DNA from: Serinicoccus sediminis | GTDB lineage: Bacteria; Actinomycetota; Actinomycetes; Actinomycetales; Dermatophilaceae | Direction: 5' to 3' | Assembly: GCF_004153545.1 (NCBI RefSeq) | Contig: NZ_SDVA01000010.1 | Coordinates: 62,001-126,000, forward strand | DNA: 64,000 nucleotides | Shown: positions 1-64,000 of the stretch, one piece after another | Layout: each line of letters starts with the position of its first letter | How positions within the stretch are numbered: the first letter of the stretch is position 1 | Program-made: the position numbers and the translations under genes | Notes under the pieces: generated by a model | The model's input: the letters and a program-made list of their open reading frames with translations, nothing else | What the model was told of the DNA's origin: nothing | The model's database searches: none

Positions 1-566
1 CGCTCCCGGGGTCGCTGCGTGGTGGAGCGGACGGGCGCCAGCATGGCGATGGTGAGGGCGACGGCCCCGCCCACCGCCGCGTCCAGCCACCGGCTGAACG
101 CCTCGCCGTCGCCCGCGACGAGGGTGGTGATGATGACCCCCTGGATGCCGGCCTGCATCATGAGCAGCTGGCCCGCCCCGGCCAGGACCGCCAGCGACAT
201 GGCCACGACGCAGACCGCGAAGATCTGCCACAGGCCGGTGCCGAAGGCGTGCACGAAGACGTCACCGATGGCGACCCCGATGGCGACGCCGACGGTGAGC
301 TCGGCGATGCGGCGCACCCTGTCCCCGTAGGTGATACCCAGGCAGACCATCGCGGTGATGGGGGCGAAGAAGGGCAGCGGGTGCCCCAGCAGGTCGTGCG
401 CGATGAACCAGGCGAGGACCGCGCCGGTGGCGGCCTGCAGGATGAGCCAGGCCCGGGCCCGCAGACGCCGGAGGCGGGTGCGGGTGGCGCTGGTGCTGAT
501 CTCCTCGCGCAGCGGGTCCAGCACGACGTGGCCCGCGGCGCGGGCGTGCTCGCGGGCACTGCTCAT
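1..566 (-). CDS. FUSC-family membrane protein, C-terminus cut by window edge
   Basis: The reading frame starts at an ATG at 566 and runs off the left edge without a stop, giving 188 residues. After a basic, soluble first 40 residues there are tandem hydrophobic segments (roughly residues 42-60, 65-80, 88-110, 112-135, 140-165). The hairpin-rich pattern, with PLPFFAPITAMVCLGI and a later GDxFVHAFGTGLWQ stretch, is typical of FUSC or aromatic-acid exporter (ArAE) proteins that sit in the inner membrane. Substrate cannot be read from sequence. It is followed on the same strand by no gene in the window. Family call is fairly sure, function open. Confidence 0.7.
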   Translation of the reverse strand, partial: MSSAREHARAAGHVVLDPLREEISTSATRTRLRRLRARAWLILQAATGAVLAWFIAHDLLGHPLPFFAPITAMVCLGITYGDRVRRIAELTVGVAIGVAIGDVFVHAFGTGLWQIFAVCVVAMSLAVLAGAGQLLMMQAGIQGVIITTLVAGDGEAFSRWLDAAVGGAVALTIAMLAPVRSTTQRPRE

Positions 567-612
567 GGGTCCAGTGTGACCGAACCCGGGCCCGGGCGCC
601 CGCGCTCGGCGG

Positions 613-1260
613 TCAGGCGCTGCGCCGGTGCCGGGCGAGGGCGTCCAGGTCCCGCTCCGCCCCCTCCGCCTCGACCCGCGCGACCCGCTCGCGCCCGAAG
701 GCGTGCAGCAGCAGCTCCAGCGGGGCCCCGGTGAGGACCACCGATCCGGTGCCCTCGGGGGGCCGCCGCAGCGGCACCCGCCCGTGCCCCGGTGCGACGG
801 CGACGACACCGCAGGGCGCCGAGCGGTAGAGCAGGCGGCCGGTGCCGCGCAAGGTCCCCCACAGCTGCTCCTGGGTCGCGGCGGGCAGCGGGGTCGGCTC
901 CCAGCCCGGCTGCGCCCGGGCCATGTCCTCGAGGTGGATGCTGAGCTCGGCGGTGTTGACCGCACGGTCGACGGCCCGCAGCCGGGTCGGCCACCAGGGT
1001 GCAGGGCCGCCGCGCACCGTCTCGACGAGCTCGTCGAAGGGTCGCCCGGCGGCCCGGTCCTGCAGCCGCTGGGTGTGCCGCTGCAGGGCCGGCACCGGCA
1101 GACCGACGCCGGGGAGCGCGTCGACCCGCGACTCGCGGACCACGAGGTGGCCGAGCAGGTCCCGGACCGTCCACGGGTCGCACAGGGTGGGGGCGTCCGG
1201 GCCGAGCCGGGTGGCGGTGGTCGCGACCAGGTCGCGCAGGACGTCGGGGGAGTGCGGCAT
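613..1260 (-). CDS. TIGR03085-like DinB/maleylpyruvate isomerase-fold protein
   Basis: A 215-residue soluble protein. The N-terminus (about residues 1-40) has the LxxxxxTLCDPWTVRDLLGHLVVRE layout of the actinobacterial TIGR03085 metal-binding family, related to mycothiol-dependent maleylpyruvate isomerase. Histidines in LGHL and in SIHLED (about residue 115) are the likely metal ligands. The C-terminal third resembles the SCP2-like domain that ends with a GAPLELLLHAFGR segment. The ATG at 1260 is chosen; an in-frame ATG at 1269 adds three residues and neither has a clear ribosome binding site. The enzyme reaction is unknown. It is divergent from the ABC genes that follow. Confidence 0.72.
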   Translation of the reverse strand: MPHSPDVLRDLVATTATRLGPDAPTLCDPWTVRDLLGHLVVRESRVDALPGVGLPVPALQRHTQRLQDRAAGRPFDELVETVRGGPAPWWPTRLRAVDRAVNTAELSIHLEDMARAQPGWEPTPLPAATQEQLWGTLRGTGRLLYRSAPCGVVAVAPGHGRVPLRRPPEGTGSVVLTGAPLELLLHAFGRERVARVEAEGAERDLDALARHRRSA

Positions 1261-1354
1261 ACCTGTCATCGAACCACGGGAAGGTCTGTCGGGCACGCGT
1301 GGTTGGATGGGTGAGTTCACTCCCTTCCCCCCTCTCCCAGGAGGCCCCTTCTCC

Positions 1355-3190
1355 ATGTCCGCCACTGCCTCCAGCGCGCCGGTGCCCCGTCCTGTCGCGG
1401 ACCGAGCCGTGCTGCGCCGGGGCCTGCGGGTCATCTGGGGCGGGATGGTCGCCCAGAAGCGCCCGGTGGGCGTCGCGGTGGTGGGCTCGGTGCTGTGGGC
1501 CGGGGCGACGGTGGCCACCGCCGGGGCCATCGGCTGGCTGACCTCCGAGGTGGTCGAGCCCGCGGTCGGCGCGCGGCGGATCGAGGCGGCGGGCCTGTGG
1601 ACGATCTTCGGGGTGCTCGTGGCGGTGCTCGTGGTGAACGTCACCGGGGTCATCCTGCGCCGGGTCTACGCCACCGTCGCCGGGTTCAACCTGCAGGCCG
1701 ACTACCGCCAGCGGGTGACCCGCCAGTACCTCCGGCTGCCGCTGTCGTGGCACCACGCCCACCCCTCCGGGCAGCTGCTGTCCAACGCGCACGCGGACGT
1801 GGAGGCCACCTGGCAGGTCTTCAACCCGTTGCCGATGGCGATCGGCGTCATCTTCATGCTCGTCATCGCGGGCACGATGATGGTGCTCGTCGACCCGCTG
1901 CTGGCGATCCTGGGTCTGCTCGTCTTCCCGGGTCTGTTCGCCGCCAACCTGGTCTTCCAGCGGGTCATGTCGCCGCGGATCACCCGGGCCCAGCAGCTGC
2001 GCGCCGAGGTCGCCGAGGTCGCGCACGAGTCCTTCGAGGCCGGGCTGGTCGTCAAGGCCATGGGCCGGGAGGACCAGGAGACCGAGCGCTTCCGCGCCAA
2101 GACCTACGAGCTGCGGGACGCGCTCATCCTCGTCGGCCGCACCCGCGGGGTGTTCGAGCCGGTCATCGAGGCGATCCCCACGCTGGGCACGCTCGCCGTG
2201 CTGGGGGTCGGCACCTGGCAGGTGTCCCGGGGCGAGCTGGACGCCGCGGAGGTCGTGCAGATGGCCTACCTCTTCTCCATCCTGGCCTTCCCGGTCCGCG
2301 CGCTGGGCTGGGTGCTGGCGGAGATCCCGCGCTCGGTCGTGGGGCACGACCGGGTGCAGCACGTCCTGCAGGCCGAGGGGGGTATGGCGTACGGCACCTC
2401 GGCGCTGCCCCGGCGCGCCCCCGCCTCCTCGCGTCTCGCGGGGGTCACCTACGCCCACGCGGGGGAGGAGCGCCCGACGATCCGCGGCGTCACCCTCGAC
2501 ATCCCCTCGGGTGGCACGGTGGCCCTCGTCGGCCCGACCGGGTCGGGCAAGAGCACCCTGGCCAACCTCACCCTGCGGCTCGTCGACGCCGACAGCGGGT
2601 CGGTCCGCCTCGACGGCGTCGAGGCCCGGGAGCTCGCCCGGGGCCAGCTGCCGGCCAGCGCCGCGCTGGTCGCCCAGCAGACCTTCATGTTCGACGACAC
2701 GGTCCGCGGCAACATCACGCTGGGTGCGGACGCCGAGGACGCCGAGGTGTGGGAGTCGCTGCGGATCGCCCAGGCCGACGACTTCGTGCGGTCCCTGCCC
2801 GCGGGCCTCGACACCGTCATCGGCGAGCGCGGGGGCAGCCTGTCCGGCGGGCAGCGGCAGCGCATCGCGCTCGCCCGGGCCATCTGGCGCCGGCCGCGGC
2901 TGCTGGTGCTGGACGACGCCACCAGCGCCGTCGACCCGTCCGTGGAGCAGGCCATCCTGGCCGGGCTGCGGGAGGCGCGCGGCGGCATGACCGTCCTGGT
3001 CGTCGCCTACCGGCTGGCGACCATCCTGCTCGCCGACGAGGTCGTCTACGTGGAGCACGGCGCCGTCGTGGACCAGGGGTCGCACGAGCTGCTGCTGGGC
3101 CGGTGCCGGGGCTACGTCGACCTGGTCCAGGCGTACTCGAGGGAGGCGGCCGAGCGGGCCGCCGTGACACGGCAGGAGGAGCCGTCATGA
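1355..3190 (+). CDS. ABC exporter half-transporter, subunit with degenerate ATP site
   Basis: A 611-residue fusion of a six-helix exporter domain (about residues 20-320) and an ATPase domain (about 350-600). Visible motifs are Walker A GPTGSGKST, signature LSGGQ at 496 and Walker B LLVLDD. The catalytic Glu after Walker B is Asp (D521) and the H-loop His is Tyr (Y552, in VAYRLATIL), so this subunit's own ATP site is probably non-hydrolytic. The start ATG is set by a CAGGAGG site at 1339-1345; the longer upstream frame is not supported. It overlaps the next ABC gene by 4 nt, implying one heterodimeric exporter in the inner membrane. Substrate unknown; multidrug or lipid export is typical of the family. 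Confidence 0.9.
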   Translation: MSATASSAPVPRPVADRAVLRRGLRVIWGGMVAQKRPVGVAVVGSVLWAGATVATAGAIGWLTSEVVEPAVGARRIEAAGLWTIFGVLVAVLVVNVTGVILRRVYATVAGFNLQADYRQRVTRQYLRLPLSWHHAHPSGQLLSNAHADVEATWQVFNPLPMAIGVIFMLVIAGTMMVLVDPLLAILGLLVFPGLFAANLVFQRVMSPRITRAQQLRAEVAEVAHESFEAGLVVKAMGREDQETERFRAKTYELRDALILVGRTRGVFEPVIEAIPTLGTLAVLGVGTWQVSRGELDAAEVVQMAYLFSILAFPVRALGWVLAEIPRSVVGHDRVQHVLQAEGGMAYGTSALPRRAPASSRLAGVTYAHAGEERPTIRGVTLDIPSGGTVALVGPTGSGKSTLANLTLRLVDADSGSVRLDGVEARELARGQLPASAALVAQQTFMFDDTVRGNITLGADAEDAEVWESLRIAQADDFVRSLPAGLDTVIGERGGSLSGGQRQRIALARAIWRRPRLLVLDDATSAVDPSVEQAILAGLREARGGMTVLVVAYRLATILLADEVVYVEHGAVVDQGSHELLLGRCRGYVDLVQAYSREAAERAAVTRQEEPS

Positions 3191-4992
3191 GCACGGCCGC
3201 GGCGAGGGAGTCCAGCCGGATCGACGCGCAGTCCGAGCTCGGCGTCGGGGCGACGCTGCGCCGGGGGTTCCAGCTGTCGCCGGAGCTCAAGGTCGGCCTG
3301 TGGCTGACCGTCGCGCTGGCCCTGGTCGCGACCGTGGGGCGGGTGGTCATCCCCTTCGTCGTGCAACAGGCCACCGACAACGGCATCCAGGCCGAGGGCG
3401 GGCCCGACGTCGGCTTCGTGCTCACCGCGATCGCCGCCGCCGCCGGCGTGGTCGTCGTCACCTCGCTGGCGCAGTTTGCCGTCAACGTCCGCCTCTTCCG
3501 CTCGGCCGAGTCGGGGCTGGCCACGCTGCGGCTCAAGGCCTTCCGCCACATCCACGACCTGTCGGTGCTGACCCAGAGCACCGAGCGACGGGGCGCGCTG
3601 GTCTCCCGCGTGACCAGCGACGTCGACACCATCTCCATGTTCGTGCAGTTCGGCGGGCTCATGCTGCTCGTCAGCTCGGCGCAGATCGTGCTGGCCACGA
3701 TCCTCATGGTCGCCTACAGCCCCGTCCTGGCCGGGGTCGTCTACCTCTGCCTGCTCCCGTTGATGCTGCTGGTGCGCCGTCTGCAGCCGGTGCTGGGCCG
3801 TGCCTACGGCACCGTGCGGGAGCGGGTCGGCGACCTGCTGGGCGCCATCAGCGAGGCGATCGTCGGCGCCACGACCATCCGCGCCTACGGGGTCGAGGAC
3901 CGCACCGCGACCCGCATCGACGGGGCGATCGAGGCGCACCGCCGGTCGGCGATCCGGGCGCAGGTGCGCTCGGTCCTGGCCTTCGTCTCGGGGCAGACCT
4001 TCGCCGGCGTGACCACCGCGGTCGTGCTCGTCGTGGGCACCGTGCTGGCGGCCCGGGGCGACCTGACGCTCGGCCAGCTGCTCGCCTTCCTCTTCCTCGT
4101 CAACCTCTTCACCCAGCCGGTGCTCATGGCCACCGAGATCTTCACCGAGATGCAGAACGCCGTGGCCGGCTGGCGGCGCGTCATCGGCGTCATCGACACC
4201 CCGGCCGACGTCTCCGACCCGGGTGCCGACGGCGTCGTCCTCGACCGGGGGCCCATCACCATCGACTTCGACGGGGTGTGGTTCTCCTACCCCGGTGGGG
4301 AGCCGGTCCTGCGGGACGTCGACCTGCGCATCGAGCCGCACACCCGGGTCGCCGTCGTCGGCCAGACGGGCTCCGGCAAGACGACCCTGGCCAAGCTGCT
4401 GACGCGGCTGATGGACCCCAGCGACGGCGTGGTGCGGCTCGACGGCACCGACCTGCGCGACGTGAGCTTCGCCAGCCTGCGCCAACGGGTCGTGCTCGTC
4501 CCGCAGGAGGGCTTCCTCTTCGACGCCGACCTGGCCGACAACATCCGGTTCGCCCGCCCGGAGGCCACCGACGAGGAACTGCGCCTCGCGGTCACCGAGC
4601 TCGGGCTCGACGCGTGGGTCGAGGGGCTGCCGCACGGCCTGGCGACCCAGGTCGGCCAGCGGGGCGAGTCGCTGTCGGCGGGGGAGCGCCAGCTGGTGGC
4701 CATCGCCCGCGCCTATCTCGCCGACCCCGACCTGCTGGTGCTCGACGAGGCGACCAGCGCCGTCGACCCGGCCACCGAGGTGCGGGTGCAGCGAGCCCTG
4801 GAGGGGCTGACCACCGGCCGGACCTCGGTGGCCATCGCCCACCGCCTCTCGACCGCGGAGGCGGCCGACCTCGTGGTCGTGGTGGACGCCGGGCGCATCG
4901 TCGAGCTCGGACCGCACCGGGAGCTCGTCGGGCAGGACGGCGTCTACGCCCGGATGCACCGGTCGTGGGCCGCGCAGCAGAGCACGGGCTGA
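3187..4992 (+). CDS. ABC exporter half-transporter, catalytically intact partner
   Basis: A 601-residue half-transporter: membrane domain about residues 25-330, ATPase about 350-600. Walker A GQTGSGKTT, Walker B LLVLDE with catalytic E521, and H-loop H552 are intact, but the signature is LSAGE (from residue 496) instead of LSGGQ. In a heterodimer each ATP site pairs the Walker motifs of one subunit with the signature of the other. This off-consensus signature would therefore face the degenerate Walker site of the upstream subunit, leaving one good and one poor site. The ATG overlaps the previous stop (ATGA), so the two are translationally coupled. No substrate clue beyond adjacency to the trp cluster. 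Confidence 0.9.
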   Translation: MSTAAARESSRIDAQSELGVGATLRRGFQLSPELKVGLWLTVALALVATVGRVVIPFVVQQATDNGIQAEGGPDVGFVLTAIAAAAGVVVVTSLAQFAVNVRLFRSAESGLATLRLKAFRHIHDLSVLTQSTERRGALVSRVTSDVDTISMFVQFGGLMLLVSSAQIVLATILMVAYSPVLAGVVYLCLLPLMLLVRRLQPVLGRAYGTVRERVGDLLGAISEAIVGATTIRAYGVEDRTATRIDGAIEAHRRSAIRAQVRSVLAFVSGQTFAGVTTAVVLVVGTVLAARGDLTLGQLLAFLFLVNLFTQPVLMATEIFTEMQNAVAGWRRVIGVIDTPADVSDPGADGVVLDRGPITIDFDGVWFSYPGGEPVLRDVDLRIEPHTRVAVVGQTGSGKTTLAKLLTRLMDPSDGVVRLDGTDLRDVSFASLRQRVVLVPQEGFLFDADLADNIRFARPEATDEELRLAVTELGLDAWVEGLPHGLATQVGQRGESLSAGERQLVAIARAYLADPDLLVLDEATSAVDPATEVRVQRALEGLTTGRTSVAIAHRLSTAEAADLVVVVDAGRIVELGPHRELVGQDGVYARMHRSWAAQQSTG

Positions 4993-5003
4993 GCGGCGTC
5001 GAC

Positions 5004-5636
5004 GTGGCCGCGTCGGGCAGCCGTCGGGCGAGAGGCCGTCCCTCACCCGAGCGCCGTGGGCGCACCGCGGTGGTCGTCCTGCTCGGTGCCAGCACCGGCC
5101 TCCTGGCGTCCGGGCAGCCCTGGTCGGTCCGGGCCGGGGTGGACCCGGCCGGGGTGGCCACCCGCGAGACCTGGACCGGGCAGGAGCTGGCGCCCTCCGT
5201 GGCGGCCGTCCTGCTGGTCGTGGCCGTGGCCACGCTCGCCGGCGTGGCGTGGCCCGGCCGGCCCGGGACGGTCGGGCGGGTGCTGGCGGGGGTGTCGGCC
5301 GCCATGGCCCTGGGTCTGACGGTGACGGCCCGCCCGCCGGACCCGACCTCCTGGTGGTGGGTCGGCCTCGGCGGCGCCGTGGTGGCCTGCGGCGGCGCCC
5401 TCACCCTGCTGCTGCCCGCCCGACGGGGCCGCCGGGTGACCGGCGCCCGCCGCGCGCGCCCGGGGCGGACGGCATACCCGTCGGTCGACCCGCACGAACG
5501 GGCCCGACGGACCGACAAGGCGTCCTGGTCCGCGCTCTCGCGGGGCGAGGACCCGACGGCCGCGCCTGGTCGGCCGGTGGACGGGACGGCTGGCACAATG
5601 GGCCCCGAGGGTCAGGACGACCCGCCCCACCGCTGA
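5004..5636 (+). CDS. Trp-operon-associated membrane protein (TIGR02234-like)
   Basis: About 210 residues with four hydrophobic segments (roughly residues 23-43, 62-84, 94-113, 119-140). A loop with QPWSV follows the first helix, and the fourth segment opens with three Trp. The basic and proline-rich C-terminal tail of about 65 residues is probably cytoplasmic. Length, topology and place just before a small HGxxxAAW protein and trpC match the actinobacterial Trp_oprn_chp family, whose role in tryptophan synthesis is not known. GTG at 5004 is the best start, only 12 nt after the ABC stop, so it may be read from the ABC transcript. The usual upstream neighbour, trpE, is absent. Confidence 0.75.
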   Translation: MAASGSRRARGRPSPERRGRTAVVVLLGASTGLLASGQPWSVRAGVDPAGVATRETWTGQELAPSVAAVLLVVAVATLAGVAWPGRPGTVGRVLAGVSAAMALGLTVTARPPDPTSWWWVGLGGAVVACGGALTLLLPARRGRRVTGARRARPGRTAYPSVDPHERARRTDKASWSALSRGEDPTAAPGRPVDGTAGTMGPEGQDDPPHR

Positions 5637-5654
5637 GTCGAGGAGCACAGCCAC

Positions 5655-5867
5655 ATGCACGAGGACAGCCACGGTCACAGCGTCGCCGCCTGGGTGGGCG
5701 TCGGCATCATGCTGCTCGCCAGCGTCATCGGCAGCTGGGGCGTCGTGTTCTCCCCGGACTGGCTCCTCTACGTCGGCCTCGCCCTCGGGGTGGTCGGCGC
5801 GCTCGCGTGGTACCTCCTGGACCGCTTCGGCATGGGCGACCCGCACCAGCACGCCACCGAGCACTGA
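5655..5867 (+). CDS. Small HGxxPAAW-family membrane protein
   Basis: A 70-residue protein with His-rich ends and two membrane helices (about residues 13-32 and 36-54). The N-terminal HGHSVAAW matches the HGxxPAAW signature, with Val in place of the usual Pro. The family is known almost only from actinobacterial trp loci, between the Trp-associated membrane protein and trpC, exactly as here. Function is unknown; the terminal histidines suggest metal or proton contact but this is a guess. The ATG follows GAGGAGCACAG (5640-5650), a good ribosome binding site. It lies 18 nt after the preceding gene and 45 nt before trpC. Confidence 0.75.
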   Translation: MHEDSHGHSVAAWVGVGIMLLASVIGSWGVVFSPDWLLYVGLALGVVGALAWYLLDRFGMGDPHQHATEH

Positions 5868-5900
5868 CCCTCCCCGTCCTGGGGCGTCCGGGGCGGCGAC

Positions 5901-5906
5901 TACGCT
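5901..5906 (+). promoter_or_regulatory. Leaderless -10 element for trpC
   Basis: TACGCT fits TANNNT and ends 6 nt before the trpC GTG, the spacing that puts the transcription start on the initiation codon. The nearby GGAG is too close to the GTG to be a good ribosome binding site. An internal promoter would let trpCBA be expressed apart from the membrane genes upstream. Confidence 0.5.
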
Positions 5907-5912
5907 GGAGGC

Positions 5913-6746
5913 GTGTCCACCGTGCTCGAGGAGATCGTCCGCGGGGTCCGCGAGGACCTCGACCACCGTCGCCTGTCCACGCCCCTGGAGGAGCTGCAGG
6001 AGCGTGCCCGGCGCGCCCCGACCTGCCGTGACGCCTGGGCCGCGCTGACCGGGCCGGGCACCCACGTCATCGCCGAGGTCAAGCGCAGCAGCCCGTCGAA
6101 GGGGGCGCTCGCGGCGATCGCCGAGCCGGCCTCGCTCGCCGCCGACTACGAGGCCGGCGGCGCGAGCGTCGTCAGCGTCCTCACCGAGGGCCGTCGCTTC
6201 GGTGGCTCGCTGGCCGACCTGGACGCCGTACGTGCCGCGGTCGACATCCCCGTGCTGCGCAAGGACTTCGTCGTCGACCCCTACCAGGTGTGGGAGGCCC
6301 GGGCGCACGGGGCGGACCTCGTCCTGCTCATCGTCGCCGCGCTGCCGCAGGAGGTGCTGGTCGGGCTCCTCGAGCGCACCGAGGCGCTGGGGATGCAGGC
6401 GCTGGTGGAGGTGCACGACGAGCCCGAGCTGGAGCGCGCCCTCGTTGCGGGGGCCCGGGTCATCGGGGTCAACAACCGCAACCTCAAGACCCTCGAGGTC
6501 GACCGCGACACCTTCTCCCGGCTCGCCCCCGCCATCCCCGCCGACCGCGTGGCGGTCGCGGAGTCCGGGGTCAGGGGGCCGCTCGACGTCGTCGAGCTCG
6601 CGGAGGCCGGGGCCCAGGCCGTGCTCGTGGGGGAGGCGCTGGTCACCGACGGCGCCCCGAGGGAGGCGGTCGCCCGCATGGTGGCGGCCGGATCGCACCC
6701 GGCGCTGCACGCCGGCGCCGGCTCAAGGGCAGGAGGACGTCGATGA
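5913..6746 (+). CDS. trpC: Indole-3-glycerol phosphate synthase
   Basis: A 277-residue TIM barrel that closes the pyrrole ring of indole-3-glycerol phosphate from CdRP in tryptophan synthesis. Family landmarks are present: the catalytic Lys in [10 protein letters not shown] (about residue 54), [11 protein letters not shown] (about 115), VNNRNLKT (about 190) and AESGV (about 217) at the phosphate-binding end. The GTG start at 5913 gives the usual N-terminus ([15 protein letters not shown]). The length is normal apart from a short basic, Gly-rich tail. The stop overlaps the trpB ATG (ATGA), so trpC, trpB and trpA form one coupled unit. Confidence 0.95.
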
Positions 6747-8017
6747 CCGCGACACCCCGCACCACCACCGACCGGTTCGGTGACTTCGGCGGGCGCTACG
6801 TGCCGGAGGCCCTCGTCGCGGCCCTGGACGAGCTGGACGCCGCCCGGACCGAGGCCATGGCCGACCCCGACTTCCGGGCCGAGCTGGACCGCCTGCAGCG
6901 CGACTACACCGGGCGACCCAGCCCGCTCACCGAGGTGCCGCGCTTCGCCGCGCACGCGGGGGGCCCGCGGATCTTCCTCAAGCGCGAGGACCTCAACCAC
7001 ACCGGCTCCCACAAGATCAACAACGTCCTGGGCCAGGCGCTGCTCGCGGTGCGGATGGGCAAGCGCCGTGTCATCGCCGAGACGGGGGCCGGCCAGCACG
7101 GCGTGGCGACGGCCACCGCAGCGGCCCTGCTCGGTCTGGAGTGCACCGTCTACATGGGCCAGGTCGACACCGAGCGCCAGGCCCTCAACGTCGCCCGCAT
7201 GCGGCTGCTCGGCGCCGAGGTGGTGGCCGTCCCCACGGGCAGCGGCACCCTCAAGGACGCCATCAACGAGGCCATGCGCGACTGGGTGACGAACGTCGGT
7301 CACACCCACTACCTGCTCGGCACCGTGACCGGGCCGCACCCGTTCCCCACCATGGTGCGCGACTTCCACGCCGTCATCGGGCAGGAGGCCCGCAAGCAGC
7401 TGGACGACGTGGTCGGCGGCCTGCCGGACGCGGTGTGTGCCTGCGTGGGCGGCGGGTCCAACGCGATCGGCATCTTCCACGCCTTCCGCGACGAGCCGTC
7501 GGTGGCCCTGTGGGGCTTCGAGGCGGGTGGCGACGGCATCGAGTCGGGCCGCCACGCCGCACGGTTCTCCGGCGGCCAGCCGGGCGTGCTGCACGGCGCC
7601 TCGACCTACGTGCTCCAGGACGCCGACGGGCAGACCCTCGAGACCCACTCGGTGTCGGCCGGTCTCGACTATCCGTCCATCGGCCCCGAGCACGCCTTCC
7701 TCCACGACAGCGGGCTCGCGCGCTACGCCCCGGTCACCGACGACGAGGCCATGGAGGCCTTCCGGCTGCTCTGCCGCACCGAGGGCATCATCCCGGCCAT
7801 CGAGAGCGCGCACGCGCTCGCGGGTGCGCTGCGGATCGGTCCCGAGCTCGGCGAGGGCACGGTGCTGCTCGTCAACCTGTCCGGCCGCGGTGACAAGGAC
7901 GTCGACACCGCCGCCCGGTGGTTCGGCCTCGTCGACGACGAGGGGCAGGCGCGGGTGGACGGCGAGGCCGGACCCGGCGACGCGGACGCGGACCACGAGC
8001 AGGGGCCGGACGCATGA
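6743..8017 (+). CDS. trpB: Tryptophan synthase beta chain
   Basis: A 424-residue PLP enzyme that condenses indole with serine. The PLP lysine is K91 in HTGSHKINN and the catalytic Glu is in AETGAGQHG (E113). The Gly-rich phosphate loop [10 protein letters not shown] and the C-terminal LSGRGDKD are intact. About 25 acidic residues follow the conserved C-terminal helix and are not part of the fold. The start ATG at 6743 overlaps the trpC stop, preceded by AGGAGG (6730-6735). It should pair with the TrpA encoded directly downstream. Confidence 0.96.
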
Positions 8018-8799
8018 GCGTCCTGGACGACGTCTTCACCCGCTGCGGTGAGGAAGGGCGCTCCGCCCTGGTCGGCTACCTCCCGGCCGGCTACCCCGAC
8101 CTCCCGACCTCGCTCGAGGCGGTCCGCACCCTCGCGAGGGCCGGGGCGGACGTCATCGAGGTCGGGGTGCCCTACACCGACCCGCTCATGGACGGCCCCG
8201 TCCTCGAGCGCGCGGCCAGCACCGCGCTGCGGGCCGGCTTCCGGCTGAAGGACGTCTTCACCGTCGTCGAGGCCGCCCGGGACGCCGGGGCGGTGCCGGT
8301 CGTCATGACCTACTGGAACCCCGTGCTGCGGTACGGCGTGGACCGGTTCGCCCAGGACCTCGCCGACGCCGGCGGTGCCGGGCTCATCACCCCCGACCTC
8401 ATCCCCGACGAGGCCGGGGCCTGGCGCTCGGCGGCCGAGGAGCGTGGGCTGGCGCCCGTCTTCCTCGTCGCACCCAGCTCCACCGACGACCGCCTGCGGT
8501 CGACCACCCAGGCCTGCCGCGGCTTCGTCTACGTCGCCTCGACCATGGGGGTCACCGGGGTGCGTGCCTCGGTCGGGTCGGACGCCGAACGGTTGGTGGA
8601 GCGCACCCGCGCCGTGACCGACCTGCCGCTGTGCGTCGGACTGGGGGTCAGCACCGGCGCCCAGGCGGCGCAGGTCGCCGCCTTCGCCGACGGCGTCATC
8701 GTCGGCTCGGCGCTCGTCCGGGCGCTCGGCGGCGAGGACGGCCTGAAGGACCTCGAGCACCTCACCCACCAGCTGGCGGAGGGGGTCCGCGGGGTATGA
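8014..8799 (+). CDS. trpA: Tryptophan synthase alpha chain
   Basis: A 261-residue TIM barrel that releases indole from indole-3-glycerol phosphate and passes it to TrpB. The catalytic Glu (in DVIEVGVPY) and Asp (in YTDPLMDGP) are present; most relatives have FSDP and ADGP, so this active-site strand is slightly off the consensus. [10 protein letters not shown] marks the phosphate-binding loop. The ATG overlaps the trpB stop by 4 nt. The stop in turn overlaps the ATG of a MauE-like membrane gene, which extends the operon beyond tryptophan synthesis. Confidence 0.95.
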
Positions 8800-9305
8800 C
8801 CGTGGCGCCCGCCGCGCCCGCCACCGGCTCGCGGTCCCGCCGGACCGACGCACTCGACGCCGCCGGCCTCGTGCTGCGCGTCGGTCTCGCCGGGGTCCTG
8901 GGCTACGCCGGGTGGACCAAGGTCGTCGACCTCACCGGGTCGGTCCAGAACGTCCTCGCCTACCAGCTGTTCGGCTACGAGGTCTCCCGCGCCGTGGGGA
9001 TCCTGCTGCCGGTCGTGGAGCTCGCGCTGGCCGCGCTGCTCCTCCTCGGCCTGCTCACCCGGGCCGCCGCGGCGGCCACCGCGGTGCTCATGCTGGTCTT
9101 CGTCGCCGGCATCATCTCCGCCTGGGCACGGGGCCTCAGCATCGACTGCGGCTGCTTCGGCACCGGGGGCCAGGTCGCCCCCGAGGAGACGAGGTACCTC
9201 GCCGAGATCCTGCGCGACGCGGGCTTCCTCGCCGTGGCGCTCTGGCTGTCCGTCCGGCCGCGCTCCCTGCTGTCCGTCGACCACCACCTCCAGCGAAGGA
9301 CCTGA
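8796..9305 (+). CDS. MauE/DoxX-family redox-associated membrane protein
   Basis: A 169-residue protein with about four membrane helices and a C118-G-C120 pair in SIDCGCFG between the third and fourth helix, a hallmark of MauE-type proteins. Such proteins are thought to help reoxidise or reduce periplasmic thiol partners. The ATG overlaps the trpA stop (GGGGTATGACC), giving tight coupling. A gene for a membrane-anchored CPFC thioredoxin-fold protein starts 1 nt after the stop, so the two probably act as a pair in extracytoplasmic disulfide chemistry. In many relatives lgt follows trpA; it does not here. Confidence 0.8.
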   Translation: MTVAPAAPATGSRSRRTDALDAAGLVLRVGLAGVLGYAGWTKVVDLTGSVQNVLAYQLFGYEVSRAVGILLPVVELALAALLLLGLLTRAAAAATAVLMLVFVAGIISAWARGLSIDCGCFGTGGQVAPEETRYLAEILRDAGFLAVALWLSVRPRSLLSVDHHLQRRT

Positions 9306-9306
9306 C

Positions 9307-10038
9307 ATGCCCCGTCCACCCGCTCCCACCGTCACCCCCGTCCCGGCAGGGGGACCCTCGACGGCGCTCGTCGCCGGGGTGGTGCTGCTCGTGGTCGCCC
9401 TCGTCGGGGGTCTGGTGCTGTGGGCGGTGTCCCGCGGCGGAGGGCTCGACGGCGAGGGCAGCGCCAACGCGCTGCCGGAGGGCGGCGGGGTCCACGTCGG
9501 CGCCGAGCCGTCCGCGGACGTGCCGCAGGTGCACGTCTACGAGGACTTCCAGTGCCCGTTCTGCGGCGTGCTCGAGGAGTCGGTCGGCGACGAGCTGGCC
9601 CAGCGGGCGCAGGCCGGGGAGATCGGGCTCACCGTGACGATGATGTCCTTCCTCGACGGCTCGCTGCGCAACGACTCCTCGCACCGGGCGGCCAACGCCG
9701 CCCTGTGCGCCGACGACGAGGGGGCGTTCCTGGGCTACCACTCCGCCGTCTTCGCTGGTCAGCCCGCGCAGGAGGGGCAGGGGTGGACCGACGAGCAGCT
9801 GCTCGCCTTCGGCTCCGAGGCCGGTCTGGACGGGGCCGGGCTCGAGTCGTTCACCGCGTGCGTGCAGGGCGACGCCTACGGCGACTACGTCGAGGCCATG
9901 CAGGAGCGGGCCAACCGCGACGGGGTCACCGGGACACCCCGGCTGCTCGTGGACGGGGAGCAGGTCGACGAGGACCAGATGCGCGCCCTCATGACCGGCC
10001 CGGAGGCGCTCGAGGACATCCTGGGTCCGATGCCCTGA
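9307..10038 (+). CDS. Membrane-anchored DsbA-like thioredoxin-fold protein
   Basis: A 243-residue protein: proline-rich cytoplasmic start, one membrane helix (about residues 18-41), a Gly-rich linker, then a DsbA/Thioredoxin_4 domain. The active site is C83-P-F-C86 in EDFQCPFCG and the cis-Pro loop is TGTPRLLVDG. Two further Cys lie in AALCADDE and FTACVQG. The domain should sit outside the membrane and make or isomerise disulfides in exported proteins. It is spaced 1 nt from the MauE-like gene, its likely redox partner. A substrate cannot be named from the sequence. Confidence 0.85.
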   Translation: MPRPPAPTVTPVPAGGPSTALVAGVVLLVVALVGGLVLWAVSRGGGLDGEGSANALPEGGGVHVGAEPSADVPQVHVYEDFQCPFCGVLEESVGDELAQRAQAGEIGLTVTMMSFLDGSLRNDSSHRAANAALCADDEGAFLGYHSAVFAGQPAQEGQGWTDEQLLAFGSEAGLDGAGLESFTACVQGDAYGDYVEAMQERANRDGVTGTPRLLVDGEQVDEDQMRALMTGPEALEDILGPMP

Positions 10039-10078
10039 CCCGGCGGCAGGTGATGCACGAGCGGAGCTCCTCGCCCAC

Positions 10079-10084
10079 TAGGGT
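10079..10084 (+). promoter_or_regulatory. Leaderless -10 element for pyk
   Basis: TAGGGT (TANNNT) ends 7 nt before the pyk ATG. The GGAGGT between them ends 1 nt before the ATG, too near to work as a normal Shine-Dalgarno site, so a leaderless start fits better. Confidence 0.45.
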
Positions 10085-10091
10085 GGAGGTC

Positions 10092-11552
10092 ATGCGTCGC
10101 GCCAAGATCGTCTGCACCCTCGGCCCCGCCACCGACTCCTACGAGCAGATCGAAGCGCTCGTGACCGCCGGTATGGACGTGGCCCGGCTGAACCTCTCGC
10201 ACGGCTCCTACGAGGAGCACCACGACCGCTACATGCGGGTCCGTCAGGCCAGTGACGCCACCGGTCACGCGGTCGCCGTGCTCGCCGACCTCCAGGGCCC
10301 CAAGATCCGCACGGGCACCTTCGCCGACGGCCCGGTGAAGCTGTCCGCCGGCGACCGCTTCACCATCACCACCCGGACCGTCGCCGGGGACCGCGACGTG
10401 GTGGGCACGACCTACCCCGGCCTGGCCGGGGACGTCCGCGCGGGGGACGACCTGCTGATCGACGACGGCAAGGTGCTCCTGCGGGCCACCGAGGTCACCA
10501 ACACCGACGTGGTCTGCGAGGTCGTCGTCGGTGGCGCGGTCTCCAACAACAAGGGCATCAACCTGCCCGGCACGGCAGTCAGCGTGCCCGCGATGTCGGA
10601 CAAGGACGAGGAGGACCTGCGCTGGGCCCTGCGCAGCGGCGTCGACTTCATCGCGCTGTCGTTCGTCCGCTCCGGCAGCGACATCGAGGGCGTCCACCGG
10701 ATCATGGACGAGGAGGGGCGCCGGCTGCCGGTGATCGCCAAGATCGAGAAGCCGCAGGCGGTCGACAACCTCGCGGGCATCGTCGACGCCTTCGACGGCA
10801 TCATGGTCGCCCGCGGCGACCTGGGGGTCGAGCTGCCCCTGGAGCAGGTGCCGCTGGTGCAGAAGGACGCGATCCAGCTGTGCCGGGAGAAGGCCAAGCC
10901 GGTCATCGTCGCGACGCAGGTGCTGGAGTCCATGGTGGACAACCCCCGGCCGACCCGCGCCGAGGCCAGCGACTGCGCCAACGCGGTCCTGGACGGCGCC
11001 GACGCGATCATGCTCTCCGGCGAGACCTCGGTGGGGGCCTGGCCGATCCGCGCGGTCGAGACCATGGCCAGCATCATCTCCAGCACCGAGGAGCACGGGC
11101 TGCACCGCATCGCGCCCATCGTGCGCAAGCCGAAGACCCCCGGTGGTGCCGTGACCCGCGCGGCCATCTCGCTCGCCGACGCGCTGGGCGACCAGGTGAA
11201 GTTCCTCGTGACCTTCACCCAGAGCGGCGACACGACCACCCGTATGGCCCGGGTCCGTCCCGGGACGCCGATGCTCGCCTTCACCACCGAGCAGGCCACC
11301 CGCTCACGGCTGGCGCTCACCTGGGGGGTCGAGACCTTCCTCGTGCCGTTCGTGTGGCACACCGACCAGATGGTCAAGCAGGTGGAGGAGACCCTGCTGC
11401 GCGAGCGGCGGTGCGAGGAGGGCGACGTGGTCGTCATCGTGGCCGGGTCGCCCCCCGGGGTCTCCGGCACCACCAACGCCCTGCGGATGCACCGCGTCGG
11501 TGACGCCATCCTCGGCCAGGCCCCGGCCTACACCCGGGACCCGGAGGTCTGA
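10092..11552 (+). CDS. pyk: Pyruvate kinase
   Basis: A 486-residue glycolytic enzyme making pyruvate and ATP from phosphoenolpyruvate and ADP. It has the N-terminal [15 protein letters not shown] and the barrel motif RLNLSHG. The catalytic loop is [11 protein letters not shown], with its Lys, followed by [12 protein letters not shown], which holds the Mg-binding residues. The C-terminal domain about residues 340-480 is complete. Length is typical. The ATG follows an adjacent GGAGGT and a -10-like TAGGGT. pyk followed by tRNA-Leu and an ANTAR regulator is a known actinobacterial arrangement. Confidence 0.96.
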
Positions 11553-11568
11553 GGGCCGGCCGAGCCGG

Positions 11569-11574
11569 TAGACT
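11569..11574 (+). promoter_or_regulatory. -10 element upstream of tRNA-Leu
   Basis: TAGACT matches TANNNT and lies 42 nt before the tRNA 5' end. No convincing -35 hexamer is seen 16-18 nt upstream. Confidence 0.35.
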
Positions 11575-11616
11575 GACGCCGTCCCCGGTGCGGCCTGGCC
11601 CCGTACCGGCACGCCC

Positions 11617-11702
11617 GCCGGGGTGGTGGAACGGCAGACACGGAGCACTCAAAATGCTCTGCCCGCGAGGGCGTGCGGGTTCGAGTCCCGCTCCCGGCAC
11701 CA
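11617..11702 (+). tRNA. tRNA-Leu (anticodon CAA)
   Basis: The acceptor arm GCCGGGG (11617-11623) pairs with TCCCGGC (11692-11698, one G-U), followed by discriminator A and an encoded CCA. The anticodon stem GAGCA/TGCTC encloses the loop CTCAAAA, with CAA at 11650-11652, reading the rare leucine codon UUG. A long variable arm (CCCGCGAGGGCGTGCGGG region) and GGTTCGAGTCC T-arm mark a class II leucine tRNA. It stands alone between pyk and pdtaR. Confidence 0.95.
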
Positions 11703-11754
11703 GGTCCCGCGCCGGTGAGGTGCCGATGCGGGTGGACGCGACGAGAGGCTGAGC

Positions 11755-12483
11755 GTGAGCGAGACGACACCGCAGGACCCGCAGGCAGCACCCGCCGAGC
11801 CGGGCGGGCCCGCGGCACAGGACCCGGGCACGACGGGGTCGGCCGCGGCGGGTGTCGACCCCGACACCGGCACGTCGGGTGCTGACCCGGGGCGGGAGAG
11901 CGGTCTGCGGATCCTGCTCGCCGAGGACGAGGCGCTCATCCGCATGGACCTCGCCGAGATGCTCACCGACGCCGGCCACACCATCGTCGGCCAGGCCGCC
12001 GACGGCGAGCAGGCGGTCGCGCAGACCCAGGAGACCACGCCCGACCTCGTGGTCATGGACATCAAGATGCCCGGGATGGACGGCATCACCGCCGCGGAGC
12101 AGATCGGCCGCGAGGGGCTGGCGCCGGTCGTCATGCTGACCGCCTTCAGCGACAAGAACCTCGTCGAGCGAGCCCGCGACGCCGGCGTCATGTCCTACGT
12201 CGTCAAGCCGTTCAGCGCCGCCGACGTGCTGCCGGCCATCGACATCGCCCGGGCCCGCTGGGCGGAGCGCAAGGCGCTGGAGGCCGAGGTCGCCGACCTG
12301 GGAGAGCGGTTCGAGACGCGCAAGCAGGTCGACCGCGCCAAGGGTCTGCTCATGGCCCAGCTCAAGCTGAGCGAGGCGGACGCCTTCCGGTGGATCCAGA
12401 AGGCGGCGATGGACCGGCGGCTGTCCATGCGCGAGGTCGCCGAGGCGGTCATCTCCGGTATGCCCGCGGGCAAGAAGGGCTGA
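11755..12483 (+). CDS. pdtaR: ANTAR-domain response regulator (PdtaR type)
   Basis: A 242-residue two-domain regulator. A receiver domain (about residues 50-165) has the acidic pair ED at 58-59, phospho-acceptor D102 in VVMDIKMPG and the conserved VKPF lysine. A C-terminal ANTAR domain (about 175-235, with KGLLMAQLKLSEADAFRWIQK) binds paired hexaloop RNA to relieve transcription termination. About 48 disordered, Pro/Ala/Thr-rich residues precede the receiver. That tail is set by the GTG at 11755; a shorter start is possible. In mycobacteria the homologue is phosphorylated by PdtaS, which is not in this window. Confidence 0.9.
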   Translation: MSETTPQDPQAAPAEPGGPAAQDPGTTGSAAAGVDPDTGTSGADPGRESGLRILLAEDEALIRMDLAEMLTDAGHTIVGQAADGEQAVAQTQETTPDLVVMDIKMPGMDGITAAEQIGREGLAPVVMLTAFSDKNLVERARDAGVMSYVVKPFSAADVLPAIDIARARWAERKALEAEVADLGERFETRKQVDRAKGLLMAQLKLSEADAFRWIQKAAMDRRLSMREVAEAVISGMPAGKKG

Positions 12484-12486
12484 GCC

Positions 12487-13248
12487 TCACCGCAGCGCGG
12501 CGAGCACCGTCACGAGCAGCGGGGCCACCGCCAGGGCCGGCAGCAGGTCACCCACCGGGACCTGCCGGACCGAGAGCAACCGCAGCGCGATGCCCAGCAG
12601 GAGCACCCCGCCGACGGCGGTGAGGGCGGCGACCTGCGCCTCGGAGACCACGGCTCCGAGCGCATACCCGGTGACCGTCAGCGCTCCCTGCACCACGGCG
12701 ACGGAGACCGCGGAGAGCAGCACACCCACCCCGAAGGTGGACGCGAAGGCGAGGGCGGCGAAGAAGTCGAGCGCCGACTTGAGCACCAGCTGGTCGATGC
12801 CGCGGCCCAGGCCGTCGGACAACGCCCCCAGGATGGTGAGCGGGCCGACGCAGAAGAGCAGCGAGGCCGACAACCAGCCCTCGACGAAGCGCTCCCGGGC
12901 CGCCGACCCGGTTCCCCCGGCGCGCTGCACCAGACGTTGGATCCGCCCGGCCAGCGCCTCCAGCCGCTCCTCGATGCGCAGCAGCGACCCGATCACCCCG
13001 CCGAGCACGACGCTGCCGAGCACGACCAGCACGGGAGCACCGGTCCCGACGGCGGCCGCGAGCTCGGGGCTGGTGACCTCCAGCGCCGACAGCAGGGCGA
13101 CCACCACCGTGACCAGGCCGAGGCAGTCGGTGACCACGGCGCGCACGCGCGCGGGCAGCCGGTGGCCCGCGACGATCCCCAGCCCGGCACCGAGGAGCAC
13201 GGCGACGACGTTGACGACGGTGCCGGCCCCCGGGAAGAGTCCCTCCAT
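12487..13248 (-). CDS. DUF554 (YqgA-like) membrane protein
   Basis: A 253-residue hydrophobic protein with about seven membrane segments. The family features are visible: an N-terminal GTVVNVVAVLLGAGLG, the TDCLGLVTVVVALLSAL segment, and FVEGWLSASLLFCVGPLTILGALSDGL in the middle. DUF554 proteins are inner-membrane proteins of unknown function, possibly transporters. Its stop lies 3 nt from the convergent pdtaR stop. The ATG at 13248 is 11 nt from the upstream thioesterase gene on the same strand. Confidence 0.85.
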   Translation of the reverse strand: MEGLFPGAGTVVNVVAVLLGAGLGIVAGHRLPARVRAVVTDCLGLVTVVVALLSALEVTSPELAAAVGTGAPVLVVLGSVVLGGVIGSLLRIEERLEALAGRIQRLVQRAGGTGSAARERFVEGWLSASLLFCVGPLTILGALSDGLGRGIDQLVLKSALDFFAALAFASTFGVGVLLSAVSVAVVQGALTVTGYALGAVVSEAQVAALTAVGGVLLLGIALRLLSVRQVPVGDLLPALAVAPLLVTVLAALR

Positions 13249-13256
13249 GGGCCGAC

Positions 13257-13262
13257 AGGCTA
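13257..13262 (-). promoter_or_regulatory. Possible leaderless -10 for the DUF554 gene
   Basis: On the minus strand TAGCCT (13262 to 13257) ends 8 nt before the ATG at 13248. Its first three bases are the stop codon of the upstream thioesterase gene. Confidence 0.35.
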
Positions 13263-13694
13263 CGTCGTGCCGGGTCGGTCCCGGAGTGCGCAGGTCAGCC
13301 GGGCGGTGCAGACGCGTCGGCCGCGGTCGTCGGTGATGGCGATGTCGTAGCTCGCGACCGTGCGCCCGAGGGAGAGCGGCGTGGCCACCGCGGTGACCTC
13401 GCCCTCCCGGACGGGCCGGTGGTGGGTCGCGCTGAGGTCCACGCCGACGGCGATCCGCCCCTCGCCGGCGTGCATCGCCGCGGCGACCGAGCCGACGGTC
13501 TCCGCCAGCGCCGCGGACGCACCGCCGTGGAGCAGGCCGTAGGGCTGGGTGTTGCCCGCCACCGGCATCGTCGCGACGGTGCGCTCGGGGGAAGCCTCCA
13601 CGAGCCGCATGCCGAGGCGGGCGGCCAGCGCGCCGCGGGTGTCGTCGTCGTGGGCGGCCGGGGGAGAGGGGCTCGGGGTGGTGTTGTCGGTCAT
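13260..13694 (-). CDS. PaaI-family hotdog thioesterase
   Basis: A 144-residue hotdog-fold protein. The signature GLLHGGASAALAETVGS (about residues 53-69) carries the catalytic-loop HGG and Glu of PaaI/YbgC-type acyl-CoA thioesterases, and VDLSATHHRPV is the following strand pair. Its substrate acyl-CoA is unknown. It sits head to head with polA with only 18 nt between the start codons, as thioesterases often do near polA in actinobacteria. Its 5' end therefore contains the polA promoter on the other strand. Confidence 0.88.
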   Translation of the reverse strand: MTDNTTPSPSPPAAHDDDTRGALAARLGMRLVEASPERTVATMPVAGNTQPYGLLHGGASAALAETVGSVAAAMHAGEGRIAVGVDLSATHHRPVREGEVTAVATPLSLGRTVASYDIAITDDRGRRVCTARLTCALRDRPGTT

Positions 13695-13706
13695 GGGACA
13701 TAGGCT
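13684..13706 (+). promoter_or_regulatory. PafBC-type (RecA-independent) damage promoter of polA
   Basis: TTGTCGGTC (13684-13692, 8 of 9 matches to TTGTCRGTG), exactly 8 nt, then TAGGCT (13701-13706, TANNNT), then 6 nt to the polA GTG. Most of it lies inside the first codons of the opposite-strand thioesterase gene. The layout predicts a leaderless, damage-inducible polA mRNA. Confidence 0.6.
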
Positions 13707-13712
13707 GCCACC

Positions 13713-16433
13713 GTGAGTCGCTTGCTGCTGCTGGACGGACATTCGCTGGCCTACCGCGCCTTCTTCGCGCTGCCCGTGGAGAACTTCTCCACGAGCACCG
13801 GGCAGAGCACCAACGCGGTCTACGGCTTCACCTCGATGCTCATCAACGTGCTGCGCGACGAGGCGCCGACCCACCTCGCGGTCGCCTTCGACGTGTCCCG
13901 GCAGACCTTCCGGACGCAGGAGTACGCCGAGTACAAGGCGGGGCGCTCGGCGACCCCGAGCGAGTTCGTGGGGCAGGTCGACCTCATCAAGCAGGTGCTC
14001 GACGCCCTGCGCATCACCCACGTCGAGGTCGACGGCTACGAGGCCGACGACATCATCGCCACCCTCACCGGGCAGGCCCGCGCCCAGGGCATGGAGGTGC
14101 TCATCCTCTCGGGCGACCGCGACGCCTTCCAGCTCGTCGACGACAGGACGCTGCTGCTCTACCCGGTCCGGGGGGTCTCCGAGACCTGGCGGATGACCCC
14201 CGAGAAGGTCGAGGAGAAGTACGGCGTGCGCCCCGAGCGCTACAGCGACCTCGCCGCCATGGTGGGGGAGAGCTCGGACAACCTTCCCGGGGTCCCGGGG
14301 GTCGGCCCCAAGACCGCGGCGAAGTGGCTGGCCGCGCACGGCGACCTGTCGGGCATCGTCAGCGCCGCCGACCAGCTCACGGGCAAGGCCGGTCAGGCCC
14401 TGCGCGACCACCTGGACCAGGTGCTGCGCAACCGCCGGCTCAACCAGCTCGTGGGCGACGTGCCCCTCGAGGTCGGCGTCGAGGACCTGCAGGCCAGGGG
14501 GTGGGACCGCGAGGAGGTGCACCGCGTCTTCGACGGGCTCGAGTTCCGCGTCCTGAGGGACCGGCTCTTCAGCACCCTGGAGTCGGCCGAGACCGAGGCC
14601 GAGGACGGCATCGAGGTCGCCGGGACGCTCCTCGAACCCGGTGCGGTCGCCGCCTGGCTGGAGGAGCACGCGACGCAGGGACGCGTGGCCCTGGTCGTCG
14701 ACGCCGAGCCGCGGACCGCGGCCGGTCCCGGGGAGGCCACCGGGCTCGCCCTCGCCGGCGCCGAGGACGCGGCATACCTCCCCCTCGCCGGGATGGAGCC
14801 GGAGGACGAGGGTGCGCTCGTGGCCTGGCTGGCGGACGGGTCCCGGCCCAAGGCGCTGCACGGGGGCAAGGAGCAGGTCGCCTCGCTCGAGGCGGTCGGG
14901 CTGCCCGTGGAAGGTGTGGTGAGCGACACCGCCCTGGCCGCCTACCTCGCCCGCCCGGACCAGCGGTCCTACGACCTGGCCGACCTGGCGCTGCGCTACC
15001 TGCGCCGCGAGCTGCGCCTCGACGCCGGCGACGCCTCGTCGGCGGCGTCGCAGGGGGAGCTGGACCTGGGTCTGGACGACGGCGACCAGGACGCCCGGGG
15101 TGCCGCGGCGCGCTCGGCCATGGTGCACGCCCGGGCCGTGCACGACCTGGCCGACGCCCTCGACGAGGAGCTGGCCGACGAGCAGGAGCGGCACCTGCTG
15201 CGCGAGGTGGAGCTGCCCCTCGTGGGGGTGCTCCGTCGCATGGAGCGCGCCGGCATCGCCGTGGACGTGGACGCGTTGGAGGCCCTGGAGCGGGAGTTCG
15301 CCGACGGGGTGGCGCAGGCCCAGCAGGACGCCTGGACGGCGATCGACGACGACACCGTCAACCTCGGGTCGCCGAAACAGCTGCAGACGGTGCTCTTCGA
15401 GCGGCTCGAGTTGCCCAAGACGCGGCGGACCAAGACCGGCTACACCACCGATGCCGACGCGCTGGCCGGGCTCTACGCCCAGACCGAGCACCCGTTCCTC
15501 GAGGCGCTGCTGCGGCACCGTGACGCCACCCGGCTGCGGGTCACGGCCGAGGGGCTCATCAAGTCGGTCGCCGACGACGGGCGCATCCACACCACCTTCC
15601 AGCAGACCATCGCCGCCACCGGGCGGTTGAGCTCGACCGAGCCCAACCTGCAGAACATCCCCATCCGGACGGCCGCGGGGCGGCGCATCCGGGAGATCTT
15701 CGTGGTCGGCTCCGACGCCGCCTCCGGCACCCGCTACGCCTCGCTCATGTCGGCCGACTACAGCCAGATCGAGATGCGCATCATGGCGCACCTCTCCGGC
15801 GACGACGGTCTCATCGAGGCCTTCCGCGCGGGGGAGGACCTGCACCGGTTCGTGGGGTCCCGCGTCTTCGGGGTGGACCAGGCCGACGTCACGGCCGAGA
15901 TGCGGTCCAAGGTCAAGGCGATGAGCTACGGGCTGGCCTACGGGCTGTCCGCCTTCGGGCTGTCCAAGCAGCTGGGCATCTCGACGGCCGAGGCCAAGGA
16001 GCTCATGGAGGAGTACTTCGAGCGCTTCGGCGGGGTGCGGGACTACCTGCGTGACGTCGTGGCGGAGGCCCGCCGGACCGGTTTCACCGAGACCATCCTG
16101 GGCCGTCGTCGCCACCTGCTGGATCTCAGCAGCGACAACCGTCAGCGGCGCGAGATGGCCGAGCGGATGGCGCTGAACGCGCCCATCCAGGGGTCGGCTG
16201 CCGACATCATCAAGGTGGCCATGCTGCGGACCGAGGGCGCCCTGCGCCAGGCCGGCCTGGCCTCGCGGATGCTCCTGCAGGTGCACGACGAGCTGGTGCT
16301 CGAGGTCGCGAGCGGCGAGGAGGCCCAGGTCGAGGAGCTCGTCCGGCGGGAGATGGGGGCGGCGGCCGAGCTGTCGGTGCCGCTCGACGTCAGCGTGGGG
16401 CTCGGGCACAGCTGGCACGAGGCGGCCCACTGA
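13713..16433 (+). CDS. polA: DNA polymerase I
   Basis: A 906-residue repair and Okazaki-fragment polymerase. Residues 1-300 form the 5'-3' nuclease (LLLDGHSLAYRAFFA, YEADDIIATL, SGDRDAFQLV). About 315-510 is the 3'-5' exonuclease fold: the exo I pair survives (D330, E332 in VVDAEPR) but the exo II and III acidic residues appear lost, so proofreading is probably absent. The polymerase domain has motif A DYSQIEMR (D682), a motif B helix with KAMSYGLAYGLS, and motif C VHDELV (D859, E860). The GTG start is the first in frame after the damage promoter and gives a family-typical N-terminus. Confidence 0.96.
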   Translation: MSRLLLLDGHSLAYRAFFALPVENFSTSTGQSTNAVYGFTSMLINVLRDEAPTHLAVAFDVSRQTFRTQEYAEYKAGRSATPSEFVGQVDLIKQVLDALRITHVEVDGYEADDIIATLTGQARAQGMEVLILSGDRDAFQLVDDRTLLLYPVRGVSETWRMTPEKVEEKYGVRPERYSDLAAMVGESSDNLPGVPGVGPKTAAKWLAAHGDLSGIVSAADQLTGKAGQALRDHLDQVLRNRRLNQLVGDVPLEVGVEDLQARGWDREEVHRVFDGLEFRVLRDRLFSTLESAETEAEDGIEVAGTLLEPGAVAAWLEEHATQGRVALVVDAEPRTAAGPGEATGLALAGAEDAAYLPLAGMEPEDEGALVAWLADGSRPKALHGGKEQVASLEAVGLPVEGVVSDTALAAYLARPDQRSYDLADLALRYLRRELRLDAGDASSAASQGELDLGLDDGDQDARGAAARSAMVHARAVHDLADALDEELADEQERHLLREVELPLVGVLRRMERAGIAVDVDALEALEREFADGVAQAQQDAWTAIDDDTVNLGSPKQLQTVLFERLELPKTRRTKTGYTTDADALAGLYAQTEHPFLEALLRHRDATRLRVTAEGLIKSVADDGRIHTTFQQTIAATGRLSSTEPNLQNIPIRTAAGRRIREIFVVGSDAASGTRYASLMSADYSQIEMRIMAHLSGDDGLIEAFRAGEDLHRFVGSRVFGVDQADVTAEMRSKVKAMSYGLAYGLSAFGLSKQLGISTAEAKELMEEYFERFGGVRDYLRDVVAEARRTGFTETILGRRRHLLDLSSDNRQRREMAERMALNAPIQGSAADIIKVAMLRTEGALRQAGLASRMLLQVHDELVLEVASGEEAQVEELVRREMGAAAELSVPLDVSVGLGHSWHEAAH

Positions 16434-16542
16434 GGGGTCACGCCACCGGGCGCGGGCGACACCCCGGGCCGTGGCACGGGCCCTGCTAGGCAGGTGACCT
16501 GACGTGTGCTTTACTCCCGGTGTCCGCGTCGAAGGAGATCCC

Positions 16543-17862
16543 GTGACCGCCCGCCTGTGGGCAGCGATCGCTGCCGTCCTGCTGGGGATGCTGGTGCTCG
16601 CGGCCCCCGCCGGCGCCACCCAGCACCCCGCCCGCCTCGCGGTGCCCGCTGGCGCCTCGGAGGAGGCTGCCGAGTCGGTGCAGGGCACCGTGCGGGACCC
16701 TGACCGGGAGCCGCTGGAGGGCATCACGATCACGGTGACCCAGGACGGCGAGGAGGTCGGGTCGGCCGTCACCGACGCCGAGGGTGCCTGGGCGGTCCCG
16801 CTGCCCGGCCCGGGGTCCTACACCGTGACGCTGGACGTCGCCGGGCTGCCCGAGGGTGTGGCGCCGCGCGCCGAGGGCGGAGAGGTGCTGGACGACGTGA
16901 CCGTCCGCCCCGGGGCCTCGCAGGGCGTGATCTTCCAGCTCGGGACCGGTGAGGTGGAAGAGGGCGGTGCCGGCATCCCGGTCGCCCGGGTCCTGCAGCT
17001 CGTCGTCGACGGCATCAAGTTCGGCGCCATCATCGCCATCACCGCCGTGGGTCTCTCTCTCGTGTTCGGCACCACCAAGCTCATCAACTTCGCGCACGGC
17101 GAGTTCGTCACCATCGGCGCGGTCACCGCATACTTCCTCAGCACCGCACCGGGGAACCTGCCGATCGTCCTGGCCGCCGTCCTGGCCATGGCGGTCGGGG
17201 GAGCGGTCGCGGGTGGCGTCGAGGTCGGTCTGTGGCGGCCGCTGCGGCGCCGGGGGGCGGGGCTGATCCAGATGTTTATCGTCGCGATCGGGCTGTCCCT
17301 GCTGCTGCGGCACCTGGTGCTCATCGTCTTCGGGTCACGGCGCCAGCAGTACGACGAGTACTCGCTGCAGACCGCGTGGACCCTCGGCCCGGTGCGGATC
17401 ACCCCGCGCGACCTCGTCATCACCGTGCTGGCCTTCGCGATCATGATCGCGGTGGCCGTGATGCTGCAGCGCACCCGGATCGGGACCGCGATGCGGGCGG
17501 TCAACGACAACAAGGACCTGGCCGAGGCGTCCGGCATCGACGTCCAGCGGGTCATCCTCGTCGTCTGGGTCCTCGGGGGTGCGCTGGCCGCGATCGGTGG
17601 CGTCTTCTTCGGCCTGACCCAGGCGATCTACAGCGAGATGGGCTTCGAGCTGCTGCTGCTGATGTTCGCCGGCGTCATCCTGGGCGGTCTCGGCAGCGCC
17701 TACGGCGCCATGCTCGGGTCGCTCGTCATCGGCCTGGTCTCGCAGCTGTCCACCCTCTGGTTCCCGGCCTCGCTCGCCTACATGTGGGCACTGCTCGTCA
17801 TGATCATCGTCCTCCTCGTCCGGCCACAGGGGCTCCTGGGCCGTCGCGAGCGGGTCGGCTGA
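16543..17862 (+). CDS. livH: Branched-chain amino-acid ABC permease (LivH) with exported N-terminal domain
   Basis: A 439-residue protein. Residues 1-27 are a signal-like helix ending AGATQ. About 45-130 form a carboxypeptidase-regulatory-like beta-sandwich (VQGTVRDPDREPLEGITITV, TDAEGAWAVPLPGPGSYTV). From about 150 a LivH permease follows, with LINFAHGEFVTIGA and the cytoplasmic EAA-like loop RTRIGTAMRAVNDN. The extra domain should face outside the membrane, where it could touch the cell wall or the binding lipoprotein. GTG 16543 is supported by GAAGGAG at 16531-16537. First of four overlapping or closely spaced liv genes. Confidence 0.9.
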   Translation: MTARLWAAIAAVLLGMLVLAAPAGATQHPARLAVPAGASEEAAESVQGTVRDPDREPLEGITITVTQDGEEVGSAVTDAEGAWAVPLPGPGSYTVTLDVAGLPEGVAPRAEGGEVLDDVTVRPGASQGVIFQLGTGEVEEGGAGIPVARVLQLVVDGIKFGAIIAITAVGLSLVFGTTKLINFAHGEFVTIGAVTAYFLSTAPGNLPIVLAAVLAMAVGGAVAGGVEVGLWRPLRRRGAGLIQMFIVAIGLSLLLRHLVLIVFGSRRQQYDEYSLQTAWTLGPVRITPRDLVITVLAFAIMIAVAVMLQRTRIGTAMRAVNDNKDLAEASGIDVQRVILVVWVLGGALAAIGGVFFGLTQAIYSEMGFELLLLMFAGVILGGLGSAYGAMLGSLVIGLVSQLSTLWFPASLAYMWALLVMIIVLLVRPQGLLGRRERVG

Positions 17863-17873
17863 GGAGAGGAACG

Positions 17874-18863
17874 ATGGACGTCCTGGCAGTGCTCTCCGTC
17901 GCGATCCGCGGCGCACTCGGCCCCGAGGCCGCGATCTACGCCCTGGCCGCGATCGGGCTCAACATCCACTTCGGCTACACCGGCCTGCTCAACTTCGGGC
18001 AGGTGGGCTTCATGCTCGTCGGCGCCTACGGCACGGCCATCTCCGTGCTGTCCTTCGACGCCCCGCTGTGGGTCGGCGTCATCGTGGGTATGGCGTGCGC
18101 CGTCGTGCTCGCGCTCATCCTCGGCATACCGACGCTGCGGCTGCGGGGGGACTACCTCGCCATCGCGACGATCGCCGCCGCCGAGGTGCTGCGCTACGTC
18201 TACCGGTCCTCCTTCGCCGAGCCGGTCACCGGTGGGGTGTTCGGGCTCGTCCAGTTCGCCGACGGCTTGTACGCGCTCAACCCGTTCAGCGGGCCGCTCG
18301 AGCTCGGTCCGCTGCGCTTCAGCGACCGCGCGCTGTGGCTGATGACGGTCGCCTGGGGCACCACCTTCCTCGCGGCCGCGCTCGTCTGGCTGCTGGTGCA
18401 CAGCCCCTGGGGGCGGGTGCTGCGGGCCGTGCGGGAGGACGAGGACGCCGCCCGGAGCCTGGGCAAGAACGTCTTCGCCTACAAGATGCAGGCCCTCGTG
18501 CTCGGCGGTGTCCTGGGTGCGCTGGCAGGGTCCCTGCTCGCGATCAACAGCCAGGCGATCACCCCCGACGCCTTCATCCCCATCATCACATTCTACCTCT
18601 GGACCATCATGATCCTCGGCGGCGCGAGCCGGGTGCTGGGCCCGATACTGGGCTCCATCGTCTTCTGGTTCCTGCTCACCTTCCTCGACGCCTTCCTCCG
18701 CAGCGCCATGTCGGCCGGGTGGATCCCCGGCACCCTGCTCGTCCCCAGCGACATCGGCGCGGTGCGCTTCGCCGCCGTCGGGCTCGGGCTGATGCTGCTC
18801 ATGATGTTCCGGCCCGCCGGGCTCATCGGCAACCAGAAGGAGCTGCGTCTCGATGTCCGATGA
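17874..18863 (+). CDS. livM: Branched-chain amino-acid ABC permease (LivM)
   Basis: A 329-residue inner-membrane permease with about nine helices, pairing with LivH. Family segments GYTGLLNFGQVGFMLVGAYG, LRGDYLAIATIA and the EAA-like loop SPWGRVLRAVREDEDAARSLGKN are clear. The ATG at 17874 follows GAGGAGAGG, 11 nt after the livH stop. Its 3' end overlaps livG by 11 nt. Confidence 0.94.
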   Translation: MDVLAVLSVAIRGALGPEAAIYALAAIGLNIHFGYTGLLNFGQVGFMLVGAYGTAISVLSFDAPLWVGVIVGMACAVVLALILGIPTLRLRGDYLAIATIAAAEVLRYVYRSSFAEPVTGGVFGLVQFADGLYALNPFSGPLELGPLRFSDRALWLMTVAWGTTFLAAALVWLLVHSPWGRVLRAVREDEDAARSLGKNVFAYKMQALVLGGVLGALAGSLLAINSQAITPDAFIPIITFYLWTIMILGGASRVLGPILGSIVFWFLLTFLDAFLRSAMSAGWIPGTLLVPSDIGAVRFAAVGLGLMLLMMFRPAGLIGNQKELRLDVR

Positions 18864-19785
18864 CAGCCACGAGGAGCTGCTCGCCCAGCGCGAGACCGCG
18901 CACGACGAGGAGCGTCAGCGCGAGGCGGAGCCCTCCGTCGGCGCCCGGCGCGCCGCCGCAGCACTGGCCGGGGTCGCGAACGTGCCCGGCGTCGCCAAGC
19001 CCGACCCCATCCTGGTCGCGGACGACATGTCCCGACGCTTCGGGGGGGTCACGGCGGTGGAGGTGGAGCACCTCGAGGTGCAGCGCGGCACCATCACCGC
19101 CCTCATCGGTCCCAACGGGGCCGGCAAGTCGACGTTCTTCAACCTCATCACCGGCTTCGACAAGCCGAACTCGGGGCGCTGGTCCTTCGACGGGAAGGAC
19201 ATCAGCGGCGCCCCCTCCTTCCGGATCGCCCGGCACGGGATGGTGCGGACCTTCCAGCTGACCAAGGCACTGACCCGGCTGACGTCGCTGGAGAACCTCA
19301 TGCTGGGGGCCACCGGCCAGCGGGGGGAGCGCCTGCTCGCCTCGCTGCTGCGGCCCTCCTGGGCCCGGCAGGAGGCGGACATCCGCGCCCGGGCCGAGGA
19401 GCTCCTGGGCCGCTTCAACCTCACCCACATGCGGGACGAGTTCGCGGGCACCATGTCCGGAGGGCAGCGCAAGCTGCTGGAGATGGCCCGTGCCCTCATG
19501 GTGAAGCCGGACATGATCCTGCTGGACGAGCCCATGGCGGGAGTCAACCCGGCGCTCACCCAGTCGCTCCTCGGCCACATCGAGGCGCTGCGCGACGAGG
19601 GGATGACCATCGTCCTCGTCGAGCACGACATGGACGTCATCATGTCCATCAGCGACTGGGTGGTGTGCTTCGCGCAGGGCCAGGTCATCGCCGAGGGTCG
19701 GCCGGACGACATCCGCCGGGACACCGCCGTCATCGACGCCTACCTCGGCACCCATCGATCCCTGCAGGAGGAGGACCCGTCGTGA
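18853..19785 (+). CDS. livG: Branched-chain amino-acid ABC ATPase (LivG)
   Basis: A 310-residue ATPase. About 50 extra charged residues precede the domain, which opens at ILVADDMSRRFGG. Walker A is GPNGAGKST, the signature MSGGQRK and Walker B MILLDEP, followed by the LivG-typical MAGVNPAL and H-loop VEHDMDVI. It energises uptake through LivH/LivM. The start overlaps the end of livM and its stop overlaps the livF GTG. A shorter start inside the charged extension is possible. Confidence 0.94.
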   Translation: MSDDSHEELLAQRETAHDEERQREAEPSVGARRAAAALAGVANVPGVAKPDPILVADDMSRRFGGVTAVEVEHLEVQRGTITALIGPNGAGKSTFFNLITGFDKPNSGRWSFDGKDISGAPSFRIARHGMVRTFQLTKALTRLTSLENLMLGATGQRGERLLASLLRPSWARQEADIRARAEELLGRFNLTHMRDEFAGTMSGGQRKLLEMARALMVKPDMILLDEPMAGVNPALTQSLLGHIEALRDEGMTIVLVEHDMDVIMSISDWVVCFAQGQVIAEGRPDDIRRDTAVIDAYLGTHRSLQEEDPS

Positions 19786-20549
19786 GCGACGAGACCAGCC
19801 CCAGCCCCGGCCAGCCGGGGCACGAGAGGGTCCTGTGGACCGAGGAGCTCGTCGCGGGCTACATCCCCGACGTCGACATCCTCCGCGGGTGCACGGTGGA
19901 GGTACGGACCGGCGAGCTGGTCGGGATCATCGGACCCAACGGGGCCGGCAAGTCCACCCTCATCAAGGCGATGTTCGGCCTGGTCCCCATCCGCTCCGGC
20001 CGGGTGCTGCTCCAGGGCGACGACATCACCGGCCGGCCGGCGCACAAGCTCGTCGCCGACGGCCTGGGCTACGTCCCGCAGAACAACAACGTCTTCCCCT
20101 CCCTCACCGTGGAGGAGAACCTGCAGATGGGTCTCTACCTGAGGCCCAAGGAGTATGCCGAGCGCTTCGGCGAGGTCAGCGACCTCTACCCCCTGCTCGC
20201 GGACCGGCGGGCGCAGCGGGCCGGTTCGCTGTCCGGCGGTGAGCGGCAGGTGGTCGCGATGGGGCGTGCGCTCATGACCGGCCCACGCGTGCTCTTCCTC
20301 GACGAGCCCTCGGCGGGGCTGTCCCCGCTCATGCAGGACTCCGTGTTCGAGGCCGTGTCCCGGATCAACGAGGCGGGGGTCTCGGTGCTCATGGTCGAGC
20401 AGAACGCCCGCCAGTGCCTCGACATCTCGGACCGCGCCTACGTGCTCGACCAGGGCCAGGACGCCTACACCGGGACGGGTGCGGAGCTGGCCCGCGACCC
20501 CAAGGTCATCGAGCTCTACCTCGGCACCCTGGCCCGTCTCGACGGCTGA
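19782..20549 (+). CDS. livF: Branched-chain amino-acid ABC ATPase (LivF)
   Basis: A 255-residue ATPase, the second nucleotide-binding subunit of the importer. Walker A GPNGAGKST, Q-loop region YVPQNNNVFPSLTVEENL, signature LSGGERQ, Walker B VLFLDEPSAGLSP and VEQNARQCL are complete. The GTG at 19782 overlaps the livG stop and follows GGAGGAGG. It is the last gene of the liv unit; a long GC-rich hairpin follows at 20649. Confidence 0.94.
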   Translation: MSDETSPSPGQPGHERVLWTEELVAGYIPDVDILRGCTVEVRTGELVGIIGPNGAGKSTLIKAMFGLVPIRSGRVLLQGDDITGRPAHKLVADGLGYVPQNNNVFPSLTVEENLQMGLYLRPKEYAERFGEVSDLYPLLADRRAQRAGSLSGGERQVVAMGRALMTGPRVLFLDEPSAGLSPLMQDSVFEAVSRINEAGVSVLMVEQNARQCLDISDRAYVLDQGQDAYTGTGAELARDPKVIELYLGTLARLDG

Positions 20550-20648
20550 GGGGCGGGGTCTCACCGGCGCCGACGGCCCCGTGCAGGGTCTGTCCCCATC
20601 GCGGGTCTCGTGGTCCCGGGGGTCGTGGCGGGCCGGGCCGGTGCGGCG

Positions 20649-20678
20649 GGTGGCCGGGCGCCGACGCGCCCGGCCACC
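20649..20678. terminator. Bidirectional hairpin between livF and the binding-protein gene
   Basis: A perfect 13-bp stem (GGTGGCCGGGCGC / GCGCCCGGCCACC) with a 4-nt CGAC loop lies between two convergent genes. There is no T-run on either side, as is common for high-GC actinobacterial terminators. Confidence 0.65.
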
Positions 20679-20685
20679 ACCACGC

Positions 20686-22038
20686 TCACTCGGCCGGGTT
20701 CGCCTCGACCGTCTCGACCGACTGCAGCTCGCCGGCGTCGTCGAACTCGTAGACCTCGATGGTGGCCGTCCCGGGCTCACCGGCGTCGGTGAAGTCCAGC
20801 GGGCCGCTGGCACCGTTGTAGTCGATGTCCTCGCCGTCCTCCAGCAGGCCCTTGCACTCCTCGAAGGAGGTGCACTCGGTGCCCTCGCTGGTGATGCCGT
20901 TCACCTCGGCCTTGAAGTCGGCCGCGTTGACCGAGCCGGCCGCCTCGGCGGCCAGGGCCATGGTCACGGCGCAGTCGTAGACCTGCGGGGCGAACTGGGT
21001 CTCCTCCAGGTCCGGGGCGTACTCCTGCAGCCTGCTGATGAAGTCCGGGTTGTCGGCCGAGGCCGGTGCCGTGCCCTTCATCCCGGCGATGACGCTCGGG
21101 TCGGACTCGTTGACGATGCTGCCCAGGTCGGCGGACCGCAGACCGTCGGCGCCGTAGACCCCGATCGAGTCCGGGGTGAGGCCGGCCTCGAACATGCCCT
21201 GGAGGATCTGGCCGCCCTCCTCGAAGGCGATGACGACGACGGCGTCCGGGTCGGCCGACTCGACGGAGGACACCACGGCGTTGAACTCACGCGCCAACGG
21301 GTCGTAGGTCTCGTTGAGCGCCACGGTCGCGCCGGCGTTCTCGAGGGCGGTCGCGGTGGCCTCGGCGAGACCCGAGCCGTAGTCGTCCGCCCGGGCGACG
21401 ATCGCGACGTTGCTGTAGCCGTCGTTGACGATCGTGTTGGCCAGCACCGGGCCCTGCAGGGCGTCCGAGGGCGCCGTGCGGATATAGAGCCCGTCGTCCT
21501 CGTAGTCGGTGAAGGTGGGTGCGGTGTTCGAGCCCGAGCACTGCATGACGTTGGCCCCGGTCACCCGGTCGATGATGGCCAGGGACATGCCGGACGCCGC
21601 GGCGCCGACGATGGCGCTGGGCTGCTCGGCCAGGATGCGGTCGGCCGCCTGCTGCGCGGCCGCCTCCTGCCCCGCCTCGTCACCGGCCACCGGCTCGGGG
21701 ACCTCCTGGTCCAGCACGCCGCCGGCGGCGTTGATGTCCTCGATCGCCAGCCCGAGGGCCTCGATCTGGGGCGGACCGAGGAAGGCGAGCTGCCCCGTCT
21801 CCGGGAGCACGTAGCCGAAGGTGAAGGTGTCCGAGGTGTTGCCGTCACCACCGGCGGTGTCGCCCTCGGTCTCCATGGACTCGTCCGAGGTCTCACCTCC
21901 CTCGTCCTCGTCGGCGGCGCTCTCCTCCGCGGCGGTCTCCTCGGTGTCCGTCTCGTCGGCGGCGTCGCCTCCGCAGGCGGCCAGCAGGGCCACGGCCGAC
22001 AGGGCGGCCACGCTCCTCAGGTGCGTCTTCACACGCAT
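20686..22038 (-). CDS. Branched-chain amino-acid-binding lipoprotein (LivK type)
   Basis: A 450-residue type I periplasmic-binding-fold protein. A lipoprotein signal ends at LLAAC with C22 as the lipidated cysteine. About residues 25-70 form a very acidic, Glu/Asp/Gly/Thr-rich tether. The ligand-binding fold then begins at FTFGYVLPETGQLAFLGPP and includes AIVGAAASGMSLAI and AIVARADDYGSGLA. It should deliver substrate to LivHMGF. It is unusual here in being convergent with the permease genes and not leading them. Substrate is inferred from context only. Confidence 0.88.
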   Translation of the reverse strand: MRVKTHLRSVAALSAVALLAACGGDAADETDTEETAAEESAADEDEGGETSDESMETEGDTAGGDGNTSDTFTFGYVLPETGQLAFLGPPQIEALGLAIEDINAAGGVLDQEVPEPVAGDEAGQEAAAQQAADRILAEQPSAIVGAAASGMSLAIIDRVTGANVMQCSGSNTAPTFTDYEDDGLYIRTAPSDALQGPVLANTIVNDGYSNVAIVARADDYGSGLAEATATALENAGATVALNETYDPLAREFNAVVSSVESADPDAVVVIAFEEGGQILQGMFEAGLTPDSIGVYGADGLRSADLGSIVNESDPSVIAGMKGTAPASADNPDFISRLQEYAPDLEETQFAPQVYDCAVTMALAAEAAGSVNAADFKAEVNGITSEGTECTSFEECKGLLEDGEDIDYNGASGPLDFTDAGEPGTATIEVYEFDDAGELQSVETVEANPAE

Positions 22039-22090
22039 GTGTCACCTCTCTGGTGTTCGGGGGGCATCGTTGCCCGGTCCTCGGGACCTC

Positions 22091-22096
22091 ACCCTA
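22091..22096 (-). promoter_or_regulatory. -10 element for the binding lipoprotein gene
   Basis: Read on the minus strand, TAGGGT (22096 to 22091) fits TANNNT and would start transcription about 45 nt before the ATG at 22038, which has an AGAGAGGTG ribosome binding site. No clear -35 is seen. Confidence 0.35.
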
Positions 22097-22172
22097 GGCT
22101 GCGCGGGGGACCGAGGCGCCCATCGTCACCAAACTGTGACCTGCGGGTATACGGGCGACGGACCAGCAGCCC

Positions 22173-23009
22173 TCAGGCGTCCACCTCGGGCCGGTGCGTC
22201 ACCAGGATCGCGGTCCCCGGCACGACCCGCCCCCGGACCGGCCCCCAGCCACCCCACACGCGCGTCGACCCCGGTGGCCATCCCGGCTCGACGAGATCCT
22301 CCAGGACCAGCCCCGCGTCGTGGACCGCGCGCACCAGCTCACCCACCGTGCGGTGGTGCTCGGTGTAGGTCGCCACCCCCTCGGCGGTCTCCTCCACGTA
22401 GGCCTCCTGCGTGAAGTAGGGGTACCGCGCCACGAGGCCCTCCTCGTCCGGAAGGTCCGGGAACACCCAGCGGAACGGGTGTGGCAGGGAGAAGACCACC
22501 CGCCCCCCGGGCCGCACGACGCGCGCCCACTCGCGCAGCACGGCGCCGGCGTCCGGGACGAACGCCAGGACGCCGTGGGCCGTCACGACCAGGTCGACGC
22601 TCTCGTCGGCGAAGGGCAGGAGCGCCCCGTCGCACTGGACGTAGCCGAGAGGACCCGGGCGGGACGACCGCTCGTCGACCCTGCAGGCCACCCGCAGCAT
22701 GGCCGCGCTGAGGTCCGTGCTCACCACCCGGGCGCCCTGGCCGGCGCACCAGCGTCCTCCCTGCGCCGCGCCCCCGCCGACCTCAAGGACGTCGCGCCCC
22801 CGCAGCTCGCCCAGCAGGCCGAGGTCCTGCTCCGTCCACCCCTCCGGCCCCCACGTCAGCTCCGCGTCGCCCAGGTCGTCCCCGTGCTCGGCGTAGTAGC
22901 GGTCGGCCTCCGCGTCCCACCAGGCCCTGCCCGCCCGCACGGACTCGTCGTGGGTGGCCGGCCGACGGACCGCGCGGTCCGGGCTGGGGGAGAGGTCGGA
23001 GTCGTCCAT
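22173..23009 (-). CDS. Class I SAM-dependent methyltransferase
   Basis: A 278-residue Rossmann-fold methyltransferase. Motif I is DVLEVGGGAAQGGRW (about residues 73-87), motif II VVSTDLSAAML, and a DLVVTAHGVLAFVPD segment precedes VRPGGRVVFSLPHPF. A Trp-rich preface (RAGRAWWDAEADRYYAEHG) is common in actinobacterial methyltransferases near rpsA. The substrate is unknown; a small molecule is more likely than DNA or RNA. The ATG at 23009 is chosen over an upstream GTG at 23072, which would overlap the rpsA promoter on the other strand. Confidence 0.85.
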   Translation of the reverse strand: MDDSDLSPSPDRAVRRPATHDESVRAGRAWWDAEADRYYAEHGDDLGDAELTWGPEGWTEQDLGLLGELRGRDVLEVGGGAAQGGRWCAGQGARVVSTDLSAAMLRVACRVDERSSRPGPLGYVQCDGALLPFADESVDLVVTAHGVLAFVPDAGAVLREWARVVRPGGRVVFSLPHPFRWVFPDLPDEEGLVARYPYFTQEAYVEETAEGVATYTEHHRTVGELVRAVHDAGLVLEDLVEPGWPPGSTRVWGGWGPVRGRVVPGTAILVTHRPEVDA

Positions 23010-23028
23010 CGGGCCAGCATGCCCGTTT

Positions 23029-23057
23029 TTGACCTGCCTGAGGTGCACCGATAGTCT
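23029..23057 (+). promoter_or_regulatory. Housekeeping promoter of rpsA
   Basis: TTGACC (23029-23034), a 17-nt spacer, and TAGTCT (23052-23057) form the best sigma-A type promoter in the window. Transcription would begin near 23064, leaving a leader of about 110 nt before the rpsA ATG. Confidence 0.7.
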
Positions 23058-23173
23058 GTCAGGGCTCGTCACGCGCGCTCATCGTGCCCGGAGTTCTCCG
23101 GGTGCCGCAGCGGTCAGACGGGTGCCGCACACATCCATCCATACCTGCTGTCCACAATCGGAGTCCCTACTAC

Positions 23174-24643
23174 ATGACTGCCACCACGGCCGAGAAGGCC
23201 ACCTCCCAGATCGCCGTCAACGACATCGGCTCTGAGGAGGAACTGCTCGCGGCCATCGACGCCACGATCAAGAACTTCAACGACGGCGACATCGTCGAGG
23301 GAGTGATCGTCAAGGTCGACCGCGACGAGGTCCTGCTCGACATCGGCTACAAGACCGAGGGTGTCATCCCCTCCCGTGAGCTCGCCATCAAGCACGACGT
23401 CGACCCCTCCGAGGTCGTCACCGTCGGTGACGAGGTCGAGGCCCTGGTCCTCCAGAAGGAGGACAAGGAGGGTCGCCTGATCCTGTCCAAGAAGCGCGCC
23501 CAGTACGAGCGTGCCTGGGGCTCGATCGAGCGGATCAAGGAGGAGGACGGCGTCGTCACCGGCACCGTCATCGAGGTCGTCAAGGGCGGCCTCATCCTCG
23601 ACATCGGTCTGCGCGGCTTCCTGCCGGCCTCGCTGGTCGAGATGCGCCGGGTGCGCGACCTGCAGCCCTACGTCGGCAAGCAGATCGAGGCCAAGATCAT
23701 CGAGCTGGACAAGAACCGCAACAACGTGGTCCTGTCCCGCCGCGCCTGGCTGGAGCAGACCCAGTCCGAGGTGCGGACCACCTTCCTCAAGGAGCTGGCC
23801 AAGGGCCAGGTCCGCTCCGGGGTCGTCAGCAGCATCGTCAACTTCGGGGCGTTCGTCGACCTCGGCGGTGGCGTGGACGGCCTGGTGCACGTCTCCGAGC
23901 TGTCGTGGAAGCACATCGACCACCCGGGCGAGGTCGTCGAGGTCGGTGACGAGGTCACCGTCGAGGTGCTGGACGTCGACATGGACCGCGAGCGGGTCTC
24001 CCTGTCGCTGAAGGCGACGCTCGAGGACCCGTGGCAGACCTTCGCCCGGACGCACGCCATCGGTCAGGTCGTGCCCGGCAAGGTCACCAAGCTGGTCCCC
24101 TTCGGCGCCTTCGTGCGGGTCGAGGACGGCATCGAGGGCCTGGTCCACATCTCCGAGCTGGCCGAGCGCCACGTGGAGCTGCCCGAGCAGATCGTCACCG
24201 TCGGCGCCGAGGTCTTCGTCAAGGTCATCGACATCGACCTGGAGCGTCGCCGCATCTCGCTGTCGCTCAAGCAGGCCAACGACGCGGTCGCCAACGAGTT
24301 CGACCCGACGCTGTACGGCATGGCCGCCGAGTACGACGACCAGGGCAACTACAAGTACCCCGAGGGCTTCGACCCGGAGACCAACGAGTGGCTCGAGGGC
24401 CACGAGGAGCAGCGGGAGAAGTGGGAGAAGGAGTACGCCGACGCCCACGCCCGCTGGGAGGCGCACAAGGCGCAGGTCGAGGCCGCCTCGGAGGCCGACT
24501 CCACGGCCGGTGTCGAGGTCGCCCCGGCGTCCACGTCCTACTCCTCGGACAACACCACCGGCTCCGACGGCGGCGCCGGCACCGGCACGCTGGCGTCCGA
24601 CGAGGCGCTCGCCGCCCTGCGGGAGAAGCTCACCGGCAACTGA
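23174..24643 (+). CDS. rpsA: 30S ribosomal protein S1
   Basis: A 489-residue S1 protein with four S1 RNA-binding repeats at about residues 36-105, 122-190, 207-277 and 293-363. The third and fourth show the strong VNFGAFVDLGGGVDGLVHVSEL and VPFGAFVRVEDGIEGLVHISEL patterns. The C-terminal 120 residues are acidic, low-complexity and Ser/Thr/Gly-rich. It helps load mRNA onto the 30S subunit. The ATG at 23174 lacks a strong Shine-Dalgarno site. Four repeats and this length are normal for actinobacteria. coaE, the usual next gene, is not present downstream. Confidence 0.96.
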   Translation: MTATTAEKATSQIAVNDIGSEEELLAAIDATIKNFNDGDIVEGVIVKVDRDEVLLDIGYKTEGVIPSRELAIKHDVDPSEVVTVGDEVEALVLQKEDKEGRLILSKKRAQYERAWGSIERIKEEDGVVTGTVIEVVKGGLILDIGLRGFLPASLVEMRRVRDLQPYVGKQIEAKIIELDKNRNNVVLSRRAWLEQTQSEVRTTFLKELAKGQVRSGVVSSIVNFGAFVDLGGGVDGLVHVSELSWKHIDHPGEVVEVGDEVTVEVLDVDMDRERVSLSLKATLEDPWQTFARTHAIGQVVPGKVTKLVPFGAFVRVEDGIEGLVHISELAERHVELPEQIVTVGAEVFVKVIDIDLERRRISLSLKQANDAVANEFDPTLYGMAAEYDDQGNYKYPEGFDPETNEWLEGHEEQREKWEKEYADAHARWEAHKAQVEAASEADSTAGVEVAPASTSYSSDNTTGSDGGAGTGTLASDEALAALREKLTGN

Positions 24644-24666
24644 CCCGTCACCCCGGGTCCCCTGAC

Positions 24667-24703
24667 GACGGTCCGTCCTGCCATCCCGGCAGGGCGGACC
24701 GTT
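24667..24703 (+). terminator. rpsA terminator hairpin
   Basis: A stem of about 16 bp (GACGGTCCGTCCTGCC against GGCAGGGCGGACCGTT, two G-U pairs) with an ATCCC loop starts 24 nt after the rpsA stop. It is followed by CGTCGTC and has no T-run. Confidence 0.7.
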
Positions 24704-24805
24704 CGTCGTCCGCCTGCCGCCCGGAAGGCGGATGATACGGTGCCTGGGCCGAGAGCGCGCACTGACACGACACGAGTCCGACGTCAACGAACGAAACCGG
24801 AGATC

Positions 24806-26632
24806 ATGGACGACACCGCCGCACGCACCGACCAGGCCTCACCGCCCGGTCCCGCATCCTCGTCCGTGGAGCAGCAGCTGCTGCACCACGGTGTGAAGCT
24901 CGGCCCCGGGGGGATCGCCCCGCGGGTCTTCTGGCCGGCGCTCGTGATCGTCGCCGTCGTGGCGGTGTTCTCGGCCGTCTTCACCGACACCGCCGGCACG
25001 CTCTGGAACGCCCTCCAGAGCGGGATCGTCACCAACTTCGGCTGGTTCTACACCCTGGCGATCGCCGGCTTCGTGGTGTTCGCCCTGTTCCTCGCCTTCA
25101 GCCGGTTCGGCGACATCACGCTGGGGAAGGACGGTGAAGAGGCCGAGTTCGGGCTCATGTCGTGGTTCGCCATGCTCTTCGCCGCCGGCATGGGCATCGG
25201 CCTGGTCTTCTACGGGGTGGCCGAGCCCCTGACGTTCTTCACCTCCCCGCCGCCCGGGGTACCGGCCGACGCCTCGAACGCGCAGCTGGCCGAGCGCGCC
25301 ATGGCCCAGACCTTCATGCACTGGGGCTTCCACCCCTGGTCGGTCTACGCCATCATCGGCCTGGCCCTGGCCTACGCGATCCACCGCAAGGGGCGCCCGG
25401 TCTCGATCCGGTGGGCGCTCGAGCCCCTGTTCGGTGACCGCGTCAAGGGCACGGTGGGGGACGTCGTGGACATCCTGGCGATCGTCGGGACGGTCTTCGG
25501 GGTCGCCACCTCGTTGGGGCTCGGTGTCACCCAGGTCGCCACGGGTCTGAGCGAGCTGGGCATCGTGGAGGAGAGCTCTGACCGTCTGCTCGTCATCCTC
25601 ATCGTCGGGATCACCGCTATCGCCGTGGTCTCCGTCGTGAGTGGGGTCGGCAAGGGCATCCGCTACCTGTCCAACGCCAACCTCGTGCTGGCCGGGGTGT
25701 TCCTGCTGGCCGTCCTGCTGCTCGGACCCACCCTGTTCCTGGCCCGTGACTTCGTGCAGTCCCTGGGTGCCTACGCCTCCAGCATCATCCCCATCACCTT
25801 CGAGGGTTTCGCCTTCAGCGGTGAGGAGGGCATCAGCTGGGCCAGCGGCTGGACCATCTTCTACTGGGGCTGGTGGATCTCCTGGGCACCCTTCGTCGGG
25901 GTCTTCATCGCCCGCATCTCGCGCGGCCGGACGGTCCGCGAGTTCGTCACCGGCGCGCTGCTGGTCCCGACGCTGGCCAGCTTCGTGTGGTTCACCGTCA
26001 TGGGGGGCACCGCCATCATGCGGCAGATCGAGGTCGGCGACCTCGTGGGGGAGGACGGCGTCACGGCCGAGGTGGCGCTCTTCGACACCCTCAACACCCT
26101 CCCGCTCGGGACCGTCCTGTCGGGGATCGCGATCATCCTGGTCGTCATCTTCTTCGTCACCTCCTCCGACTCCGGGTCGCTCGTCGTGGACATGCTCGCC
26201 TCCGGCGGCCATCCGGACCCGCCCACGTGGAGCCGCGTCCTGTGGGCCTGCCTGGAGGGGCTGGTGGCCATCGGGCTGCTGCTCGCCGGCGGATCGGCCG
26301 GGCTGAGCGCGCTGCAGGCGGGTGCGGTGGCGACCGGCTTCCCGTTCGCCGTGGTCATGGTGCTCATCTCCATCTCCCTCTACAAGGCGCTGGCGACCGA
26401 GCACCACAAGATCGTCCGGGCGGAGCTGCGGCTGCGGACCCGGGAGCTGGCCGGGGAGCTGCACGAGAACTTCGACGACGTCTTCGGTCCCAAGGTCGAC
26501 GACCGCATCGACTACGCCCTGTCCCAGACACACGGCGTCAGGTGGCGTCCCGGGCGCCGACGGGGGACCCCGGCACCGGACGGCAACGGTGGGCAGAGCA
26601 GGGTGCCGGAGCAGGAGCACCCACGAGCCTGA
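24806..26632 (+). CDS. BCCT-family betaine/carnitine/choline transporter
   Basis: A 608-residue sodium- or proton-coupled secondary transporter with about twelve membrane helices. Family landmarks are [15 protein letters not shown] (about residues 127-141) and a signature helix reading [25 protein letters not shown], whose Trp residues form the trimethylammonium cage. An extended cytoplasmic C-terminus (about 70 residues, charged) could serve in osmosensing, as in BetP. It likely imports a compatible solute. The ATG at 24806 follows a GGAG site. Own -10 candidate TACGGT at 24736. It lies alone between two hairpins, in the place usually held by coaE. Confidence 0.93.
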
Positions 26633-26642
26633 CCGTCGTCCG

Positions 26643-26680
26643 ACGACGGTGGCCCGGCCGACCGGCCGGGCCACCGTTGT
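26643..26680 (+). terminator. Terminator hairpin after the BCCT gene
   Basis: A 17-bp stem (ACGACGGTGGCCCGGCC against GGCCGGGCCACCGTTGT, one G-U pair) with a GACC loop, 10 nt after the stop. The last four bases of the stem, TTGT, are also the first four of the uvrB damage-promoter box. Confidence 0.75.
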
Positions 26681-26699
26681 CAGACCCGGGGGATACCGT
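26677..26699 (+). promoter_or_regulatory. PafBC-type damage promoter of uvrB
   Basis: TTGTCAGAC (26677-26685, 7 of 9 matches to TTGTCRGTG), exactly 8 nt, TACCGT (26694-26699, TANNNT), then 6 nt to the ATG. The spacing is identical to that before polA and uvrA and predicts a leaderless mRNA. Confidence 0.55.
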
Positions 26700-26705
26700 G
26701 GGGGT

Positions 26706-28817
<2,112 letters not shown>

Positions 28818-28989
28818 CGTGACATCATGAAGGCGTTCGCCGCAGGGGCACGACACCGCCTCGCGGCCTCACCGGCCCCGTCCCGATCACGGCGCCGCTG
28901 CGCTCGGCAGGGCACGACCAGTTTTGGTCTCCCTCCCGCGGGACGGTCCGAGCCGTCCCGCCCCCTCGACCGGAAGGTAGTACCTGTCC
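28818..28989 (+). promoter_or_regulatory. Structured leader before terC
   Basis: The 172 nt between uvrB and terC hold no gene. Three local foldbacks are visible: GACCA/TGGTC with a GTTT loop (28916-28929), an 8-bp stem CGGGACGG/CCGTCCCG (28939-28960), and AGGTA-G-TACCT (28975-28985) that includes part of the GGAAGG ribosome binding site. The order suggests translational control of terC. The yybP-ykoY manganese riboswitch, common before terC genes, was looked for; its GGGGAGUA core is not seen. Confidence 0.4.
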
Positions 28990-30129
28990 ATGGACGTGCC
29001 CGGCTGGGTGTGGATCGTCACCCTGCTCCTCATCACCGTCGTCTTCGCCTTCGACCTGCTGGTCCTCGGGCGCCGACCGCACGAGCCGTCCCGCCGCGAG
29101 GTCGGCATCGCGTTGTCCATCTACGTCGGTCTGGCCGTCCTGTTCGGCCTCGGGGTGCTGGTGGTGTCCGGAGGGCAGCTGGCGGCGGAGTTCTACGCCG
29201 GCTGGTTGATGGAGTACTCCCTGTCCGTCGACAACCTGTTTATCTTCCTCATCATCATGGCGAAGTTCGGGGTGCCCCGGAAGTACCAGCAGTTCGCCCT
29301 CATGGTCGGGATCGTCATGGCGCTGGCCATGCGGGCGGTCTTCATCCTCGTCGGGGCCGCCGCCATCGAGCGCTGGTCCTGGGTGTTCTACGTCTTCGGC
29401 GCCTTCCTTATCTACACCGCGTTCCGCCTGGCGCTGGAGAACCTCGGCCACGACGAGCAGGAGGACGACTTCCAGGAGAACGCCCTGCTGCGCTGGGTCG
29501 AGAAGCGCTTCCCCGTGACGCAGTCGTGGGACGGCGGGACCAAGCTGCGTGTGGTCGAGAGCGGCAAGCGGGTCCTCACCCCCATGGCGGTCGTGGTGCT
29601 CGCGCTCGGGACCACCGACCTCCTCTTCGCCCTGGACTCCATCCCGGCGATCTTCGGGCTCACCCAGGAGCCCTACCTCGTGCTCATGGCCAACGTGTTC
29701 GCCCTCATGGGGCTGCGCCAGCTCTACTTCCTCCTGGGTGACCTGCTGAAACGGCTGGTCTACCTCGGGCTGGGGCTCTCGGTGCTGCTGGCCTTCATCG
29801 GGGTGAAGCTCGTCCTGCACGCGATGCACGAGAACGAGCTGCCGTTCATCAACGGGGGGGAACACCTCGGGGTGCCCGAGGTGCCGATCTGGCTCTCGTT
29901 GACCGCGATCGTCGTCATCCTGGGCGTCACCGCCGTCACCAGCCTGGCGAAGTCGCGGCGTGACGCCGCCCAGGGCCTCGACGTCGAGAGCGAGGACACG
30001 CGCCCGCACCCCGACGAGGTGAACGTCCTGGGGAGCTCGCAGCGGGGCTCGTCGTCCTCGGACGAGGCTGCTCCGCGCCCCGGCCGCCCGGAGAACGGAC
30101 CGGGCGACCCCGGCGGCCGGTCGTCCTGA
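28990..30129 (+). CDS. TerC-family integral membrane protein
   Basis: A 379-residue protein with about eight membrane helices. Acidic residues inside helices mark the family: FAFDLLVLG (about residue 18), SVDNLF (about 80), GTTDLLFALDSIPAIFG (about 211-227). TerC proteins are linked to tellurite tolerance and, in better-studied cases, to manganese efflux that supplies exported enzymes. About 75 residues of charged, Ser/Pro-rich tail follow the last helix. The ATG at 28990 has GGAAGG at 28972-28977, at the long end of useful spacing and inside a small palindrome. TerC next to uvr genes is usual in actinobacteria. Confidence 0.9.
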   Translation: MDVPGWVWIVTLLLITVVFAFDLLVLGRRPHEPSRREVGIALSIYVGLAVLFGLGVLVVSGGQLAAEFYAGWLMEYSLSVDNLFIFLIIMAKFGVPRKYQQFALMVGIVMALAMRAVFILVGAAAIERWSWVFYVFGAFLIYTAFRLALENLGHDEQEDDFQENALLRWVEKRFPVTQSWDGGTKLRVVESGKRVLTPMAVVVLALGTTDLLFALDSIPAIFGLTQEPYLVLMANVFALMGLRQLYFLLGDLLKRLVYLGLGLSVLLAFIGVKLVLHAMHENELPFINGGEHLGVPEVPIWLSLTAIVVILGVTAVTSLAKSRRDAAQGLDVESEDTRPHPDEVNVLGSSQRGSSSSDEAAPRPGRPENGPGDPGGRSS

Positions 30130-30173
30130 CCCTCCTGACCGGCCGTCGCGACGCGGAGGCCGGCCGTGCCCGC

Positions 30174-30191
30174 CCCGGCGAACGCGCCGGG
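30174..30191. terminator. Small hairpin between terC and the EamA gene
   Basis: A 7-bp stem CCCGGCG/CGCCGGG with an AACG loop in the 75-nt gap between two convergent genes. It is GC-only and has no T-run, so its role as a terminator is uncertain. Confidence 0.35.
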
Positions 30192-30204
30192 TCGGGCCGG
30201 GCCG

Positions 30205-31101
30205 TCAGCTGACCTCCCCCGCGACCTGTGGGGAGCGGCGGCGTCGCACGGGGCGTCCCAGGACGACGATGCTGGCCGTCACCACGAGCACCATCCCCGC
30301 CAGCTGCGGCACGGACAGCACCTGACCGAGCACCAGGAGACCCGCCAGCGCGGCCGCGGCGGGCTCCAGGCTGAGCAGGACGCCGAAGGTGCCGGAGCGC
30401 AGCCGGCGCAGCGCGAGCAGCTCCAGGCTGTAGGGGATGGCCGAGGAGAGCAGCGCGATGCCCAGCCCGCGCAGCAGGACGTCGGTGGACCACAGGTCCG
30501 CCCCTGCCGTCAGCAGCCCCGCCGGCAGCATGACCACGGCGCCGAGGGCCATGCAGATCGCGATCCCGTCGAGCCCGGCGAACCTCTCACCGGTGCGGCG
30601 GCTCAGCACGATGTAGGCCGCCCAGCAGGCCCCGGCGGTGGCGGCCAGCAGGATACCCAGGTGGTCCAGCTCGCCCCACGGCGTCGTGAGGGCCTCCGAG
30701 ATGAGCACCACCCCCACGAGGGCGGCCACCACCGCCACGCCGTCGCGCCACCGCCGGGAGAGCGCTGCCGCGAGGGCCAGCGGCCCGAGGAACTCGATGG
30801 TGACCGCCACGCCGATGGGGAGGCGGGCGAGCGAGCCGTAGAACGCGAGGTTCATCGCGGTGAGCGCCACGGCGAACGAGCCGACGACGGCCCAGTCCAT
30901 GGTCGTCCGTCCCCGCAGGCGCGGGCGGACGACGACGCCGAGGATGAGCGCGGCCAGCACGAGCCGCAGCCCCACCGACCCGACGACGCCGACCACGGGC
31001 AGAAGGGTCGCCGCGAGCGCCCCGCCGAACTGGACGGAGACGACGGCCAGGAGGACGAGCAGGACCGGGTGACCGGCTCCGGGTGGGCGGGGGAGGGTCA
31101 C
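30205..31101 (-). CDS. EamA/DMT-superfamily exporter
   Basis: A ten-helix membrane protein of about 298 residues built from two EamA repeats (about residues 10-130 and 145-285). The second repeat has LAATAGACWAAYIVLSRR and IPYSLELLALRRL, close to the RhtA threonine/homoserine exporter branch. Export of an amino acid or similar metabolite is likely but the substrate is not readable. Several in-frame GTG codons (31119, 31104, 31101) are possible starts; 31101 is preferred because it overlaps the MBL stop as GTGA, the coupling seen throughout the window. It would be the second gene of a two-gene unit. Confidence 0.85.
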   Translation of the reverse strand: MTLPRPPGAGHPVLLVLLAVVSVQFGGALAATLLPVVGVVGSVGLRLVLAALILGVVVRPRLRGRTTMDWAVVGSFAVALTAMNLAFYGSLARLPIGVAVTIEFLGPLALAAALSRRWRDGVAVVAALVGVVLISEALTTPWGELDHLGILLAATAGACWAAYIVLSRRTGERFAGLDGIAICMALGAVVMLPAGLLTAGADLWSTDVLLRGLGIALLSSAIPYSLELLALRRLRSGTFGVLLSLEPAAAALAGLLVLGQVLSVPQLAGMVLVVTASIVVLGRPVRRRRSPQVAGEVS

Positions 31102-31784
31102 CACCCGCGTTCGCGCCACTCCGGCAGCGAGCCCCGCTCCGCACCCAGGGTGGTGTTGTCCCCGTGGCCGGGCAGCACGAGGGCGTCGTCGTCGAAGACC
31201 GCGAAGACGCGGGTCTCGAGATCATCCATGAGCAGGGCGAAGTCGGCGGGCGAGGTGGTCTTCCCCGGTCCGCCCGGGAAGAGGCTGTCGCCGGTGAAGA
31301 GCAGGGTGGTGGTGGAGTCGGCAGCCGTGCTGAGCGCCAGCGCGACCGAGCCGGGGGTGTGCCCGCGCAGCTGGACGACGTCGAGGACCAGGTGCCCCAC
31401 CCGCAGCGTGTCGCCGTCCCGCAGGCGGTGGTCGACCGGCACGGGGAGGCCGTCGGCGTCCGCCGACCCCGCCAGGGTGACGGCGCCGGTGCGCCCGACC
31501 ACCTCCGGCAGGGCCCGGTGGTGGTCCCAGTGCCGGTGGGTGGTGAGGACCTGACCGAGCTCGCCCCCACGCGCGCGCCCGTCCTCCTCGAGGAGCCGCA
31601 GGATCCGGTCGGCGTCGTCCGCCGCGTCGACGAGGAGCCGGTCGCCGGTCGCCGTGCACGTGATGAGGTAGACGTTGTTGTCCATCTCGCTCACGCTGCA
31701 CTTGCGCACCACGACCGACCCGAGGTCGTAGGTCCAGCTGTCGCCTCCGGGGGTGACGTGTCCGTGCAGGTCTGTAGGTCTCAC
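31098..31784 (-). CDS. MBL-fold metallo-hydrolase (glyoxalase II-like)
   Basis: A 228-residue metallo-beta-lactamase-fold enzyme. The metal-binding THRHWDHH (HxHxDH type, about residue 82), GHTPGS (about 140), GDSLFPGG (about 166) and PGHGDNT (about 207) motifs are all present, so it is likely an active dinuclear-metal hydrolase. The substrate is unknown; thioesters such as S-lactoyl-mycothiol are a reasonable guess. Homologues of this gene sit next to terC or uvrA across actinobacteria. It starts with GTG at 31784 and has a leaderless-type -10 in the 23-nt gap after gltD. Confidence 0.88.
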   Translation of the reverse strand: MRPTDLHGHVTPGGDSWTYDLGSVVVRKCSVSEMDNNVYLITCTATGDRLLVDAADDADRILRLLEEDGRARGGELGQVLTTHRHWDHHRALPEVVGRTGAVTLAGSADADGLPVPVDHRLRDGDTLRVGHLVLDVVQLRGHTPGSVALALSTAADSTTTLLFTGDSLFPGGPGKTTSPADFALLMDDLETRVFAVFDDDALVLPGHGDNTTLGAERGSLPEWRERGW

Positions 31785-31790
31785 CCGCCG

Positions 31791-31796
31791 AGTCTA
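31791..31796 (-). promoter_or_regulatory. Leaderless -10 element for the MBL gene
   Basis: Minus-strand TAGACT (31796 to 31791) ends 6 nt before the GTG at 31784. It lies in the short gap after gltD, so the MBL and EamA genes need not depend on gltBD transcription. No PafBC box is found 8 nt upstream. Confidence 0.5.
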
Positions 31797-31807
31797 GGTG
31801 GGCCTCC

Positions 31808-33268
31808 TCACACCACCAGCGGCCGGTCGGTCGCCTTGATGGGGGCCGGGAGCGTCGTGCTGCCGGAGAGGTAGCGGTCGACCGTGGCCGCGCAGGCCCG
31901 ACCCTCCGCGATCGCCCACACGATGAGCGACTGGCCGCGCCCGCAGTCGCCCGCCGCGAAGACCCCGGGCAGCGGCGTGGCGAAGCTGTCGTCGCGCTCG
32001 TAGGTGTTGCGTGCCGACCGGGGCAGGACGTGCTCGGGGGCGGCCTGGTCGTCCGGGCCGACGAAGCCCATGGCGAGCAGCACCAGCTCGGCCGGGATCT
32101 CGCGCTCGCTGCCCTCCGTGGGGACGAAGCGGCCCTCGGTGAACGTCCCGTCCACCATGACCAGGCCGCGCACCCGGCCGTCCTCGTCACCGAGCACCTC
32201 GACCGTGGAGACGCCGTAGCTGCGGTCCCCGCCCTCCTCGTGGGCCTCGCTGACCTTGTAGAGCATCGGGTAGGTGGGCCACGGCTGGTTCTCCGGCCGC
32301 TCCTGCGGGGGCGTGGGCATGATCTCCAGCTGGAGCACCGACGCGGCGCCGTGCCGGTGGGCCGTCCCGAGGCAGTCGGCGCCGGTGTCGCCGCCACCGA
32401 TGATGACCACGTGCTTGCCGGCGGCGTCGATGCCGCGCTCGCCACCCAGCGCCTCCTTGTTGGCGGGCACGAGGAAGTCCATGGCGGGATGCACGCCCTC
32501 CAGGTCGGCGCCCGGCACCTGCAGCATGCGGGGCACGGTCGACCCGGTCGCCAGGACCACCGCGTCGAACCGCTCGCGCAGCTGGTCCAGCGACAGGTCG
32601 TCCGGGCCGGCGCCGCCGACGGTGACGCCGGTGACGAACCGGATGCCCTCACCGCGCAGCTGCACCAGCCGGCGGTCCAGGACCGACTTCTCCATCTTGA
32701 ACTCGGGTATGCCGTAGCGCAGCAGACCCCCGACGGCGTCGGACCGCTCGTACACGACCACCGTGTGCCCGGCTCGTCCCAGCTGCTGGGCGGCGGCCAG
32801 CCCGGCCGGGCCGGACCCGACGACGGCGACCGTCCTGCCGCTGAGCCACTCCGGCTCCTGCGGGGTCACCCGGCCGTTGGAGAAGGCCCGGTCGATGATC
32901 GAGACCTCGATCTGCTTGATGGTGACCGGCGGCTGGTTGATGCCGAGCACGCAGGCGGTCTCGCACGGGGCCGGGCACAGACGCCCGGTGAACTCCGGGA
33001 AGTTGTTGGTGGCGTGCAGCCGCTCGATGGCCTCGGCGAAGTTGGCGCGCCGCGTCTGGTCGTTCCACTCCGGGATGAGGTTGCCGAGCGGGCACCCGGT
33101 GTGGCAGAAGGGGATGCCGCAGTCCATGCAGCGGCTGGCCTGCCGCTGCAGGACGGACGTCTCCTGCTCGCCGTGCACCTCCTGCCAGTCCATGATGCGG
33201 ACGGGCACCGGCCGTGAGGGCCGGTTCTCCCGCTCGCGGTGGGTCAGGAAGCCTTTGGGGTCAGCCAT
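31808..33268 (-). CDS. gltD: Glutamate synthase (NADPH) small subunit
   Basis: A 486-residue flavoprotein that passes electrons from NADPH to the large subunit. The N-terminus carries the cysteine clusters for two 4Fe-4S centres ([16 protein letters not shown], about residues 47-62, and [13 protein letters not shown], about 97-109). FAD binding is at [18 protein letters not shown] (about 149-166) and the NAD(P)-binding loop at [13 protein letters not shown]. The ATG at 33268 overlaps the gltB stop by 8 nt. Length is normal. Confidence 0.96.
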
Positions 33269-36200
33269 GGGAGTCCTCCAGGATGAGCTGCCAAGCGTGG
33301 GGTCCGTTGGGGTCGTCCCCGCGTTCCTCCGCCTCGCGGCGGATGCGCAGCACGCTGGCGTACTGACGGGGGGTGATGACGGTGAGCCGCAGCGCCCAGT
33401 CGGGGTCGGCGAGCAGCGCCTGGGCCACCGTGCTGCCGGTGAGCTCGGCGTGCTCCTCGACGAGGTGTCGCACGGTCTCGACGTGCTCGGTCTCGGCCAG
33501 CGGGCTGAGCAGCAGGTCGCCGTTCGCGACGGCGAGCGGGTTGAGGGTGCCGCGGTCCAGGTCCAGCACGACGGCGGTGCCGCCCGACATACCCGCGCCC
33601 AGGTTGCGCCCGGTCCGCCCCAGGACGAGCGCCAGCCCGCCGGTCATGTACTCCAGCGCGTGGTCGCCCACCCCCTCCACGACGGCGGTGGCTCCCGAGT
33701 TGCGGACGCAGAAGCGCTCACCGACCAGGCCGCGCAGGTTGACCTGCCCGGACGTCGCGCCGTAGCAGATGACGTTGCCGGCGATGACCTGGTCGGTGGC
33801 CACGAACGGGGAGTCCTCCTCCGGCCGGACCACGATGCGGCCGCCGGACAACCCCTTGCCGACGAAGTCGTTGGCGTCCCCGACCAGCCGCAGGGTGACG
33901 CCCCGGGGCAGGAAGGCGCCGAGGGACTGCCCGGCCGACCCGGTGAGGGTGAGGTCGATGGTGCCGTCGGGCAGCCCGTCCGGCCCCGCCGCGAGCGTGA
34001 CGTGATGGCCCAGCAGGGTGCCGACGGTGCGGTTGACATTCGTCACCGGGAAGGAGCCGGTGATCGCGGTCCCGTCCTCGAGGGCCGGGGCCGCCAGCTC
34101 CACGAGCTGGTTGTCCAGGGCGGCCGCCAGCCCGTGCTCCTGCGTCGTGGTGCACCGGCGGGAGGCGCCCTCGGGGACCTCGGTGAGGTGCAGCACGGGG
34201 GAGAGGTCCAGCCCGTCGGCCTTCCAGTGCTCGACCGCCCGGGAGGTGTCGAGCAGGTCGGCCCGGCCGATGACCTCGTCGAGCGACCGGTACCCCAGGC
34301 TCGCGAGCAGCTCGCGGACCTGCTGGGCGATGAACTCGAAGAAGGTCACGACGAACTCGGCCTTGCCGGTGTAGCGCTCGCGCAGCTCGGGGTTCTGCGT
34401 GGCGATCCCGACGGGGCAGGTGTCGAGGTGGCAGACCCGCATCATGATGCAGCCCGAGACGACGAGGGGGGCCGTCGCGAAGCCGTACTCCTCCGCGCCC
34501 AGGAGAGCGGCCACGAGGACGTCCCGTCCGGTCTTCAGCTGCCCGTCGCACTGCACGACGATGCGGTCGCGCAGCCCGTTGAGCAGCAGCGTCTGCTGGG
34601 TCTCGGCCAGCCCCAGCTCCCACGGCGTGCCCGCGTGCTTGAGCGAGGTGAGCGGGCTGGCGCCGGTGCCGCCGTCGTGGCCCGAGATGAGCACGACGTC
34701 GGACTTGGCCTTGGAGACGCCGGCGGCCACCGTCCCGACGCCGATCTGGCTGACCAGCTTGACGTGGATGCGGGCCCGCGGGTTGGCGTTCTTGAGGTCG
34801 TGGATGAGCTGCTTGATGTCCTCGATGGAGTAGATGTCGTGGTGCGGGGGCGGCGAGATGAGGCCGACCCCGGGGGTGGAGTGCCGGGTGCTGGCCACCC
34901 AGGGGTAGACCTTGCCCGGTGGCAGCTGGCCGCCCTCGCCCGGCTTGGCGCCCTGCGCCATCTTGATCTGGATGTCGTCGGCGTGCACGAGGTAGGGCGA
35001 GGTCACCCCGAAGCGCCCCGAGGCCACCTGCTTGATGGCCGAGCGGCGCTCGGGGTCGAGCAGCCGCTCGACGTCCTCCCCGCCCTCACCGGTGTTGGAC
35101 TTCCCGCCCAGCCGGTTCATCGCGACGGCCAGCGTCTCGTGCGCCTCCTGCGAGATCGAGCCGTAGCTCATCGCGCCGGTGGCGAAGCGGCGGACGATGG
35201 CGCTGACCGGCTCGACCTCGTCGATGTCGACAGGCTCACGGTCCGGCCGCAGCCGGAAGAGGCCGCGCAGCGTCATGAGGCTCGCCGACTGCCCGTCCAC
35301 GAGGTCGGTGTACTCGGTGAAGACGTCGTAGCGGCCCTGGCGGGTGGCGTGCTGGAGCCGGAACACCGCCTCGGGGCTGAAGAGGTGCGGAGGACCCTCG
35401 CGACGCCACTGGTACTCGCCGCCGATGTCCAGGGTGCGGTGGTAGGGCGGGATGCCGGACAGCGGGTAGGCGACCGCGTGACGACGGGCGACCTCCTCGG
35501 CGATGACGTCCAGGCCCACCCCGTCGATCTGGCTGGTGGTCCCGGTGAACCACCGGGTCACGACGTCCTGGGACAGGCCGACGGCCTCGAAGGTCTGCGC
35601 CCCGCGGTAGGACGCGATCGTCGAGATGCCCATCTTGGACATCACCTTGAGCACCCCCTTGCCGAGCGCCCTGATGAGGTTGCGGATGGCGGCGTCAGGG
35701 TCCAGACCGTCCAGCACCTTGCCCGCGGCGCAGAGGTTCTCCACCGTCTCCATCGCGAGGTAGGGGTTGACGGCGGCGGCGCCGTACGCGACGAGCAGGG
35801 CGACGTGGTGCGTCTCGCGGACGTCCCCGGCCTCGACGAGCAGGCCGACGCGGGTCCGGGTGTTGTTGCGGACGAGGTGGTGGTGCACGGCGCTGGTGAG
35901 CAGCAGCGAGGGGATGGGCGCCCGCTCCCGGTCGGCGTGCCGGTCGGAGAGCACCACGAAGAAGGCGCCCTCGGCGATCGCCGCGTCGACCTCGGCGCAG
36001 ATCTCCTCGAGCCGCTGCTCCAGGGCGACCGCGCCGCCGTCGACCCGGTAGAGCCCACGGACCACCACGGCGTCCAGCCCGGGGTGCTCCCCGTCGGCGT
36101 TGATCCGGCGCAGCTTGGCGAGCTGGTCGTTGTCGATGACGGGGAACGGCAGGACGACCTGCCGGGCGTGGGCGGCTGTCTCGTCGAGCAGGTTCGGCTC

Positions 36201-37847
36201 GGGGCCGCTCGAGGCCTCCAGCGAGGTGACGATCTCCTCGCGGATGGCGTCGAGCGGCGGGTTGGTCACCTGCGCGAACGCCTCGACGAAGTAGTCGAAG
36301 AGCAGCCGCGGCCGGTCGGAGAGGACCGCGATGGGGGTGTCGGTGCCCATCGCGCCCAGCGGCTCCGCACCGGCCTGCGCCATCGGCGCCAGGATGATCC
36401 GCAGCTCCTCCTCGGTGTAGCCGAAGATCTGCTGGCGGCGCGTCACCGAGGCGTGGGTGTGCCGCACGTGCACCTGCGTGGGCAGCGAGTCCATGTGCAC
36501 GAGCTCCTCGTCGAGCCACTGCCGGTAGGGCTGGCGCGCGGCGAGCTCCCGCTTGACCTCGGTGTCGTCGAGGATCTCCCCGCGCGACAGGTCGACGAGG
36601 AACATCCGCCCGGGAGCCACCCGCCCCTTGCGCACCACCTTCTCGGGCGGCAGCGGCAGCAGGCCCGTCTCCGACCCGAGCACGACGAGGCCGTCATCGG
36701 TGACCCAGTAGCGCGAGGGCCGCAGCCCGTTGCGGTCGAGCACGGCGCCCACCTGGGTGCCGTCGGTGAAGACGAGGTTGGCCGGCCCGTCCCACGGCTC
36801 CATGAGCATCGAGTGGTACTCGTAGAAGGCGCGGACGTCGGGATCCATCGTCTCGTCGTTCTCCCACGACTCCGGGATCATCATGAGCACGGCGTGGGGG
36901 AGGGACCGGCCACCGAGGCTGAGCAGCTCCAGCACCTCGTCGAAGGTAGCGGAGTCGCTGGCGTCGGGGGTGCAGATGGGCAGGGCGTCGGCGAGGTCGC
37001 CCGGGAAGAGGTCGCTGCGCAGCTCGGACTGCCGGGCCCGCATCCAGTTGCGGTTGCCCTTGACGGTGTTGATCTCCCCGTTGTGGGCGATGACCCGGTA
37101 GGGGTGCGCCAGCGGCCACGAGGGGAAGGTGTTGGTGGAGAAGCGGGAGTGCACCACGGCCAGGGCGCTGGTGTAGCGCTCGTCGGTCAGGTCAGGGAAG
37201 TAGGCGGGCAGCTGGTCGGTCGTCAGCATGCCCTTGTAGGTGATGGTGCGCGTGGAGAGGGACACCGGGTATGCCGGCGTGCGCCGCTCGATGCGCTTGC
37301 GGGCGAGCCAGACCCGCCGTTCCAGCTCCAGCCCGGACTCCTGCGGCGCCGCGTCGCCCGCCGCGACGATGAGCTGACGCATGACCGGCATCACCGACAG
37401 CGCGGTGGGTCCGACCAGACCCGCGTCGACCGGCACCTCGCGCCACCCGAGCACGCGCAGACCAGAGCTCTCGACGATCTCCTCGACCTGGGCGGCCACC
37501 TCGTCGGTCTGCCCCTGGGCCGGGAGGAAGACGATGCCCACGGCGTAGGACCCGGGAGCGGGCAGCTCGAACGGCAGCACCTCCCGCAGGAAGGCGTCCG
37601 GCACCTGCGTGAGGATGCCCGCGCCGTCGCCGGTGTTCTCCTCGCTGCCGACCGCCCCCCGGTGGTCCAGGTTGTGCAGCGCCGTCAGGGCCTGCGCCAC
37701 GATGTCGTGGCGGGGGACGCCGTCGAGGGTCGCGACGAAGGCGACGCCACAGCTGTCGTGCTCGTGGGCCCCGTCGTAGAGGCCCTGGGGTGCGGCACCC
37801 GCGACGGGACGCAGGGCAGAGGAGGTCGGGTCGATCGACTCTGTCAT
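33261..37847 (-). CDS. gltB: Glutamate synthase (NADPH) large subunit
   Basis: A 1528-residue enzyme making two glutamates from glutamine and 2-oxoglutarate. The Ntn amidotransferase nucleophile is Cys33 in HDSCGVAF, exposed after removal of a 32-residue propeptide. The FMN-binding synthase barrel is at about 800-1230. The 3Fe-4S cysteines lie in [15 protein letters not shown]. The GXGXG-type C-terminal beta-helix ([13 protein letters not shown]) ends the chain. ATG 37847 gives a propeptide close to the usual length; upstream in-frame starts would lengthen it by up to 70 residues. It is divergent from uvrA, with -10 candidate TATGCT at 37952-37947 (minus strand). Confidence 0.96.
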
Positions 37848-37995
37848 GGGATCACCGGGTTTCAGGACGGGGCGCGCGGCACGCGACGGGGTCGGGGAGG
37901 GCACGCTCGGGACGGCGACGGCCCGCAACGGTTTCATGCAGGGTTCAGCATACCTATGCAGTTGCCCCGGCGGAAAAGTCGCCGAGGGAGAGGAG

Positions 37996-38017
37996 TGTCG
38001 GTGGCGGGACCTACAGT
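37996..38017 (+). promoter_or_regulatory. PafBC-type damage promoter of uvrA
   Basis: TGTCGGTG (37996-38003; only the first T of TTGTCRGTG is replaced, by G), exactly 8 nt, TACAGT (38012-38017, TANNNT), then 6 nt to the uvrA GTG. This is the best match of the three repair promoters in the window. Confidence 0.7.
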
Positions 38018-38023
38018 GGTGGG

Positions 38024-40998
<2,975 letters not shown>

Positions 40999-41002
<4 letters not shown>

Positions 41003-41466
41003 CCAGCACACCCGAGGTGGACACCGTGGTCGGCGCGTGCGTCGGCTGCGCGGCGCCCGGGGTGGCGCGGCGCCGCTTCCTGGCCGCCGGCGGGGGCGTC
41101 GCCGTGGCGGGGACGCTGGCCGGCTGCTCCTCCGGTGAGACCGGTGGCGGTGCCGCCACGACGGGCGCCGACGGCTCGACCCGGGTGCCGCTCGCCGACG
41201 TGCCGGTCGGCGGCAGTCTCTACCTCGACGAGGCCGAGGTCGTCGTGGCGCAGCCGGTCGAGGGGGAGGTGGTCGCCTACGACGCCACCTGCCCGCACCA
41301 GGGCTGCATGGTGTCCAGCACGGGCGCCGACGACACGCTGGTCTGCCCGTGCCACGGCAGCGCGTTCGCCGCGGCCGACGGCGCCGTCGTCCAGGGGCCC
41401 GCGACCACCGGGCTCACCGTCCTGTCGGCCCGGGTCGACGGCACGGAGATCGTCATCAGTGGCTGA
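40999..41466 (+). CDS. Rieske [2Fe-2S] lipoprotein with Tat-type signal
   Basis: A 155-residue protein. A twin-arginine motif ([10 protein letters not shown] from residue 24) is followed by a hydrophobic helix and a lipobox LAGC with C43, so it is probably exported folded and lipidated. The Rieske cluster ligands are C98 and H100 (CPHQGC) and C116 and H119 (CPCHGSAF). C103 and C118 could form the stabilising disulfide seen in bc1-type Rieske proteins. The electron partner is unknown. It overlaps uvrA by 4 nt and uvrC by 8 nt, an arrangement also known in other actinobacteria but without an explained function. Confidence 0.88.
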
Positions 41467-43372
41467 TCCGCGCAGCTACCGGCCACGGCCGGGCGAGATC
41501 CCCACCGACCCGGGGGTCTACCGGTTCCGGGACCAGCACGGCCGGGTCATCTACGTCGGCAAGGCCAGGTCGCTGCGACCGCGGCTGTCCTCCTACTTCC
41601 AGGATCTCGGCGCGCTGCACCCGCGGACGGCCCAGATGGTCACCACCGGGGCCAGCGTCGAGTGGACGGTCGTGCGCAACGAGGTCGAGGCGCTGCAGCT
41701 GGAGTACTCCTGGATCAAGGAGTTCGACCCCAGGTTCAACGTCAAGTACCGCGACGACAAGTCCTACCCCTATCTCGCGGTGACCATGGGGGAGGAGTTC
41801 CCCCGGGCCCAGGTCATGCGGGGCAAGAAGCGCCCCGGCACGCGCTACTTCGGCCCCTACACCCACGCCTGGGCCATCCGCGAGACGATGGACACCCTGC
41901 TGCGCGTCTTCCCGGTCCGCACCTGCTCGGCAGGCGTGTTCCGCCGGGCAGAGCAGGTCGGGCGCCCCTGCCTGCTGGGCTACATCGACAAGTGCTCCGC
42001 ACCGTGCGTCGGGCGGGTCGACGCGGAGGAGCACCGGGCGATCGCCGACGACTTCTGCGCCTTCATGGCGGGGGACAGCGCCCGCTTCGTGCGGTCCCTC
42101 GAGGAACGGATGCGCCAGGCGTCGGCCGACCTCGACTTCGAGACCGCCGCGCGGCTGCGGGACGACGTCGGCGCCCTGCGCAAGGCGCTGGAGCGCTCGG
42201 CGGTCGTGCTGTCCGACGCGACCGACGCGGACGTCTACGCCCTCGCCGAGGACGAGCTCGAGGTCGCCGTGCAGGTCTTCCACGTGCGGGGCGGACGCAT
42301 CCGGGGACAGCGGGGCTGGGTGAGCGAGAAGGGCGCCGAGTCCACTCCCGAGGTGGTCGAGCACCTGCTCCAGCAGGTCTACGGCGCCGAGCGGGGGGAG
42401 GACGTGCCGCGCGAGGTGCTCGTCCCGATGCTGCCCGCCGGCCACGAGGAGGTGCAGGAGTGGCTCAGCGGGCTGCGTGGCGCCCGGGTCGGCGTGCGCG
42501 TCCCGCAGCGCGGCGACAAGCGCACGCTGCTGCAGACCGTCGGGCGCAACGCCGAGCAGGCGCTGGCACGGCACAAGGTCGCCCGCTCGGGCGACCTCAC
42601 CCTGCGGTCGCAGGCCCTCCAGGAGCTGCAGGAGGTCCTCGAGCTGGACGACGCGCCGCTGCGCATCGAGTCCTTCGACATCAGCCACGTCCAGGGCAGC
42701 GACGTCGTCGGCTCCATGGTGGTGTTCGAGGACGGGCTGGCACGCAAGGGGGAGTACCGCCGGTTCATCGTCCGCTCCGGGACCGGCGACGACACCGCCG
42801 CCATGCACGAGGTGCTCACCCGTCGCTTCCGCCACCTCGCCGACGCACCGACGCCGGGGGCGGACGAGGACGGCCGTCCGGCGAAGTTCGCCTACCCGCC
42901 GAACCTGGTCGTCGTGGACGGCGGGCGCCCTCAGGTGCGGGCCGCCCAGGCCGCCCTGGCCGAGGTCGGGGTGACCGACGTCGCCGTGATCGGGCTGGCG
43001 AAGCGGCTGGAGGAGGTGTGGAACGCCGACCAGGACTACCCGGTCGTCCTCCCGCGCACCAGCGAGGCGCTGTACCTCCTCCAGCGGGTGCGCGACGAGG
43101 CCCACCGTTTCGCCAACACCTTCCACCGGCAGCGCCGGTCGCGCAGCATGACGACCAGCGCCCTGGACGGCATCCCCGGCCTCGGCCCGTCCCGCCAGCA
43201 GGCGCTGCTGCGGCACCTGGGCTCGGTCAAGGCGGTCCGCTCCGCCACCGTCGAGCAGCTCCAGGAGGTGCCCGGCGTCGGCCCCGCCCTGGCCGCGGTC
43301 GTCCACGAGCGGCTCTCCGGCGACAGCACGGCGCCTGCGGTTAACCTGAGCACGGGAGAGGTCCTCGAGTGA
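41459..43372 (+). CDS. uvrC: Excinuclease ABC subunit C
   Basis: A 637-residue dual-incision nuclease. The N-terminal GIY-YIG domain ([19 protein letters not shown], about residues 17-35) makes the 3' cut. A UVR motif (about 205-240) docks on UvrB. The RNase H-like domain ([20 protein letters not shown], about 400) makes the 5' cut. Two helix-hairpin-helix motifs end the protein ([30 protein letters not shown]). The GTG at 41459 lies inside the Rieske gene, overlapping it by 8 nt. Length is normal. Confidence 0.97.
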
Positions 43373-43424
43373 GCCGGTGCCGGGCCGGCCGCCGCTCCCG
43401 GCACGACCGACGGGAGGAGCCATC

Positions 43425-44348
43425 ATGACCTCACGCCGATCCGACCTGGGGGAGCAGCCGCCGACCCCCACCGACGCGACGGGACGCTCCGACGTGGTCA
43501 TTCTCACCGGGATGTCGGGGGCCGGGAGGACCACCGCGGGCGACGTCCTCGAGGACCGCGGCTGGTACGTCGTGGACAACCTGCCACCGGCGATGATCGT
43601 CCACCTCATGGACACCACCGCCGACGACCCCCAGCGACAGCGGGTGGCCGTGGTCGTCGACGTCCGCAGCCGGGACTTCACCGCCGAGCTCGCCGTCGCC
43701 CTCGACACGCTGGCCGAGCGCGGGTGGCGTCCTCGGGTCGTCTTCGTCGACTCCTCCGACGAGACCCTGGTGCGCCGTTTCGAGGCGGTGCGCCGCCCCC
43801 ACCCCCTGCAGGGGGAGGGCCTGCTGCTGGACGGCATCCGCCGGGAACGCCGCATGCTGGGCGACCTGCGCTCGGACTCCGACCTCGTGCTCGACACCTC
43901 CAGCTACAACGTCCACGAGCTGGCCGCCAAGATCGACGCGCTGCTCAACGTGGACGAGGACGTGCGGCTGCGCCTGGCGGTCATGGCCTTCGGCTTCAAG
44001 TACGGCATCCCGCTCGATGCCGATGTGGTGCTCGACCTGCGGTTCCTCCCCAACCCCTACTGGGTCCCGGAGCTGCGGCCGTTCACCGGCAAGGACGCGG
44101 CCGTCCGCGACTTCGTGCTGGGCCAGGACCTCGCGCAGAGCTTCGTCGAGCACGCGACGCAGATGCTGCGGACCGCCCTGCAGGGCTACCTGGCGGAGGG
44201 GCGACGCTACGTCACCGTGGCCGTGGGCTGCACCGGCGGGAAGCACCGGTCGGTCGCCACCGCCGAGGAGCTCACCCGCCGGTTGTCCGACCTCGAGGAG
44301 GTCGGCGTCCAGCTGTCGACCTTCCACCGGGACCTGGGGCGCGAGTGA
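43425..44348 (+). CDS. rapZ: RapZ-family nucleotide-binding protein
   Basis: A 307-residue P-loop protein of the RapZ (YvcJ) family. Walker A is GMSGAGRTT (about residue 27), DNLPP follows at about 49, and the C-terminal domain holds LDLRFLPNPYWVPELRPFTGKD and VAVGCTGGKHRSV. In E. coli RapZ tunes glucosamine-6-phosphate synthase through a small RNA; the role in actinobacteria is not settled. The ATG at 43425 follows GGGAGGAG. Its stop overlaps the yvcK GTG. rapZ-yvcK-whiA is a conserved trio. Confidence 0.93.
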   Translation: MTSRRSDLGEQPPTPTDATGRSDVVILTGMSGAGRTTAGDVLEDRGWYVVDNLPPAMIVHLMDTTADDPQRQRVAVVVDVRSRDFTAELAVALDTLAERGWRPRVVFVDSSDETLVRRFEAVRRPHPLQGEGLLLDGIRRERRMLGDLRSDSDLVLDTSSYNVHELAAKIDALLNVDEDVRLRLAVMAFGFKYGIPLDADVVLDLRFLPNPYWVPELRPFTGKDAAVRDFVLGQDLAQSFVEHATQMLRTALQGYLAEGRRYVTVAVGCTGGKHRSVATAEELTRRLSDLEEVGVQLSTFHRDLGRE

Positions 44349-45307
44349 GCGGCCCACGCGTCGTGGCCCTGGGGGGCGGCCACGGCCTGGCCGCGTCGCT
44401 GCGCGCGCTGCGCCACCTGACCGAGGCCATCACGGCCGTGGTGACGGTGGCCGACGACGGGGGGTCCAGCGGCCGGCTGCGGCAGGAGTACGACATCCTG
44501 CCCCCGGGCGACCTGCGGATGGCGCTGGCCGCGCTCTGCGAGGACACCACGTGGGGCCACCAGTGGACGGCGGTCCTGCAGCACCGGTTCGGCGGCTCGG
44601 GCGAGCTCTCCGGGCACGCGCTGGGCAACCTGCTCATCATGGCCCTGTGGGACCTGCGACCGCACGAGCAGGTGCGCGGTCTCGATCTGGTGGGCCGCCT
44701 GCTCAACACCCGCGGTCGGGTGCTCCCGATGGCGCTGGAGCCCCTGGAGATCGAGGCCGAGATCGAGGCGGAGACGGCGGTCGGCACCACCGCCACGAGC
44801 ACGGTGCGGGGCCAGTCCACGGTCGCGCGTCAGCCCGGGATCGTGCGCTCGGTGCGGCTCATCCCGGAAGCACCCCGGGCCTGTCCGGAGGCCCTCGAGT
44901 CCATCAAGCTCGCCGACCTCGTCGTGCTCGGGCCCGGGTCCTGGTTCACCTCGGTGATGCCGCACCTGCTCGTGCCCGAGCTGCGCCGGGCCCTGTGCGA
45001 GACCCCGGCCCGCCGCATCCTCACCCTCAACGTCAGCCTCAGCGACGACGAGGCGAACGGCTACAGCCTGGCCGAGCACGTGGGGGCGATCGCCGCCCAC
45101 GCCCCGGACCTCACCTTCGACCACGTCATCGCCGATCCGCAGGTGGTGCGCTCCCCCGAGGAGCGGGCGGCGCTGGACGCCGCGGTCGACCGCGTGGGGG
45201 CCAGCCTCGTGCTGACCGCCGTGGGCAGCCCCGGCCGCCCCGGGGTCCACGACACCCTGCGGCTGGCGGCCGCCTACCGTGACGTGATCCAGGAGCAGGG
45301 TCTGTGA
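44345..45307 (+). CDS. yvcK: YvcK/CofD-like gluconeogenesis factor
   Basis: A 320-residue protein with the CofD-like Rossmann fold: [18 protein letters not shown] at the N-terminus, [26 protein letters not shown], and [18 protein letters not shown] for the nucleotide-sugar or phosphate pocket. YvcK proteins bind UDP-GlcNAc-type ligands and link carbon flux to cell-wall synthesis. The GTG overlaps the rapZ stop by 4 nt. The gene ends 92 nt before the whiA start chosen here. Confidence 0.93.
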
Positions 45308-45399
45308 GCGCGGCACCGGTCCCAGCAGATAACCTTCCCGGGTTGTCCGGGGAGACCGCCCCGGGCTCCGGGACCGGCCGACCGAGGAGGATGAGTGCG

Positions 45400-46380
45400 G
45401 TGGCGATGACCGCGAAGGTCAAGGACGAGCTCAGCCGGCTGCCCGTCACCAAGACCTGCTGCCGCAAGGCCGAGGTGTCCACCATGCTGCGCTTCGCCGG
45501 GGGCCTGCACATCGTCGGGGGACGCATCGTCATCGAGGCCGAGCTGGACACCGCCCAGAGCGCCCGGCGGCTGCGGACGTTCATGGCCGAGGTCTACGGC
45601 ACCAGCAGCGAGCTGGTCGTCATGAGCCCCGGCGGGCTGCGCAAGCAGACGAGGTATGTCGTGCGCGCCACCTCCGACGGCGAGGCGCTGGCACGGCAGA
45701 CCGGCCTCATCGACCACCGGGGGCGCCCGGTGCGCGGCCTGCCCCCCAGGGTGGTGGGCGCGGCGGCCTGCGACGCGGAGGCCGCCTGGCGGGGCGCCTT
45801 CATCGCCCACGGGTCCATCACCGAGCCGGGACGCTCCTCGGCGCTCGAGGTCACGTGCCCCGGGCCGGAGGCCGCCCTCGCCCTGGTCGGCGCGGCGCGC
45901 CGCCTCAGGGTGCAGGCCAAGGCGCGCGAGGTGCGCGGCGTGGACCGCGTCGTCATCCGCGACGGCGACGCGATCGGGGCCATGCTGACCCGGCTGGGGG
46001 CCCACGACGCCGTCCTGGCGTGGGAGGAGCGCCGGATGCGCCGGGAGGTCCGCGCGACCGCCAACCGGCTCGCCAACTTCGACGACGCCAACCTGCGCCG
46101 GTCCGCCCGGGCCGCGGTGGCGGCGGGCGCCCGGGTGGAGCGCGCCATGGAGATCCTCGGGGACGAGGTCCCGGACCACCTCCGGGTGGCGGGCGAGCTG
46201 CGCCTCGAGCACAAGCAGGCCAGCCTGGAGGAGCTGGGCCAGCTGGCCGACCCGCCGATGACCAAGGACGCGGTCGCCGGACGGATCCGGCGGCTGCTGG
46301 CCCTGGCCGACAAGCGGGCCGAGGAGCTGGGGGTGGACGGCACCGAGGCCAACATCACCCCCGACATGCTGGAGGACTGA
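45400..46380 (+). CDS. whiA: WhiA sporulation/cell-division regulator
   Basis: A 326-residue DNA-binding protein with an N-terminal LAGLIDADG-derived domain ([31 protein letters not shown]) and a C-terminal helix-turn-helix (about residues 265-310, [26 protein letters not shown]). GTG 45400 is chosen because it gives the conserved [11 protein letters not shown] start and the best spacing to GAGGAGG at 45384-45390; an upstream GTG at 45304 would add 32 non-conserved residues. In Streptomyces WhiA activates division genes; in non-sporulating actinobacteria its targets are less clear. Confidence 0.93.
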
Positions 46381-46419
46381 CGCCGGTCGGCCGGTGTGGT
46401 GCGGCGCTCGCCGGGCCGA

Positions 46420-47510
<1,091 letters not shown>

Positions 47511-47511
<1 letters not shown>

Positions 47512-48740
47512 TGCGGACGGTCGAACAGCTCAGCGAGGACCTGGGCGGGCTGTCCGGTCGGACGGTGCTGGTCCGCAGCGACCTCAACGTGCCCCTGGAC
47601 GGGTCCACCATCACCGACGACGGCCGGGTGCGCGCCTCGGTGCCCACCATCGACGGGCTCCGCGAGCAGGGCGCCCGGGTCGTCGTGTGCGCCCACCTGG
47701 GCCGGCCCAAGGGCTCACCCGACCCGGCCTACTCCCTGGCCCCGGTCGCTGCGCGGCTCGGCGAGCTGCTGGAGCAGGACGGGCGTGGCGGGACGGTCTC
47801 GTTCGTGGAGGAGACGGTGGGCGAGCGGGCCGCCGCCGCCGTGGCCGCGCTCGACGACGGTGACGTGCTCGTCCTGGAGAACCTCAGGTTCCATCCCGGC
47901 GAGACCGCCAAGGCCGACGAGGACCGGGCGGACTTCGCCCGCCAGCTCGCGGACCTCGCCGACGCCTTCGTCTCCGACGGCTTCGGCGTGGTCCACCGGG
48001 CTCAGGCCTCCGTCTACGACGTGGCCCGGTTGCTCCCGCACGCGGCGGGCGGTCTGGTCCGGTCCGAGGTGGAGGTGATGCGGGCCCTGCGCGAGGACCC
48101 GCAGCGTCCCTACGCCGTGGTCCTCGGTGGGGCCAAGGTCAGCGACAAGCTGGGCGTCATCGAGTCGCTGATCTCGGTCGCCGACCGGCTGCTGGTCGGC
48201 GGCGGGATGGTCTTCACCTTCCTCAAGGCCCAGGGCCACGAGGTGGGCACGAGCCTGCTGGAGGAGGACCAGGTCGACACGGTCAAGGGCTACCTCGACA
48301 CGGCCGCCGAGCGCGGCGTCGAGATCGTGCTCCCCACCGACATCGTGGTGGCCGACGCCTTCTCCGCCGACGCGGCGCACGAGGTCGTGGCGGCGGACGC
48401 GATGCCGGCCGACCGGATGGGCCTGGACATCGGACCGGACTCCCAGGAGCTCTTCGCGCAGCGGCTCGCCGACGCGCGCACCGTCTTCTGGAACGGGCCC
48501 ATGGGCGCCTTCGAGATGGCACCCTTCGCCGACGGCACCCGGGCCGTGGCCGCGGCTCTGGTGGAGCGCACCCGGGAGGGTGCCATGACCGTCGTGGGTG
48601 GCGGCGACTCCGCCGCGGCGGTCCGCGAGTTCGGGTACGCCGAGGACGACTTCGGCCACATCTCGACCGGCGGTGGAGCCAGCCTGGAGTACCTCGAGGG
48701 CAAGGACCTCCCCGGACTGTCGGTGCTGGAGGACGCATGA
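47511..48740 (+). CDS. pgk: Phosphoglycerate kinase
   Basis: A 409-residue two-lobe kinase making ATP from 1,3-bisphosphoglycerate. [20 protein letters not shown], and [11 protein letters not shown] form the substrate lobe; [28 protein letters not shown] and [11 protein letters not shown] the nucleotide lobe. The start ATG shares a base with the gap stop (TGATG) and the stop overlaps the tpiA ATG, so translation of all three is coupled. Length is typical. Confidence 0.96.
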
Positions 48741-49540
48741 GCGACACGCGACGTACCCCCCTGATGGCGGGGAACTGGAAGATGAACCTCGACCACCTGC
48801 AGGCGACCCACCTCGTGCAGAAGCTCGACTGGACGCTGCGGGACGCGAAGCACGACCCGGCCGCGGTCGAGGTCGTCGTGCTCCCGCCGTTCACCGACCT
48901 GCGCTCGGTCCAGACCCTGGTGCAGGGCGACCAGCTGTTCCTGCGGTACGGCGGGCAGGACCTCAGCCCGCACGACGAGGGGGCCTACACCGGTGACATC
49001 TCCGGCGCCTTCCTCGCCAAGCTGGGCTGCACCTACGTCGCCGTCGGGCACAGCGAGCGTCGGGAGGGCCACGAGGAGTCCGACGAGCTCGTCGCGGCCA
49101 AGGTGCGGGCCGCGCTGCGGCACGACCTCACCCCCATCCTGTGCGTCGGCGAGCCGTTGGAGGTGCGCCGGTCCGGCACCCATGTCGAGCACGTGGTCAG
49201 CCAGCTGCGGGCCGCCCTCGACGGCCTGGACGCCGACCAGGTCGCCCGGGTGGTCGTGGCCTACGAGCCGGTCTGGGCCATCGGCACCGGTGAGGTGGCG
49301 ACACCGGACGACGCGCAGGAGGTCTGCGCGGCGATCCGGTCGGCGGTCGCCGAGCTGGCGGACGACGCGACGGCCGGCGCCCTGAGGGTCCTCTACGGCG
49401 GCTCGGTGAAGCCGGGCAACGTCGCCGAGCTCATGCGGCGTCCGGATGTCGACGGGGCCCTCGTCGGGGGCGCCTCGCTCTCGGTCGAGGACTTCGCCTC
49501 CATCTGCCGCTACCAGGCGCACGCCGGCTCCTCGGGCTGA
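48737..49540 (+). CDS. tpiA: Triose-phosphate isomerase
   Basis: A 267-residue TIM barrel. The catalytic lysine is K15 in GNWKMN, the His is in AVGHSERRE and the Glu in [11 protein letters not shown]; the phosphate loop YGGSVKPGN is intact. It interconverts dihydroxyacetone phosphate and glyceraldehyde 3-phosphate. It overlaps pgk by 4 nt and is followed by a strong hairpin before secG. Confidence 0.96.
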
Positions 49541-49585
49541 CGCGCGGCGGTTCGTCCTGCCGACCTGGCGTCGGTTAGGCTATCT

Positions 49586-49616
49586 GGTGCTCTGCGGCGT
49601 TGCGCCGCAGGGCACC
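49586..49616 (+). terminator. Long hairpin between tpiA and secG
   Basis: A 14-bp stem (GGTGCTCTGCGGCG against CGCCGCAGGGCACC, one G-T mispair) with a TTG loop begins 45 nt after tpiA. No T-run follows. A -10-like TAGGCT (49576-49581) sits just before it, so in a secG transcript the hairpin would form the very 5' end. Confidence 0.55.
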
Positions 49617-49650
49617 GGACCCGCCCCTTCGACGACAAGGTTGTGCCCAC

Positions 49651-49893
49651 GTGGAGTACGTCCGCTGGTTCCTGGACGCCCTGCTGGTGATCACCAGCTG
49701 CTTCCTCGTGCTCCTCATCCTCATGCACAAGGGCCGCGGCGGGGGGATGTCGGACATGTTCGGCGGGGGCATGAGCAGCAGCCTCGGGGGCAGCTCGGTC
49801 GCCGAGCGCAACCTCAACCGGATCACCGTGGCGATGGCCCTGGTCTGGGTGTCCGTCATCGTCGGCCTCGGGGTGTTGGTCCGCTTCAGCTGA
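49651..49893 (+). CDS. secG: Preprotein translocase subunit SecG
   Basis: An 80-residue protein with two membrane helices (about residues 8-25 and 55-75). The family loop LILMHKGRGGGMSDMFGGG lies between them and SSVAERNLNRIT precedes the second helix. It assists SecYEG export. GTG 49651 gives the expected N-terminus; upstream in-frame starts would read through the hairpin region. Placement after tpiA is conserved in actinobacteria. Confidence 0.92.
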   Translation: MEYVRWFLDALLVITSCFLVLLILMHKGRGGGMSDMFGGGMSSSLGGSSVAERNLNRITVAMALVWVSVIVGLGVLVRFS

Positions 49894-50022
49894 CGGGCCA
49901 CCTGTGGCGCCGGACGGGGGGCAGACTCCGGTCCGGGTCGGCGGGGGCCGCGTGGGGCCTCACCCCTGCGGGAGGAGGGGCGTAGGGTATGCCTCACGTG
50001 ACGTCAGGCGAAACGAGGCACC

Positions 50023-50385
50023 ATGGTCAACACCAATGCCATCCGCGGCTCGCGGGTGGGCTCCGGCCCGATGGGGGAGAGCGAGCGGGGGGACACCGCC
50101 CCCCGCATCCGCGTCAGCTACTGGTGCGCGCACGGGCACGAGACGCGCCCCAGCTTCGCGGACGACGGCGAGGTCGACATTCCCGACACGTGGGACTGCC
50201 CCCGCTGCGGGCTGCCGGCCGGCCGTGACCGTGGCACCCCGCCCGAGGCGCCGCGGACCGAGCCGTACAAGACCCACCTCGCCTACGTGAAGGAGCGGCG
50301 CAGCGACTCCGACGGGGCGGCGCTCCTGGACGAGGCGCTGTCCCGGATGCGCGAGCGGGGCGTGGGGAGCGGCGCCACGCCCTAG
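50023..50385 (+). CDS. rbpA: RNA polymerase-binding protein RbpA
   Basis: A 120-residue actinobacterial transcription factor that binds RNA polymerase and group 1/2 sigma factors and stabilises the open complex. The N-terminal tail with AIRGSRVG precedes a zinc-ribbon-like core (YWCAHGHETRPSFADD and WDCPRCGLPAG). A basic linker, RTEPYKTHLAYVKERRS, leads to the sigma-interacting helix EALLDEALSRM-like at the end. -10-like TAGGGT at 49983-49988 gives a leader of about 30 nt. It converges on opcA; a 6-bp hairpin CCCGAC/GTCGGG (50415-50429) lies between them. Confidence 0.94.
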   Translation: MVNTNAIRGSRVGSGPMGESERGDTAPRIRVSYWCAHGHETRPSFADDGEVDIPDTWDCPRCGLPAGRDRGTPPEAPRTEPYKTHLAYVKERRSDSDGAALLDEALSRMRERGVGSGATP

Positions 50386-50437
50386 CCCTGCGCCACCCAC
50401 GACGTGGCGGCGGCCCCGACGACGTCGGGACGTGCCG

Positions 50438-51568
50438 TCAGCCGCCCGACGTCGAGGAGTCCTCCGTCTGCGCCAGGCCCTCCTGCACCGCCTCCTCGAC
50501 CGCGTCCGCGCCCGGTGACTCCTCGGGCTCGTCGGCCCGCTCCAGGGTCCGGCTGGCCACGGCCGCACGGTCCGACCCGTCCACCGTGGCCGGCCCGGTC
50601 GGCGTCGTCCCGGCGCGGGCAGCCGCCGACCGGGTGCCGCCGCGGCGGACGGCCGGCAGACCCGTGCACAGGGCCCGCGAGTAGACCTCGTCGGCGTCCA
50701 GCCGCCGGAGCTCGGCGGTGAGCGCCTCGAAGGTCGACGGTGAGTGGAGGGCGACCAGACGGGGTTGGCTCCCCGGGACCGCCAGCGTCGCGGTGTCCTT
50801 GCCGTCGTCGGTGCGGACCAGGTCGATGGGGCCCGAGGCCCGGCTCAGCCGGACGCTCTGCAGGCCGGAGCCCGCCGGGGAACGGACCACCTCGACGGGG
50901 CAGCGCAACGAGGCCGCCAGCCAGCCGGCCAGCAGGTCGCAGCTCGGGTCGTGCGCCTCGCCCGCCACCGTGACGGACCGCACCGGCTCGAACGGCTCGC
51001 TCTCCAGGGCGGCGGCCAGCAGGGCCCGCCAGCGGGTGACCCGGGTCCAGGCCAGGTCGGTGTCGCCGGGTCGGTAGTGCTTGCCCCGGCGGCGCAGCTG
51101 GGTGCCGGCCTCCACGTCGGGCGAGGCGGCCGCGTCGGTGATGCGGCGGTGCGCCATCTGGCCCAGGGGCGACCCGGCGACGTCCGCCTCGACCCGGCCC
51201 GGCCACCACGCGACGACGGGGGAGTCGGGCAGCAGGAGCGGGGTCACCACCGAGCTGCCGTGGCGGGTGAGCTCGCCGTAGAGGCGCAGCACCACGATCT
51301 CCGACGCGCCGGCGTCGCCGCCCACCCGGATCTGGGCGTCCAGCCGGCCGCGTCCCCGCGCGTTCGCGGACACGACGACGAGGATGCGCGCCGGGTGCTG
51401 GCGCGTGGCGCGCGTGGCGACGTCAACCGCCTCGTCGGCCTGCTCCTCGTCCACCACCACGATGAGCGTGAGCACCCGGCCCATGGCCATCGCGCCGACG
51501 TCGTTGCGCAGCCGGACGAGGTTCTTGGCGACGTCAGCCGCGCTGCAGCTGGGAAGGTCGATGATCAT
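50438..51568 (-). CDS. opcA: OpcA, glucose-6-phosphate dehydrogenase assembly protein
   Basis: A 376-residue protein that supports assembly or redox control of glucose-6-phosphate dehydrogenase. LTLIVVVDEEQADEAVDVA and EIVVLRLYGELTRHGSSVVTPLLLPDSPVVAWWPG are recognisable OpcA segments. The last 75 residues are disordered and acidic. ATG 51568 overlaps the zwf stop (ATGA); an upstream GTG at 51580 would overlap more. In most relatives pgl (6-phosphogluconolactonase) follows, but here the operon ends and rbpA converges. Confidence 0.92.
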   Translation of the reverse strand: MIIDLPSCSAADVAKNLVRLRNDVGAMAMGRVLTLIVVVDEEQADEAVDVATRATRQHPARILVVVSANARGRGRLDAQIRVGGDAGASEIVVLRLYGELTRHGSSVVTPLLLPDSPVVAWWPGRVEADVAGSPLGQMAHRRITDAAASPDVEAGTQLRRRGKHYRPGDTDLAWTRVTRWRALLAAALESEPFEPVRSVTVAGEAHDPSCDLLAGWLAASLRCPVEVVRSPAGSGLQSVRLSRASGPIDLVRTDDGKDTATLAVPGSQPRLVALHSPSTFEALTAELRRLDADEVYSRALCTGLPAVRRGGTRSAAARAGTTPTGPATVDGSDRAAVASRTLERADEPEESPGADAVEEAVQEGLAQTEDSSTSGG

Positions 51569-53118
51569 GGCAGCCTCCACTCGCGTCCGTCACGCCGCAT
51601 GAGCTCGTCGGCGTCGGCAGGCCCCCACGTGCCCGCGGGGTAGTCCTGGGGTGGGGAGGCCTGCTGGTGCCAGTGGTCGATGACCGGGTCGAGGATGCGC
51701 CAGGACTGCTCGACCTCCGCGTGCCGGGGGAACAGCGGTGGTTCGCCCAGCAGCACGTCGAGGATGAGCCGCTCGTAGGCCTCCGGGCTGGACTCGGTGA
51801 AGGAGGATCCGTAGCCGAAGTCCATCGACACGTCCCGCACCTCCATCTGGCTGCCCGGCACCTTGGAGCCGAAGCGCATGGTCATGCCCTCGTCCGGCTG
51901 CACCCGGATGACGATGGCGTTGGCACCGAGCTCCTCGGTCGCGGTCGAGCTGAACGGCAGGTGCGGGGCCTTGCGGAAGACCACGGCGATCTCGGTCACC
52001 CGCTTGCCCAGCCGCTTGCCCGTGCGCAGGTAGAACGGCACGCCCGCCCACCGGCGGGTGCGCACGTCCACCTTGAGCGCGGCGTAGGTCTCGGTGTGGT
52101 GGTCCTCCTCGACCCCGTCCTCGTCGAGGTACCCGCGCACCTTGTCGGTGCCCTGCCAGCCGGCGGCGTACCGGCCGCGGGCCGAGGCCGCGTCCAGGTC
52201 CTCCGGCAGCCGTACCGCGGCCAGGACCTTCTCCTTCTCGGCCCGCACGGCGTCCGCCGTGAACGCGACCGGCTCCTCCATGGCGGTCAGGGCGAGGAGC
52301 TGGAGCAGGTGGTTCTGGATCACGTCGCGCGCCGCACCGACCTCGTCGTAGTACCCCGCCCGACCGCCGATGCCGATGTCCTCGGCCATGGTGATCTGCA
52401 CGTGGTCCACGTAGTTGGCGTTCCAGACCGGCTCGAAGAGCTGGTTGGCGAAGCGCAGCGCCAGGATGTTCTGGACGGTCTCCTTGCCGAGGTAGTGATC
52501 GATCCGGAAGACCGAGTCGGGCGGGAAGACCCCCTCGACGATCTCGTTGAGCTCCTGGGCGCTCTCCAGGTCGTGGCCGAAGGGCTTCTCGATGACCACC
52601 CGGCGCCACGTCCCCGGTCGGGGGTCGGACAGCCCGGACTCCTGCAGCCGGGTGCACACCGCGGCGAACCAGGACGGCGGGATCGACAGGTAGAACGCAT
52701 GGTTGCCGCCGGTGCCCCGCTCCTCGTCCAGCGAGCGGACGGTGCGGGCCAGCAGCTCGAAGGCGTCCGGGTCGTCGAACGCGCCGGGGACGAAACGGAA
52801 GCCCTCGGCGAGCGAGCGCCATACCTCCTCCCGGAACTCGGTGCGGGCGTGCTGTCGCACCGAGTCGTGCACCACCTTGGCGAAGTCCTGGTCCGCCCAG
52901 TCCCGGCGCGCGAAACCCACCAGCGAGAAGCCCGGCGGCAGCAGGCCACGGTTGGCCAGGTCGTAGATGGCCGGCATGAGCTTCTTGCGGGCCAGGTCAC
53001 CGGTGACGCCGAACATCACCATGCTGCACGGCCCGGCGATCCGGGGCAGACGCTTGTCGTCGGGGTCGCGCAGCGGGTTGGCGTCAGCGGTGACGGGGGC
53101 GGGTCCGGAGCCGCTCAC
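51565..53118 (-). CDS. zwf: Glucose-6-phosphate 1-dehydrogenase
   Basis: A 517-residue entry enzyme of the oxidative pentose-phosphate pathway. It has FGVTGDLARKKLMPAIYDLA for the coenzyme and RIDHYLGKE with the catalytic His-Lys region. The C-terminal half has YLRTGKRLGKRVTEIAVVF. The GTG start overlaps the pgi stop (GTGA) and adds about 25 residues before the Rossmann fold, normal for actinobacteria. Works with OpcA encoded next. Confidence 0.96.
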   Translation of the reverse strand: MSGSGPAPVTADANPLRDPDDKRLPRIAGPCSMVMFGVTGDLARKKLMPAIYDLANRGLLPPGFSLVGFARRDWADQDFAKVVHDSVRQHARTEFREEVWRSLAEGFRFVPGAFDDPDAFELLARTVRSLDEERGTGGNHAFYLSIPPSWFAAVCTRLQESGLSDPRPGTWRRVVIEKPFGHDLESAQELNEIVEGVFPPDSVFRIDHYLGKETVQNILALRFANQLFEPVWNANYVDHVQITMAEDIGIGGRAGYYDEVGAARDVIQNHLLQLLALTAMEEPVAFTADAVRAEKEKVLAAVRLPEDLDAASARGRYAAGWQGTDKVRGYLDEDGVEEDHHTETYAALKVDVRTRRWAGVPFYLRTGKRLGKRVTEIAVVFRKAPHLPFSSTATEELGANAIVIRVQPDEGMTMRFGSKVPGSQMEVRDVSMDFGYGSSFTESSPEAYERLILDVLLGEPPLFPRHAEVEQSWRILDPVIDHWHQQASPPQDYPAGTWGPADADELMRRDGREWRLP

Positions 53119-54746
53119 CGGGTGAGCGCGGCGCGCAGCTGGCTCAGCCCCTGCGCCTGGTCGGTGAGGTGCAGGCGGAGCACGGGGCGGCCGTGGTCCG
53201 CGAGCACGGCGGCGTCACCGGCGGCCTGGGCCGCGATGAACTCCCCGAAGCTGAAGTCCTTGCCCGGGACCGGCAGGTCCGCAGCGGGCGCGCCGGTGAC
53301 CTGCAGGTAGACCCCCTGGGCCGGACCACCCTTGTGGTACTGCCCGGTGGAGTGCAGGAAGCGGGGTCCCCAGCCGAAGGTGACGGGCCGACCGGTCCGC
53401 CGGACGAGGCCCCCCTGCACCTGGGCGAGGTCGGCGTGCTCCACCCGGTCCAGGTAGACCATGAGGGAGAGGTAGCCGCTGCGGGGGTCGAGCTGGTCCA
53501 GCAGCGCGTCGACCGCGCCCTCGAGGGTGCTGACACCCTCCGGCATCCACCCGTCGCCGCCGGCACGGATCTCCACCGCGTCGTCGACGAGGTCGGGGTC
53601 GCCCGCGCCGTCCGCGCCGTCCTCCATGATCTCCCGCGCCGCCTGCTTGGCGCTCTCGACGTCGGGCTGGTCGAAGGGGTTGATGCCCAGGAGGCGGCCG
53701 GCCACCGCGGTGGCGACCTCCCACAGCAGCAGCTGGGCGCCCAGCGACCCGGAGACCCCGACCACGGAGCCGGCGCCGTCGACGGCGGGGGGCTCCTCCT
53801 GGTCCTGCGGGGACAGGACGACGACCGTGCAGTCGTCGGTGCTGTCCAGGCCGTCGGTGGGGAATCCACCCGCCGGGGTCACGACGGGGAGCACGCCGGT
53901 GCCCTGCTTGCCGGTCGACTCGGCGATGAGCTGCTCGGCCCAGTCCGCGAGCCCGGCGATGCCCGAGCCCGCATCGGTGAAGAGCAGCTTGTCCCGCAGC
54001 GGCCGGGTCCCGGCCAGCGCGGCTCCGAGCCGCAGGCCGGGGTTGGCCCCGTCGTCCTCGGCCAGCAGGTCGGCCACCTCCTCCGCCTCGTCGAGCAGGG
54101 CGCCGATGTCGGCGCCGGCCAGCCCGGAGGGCACGAGGCCGAAGGCGGTGAGGGCCGAGTAGCGGCCACCGACCTCCGGGTCGGCGTTCACCACGCGGTA
54201 GCCGTCGGCCCGCGCCTGCTCGTCGAGCGGGCTGCCCGGGTCGGTGACGATGACGATCCGCTCGGTCGGGTCGATGCCGGCCTCGGTGAAGGCGTGCACG
54301 AAGGCACGCCGCTGGCTGTCCGTCTCCAGGGTGGACCCGGACTTGGAGGAGACCACCACGGCGCTGGCGGCGAGGTCCTCCTCGAGGGCCGACCGGACCA
54401 TGTGGGGGTCCGAGCTGTCCAGGACCACCAGCTCGACGCCGGCGGTGCCCGTGATGACTTCGGGCGCGAGGGACGAGCCGCCCATGCCGCACAGCACGAC
54501 GCGCCGGACACCGCGCTCGCGCAGCTGCTCGCGCAGTGCCTCGACCTCCCCCACGAGCGGACGCGAGCTGCGGTGCAGCCCGACCCAGGACAGCCTGATG
54601 GCCGCCTCGGACTCGGCCTCGGGTCCCCAGAGCGTGGCGTCGCGGGCGAAGAGCCGTGAGGCCACGGCCTCCTCGACGAGACCGGGCAGGTGGCGCTCGA
54701 CCGCCTCCGCGGCGGCGCCCAGGGCCTGGACCGCGAGGGCGCTCAC
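53115..54746 (-). CDS. pgi: Glucose-6-phosphate isomerase
   Basis: A 543-residue sugar isomerase with two SIS-type domains. Seen are [12 protein letters not shown] (about residue 85), [22 protein letters not shown] (phosphate binding, about 130-142) and a C-terminal [21 protein letters not shown] segment containing the catalytic-loop residues. It is the actinobacterial type found inside tkt-tal-pgi-zwf operons, diverged from the classical PGI signature. GTG 54746 overlaps the tal stop by 4 nt. Length is usual for this group. Confidence 0.93.
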
Positions 54747-55888
54747 CGGGAGCCCTCCTGCCCGCTCCCACCCTGGCCGGCCTTGTCCAGCTCGTCCTGC
54801 ACGGTGCCGAGCAGCTCGGACCAGGACTTCTCGAACTTGTCCACGCCCTCGACCTCGAGCTGCTCGACGACGTCGGTGTAGGACACGCCCACCCGCTCCA
54901 GGTCGTCGAGCACCTGCTGCGCCTCGGCGTAGGCGCCGGTCACCGTGTCGCCCTGGAGCTCGGCGTGGTCGACGGTGGCCTCGAGGGTCTTGGCCGGCAT
55001 GGTGTTGACGGTGTGCGGAGCCACGAGCCCGGTGACGTACATCGTGTCCTCGTAGTCCGGGTTCTTCACCCCGGTGGAGGCCCACAGCGGCCGCTGCAGG
55101 TGGGCGCCGTCGTCGGCGAGATTCTGCCAGCGCGGGGTGCCGAAGACCTCCTCGAAGGCCTGGTAGGCCAGCCGGGCGTTCGCCAGACCGGCGCGGCCGC
55201 GCAGCGCGAGCGCCTCGTCGGTGCCGATCTCCTCCAGGCGGGAGTCGATCTCGCCGTCCACGCGCGAGACGAAGAAGCTCGCCACGGAGTGGATGGAGGA
55301 CAGGTCACGTCCCTGCTCGCGGGCCTGCTCGAGACCGGTGAGGTAGGCGTTCATGACCCCGCGGTAGCGGTCGAGGGAGAAGATGAGGGTCACGTTGACG
55401 CTGATGCCGCTGGCCAGCGTCTGGGTGATCGCCGGCAGGCCCTCGACGGTGGCCGGGATCTTGATGAACAGGTTGGGGCGGTCCACGGTGGACCACAGCT
55501 GCTGCGCGATCTGCACGGTGCGCTCGTCGTCCTTGGCGGCGCCCGGGTCCACCTCGATGGACACCCGGCCGTCGACACCGCCGGTCCTCTCGTAGACCGG
55601 CAGCATGACGTCGCAGGCGTTGCGGACGTCCTCGGTGGTGAGCGCGAACACCGTGCTGTCGACGTCGGCGCCGTCGGAGGCCAGGTCGCGGACCTGGTCG
55701 GAGTAGGCCTCACCCTCGGCCAGCGCGGCCGCGAAGATGGTGGGGTTGGTGGTGATCCCGAGGACACCGCGGTCGACGTAGGACTGCAGCTCCCCGGAGG
55801 AGATCATCGGACGGTTCAGGTCGTCCAGCCAGACGGAGACCCCGGCGTCGGCCAGGTCGTGGAGGGTGGTGCGGGCGTGGTCGGTCAT
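54743..55888 (-). CDS. tal: Transaldolase
   Basis: A 381-residue TIM barrel transferring a dihydroxyacetone unit between pentose-phosphate sugars. [14 protein letters not shown] (about residue 43), the Schiff-base lysine in NLFIKIPAT (about 139), and [20 protein letters not shown] are clear, with [10 protein letters not shown] downstream. The last 20 residues are Gly/Gln-rich. It starts 41 nt after the tkt stop and overlaps pgi by 4 nt. Confidence 0.96.
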
Positions 55889-55929
55889 GACACTCCTCAG
55901 ATGGTGGTGGGCAGGGTGGTCGCTGCGGG

Positions 55930-58131
55930 TCAGGCGCCGACGGTCTCGGAGCCGCCGTCGTCGGGCACCTCGGCACCACCGGGGACGGGTGCGCCGGAGG
56001 CGTCCTCGATCGAGTCGCGGGCCGCAGCGGCGACCGCCTCGGCGGTGATGCCGAACTCGCGGTAGAGGGTCTGGTAGTCGGCGGAGGCACCGTAGTGCTC
56101 GAGGCTGATGAGCCGACCGGCGTCACCGACGACCTCCCGCCAGCCCTGACCGACCGCCGCCTCGACGCTGACGCGGGCCCGCACGGTGGGCGGCAGCACC
56201 GACTCACGGTAGGCGCGGTCCTGGGTGCTGAACCACTCACGGCAGGGCATCGAGACGACCCGGGCGTGGATGCCCTCGGCCTCGAGCTGATCGCGCGCCT
56301 CGACGGCGAGCTGCACCTCGGACCCGGTCCCGACGAGGATGACGTCGGGGGTCCCGCCCTCGGCCTCGAGCAGCACGTAGGCACCACGGGCGGTGCCCGC
56401 GGCGGGACCCATCCGGTCCCGGTCGAAGACCGGCAGGTTCTGCCGGCTCAGGACCAGGGCCGCCGGGTGGTCGGTGATCCCCAGCACGGTGCGCCAGGCC
56501 ACCGCGGTCTCGTTGGCGTCCGCCGGGCGGATGACGTCCAGGCCCGGGATGGCGCGCAGCGCCGCCAGGTGCTCGATCGGCTGGTGGGTCGGTCCGTCCT
56601 CACCCAGGCCGATGCTGTCGTGGGTCCAGACGTAGACGGGGTTGGCCTGCTGGATGGCGGCCAGGCGCAGCGACGGGCGCATGTAGTCGGAGAAGGTGAG
56701 GAAGGTGCCGCCGTAGGGCCGGGTCAGGCCCTCGAGGCAGATGCCGTTGAGGATCATCCCCATGGCGTTCTCGCGGATGCCGAAGTGCAGCGTGCGGCCG
56801 TACTCGTCGCCGGGGAACATCTCGGTGGACTTGCCGCTCGGCACGAACGAGGGAACGTTCGACATGGTCGTGTTGTTGGAGCCGGCCAGGTCGGCGGAGC
56901 CGCCCCACAGCTCGGGCATCACGTCGGCGAGAGCGTTGAGGACCTCCCCGGACGCCTTCCTCGTGGCCATCCCCTTCTCGTCGGCGGGGAAGGTCGGGAT
57001 GGCTGCGTCCAGGCCCTCGGGCAGCTCGTGGCTCTGGAGCCGGTCGAGCAGCTGCGCCCGCTCCGGGTTGGCCTCGCGCCAGGCCTGGAAGCGCGTCTCC
57101 CAGGCCGCGTGCGCCTCGGCGCCCCGCTCACCCACCCGGCGCGCGTGGCTCAGGACCTCGTCCTCGACGGCGAAGGTGCGGCGGGCGTCGAAACCGAGCA
57201 GCTGCTTGGTCGCCGAGACCTCCTCGGCGCCGAGGGCGGAGCCGTGCGCGGCACCGGTGTCCCGGGCCTCGGGGGCCGGCCAGGCGATGATGGTGCGCAG
57301 CAGGACCAGCGTCGGGCGGTCGGTCCGGGCGCGGGCCGCCTGGAGCGCGGCGTACAGCTCGTCGATGTTCTCGGTGTAGGGGGCCTGGTCGCGCCAGTCC
57401 ACGACCTCGGTCGCCCACCCGTACGCCTCGTAGCGACGCGCGACGTCCTCGCTGAACGAGATGTCGGTGTCGTCCTCGATGGAGATGAAGTTCTGGTCGT
57501 AGATGACGGTGAGGTTGGACAGCTCCTGGTGGCCGGCCAGCGAGCTCGCCTCGGACGTGACGCCCTCCATGATGTCGCCGTCGGACGCGATGACCCAGAT
57601 CTGGTGGTCGAAGGGGGACTCGCCGGGAGCGGCGTCCGGGTCGAGCATCCCCCGCTGGCGGCGCTGCGCCATGGCCAGCCCGACGGCGGAGGCCATCCCG
57701 GAGCCCAGGGGGCCGGTGGTCATCTCGACGCCGGTCGTGTGGTGCACCTCGGGGTGCCCCGGGGTGGCCGAGCCCCACGTGCGCAGCTGCTGCAGGTCCT
57801 CCAGCTGCATGCCGTAGCCGGACAGGTACAGCTGGATGTACTGGGTCAGGGCGGCGTGGCCGGCCGACAGCACGAACCGGTCGCGGCCGAGCCAGTGGGG
57901 GTCGGCGGGGTCGTGCACCATGACGTTCTGGTAGAGCAGGTAGGCGAGCGGGGCCAGGCTCATGGCGGTGCCCGGGTGCCCGCTGCCGCACTTCTCGACG
58001 GCGTCGGCGGCCAGGACGCGGGCGGTGTCGACCGCCCGGACGTCGGCGTCGGTCCAGCCGACCTGCGAGCAGACGGGCCGCGCCAGCGCGCTGTCGCGGC
58101 CGGCGGTGTAGGTCTCGGTGGAGGTGGTCAC
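55930..58131 (-). CDS. tkt: Transketolase
   Basis: A 733-residue thiamine-diphosphate enzyme, first gene of the pentose-phosphate operon. [18 protein letters not shown] (about residues 48-65), the ThDP motif region [22 protein letters not shown] (GDxxEG), [15 protein letters not shown] with the catalytic Glu, and [16 protein letters not shown] are present. About 25 residues of acidic tail extend beyond the usual C-terminus. GTG 58131 has AGGAG at good spacing (58141 region, minus strand). Length is slightly above the typical 690-700. Confidence 0.96.
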
Positions 58132-58351
58132 TGGTTCATCTCCTGACGGTGCGGGGGCACGTGACGACGCGGCGCCGCGAGGACGCCCCGGTACACCACG
58201 ACCATAGTCCCTGGGGGGTCGGGCGCGAGCCGGGCCGCCCCCGTCCCGGTCCGCGGCGCGGGCCACCACCCGGGGCGGCTACGATGGACGGTGCGACGTG
58301 AGCCCCTGAGCGCTCCTCGCGCGACCCGCACCACGACCGTCGAAGGATGCC
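58132..58351. promoter_or_regulatory. Divergent tkt/ctaB intergenic region
   Basis: The 220 nt between divergent operons hold no gene. On the minus strand TATGGT (58207 to 58202) is a candidate -10 for tkt, about 75 nt before its GTG. On the plus strand TACGAT (58280-58285) is a candidate -10 for ctaB, about 67 nt before its GTG. No -35, repeat or operator stands out. Confidence 0.4.
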
Positions 58352-59320
58352 GTGACCACGCTCCACCCACGCCCCGCCCGTCCCGGACGGACGCGGCCCG
58401 GGACCGCGGGTCGGGGCGCCCGGCCGTGGCGGCGGGTGGTGGGCGACTACGTCTCGCTGACCAAGCCGCGCATCATCGAGCTCCTGCTGGTCACCACCTT
58501 CCCGGTGATGTTCCTCGCCGAGCGCGGGGTCCCGCCGGTGTGGCTCATCGTGGCCACCCTCGTCGGGGGCACCCTCGCGGCGGCCTCGGCGAATGTCCTC
58601 AACTGCTACCTCGACCGCGACATCGACGCGCAGATGCACCGCACCTCCACCCGGCCGCTGGTCACCGGCGCGATCTCGCCGCGCTCCGCGCTCGTCTTCG
58701 GCGCCGTCCTGGGGGTGGCCTCGGTGCTGTGGCTGGGGCTGGTCGTCAACTGGCTGTCCGCCTGGCTGGCGCTGGGCGCGATCACGCTCTACGTCGTCTT
58801 CTACACGATCGTCCTCAAGCGGCGCACCAGCCAGAACATCGTCTGGGGCGGGGTCGCGGGGTGCATGCCCGTGCTCATCGGCTGGTCGGCGGTCACGGAC
58901 GGGCTGTCCTGGGCCGCGCTGGTGCTGTTCCTCGTCGTCTTCTTCTGGACGCCGCCGCACTACTGGCCGCTGTCGATGCGCTTCAAGGAGGACTACGCCG
59001 CGGCCGGCGTGCCGATGCTCCCGGTGGTCGCCGAGGACATCGCCGTGGGCCGCCAGGTCGTGGCGTACGCCTGGGTCACCGTCCTCACCTCGCTCGTGCT
59101 CGTCCCGGTCGCCCCGATGGGATGGGTCTACACCGTCGTCGCGGTGGTCGCCGGCGCGGTCTTCGTCGTGGAGTCGCACCGGCTGCTGGGCCGGGCCCGG
59201 GCCGGGGTGACCGGCCCCCCGCTCGGGGCGATGCGGCTGTTCCACTTCTCCATCAGCTACCTCACCCTCCTCTTCCTGGCCGTGGCGGTCGACCCGCTGC
59301 TGCACCTGCCGCTGACATGA
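58352..59320 (+). CDS. ctaB: Protoheme IX farnesyltransferase (heme O synthase)
   Basis: A 322-residue UbiA-family prenyltransferase that adds a farnesyl group to heme b for heme-copper oxidases. [18 protein letters not shown], the first Asp motif [15 protein letters not shown], and the second YDxxxKR-like [14 protein letters not shown] are present, and [13 protein letters not shown] follows. About nine membrane helices. GTG start at 58352, preceded by AAGGATGCC, leaves a basic 28-residue head. Its stop overlaps the ctaA ATG by 4 nt. Confidence 0.95.
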
Positions 59321-60351
59321 CCACCTCGCCCCCCCGTCCTCGTCCCTCGGCGGCCGCGCCCAGGGCATACCTGGTGGACCGGCTGCTGCCGCGCACCCCG
59401 GGACGGTGGCTGCGGACGACGGCCTGGGCCTCGCTGATCGCCAACTCGCTCCTCGTCCTCACCGGGGGGCTGGTGCGGTTGACCGGCAGCGGGCTGGGCT
59501 GCCCGACCTGGCCGCGCTGCACGGACGCCTCGTGGACCAACACCCCGGAGATGGGGGTGCACGGCGTCATCGAGTTCGGCAACCGGGTCCTCACCTTCCT
59601 GCTCGCGGCGATCGCGATCCTCACCTTCCTCGCCGTGTGGCGGCTGCGTCGCCGGCACCGCGACCTGTTCGTCCTCGCGCTGCTCATGGGACTCGGGATC
59701 CCGCTGCAGGCGGTGCTCGGCGGCATCACCGTCCTCACCGGGCTCAACCCGTGGGTGGTCGGCATCCACTTCCTCGTCTCCGGAGTCCTCATCGCGCTCG
59801 GGGCCGTCCTCGTCACCCGGGCACGACGGGTGAGCCTGCCGCGGGTGGCGCACGCCCATCGTCCGGGCCAGGTGCGCACCGACCGTCGCGTGGTGCGGGC
59901 GCTCGCCGCGGTCATCGCCGTCAGCACCGCGCTGACCGTCTACCTCGGCACCCTCGTGACCGGCACCGGCCCGCACTCCGGCGACTCCGGCGAGGTGGCA
60001 CGGCACGCCTTCGACGCCTATCTCGTGACCCGGGCGCACGTCGTGCCGGTCTACGTCCTCGTCCTGGCGACCGGCGCCGCGCTGCTCGGCGCCTACACCC
60101 GGCGCTGGCCGGCCGCCGTACGCCGACGGCTCGTCGCCCTGTCCGTCGTGCTCGTGGCCCAGGCCGCGGTCGGCTACTACCAGTTCTTCACCGGGCTCCC
60201 GGTCGCCGCGGTGGCGCTGCACCTCGTCGGCGCCGCCACCCTCGTCGCGGTGAGCGCCACGACGGTCCACACCCTGTATGCCGTCAGCGCCCCCGCGCCC
60301 CTGGCGCCGCAGGGCGCGGCCGCGGTGCGGGAGCCGGAGCGCCGGCGGTGA
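59317..60351 (+). CDS. ctaA: COX15/CtaA heme A synthase
   Basis: A 344-residue membrane protein with eight helices converting heme O to heme A. The first half has [20 protein letters not shown] with the paired Cys loop, and HGVIEFGNR with a heme-ligand His. [28 protein letters not shown] is the matching second motif. The second half has RAHVVPVYV and LHLVGA with the remaining His. It is coupled to ctaB (ATGA) and to the following ABC ATPase (GTGA). Confidence 0.93.
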
Positions 60352-61085
60352 GCCAGGGCGCCTCCCGCCCCTGCGCCGTCGAGCTGCACGACCTGACCCG
60401 CAGCTTCGGCGGGACCACGGCGCTGCGGGGCCTGACGCTGGACGCCCGCGGCGGCGAGGTGACCTGCGTGCTCGGACCGAACGGTGCGGGCAAGACCACC
60501 GCGGTGGAGATCGCGGTCGGCCTGCAGCGGCCGGACGGCGGGCAGGCGAGGGTGCTCGGGCGCGACCCCTGGGGTGCCGGTGCCGCCCACCGGGACCGGG
60601 TCGGGGTCATGCTGCAGGACGGCGGGCTGCCGCAGGCGGTGACCCCCCAGGCCCTGCTGCCGCACCTGGCCCGGTTGTACTCCCGGCCGCTCGACGTGCC
60701 GGAGCTGGCCGGACGGCTGGGCATCCCCGCGTTCGGGCGCACGCCGGTCCGCCGCCTCTCGGGAGGACAACGGCAACGGGTGGCGCTGGCCGCGGCCCTG
60801 GTGGGGGACCCGGACGTGGCCTTCCTCGACGAGCCGACCGCCGGTCTGGACCCGCACGCCCGGCGCGAGGTGCACACGCTCCTGCGCGAGGTGGCCGGGC
60901 ACGGCACCGCGACGGTGGTGACGACCCACTCCTTCGAGGAGGCCCAGCGGCTCGCCGACCGGGTGGCGGTGGTGGTCGACGGCCGGGTGGCGGCCCTGGG
61001 CAGCGTCGAGGACGTCTGCCTCGGCGCCGGCGCCACCGGCCTCGAGGAGGCGTACTTCGCGCTGACCGACGGGGCGGCCCGGTGA
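60348..61085 (+). CDS. ABC-2 type exporter ATPase
   Basis: A 245-residue ATPase. Walker A GPNGAGKTT (about residue 43), signature LSGGQRQRV, Walker B VAFLDEPTAGLDP and H-loop TTHSFEEA are intact; the Q-loop reads MLQDGGLP. It partners the membrane protein encoded next. The homologous three-gene group in mycobacteria (ctaA-like protein plus ABC-2 exporter before sufR/sufB) is annotated as drug-export-like, with no proven substrate. A heme or lipid role is a fair guess from context. Confidence 0.9.
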   Translation: MSQGASRPCAVELHDLTRSFGGTTALRGLTLDARGGEVTCVLGPNGAGKTTAVEIAVGLQRPDGGQARVLGRDPWGAGAAHRDRVGVMLQDGGLPQAVTPQALLPHLARLYSRPLDVPELAGRLGIPAFGRTPVRRLSGGQRQRVALAAALVGDPDVAFLDEPTAGLDPHARREVHTLLREVAGHGTATVVTTHSFEEAQRLADRVAVVVDGRVAALGSVEDVCLGAGATGLEEAYFALTDGAAR

Positions 61086-61858
61086 GCGCCGCCCCCACGA
61101 CGACCCGGGTCGAGGCCCCCGCGGCCCGGCGGGTGCTGGCCCAGGCACGGTTCGAGGCGCTCGGCCTCCTGCGCCACGGGGAGCAGCTGCTCGTCTCGGT
61201 CGTGCTGCCCGTCCTCGCGCTGGTCGGGCTCAGCCTCGTGGCCTTCCCGGAGCTGGCCGTCGGGCGGTGGTCGGGCGCCGCCCGCATCGACGTCCTCACG
61301 CCCGGGGTCCTCGCGCTCACCGTCCTGTCCACCGCCTTCACCGGCCAGGCCATCCTGCTCGGGTTCGAGCGGCGCTGGGGCGTGCTGCGGCTGCTCGGCA
61401 CGACGCCGCTCGGCCGCGGCGGGCTGCTCCTCGCGAAGACGACCGCCGTGCTCGCGGTCCTGACCCTGCAGCTGCTGCTCGTCGGGGCGGTGGCCCTGGT
61501 GCTCGGCTGGCGGCCGGCCCTCGCCGGGGTGCTGCCCGCCGTCCTCGCCGTCGGCCTGGGCGCGCTGGCCCTGGTGGCACTCGCGGCCTGCGTCGGCGGG
61601 GCCCTGCGGGCCGAGGCGGTCCTCGCGCTGGCCAACCTCGTATGGGTGCTGCTCGCCGGGTTCGGCGGCACCCTGCTGCCGGCGGCCGCGCTGCCCGCCG
61701 GCCCGCTGCTCTCGCTGCTCCCCACGGCGGCGCTCGGGGACGCCCTGCGCGACGCCTTCGTCCTCGGCTCCTGGAACTGGCCGGCGCTCGGTGTGCTGCT
61801 GCTCTGGGGGCTGCTGGCGGGGCTGCTGGCCCGTCGGCTGCTGCGCTGGTCGGACTAG
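61082..61858 (+). CDS. ABC-2 type exporter permease
   Basis: A 258-residue protein with six membrane helices starting at about residue 36, including GERRWGVLRLLGTTPLGR-like cytoplasmic loop (FERRWGVLRLLGTTPLGRGG), which is the ABC-2 coupling region. It overlaps the ATPase by 4 nt and ends 70 nt before the sufR-like start. Very Leu/Ala rich. Substrate unknown. Confidence 0.88.
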   Translation: MSAAPTTTRVEAPAARRVLAQARFEALGLLRHGEQLLVSVVLPVLALVGLSLVAFPELAVGRWSGAARIDVLTPGVLALTVLSTAFTGQAILLGFERRWGVLRLLGTTPLGRGGLLLAKTTAVLAVLTLQLLLVGAVALVLGWRPALAGVLPAVLAVGLGALALVALAACVGGALRAEAVLALANLVWVLLAGFGGTLLPAAALPAGPLLSLLPTAALGDALRDAFVLGSWNWPALGVLLLWGLLAGLLARRLLRWSD

Positions 61859-61912
61859 GTCGCGCCGGTCCGCGCGGTGAGGGTGCCCTACCTTGGCACC
61901 CGGCGCGCGAAT

Positions 61913-61927
61913 ACGTCACACTGACGT
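61913..61927. promoter_or_regulatory. Palindrome at the start of the sufR-like gene, candidate operator
   Basis: ACGTCA-CAC-TGACGT is a perfect 6-3-6 palindrome that ends 1 nt before the GTG at 61929. Upstream, TACCTT (61889-61894) fits a -10 element, which would put the palindrome near +12 to +26 of the transcript, a good place for autorepression. Confidence 0.45.
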
Positions 61928-61928
61928 G

Positions 61929-62747
61929 GTGAATATCGCACAGGTGCCTGACGCCATGGCGGAGGTGCACGACGAGTCCCGGACGCGGGACCGGGTGCGT
62001 CGCGCCGTGGGCGAGCAGGCGCCGGTGACCGCCAGCGCGCTGGCCAAGGACCTCGGCCTCACCCCCGCCGCGGTCCGCCGCCACCTGGACGCCCTGGACG
62101 AGGCCGGGCTCATCGCCGAGCACGACGGGCCCCTGCCGGGCCGTCGCGGCCGGGGCCGCCCCGCGCGGGCCTACGTCCTCACCTCCCTCGGGCAGGAGCA
62201 GTTCAGCACCAGCTACGACGGGGTGGCCAACGCGGCCCTGCACTACCTCGCCGACCGGGTAGGGGTCGCGGCCGTCGAGGCCTTCGCCGAGGCCCAGATC
62301 GAGCAGCTCGAGCAGCGGCTGCGCGAGGCGGTGGACCGAGCGGTCGAGGACGCGGGGGACGACGACCTGCAGACCCGCACCGCCGCGCTCGCGAAGGCCC
62401 TGTCGCACGAGGGGTATGCCGCGTCGGCCCGCCCCGTGGGGGAGGGGACCGGGCTGGCCGGCCTGCAGCTGTGCCAGGGCCACTGCCCGGTGCGTGAGGT
62501 CGCCACCGAGTTCCCGCAGTTCTGCGAGGCCGAGACCAAGGCCATCGCCCGTATCCTCGACGTGCACGTGCAACGGCTGGCGACGCTGGCCGGCGGCGAG
62601 CACGTCTGCACCACCTTCGTGCCGATCGGCGCCCTGGGGACCGCACCACCGAGTGCGGAAGAAAGAGCGAGTGCCCCGCCGTTCGTCATACCGAGGACTT
62701 CTGACCGCACAGACCCCACCGACCACACGACCGACGAGAGGACGTGA
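61929..62747 (+). CDS. sufR: SufR-type iron-sulfur-sensing transcriptional repressor
   Basis: A 272-residue regulator. An ArsR/DeoR-like winged helix lies at about residues 22-80 ([24 protein letters not shown] as recognition helices; wing [17 protein letters not shown]). The C-terminal sensor has cysteines in LCQGHC, PQFCEAE and EHVC, the SufR pattern for an Fe-S cluster. It should repress the suf operon, which begins 1 nt downstream with sufB. GTG 61929 is chosen; ATG 61956 is possible and would leave the palindrome clear of the coding region. Confidence 0.88.
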
Positions 62748-62748
62748 C

Positions 62749-64000
62749 ATGAGCACCAACATCGAGGAGCTCAACCCGGGCCTGAAGGACCTGGGCAAGT
62801 ACGAGTACGGCTGGGCCGACCGCGACGAGGCCGGAGCCTCGGCACGGCGCGGGCTCTCCGAGGCCGTCGTGCGCGACATCTCGGACAGGAAGAACGAGCC
62901 CGAGTGGATGCTGGACCAGCGCCTGAAGGCGCTGCGCCTCTTCGGCAAGAAGCCGATGCCCCACTGGGGCGCGGACCTGTCGGACATCGACTTCGACAAC
63001 ATCAAGTACTTCGTGAAGTCGACGGAGAAGCAGGCCACCAGCTGGGAGGACCTGCCGGAGGACATCCGCAACACCTACGACCGGCTCGGCATCCCCGAGG
63101 CCGAGAAGCAGCGGCTCGTCGCCGGTGTCGCGGCGCAGTACGAGTCGGAGGTTGTCTACCACCAGATCCGCGAGGACCTGGAGGAGAAGGGCGTCCTGTT
63201 CCTGGACACCGACACCGCCCTGCGCGAGCACGGCGACCTGTTCCGTGAGTACTTCGGGTCGGTCATCCCCTCGGGCGACAACAAGTTCTCCGCCCTCAAC
63301 ACCGCCGTGTGGTCGGGCGGGTCGTTCATCTACGTGCCCAAGGGTGTCCACGTCGACATCCCGCTGCAGGCCTACTTCCGGATCAACACCGAGAACATGG
63401 GCCAGTTCGAGCGGACCCTGATCATCGCCGACGAGGGCTCCTCGGTGCACTACGTCGAGGGCTGCACCGCCCCGATCTACAAGACCGACAGCCTGCACAG
63501 CGCGGTCGTCGAGATCGTGGTGAAGAAGAACGCCAAGGTGCGCTACACCACCATCCAGAACTGGTCGAACAACGTCTACAACCTCGTCACCAAGCGGGCG
63601 ACCTGCGACGAGGGCGCGACCATGGAGTGGATCGACGGCAACATCGGCTCCAAGGTCACGATGAAGTACCCGGCCGTCTTCCTCCTCGGCGAGCACGCCA
63701 AGGGCGAGACCCTGTCCGTCGCCTTCGCGGGCGAGGGCCAGCACCAGGACGCCGGCTCCAAGATGGTGCACGCCGCGCCGCACACCTCCTCGACCATCGT
63801 GTCGAAGTCGGTGGCCCGTGGTGGCGGCCGGTCGTCCTACCGCGGCCTGGTCCAGATCAACGAGGGCGCGCACCACAGCCGCTCCTCGGTCGTCTGCGAC
63901 GCGCTGCTCGTCGACCAGATCTCCCGGTCCGACACCTACCCCTACGTCGACGTCCGCGAGGACGACGTGCAGATGGGTCACGAGGCGACCGTCTCCAAGG
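62749..64000 (+). CDS. sufB: Fe-S cluster assembly protein SufB, 3' end beyond window
   Basis: 417 complete codons of SufB, the scaffold subunit of SufBCD, cut off by the right edge. The ATG starts 1 nt after the sufR stop, with GAGAGGACG before it. Seen are [40 protein letters not shown] (SufB signature), [16 protein letters not shown] with the conserved Cys, and [18 protein letters not shown]. About 60 residues are missing at the C-terminus going by usual length. SufR, SufB and following suf genes likely form one operon. Confidence 0.95.

Follow-up and report, generated by a model that had tools for sequence, protein, structure and literature searches.

A candidate PafBC-dependent damage promoter with a predicted leaderless start ahead of uvrA in Serinicoccus sediminis

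How is uvrA switched on in Serinicoccus sediminis, a member of the Dermatophilaceae, and where does its mRNA begin? The question is raised by a short element in front of the gene, which we analysed within a window of 64,000 nucleotides, the whole stretch of DNA under study. A preliminary description had read this element as a PafBC-type, RecA-independent damage promoter placed so that transcription would start on the initiation codon. Promoters of this class (RecA-NDp promoters) were reportedly described in mycobacteria by Gamulin and colleagues in 2004. The mycobacterial RecA-NDp, PafBC-dependent promoters have been reviewed, with UvrABC listed in the Mycobacterium smegmatis PafBC regulon and the motif described as reaching other actinobacteria (PMC8223512), and the UvrA protein is reported to be overproduced without RecA in mitomycin C-treated Mycobacterium tuberculosis (PMC8151990). 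PafBC control of uvrA and UvrABC is already published for mycobacteria.

The element ahead of uvrA

Positions 37995–38026 read G-TGTCGGTG-GCGGGACC-TACAGT-GGTGGG-GTG. This arrangement, gTGTCGGTG-N8-TACAGT-N6-GTG, precedes a frame (38024–41002) coding for a UvrA protein of 992 aa, in which UvrA domains were found; the nearest named UvrA belongs to an Ornithinimicrobium MAG (84%). The octamer TGTCGGTG occupies 37996–38003; with the preceding G it becomes GTGTCGGTG, which matches the box TTGTCRGTG at eight of nine positions, the leading T being missing. The 8-nt spacing is that of PafBC-dependent promoters, and the 6-nt gap GGTGGG separates TACAGT from the GTG at 38024–38026. Thus, the motif and its geometry as given in the preliminary description were confirmed. 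Looser variants, TGTCGG, TGTCAG or TGTCAC-N10-TANNNT, are reported for M. tuberculosis (PMC8151990). The -10 element has the TANNNT form with no canonical -35 element, the hexamer at that position (37989–37994) being AGAGGA, and no sigma-70-type promoter was called in 37800–46600. Since the glutamate synthase gene gltB (GATase_2 and Glu_synthase domains) lies upstream on the opposite strand with an ATG at 37847, the uvrA promoter would be located in a divergent intergenic region of ~175 bp.

The genes downstream are listed in Table 1. As uvrA, the Rieske protein gene and uvrC form a run of overlapping genes, co-induction of uvrC is plausible. The rapZ, yvcK and whiA genes begin 52 nt after uvrC and have their own ribosome-binding-like sequence; between uvrC and rapZ, no terminator was called. 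These three genes may be co-transcribed with uvrA. The one terminator-like call in 37800–46600 is within uvrA, where shuffled sequences give 0.9.

Table 1. Features of the window discussed in the text
Feature	Position	Strand	Basis or remark
Putative PafBC (RecA-NDp) box GTGTCGGTG	37995..38003	+	Direct reading; conserved at uvrA in relatives
8-nt spacer GCGGGACC	38004..38011	+	Sequence varies among relatives, length constant
-10 element TACAGT (TANNNT)	38012..38017	+	Direct reading; TANNNT also in relatives
uvrA, GTG start, predicted leaderless	38024..41002	+	UvrA domains; expected transcription start 38024
Rieske [2Fe-2S] protein gene	40999..41466	+	Pfam PF00355; start overlaps uvrA stop (ATGA)
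uvrC	41459..43372	+	Pfam UvrC domains; start overlaps Rieske gene by 8 nt
rapZ - yvcK (CofD family) - whiA	43425..46380	+	Pfam; possible distal part of transcript
polA site TGTCGGTC-N8-TAGGCT	13685..13706	+	6 nt before polA GTG (13713)
uvrB site TGTCAGAC-N8-TACCGT	26678..26699	+	6 nt before uvrB ATG (26706)

Regulator genes and sites across the genome

The preliminary reading depended on the presence of pafB and pafC, and both are found in the pafA locus of this genome, a 3.55-Mb assembly of 97 contigs. On contig 55, one strand carries pafA, two fkbp-like frames, pafB, pafC, a tatA-like gene, a tatC-like gene and a DEAD-box helicase gene, the names other than those of the paf genes being a reading of protein starts. 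The fkbp-like genes are separated from pafB by a frame on the opposite strand; pafB is not adjacent to pafA and starts about 4.8 kb beyond it. PafA scores 665.7 bits against its equivalog model (cut-off 551.3); NCBIfam gave no match for PafB or PafC. The best matches of PafB among solved structures were 9fnd_X (7.9e-53), 7p5x_AY and then Arthrobacter aurescens PafBC (6sj9), and those of PafC were 6sj9 (9e-63) and 7p5x_AX, which is named PafC. Both proteins align with the solved A. aurescens and mycobacterial PafBC proteins (6SJ9, 7P5X, 9FND) over nearly their whole length. The two genes are separate, as in mycobacteria, unlike the A. aurescens protein, which is a natural fusion (PMC6789036). 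For the recognition helix, residues F42, R44, F46 and R48 have been described (PMC6789036). Residues 51–59 of the PafB found here, EAFERMFER, align with the mycobacterial chain, and F-E-R-M-F-E-R fits F.R.F.R by pattern.

The strict motif TGTCRGTG-N{7,9}-TANNNT occurs 12 times in the whole genome, with N8 in all 12 cases, as compared with two occurrences of the backward pattern. Relaxing the box to TGTCRG-N10-TANNNT yields 35 sites (backward control, 3), and TGTCR-N11-TANNNT yields 47 (backward control, 9). These controls suggest that a few of the 35 sites and up to about nine of the 47 are chance matches. A scan of the window with up to three mismatches gave 49 matches versus 18 expected, which we set aside as uninformative because most of them keep the TCGGTG word and not the -10 element. 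Chance is better tested by the fixed spacing, the occurrence of the site in relatives and the offset of the start codon, and these argue that the uvrA site is more than a chance match. The 64-kb window contains exactly three TGTCRG sites, ahead of polA, uvrB and uvrA, each 6 nt from the start codon.

A genome-wide scan for repair genes had been proposed with the preliminary description, and such genes are well represented: by our own classification based on Pfam and NCBIfam, 11 of the 35 TGTCRG sites front repair or replication genes. These are uvrA, uvrB, polA, recA (whose start lies 87 nt past the -10), recR, the DNA polymerase III alpha subunit gene dnaE, the endonuclease III gene nth, a photolyase gene, and genes for a DEDD exonuclease/UvrC-like protein, an SbcD-like phosphoesterase (below the family cut-off) and an HRQ1-type helicase. 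The probability of 11 or more such genes among 35 is about 4e-9 under an assumed, unmeasured genome share of 3%. The remaining 24 sites precede genes with no evident role in repair or replication, or no gene. They include genes for a ClgR-like regulator (below cut-off), NudC-like and SprT-like proteins, an RNB exonuclease, an SNF2/PLD protein, a recombinase, two MFS exporters and one of the DrrA type, metabolic genes and two similar frames without a match; one strict site (L002) lies within a gene. With the looser TGTCR motif, a gyrase-B-type gene (L130) joins the set, at 6 nt. The place of a RarA-like protein (L119) among the targets is doubtful because its homology starts about 250 codons into the frame.

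Two of these cases deserve a brief description. The ClgR-like gene (L117, G000 C77:145539) has TGTCGGAG-N8-TACGGT about 100 nt upstream, and ClgR has been tied to the RecA-independent response in mycobacteria (PMC5656591). The two similar frames without a Pfam match (L025 and L027, G000 C22) each start 6–7 nt past a PafBC-type site and run off the locus ends; they possibly represent a repeated family cut by contig ends.

The site in related genomes

Eighty named uvrA loci were fetched, four of which had no anchor and two too little upstream DNA, leaving 74 for assessment. TGTCR-N11-TANNNT is present within 350 nt upstream of the uvrA anchor in 47 of the 74, as opposed to 0–1 match at each of ten other spacings (N7–N10 and N12–N17), one for the backward pattern and a mean of 0.2 for shuffles at the same loci. 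No exact match was found in the other 27, including Streptomyces gardneri and the three Arthrobacter loci; among the named Streptomyces loci, nine of 14 assessable ones harbour a TGTCR-type site.

A further 30 genomes were taken for uvrA, eight from the family of the window, eleven others from its order and eleven from outside the order. All eight family genomes (G178 among them) have the site with a GTG 6–7 nt past the -10. The site is found in six of the eleven other genomes of the order, four of them with the 6–7 nt layout, and in nine of the eleven genomes outside the order, none of which has a start at that distance. Seven of the 29 anchored genomes have no exact match. Among the named loci, 10 of the 47 sites show the 6–7 nt layout; going by their names, we take nine of these to be Micrococcales and one to be Aeromicrobium. 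Together, the counts inside and outside the order and the named sites indicate that the box is widespread and that the leaderless uvrA layout is mainly found in part of the Micrococcales.

In two genomes (G030 and G248; L180 and L183), uvrA keeps a TANNNT -10 element 6–7 nt before the GTG with a box that, by eye, no longer matches, suggesting that a leaderless start could outlive the activator site.

Across the class, the strict motif (N7–N9) is present in 375 of 394 genomes, and its N8 form followed by RTG at 6–7 nt in 330. In the family of the window, 88 of 150 sites are of the latter type (the total of 150 allows N7–N9). In one genus (f27/g55), a dispersed repeat raises the number of matches and, with it, the class-wide counts. 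One of its genomes (G174) has 198 strict matches, only 17 of them with a start codon at 6–7 nt, and most of the matches listed (L202–L231) belong to a dispersed, GC-rich palindromic repeat beginning with TGTCGGTGCCCGCCCGTAGGGT, which mimics or carries a PafBC-type site. In another genome (G257; C1, C15, C16 and C17), the identical site TGTCGGTGGTGGTGCGTAGGTT and the same start codon are listed five times, and three of these copies lie within about 600 bases of a contig start, which would fit a repeated or mobile element carrying a damage promoter.

The joint presence of PafB and the motif was analysed in the 19 genomes of the class without a strict site and in 31 others. A PafB-like match was found in 18 of the 19, at 137 bits or more in 12 of them; it is absent from G050, which has no site, and from G029, which has two. 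The 12 siteless genomes with a PafB-like match of at least 137 bits and G029 thus indicate that the regulator and the exact motif do not simply co-vary, and where the strict motif is absent it may have drifted.

Outside mycobacteria, the same motif class has been described in Streptomyces coelicolor, at the RecA-NDp promoters of recA and of SCO6735, the latter reported to be UV-inducible; that work concerns genes other than uvrA, which does not appear in its main text (PMC5087735). For Streptomyces venezuelae, an initial search is reported to have found the M. smegmatis motif not conserved, with a LexA-independent response in Streptomyces still to be shown (PMC9380542). Our survey of a Streptomyces-like genus differs from that remark, which concerns the single species S. 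venezuelae, and bears on it. Its 39 genomes contain 1828 sites versus 83 for the backward pattern (about 47 versus about 2 per genome), counted with N7–N9, and 866 of the 1828 have N8 with RTG at 6–7 nt. Three sampled UvrA N-terminal stretches of the genus are 97–99.6% identical to those of named Streptomyces. In one of its genomes (G018; L233–L262), which has 52 sites, 30 were fetched, and for 28 of these the downstream product was scanned. By our count, ten are repair or replication products: UDG, RuvC, a DEDD-BRCT exonuclease, UvrA, UvrB, Ogt, DnaG, DnaX and two proteins with RecD2 helix-hairpin domains.

Start of the uvrA transcript and competing explanations

A start codon 6–7 nt past the -10 element is a mark of leaderless mRNA. 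Among the 47 TGTCR sites of the genome, an ATG or GTG follows the -10 at 6 nt in 17 cases and at 7 nt in 12, with 0–4 cases at any other position up to 59, an excess with a binomial P of about 4e-25 against the local background. This peak is evidence for the -10 element and the transcription start that does not rely on the box. The codon is a start of the chosen gene at 25 of these 29 sites; at L003, L007 and L011 it opens another frame ahead of that gene, and at L002 it is inside a gene. Upstream of the photolyase gene (L007, G000 C27) and of an MFS exporter gene (L003, G000 C11), the codon 6 nt past the -10 opens a mini-ORF of 7–8 codons, and the start codon of the main gene overlaps the mini-ORF stop (ATGA / GTGA), suggesting a leaderless mini-cistron that may be coupled to the main gene.

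For uvrA, the 6-nt gap and the 6–7 nt layout in its family place the expected first transcribed nucleotide on the start codon. We therefore retain the leaderless placement put forward in the preliminary description, supported by the genome-wide offsets and by the relatives, and predict that the uvrA mRNA begins on the GTG at 38024. In the three mycobacterial uvrA loci with a site (L070, L091 and G003), in contrast with the 6 nt seen here, the nearest in-frame ATG, GTG or TTG is 32–48 nt past the -10. The promoter could be real and the mRNA leadered, with uvrA starting at GTG 38051 or 38078 after a 5' leader of 27–54 nt. In-frame GTG codons do lie 33 and 60 nt past the -10, box-bearing Streptomyces and mycobacterial uvrA genes mostly have candidate starts 32–63 nt past it, and a RecA-NDp start of M. 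tuberculosis Rv1955 is reported to map about 50 nt upstream of the initiation codon (PMC2897130). We nevertheless judge a later start unlikely, given the GTG kept at 6–7 nt in all eight family genomes and at 10 of the 47 named sites, and the 29 of 47 sites with such a codon genome-wide.

As a control for leaderless starts, housekeeping-like TTGAC-N17-19-TANNNT sites were collected from the same genome and from G081 and G128. An ATG or GTG at 6–7 nt follows 6 of 16 sites fetched in the genome of the window (21 found), 1 of 15 in G081 (15 found) and 3 of 9 fetched in G128 (16 found), 10 of 40 when pooled. Compared with the 29 of 47 PafBC-type sites, Fisher's P is 0.14 within the genome and 0.001 for the pool, which mixes genomes. 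The TTGAC set is contaminated, with 7 backward matches for 21, 5 for 15 and 27 for 16, and for this reason leaderlessness is not claimed to be special to the regulon. As 6 of 16 housekeeping-like promoters share the 6–7 nt start, the layout may reflect a general habit of the genome rather than the design of the regulon. In a crude list of 44 frames of the window, TANNNT is found exactly 6 nt from the candidate start five times, three of them at the PafBC-type sites.

A different possibility is that uvrA belongs to the LexA-controlled SOS response, as in Escherichia coli and partly in S. venezuelae, and that TGTCGGTG-TACAGT is incidental. The uvrA gene is damage-induced in other bacteria through LexA, and lexA is present in the genome. 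In S. venezuelae, uvrA is reported to show a LexA ChIP peak and to be bound by LexA in vitro (PMC9380542), and in mycobacteria both systems are said to control uvrA (PMC8223512). SOS promoters work by release of a repressor and not by activation, and a search of 37581–38245 for GAAC-N4-GTTC with up to two mismatches found no such operator, in agreement with the preliminary description; some LexA control may exist even so. Set against the PafBC-type site kept at a single spacing across uvrA loci, an incidental TGTCGGTG-TACAGT under LexA alone appears very improbable. Equally hard to maintain is an ordinary constitutive housekeeping promoter in which only the -10 element matters and TGTCGGTG is unimportant: the starts 6–7 nt past TANNNT at 6 of 16 housekeeping-like promoters and the two relatives that keep the -10 without a matching box would fit it, but the box and its distance are fixed in 47 of 74 named loci, with 0–1 match at ten other spacings, and no sigma-70-type promoter was called.

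The element is very probably a PafBC-dependent damage promoter of uvrA of the RecA-NDp class, a reading that draws on the pafB and pafC genes, the sites across the genome and the conservation at uvrA. It shares with mycobacterial PafBC promoters the box, the 8-nt spacing, the TANNNT -10 element, a regulator pair in the pafA locus and, by prediction here, UvrABC as a target. Single-stranded DNA is reported to activate PafBC, which then makes its promoters usable by the housekeeping polymerase: the complex inserts between the DNA and domain 4 of sigma, PafB sitting at the -26 motif and PafC at the sigma factor (PMC11804915). If the case resembles that of mycobacteria, single-stranded DNA arising from damage would bind the WYL domains of a PafB-PafC heterodimer, and activated PafBC would join the housekeeping RNA polymerase at the uvrA promoter. 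There, the TGTCRGTG box, recognized by PafB, would take the role of a -35 element, PafC would contact sigma domain 4, and sigma would use the -10 element TACAGT (sigma adaptation). The first transcribed nucleotide would be the G of the GTG, making the uvrA mRNA leaderless, and the transcript would extend across the Rieske gene and uvrC, whose starts overlap the genes before them, and possibly beyond.

We found no earlier report of a leaderless PafBC layout or of leaderless actinobacterial damage genes in a literature search that lacked most subscription papers. A more speculative proposal, which we put forward tentatively and rate below even chances, concerns the whole family: box, -10 element and start codon could form a rigid module of ~30 bp, with most of the damage regulon leaderless. 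The response would then be independent of Shine-Dalgarno initiation, and its mRNAs possibly preferred in translation when damage or stress alters ribosomes. On the same proposal, the uvrA promoter would have changed between a leadered layout (mycobacteria, Streptomyces) and a leaderless one (much of the Micrococcales) with the activator site retained. The uvrA case provides a testable gene list and precise predicted starts of transcription and translation, and it would add a further actinobacterial family to a damage response characterized mostly in mycobacteria.
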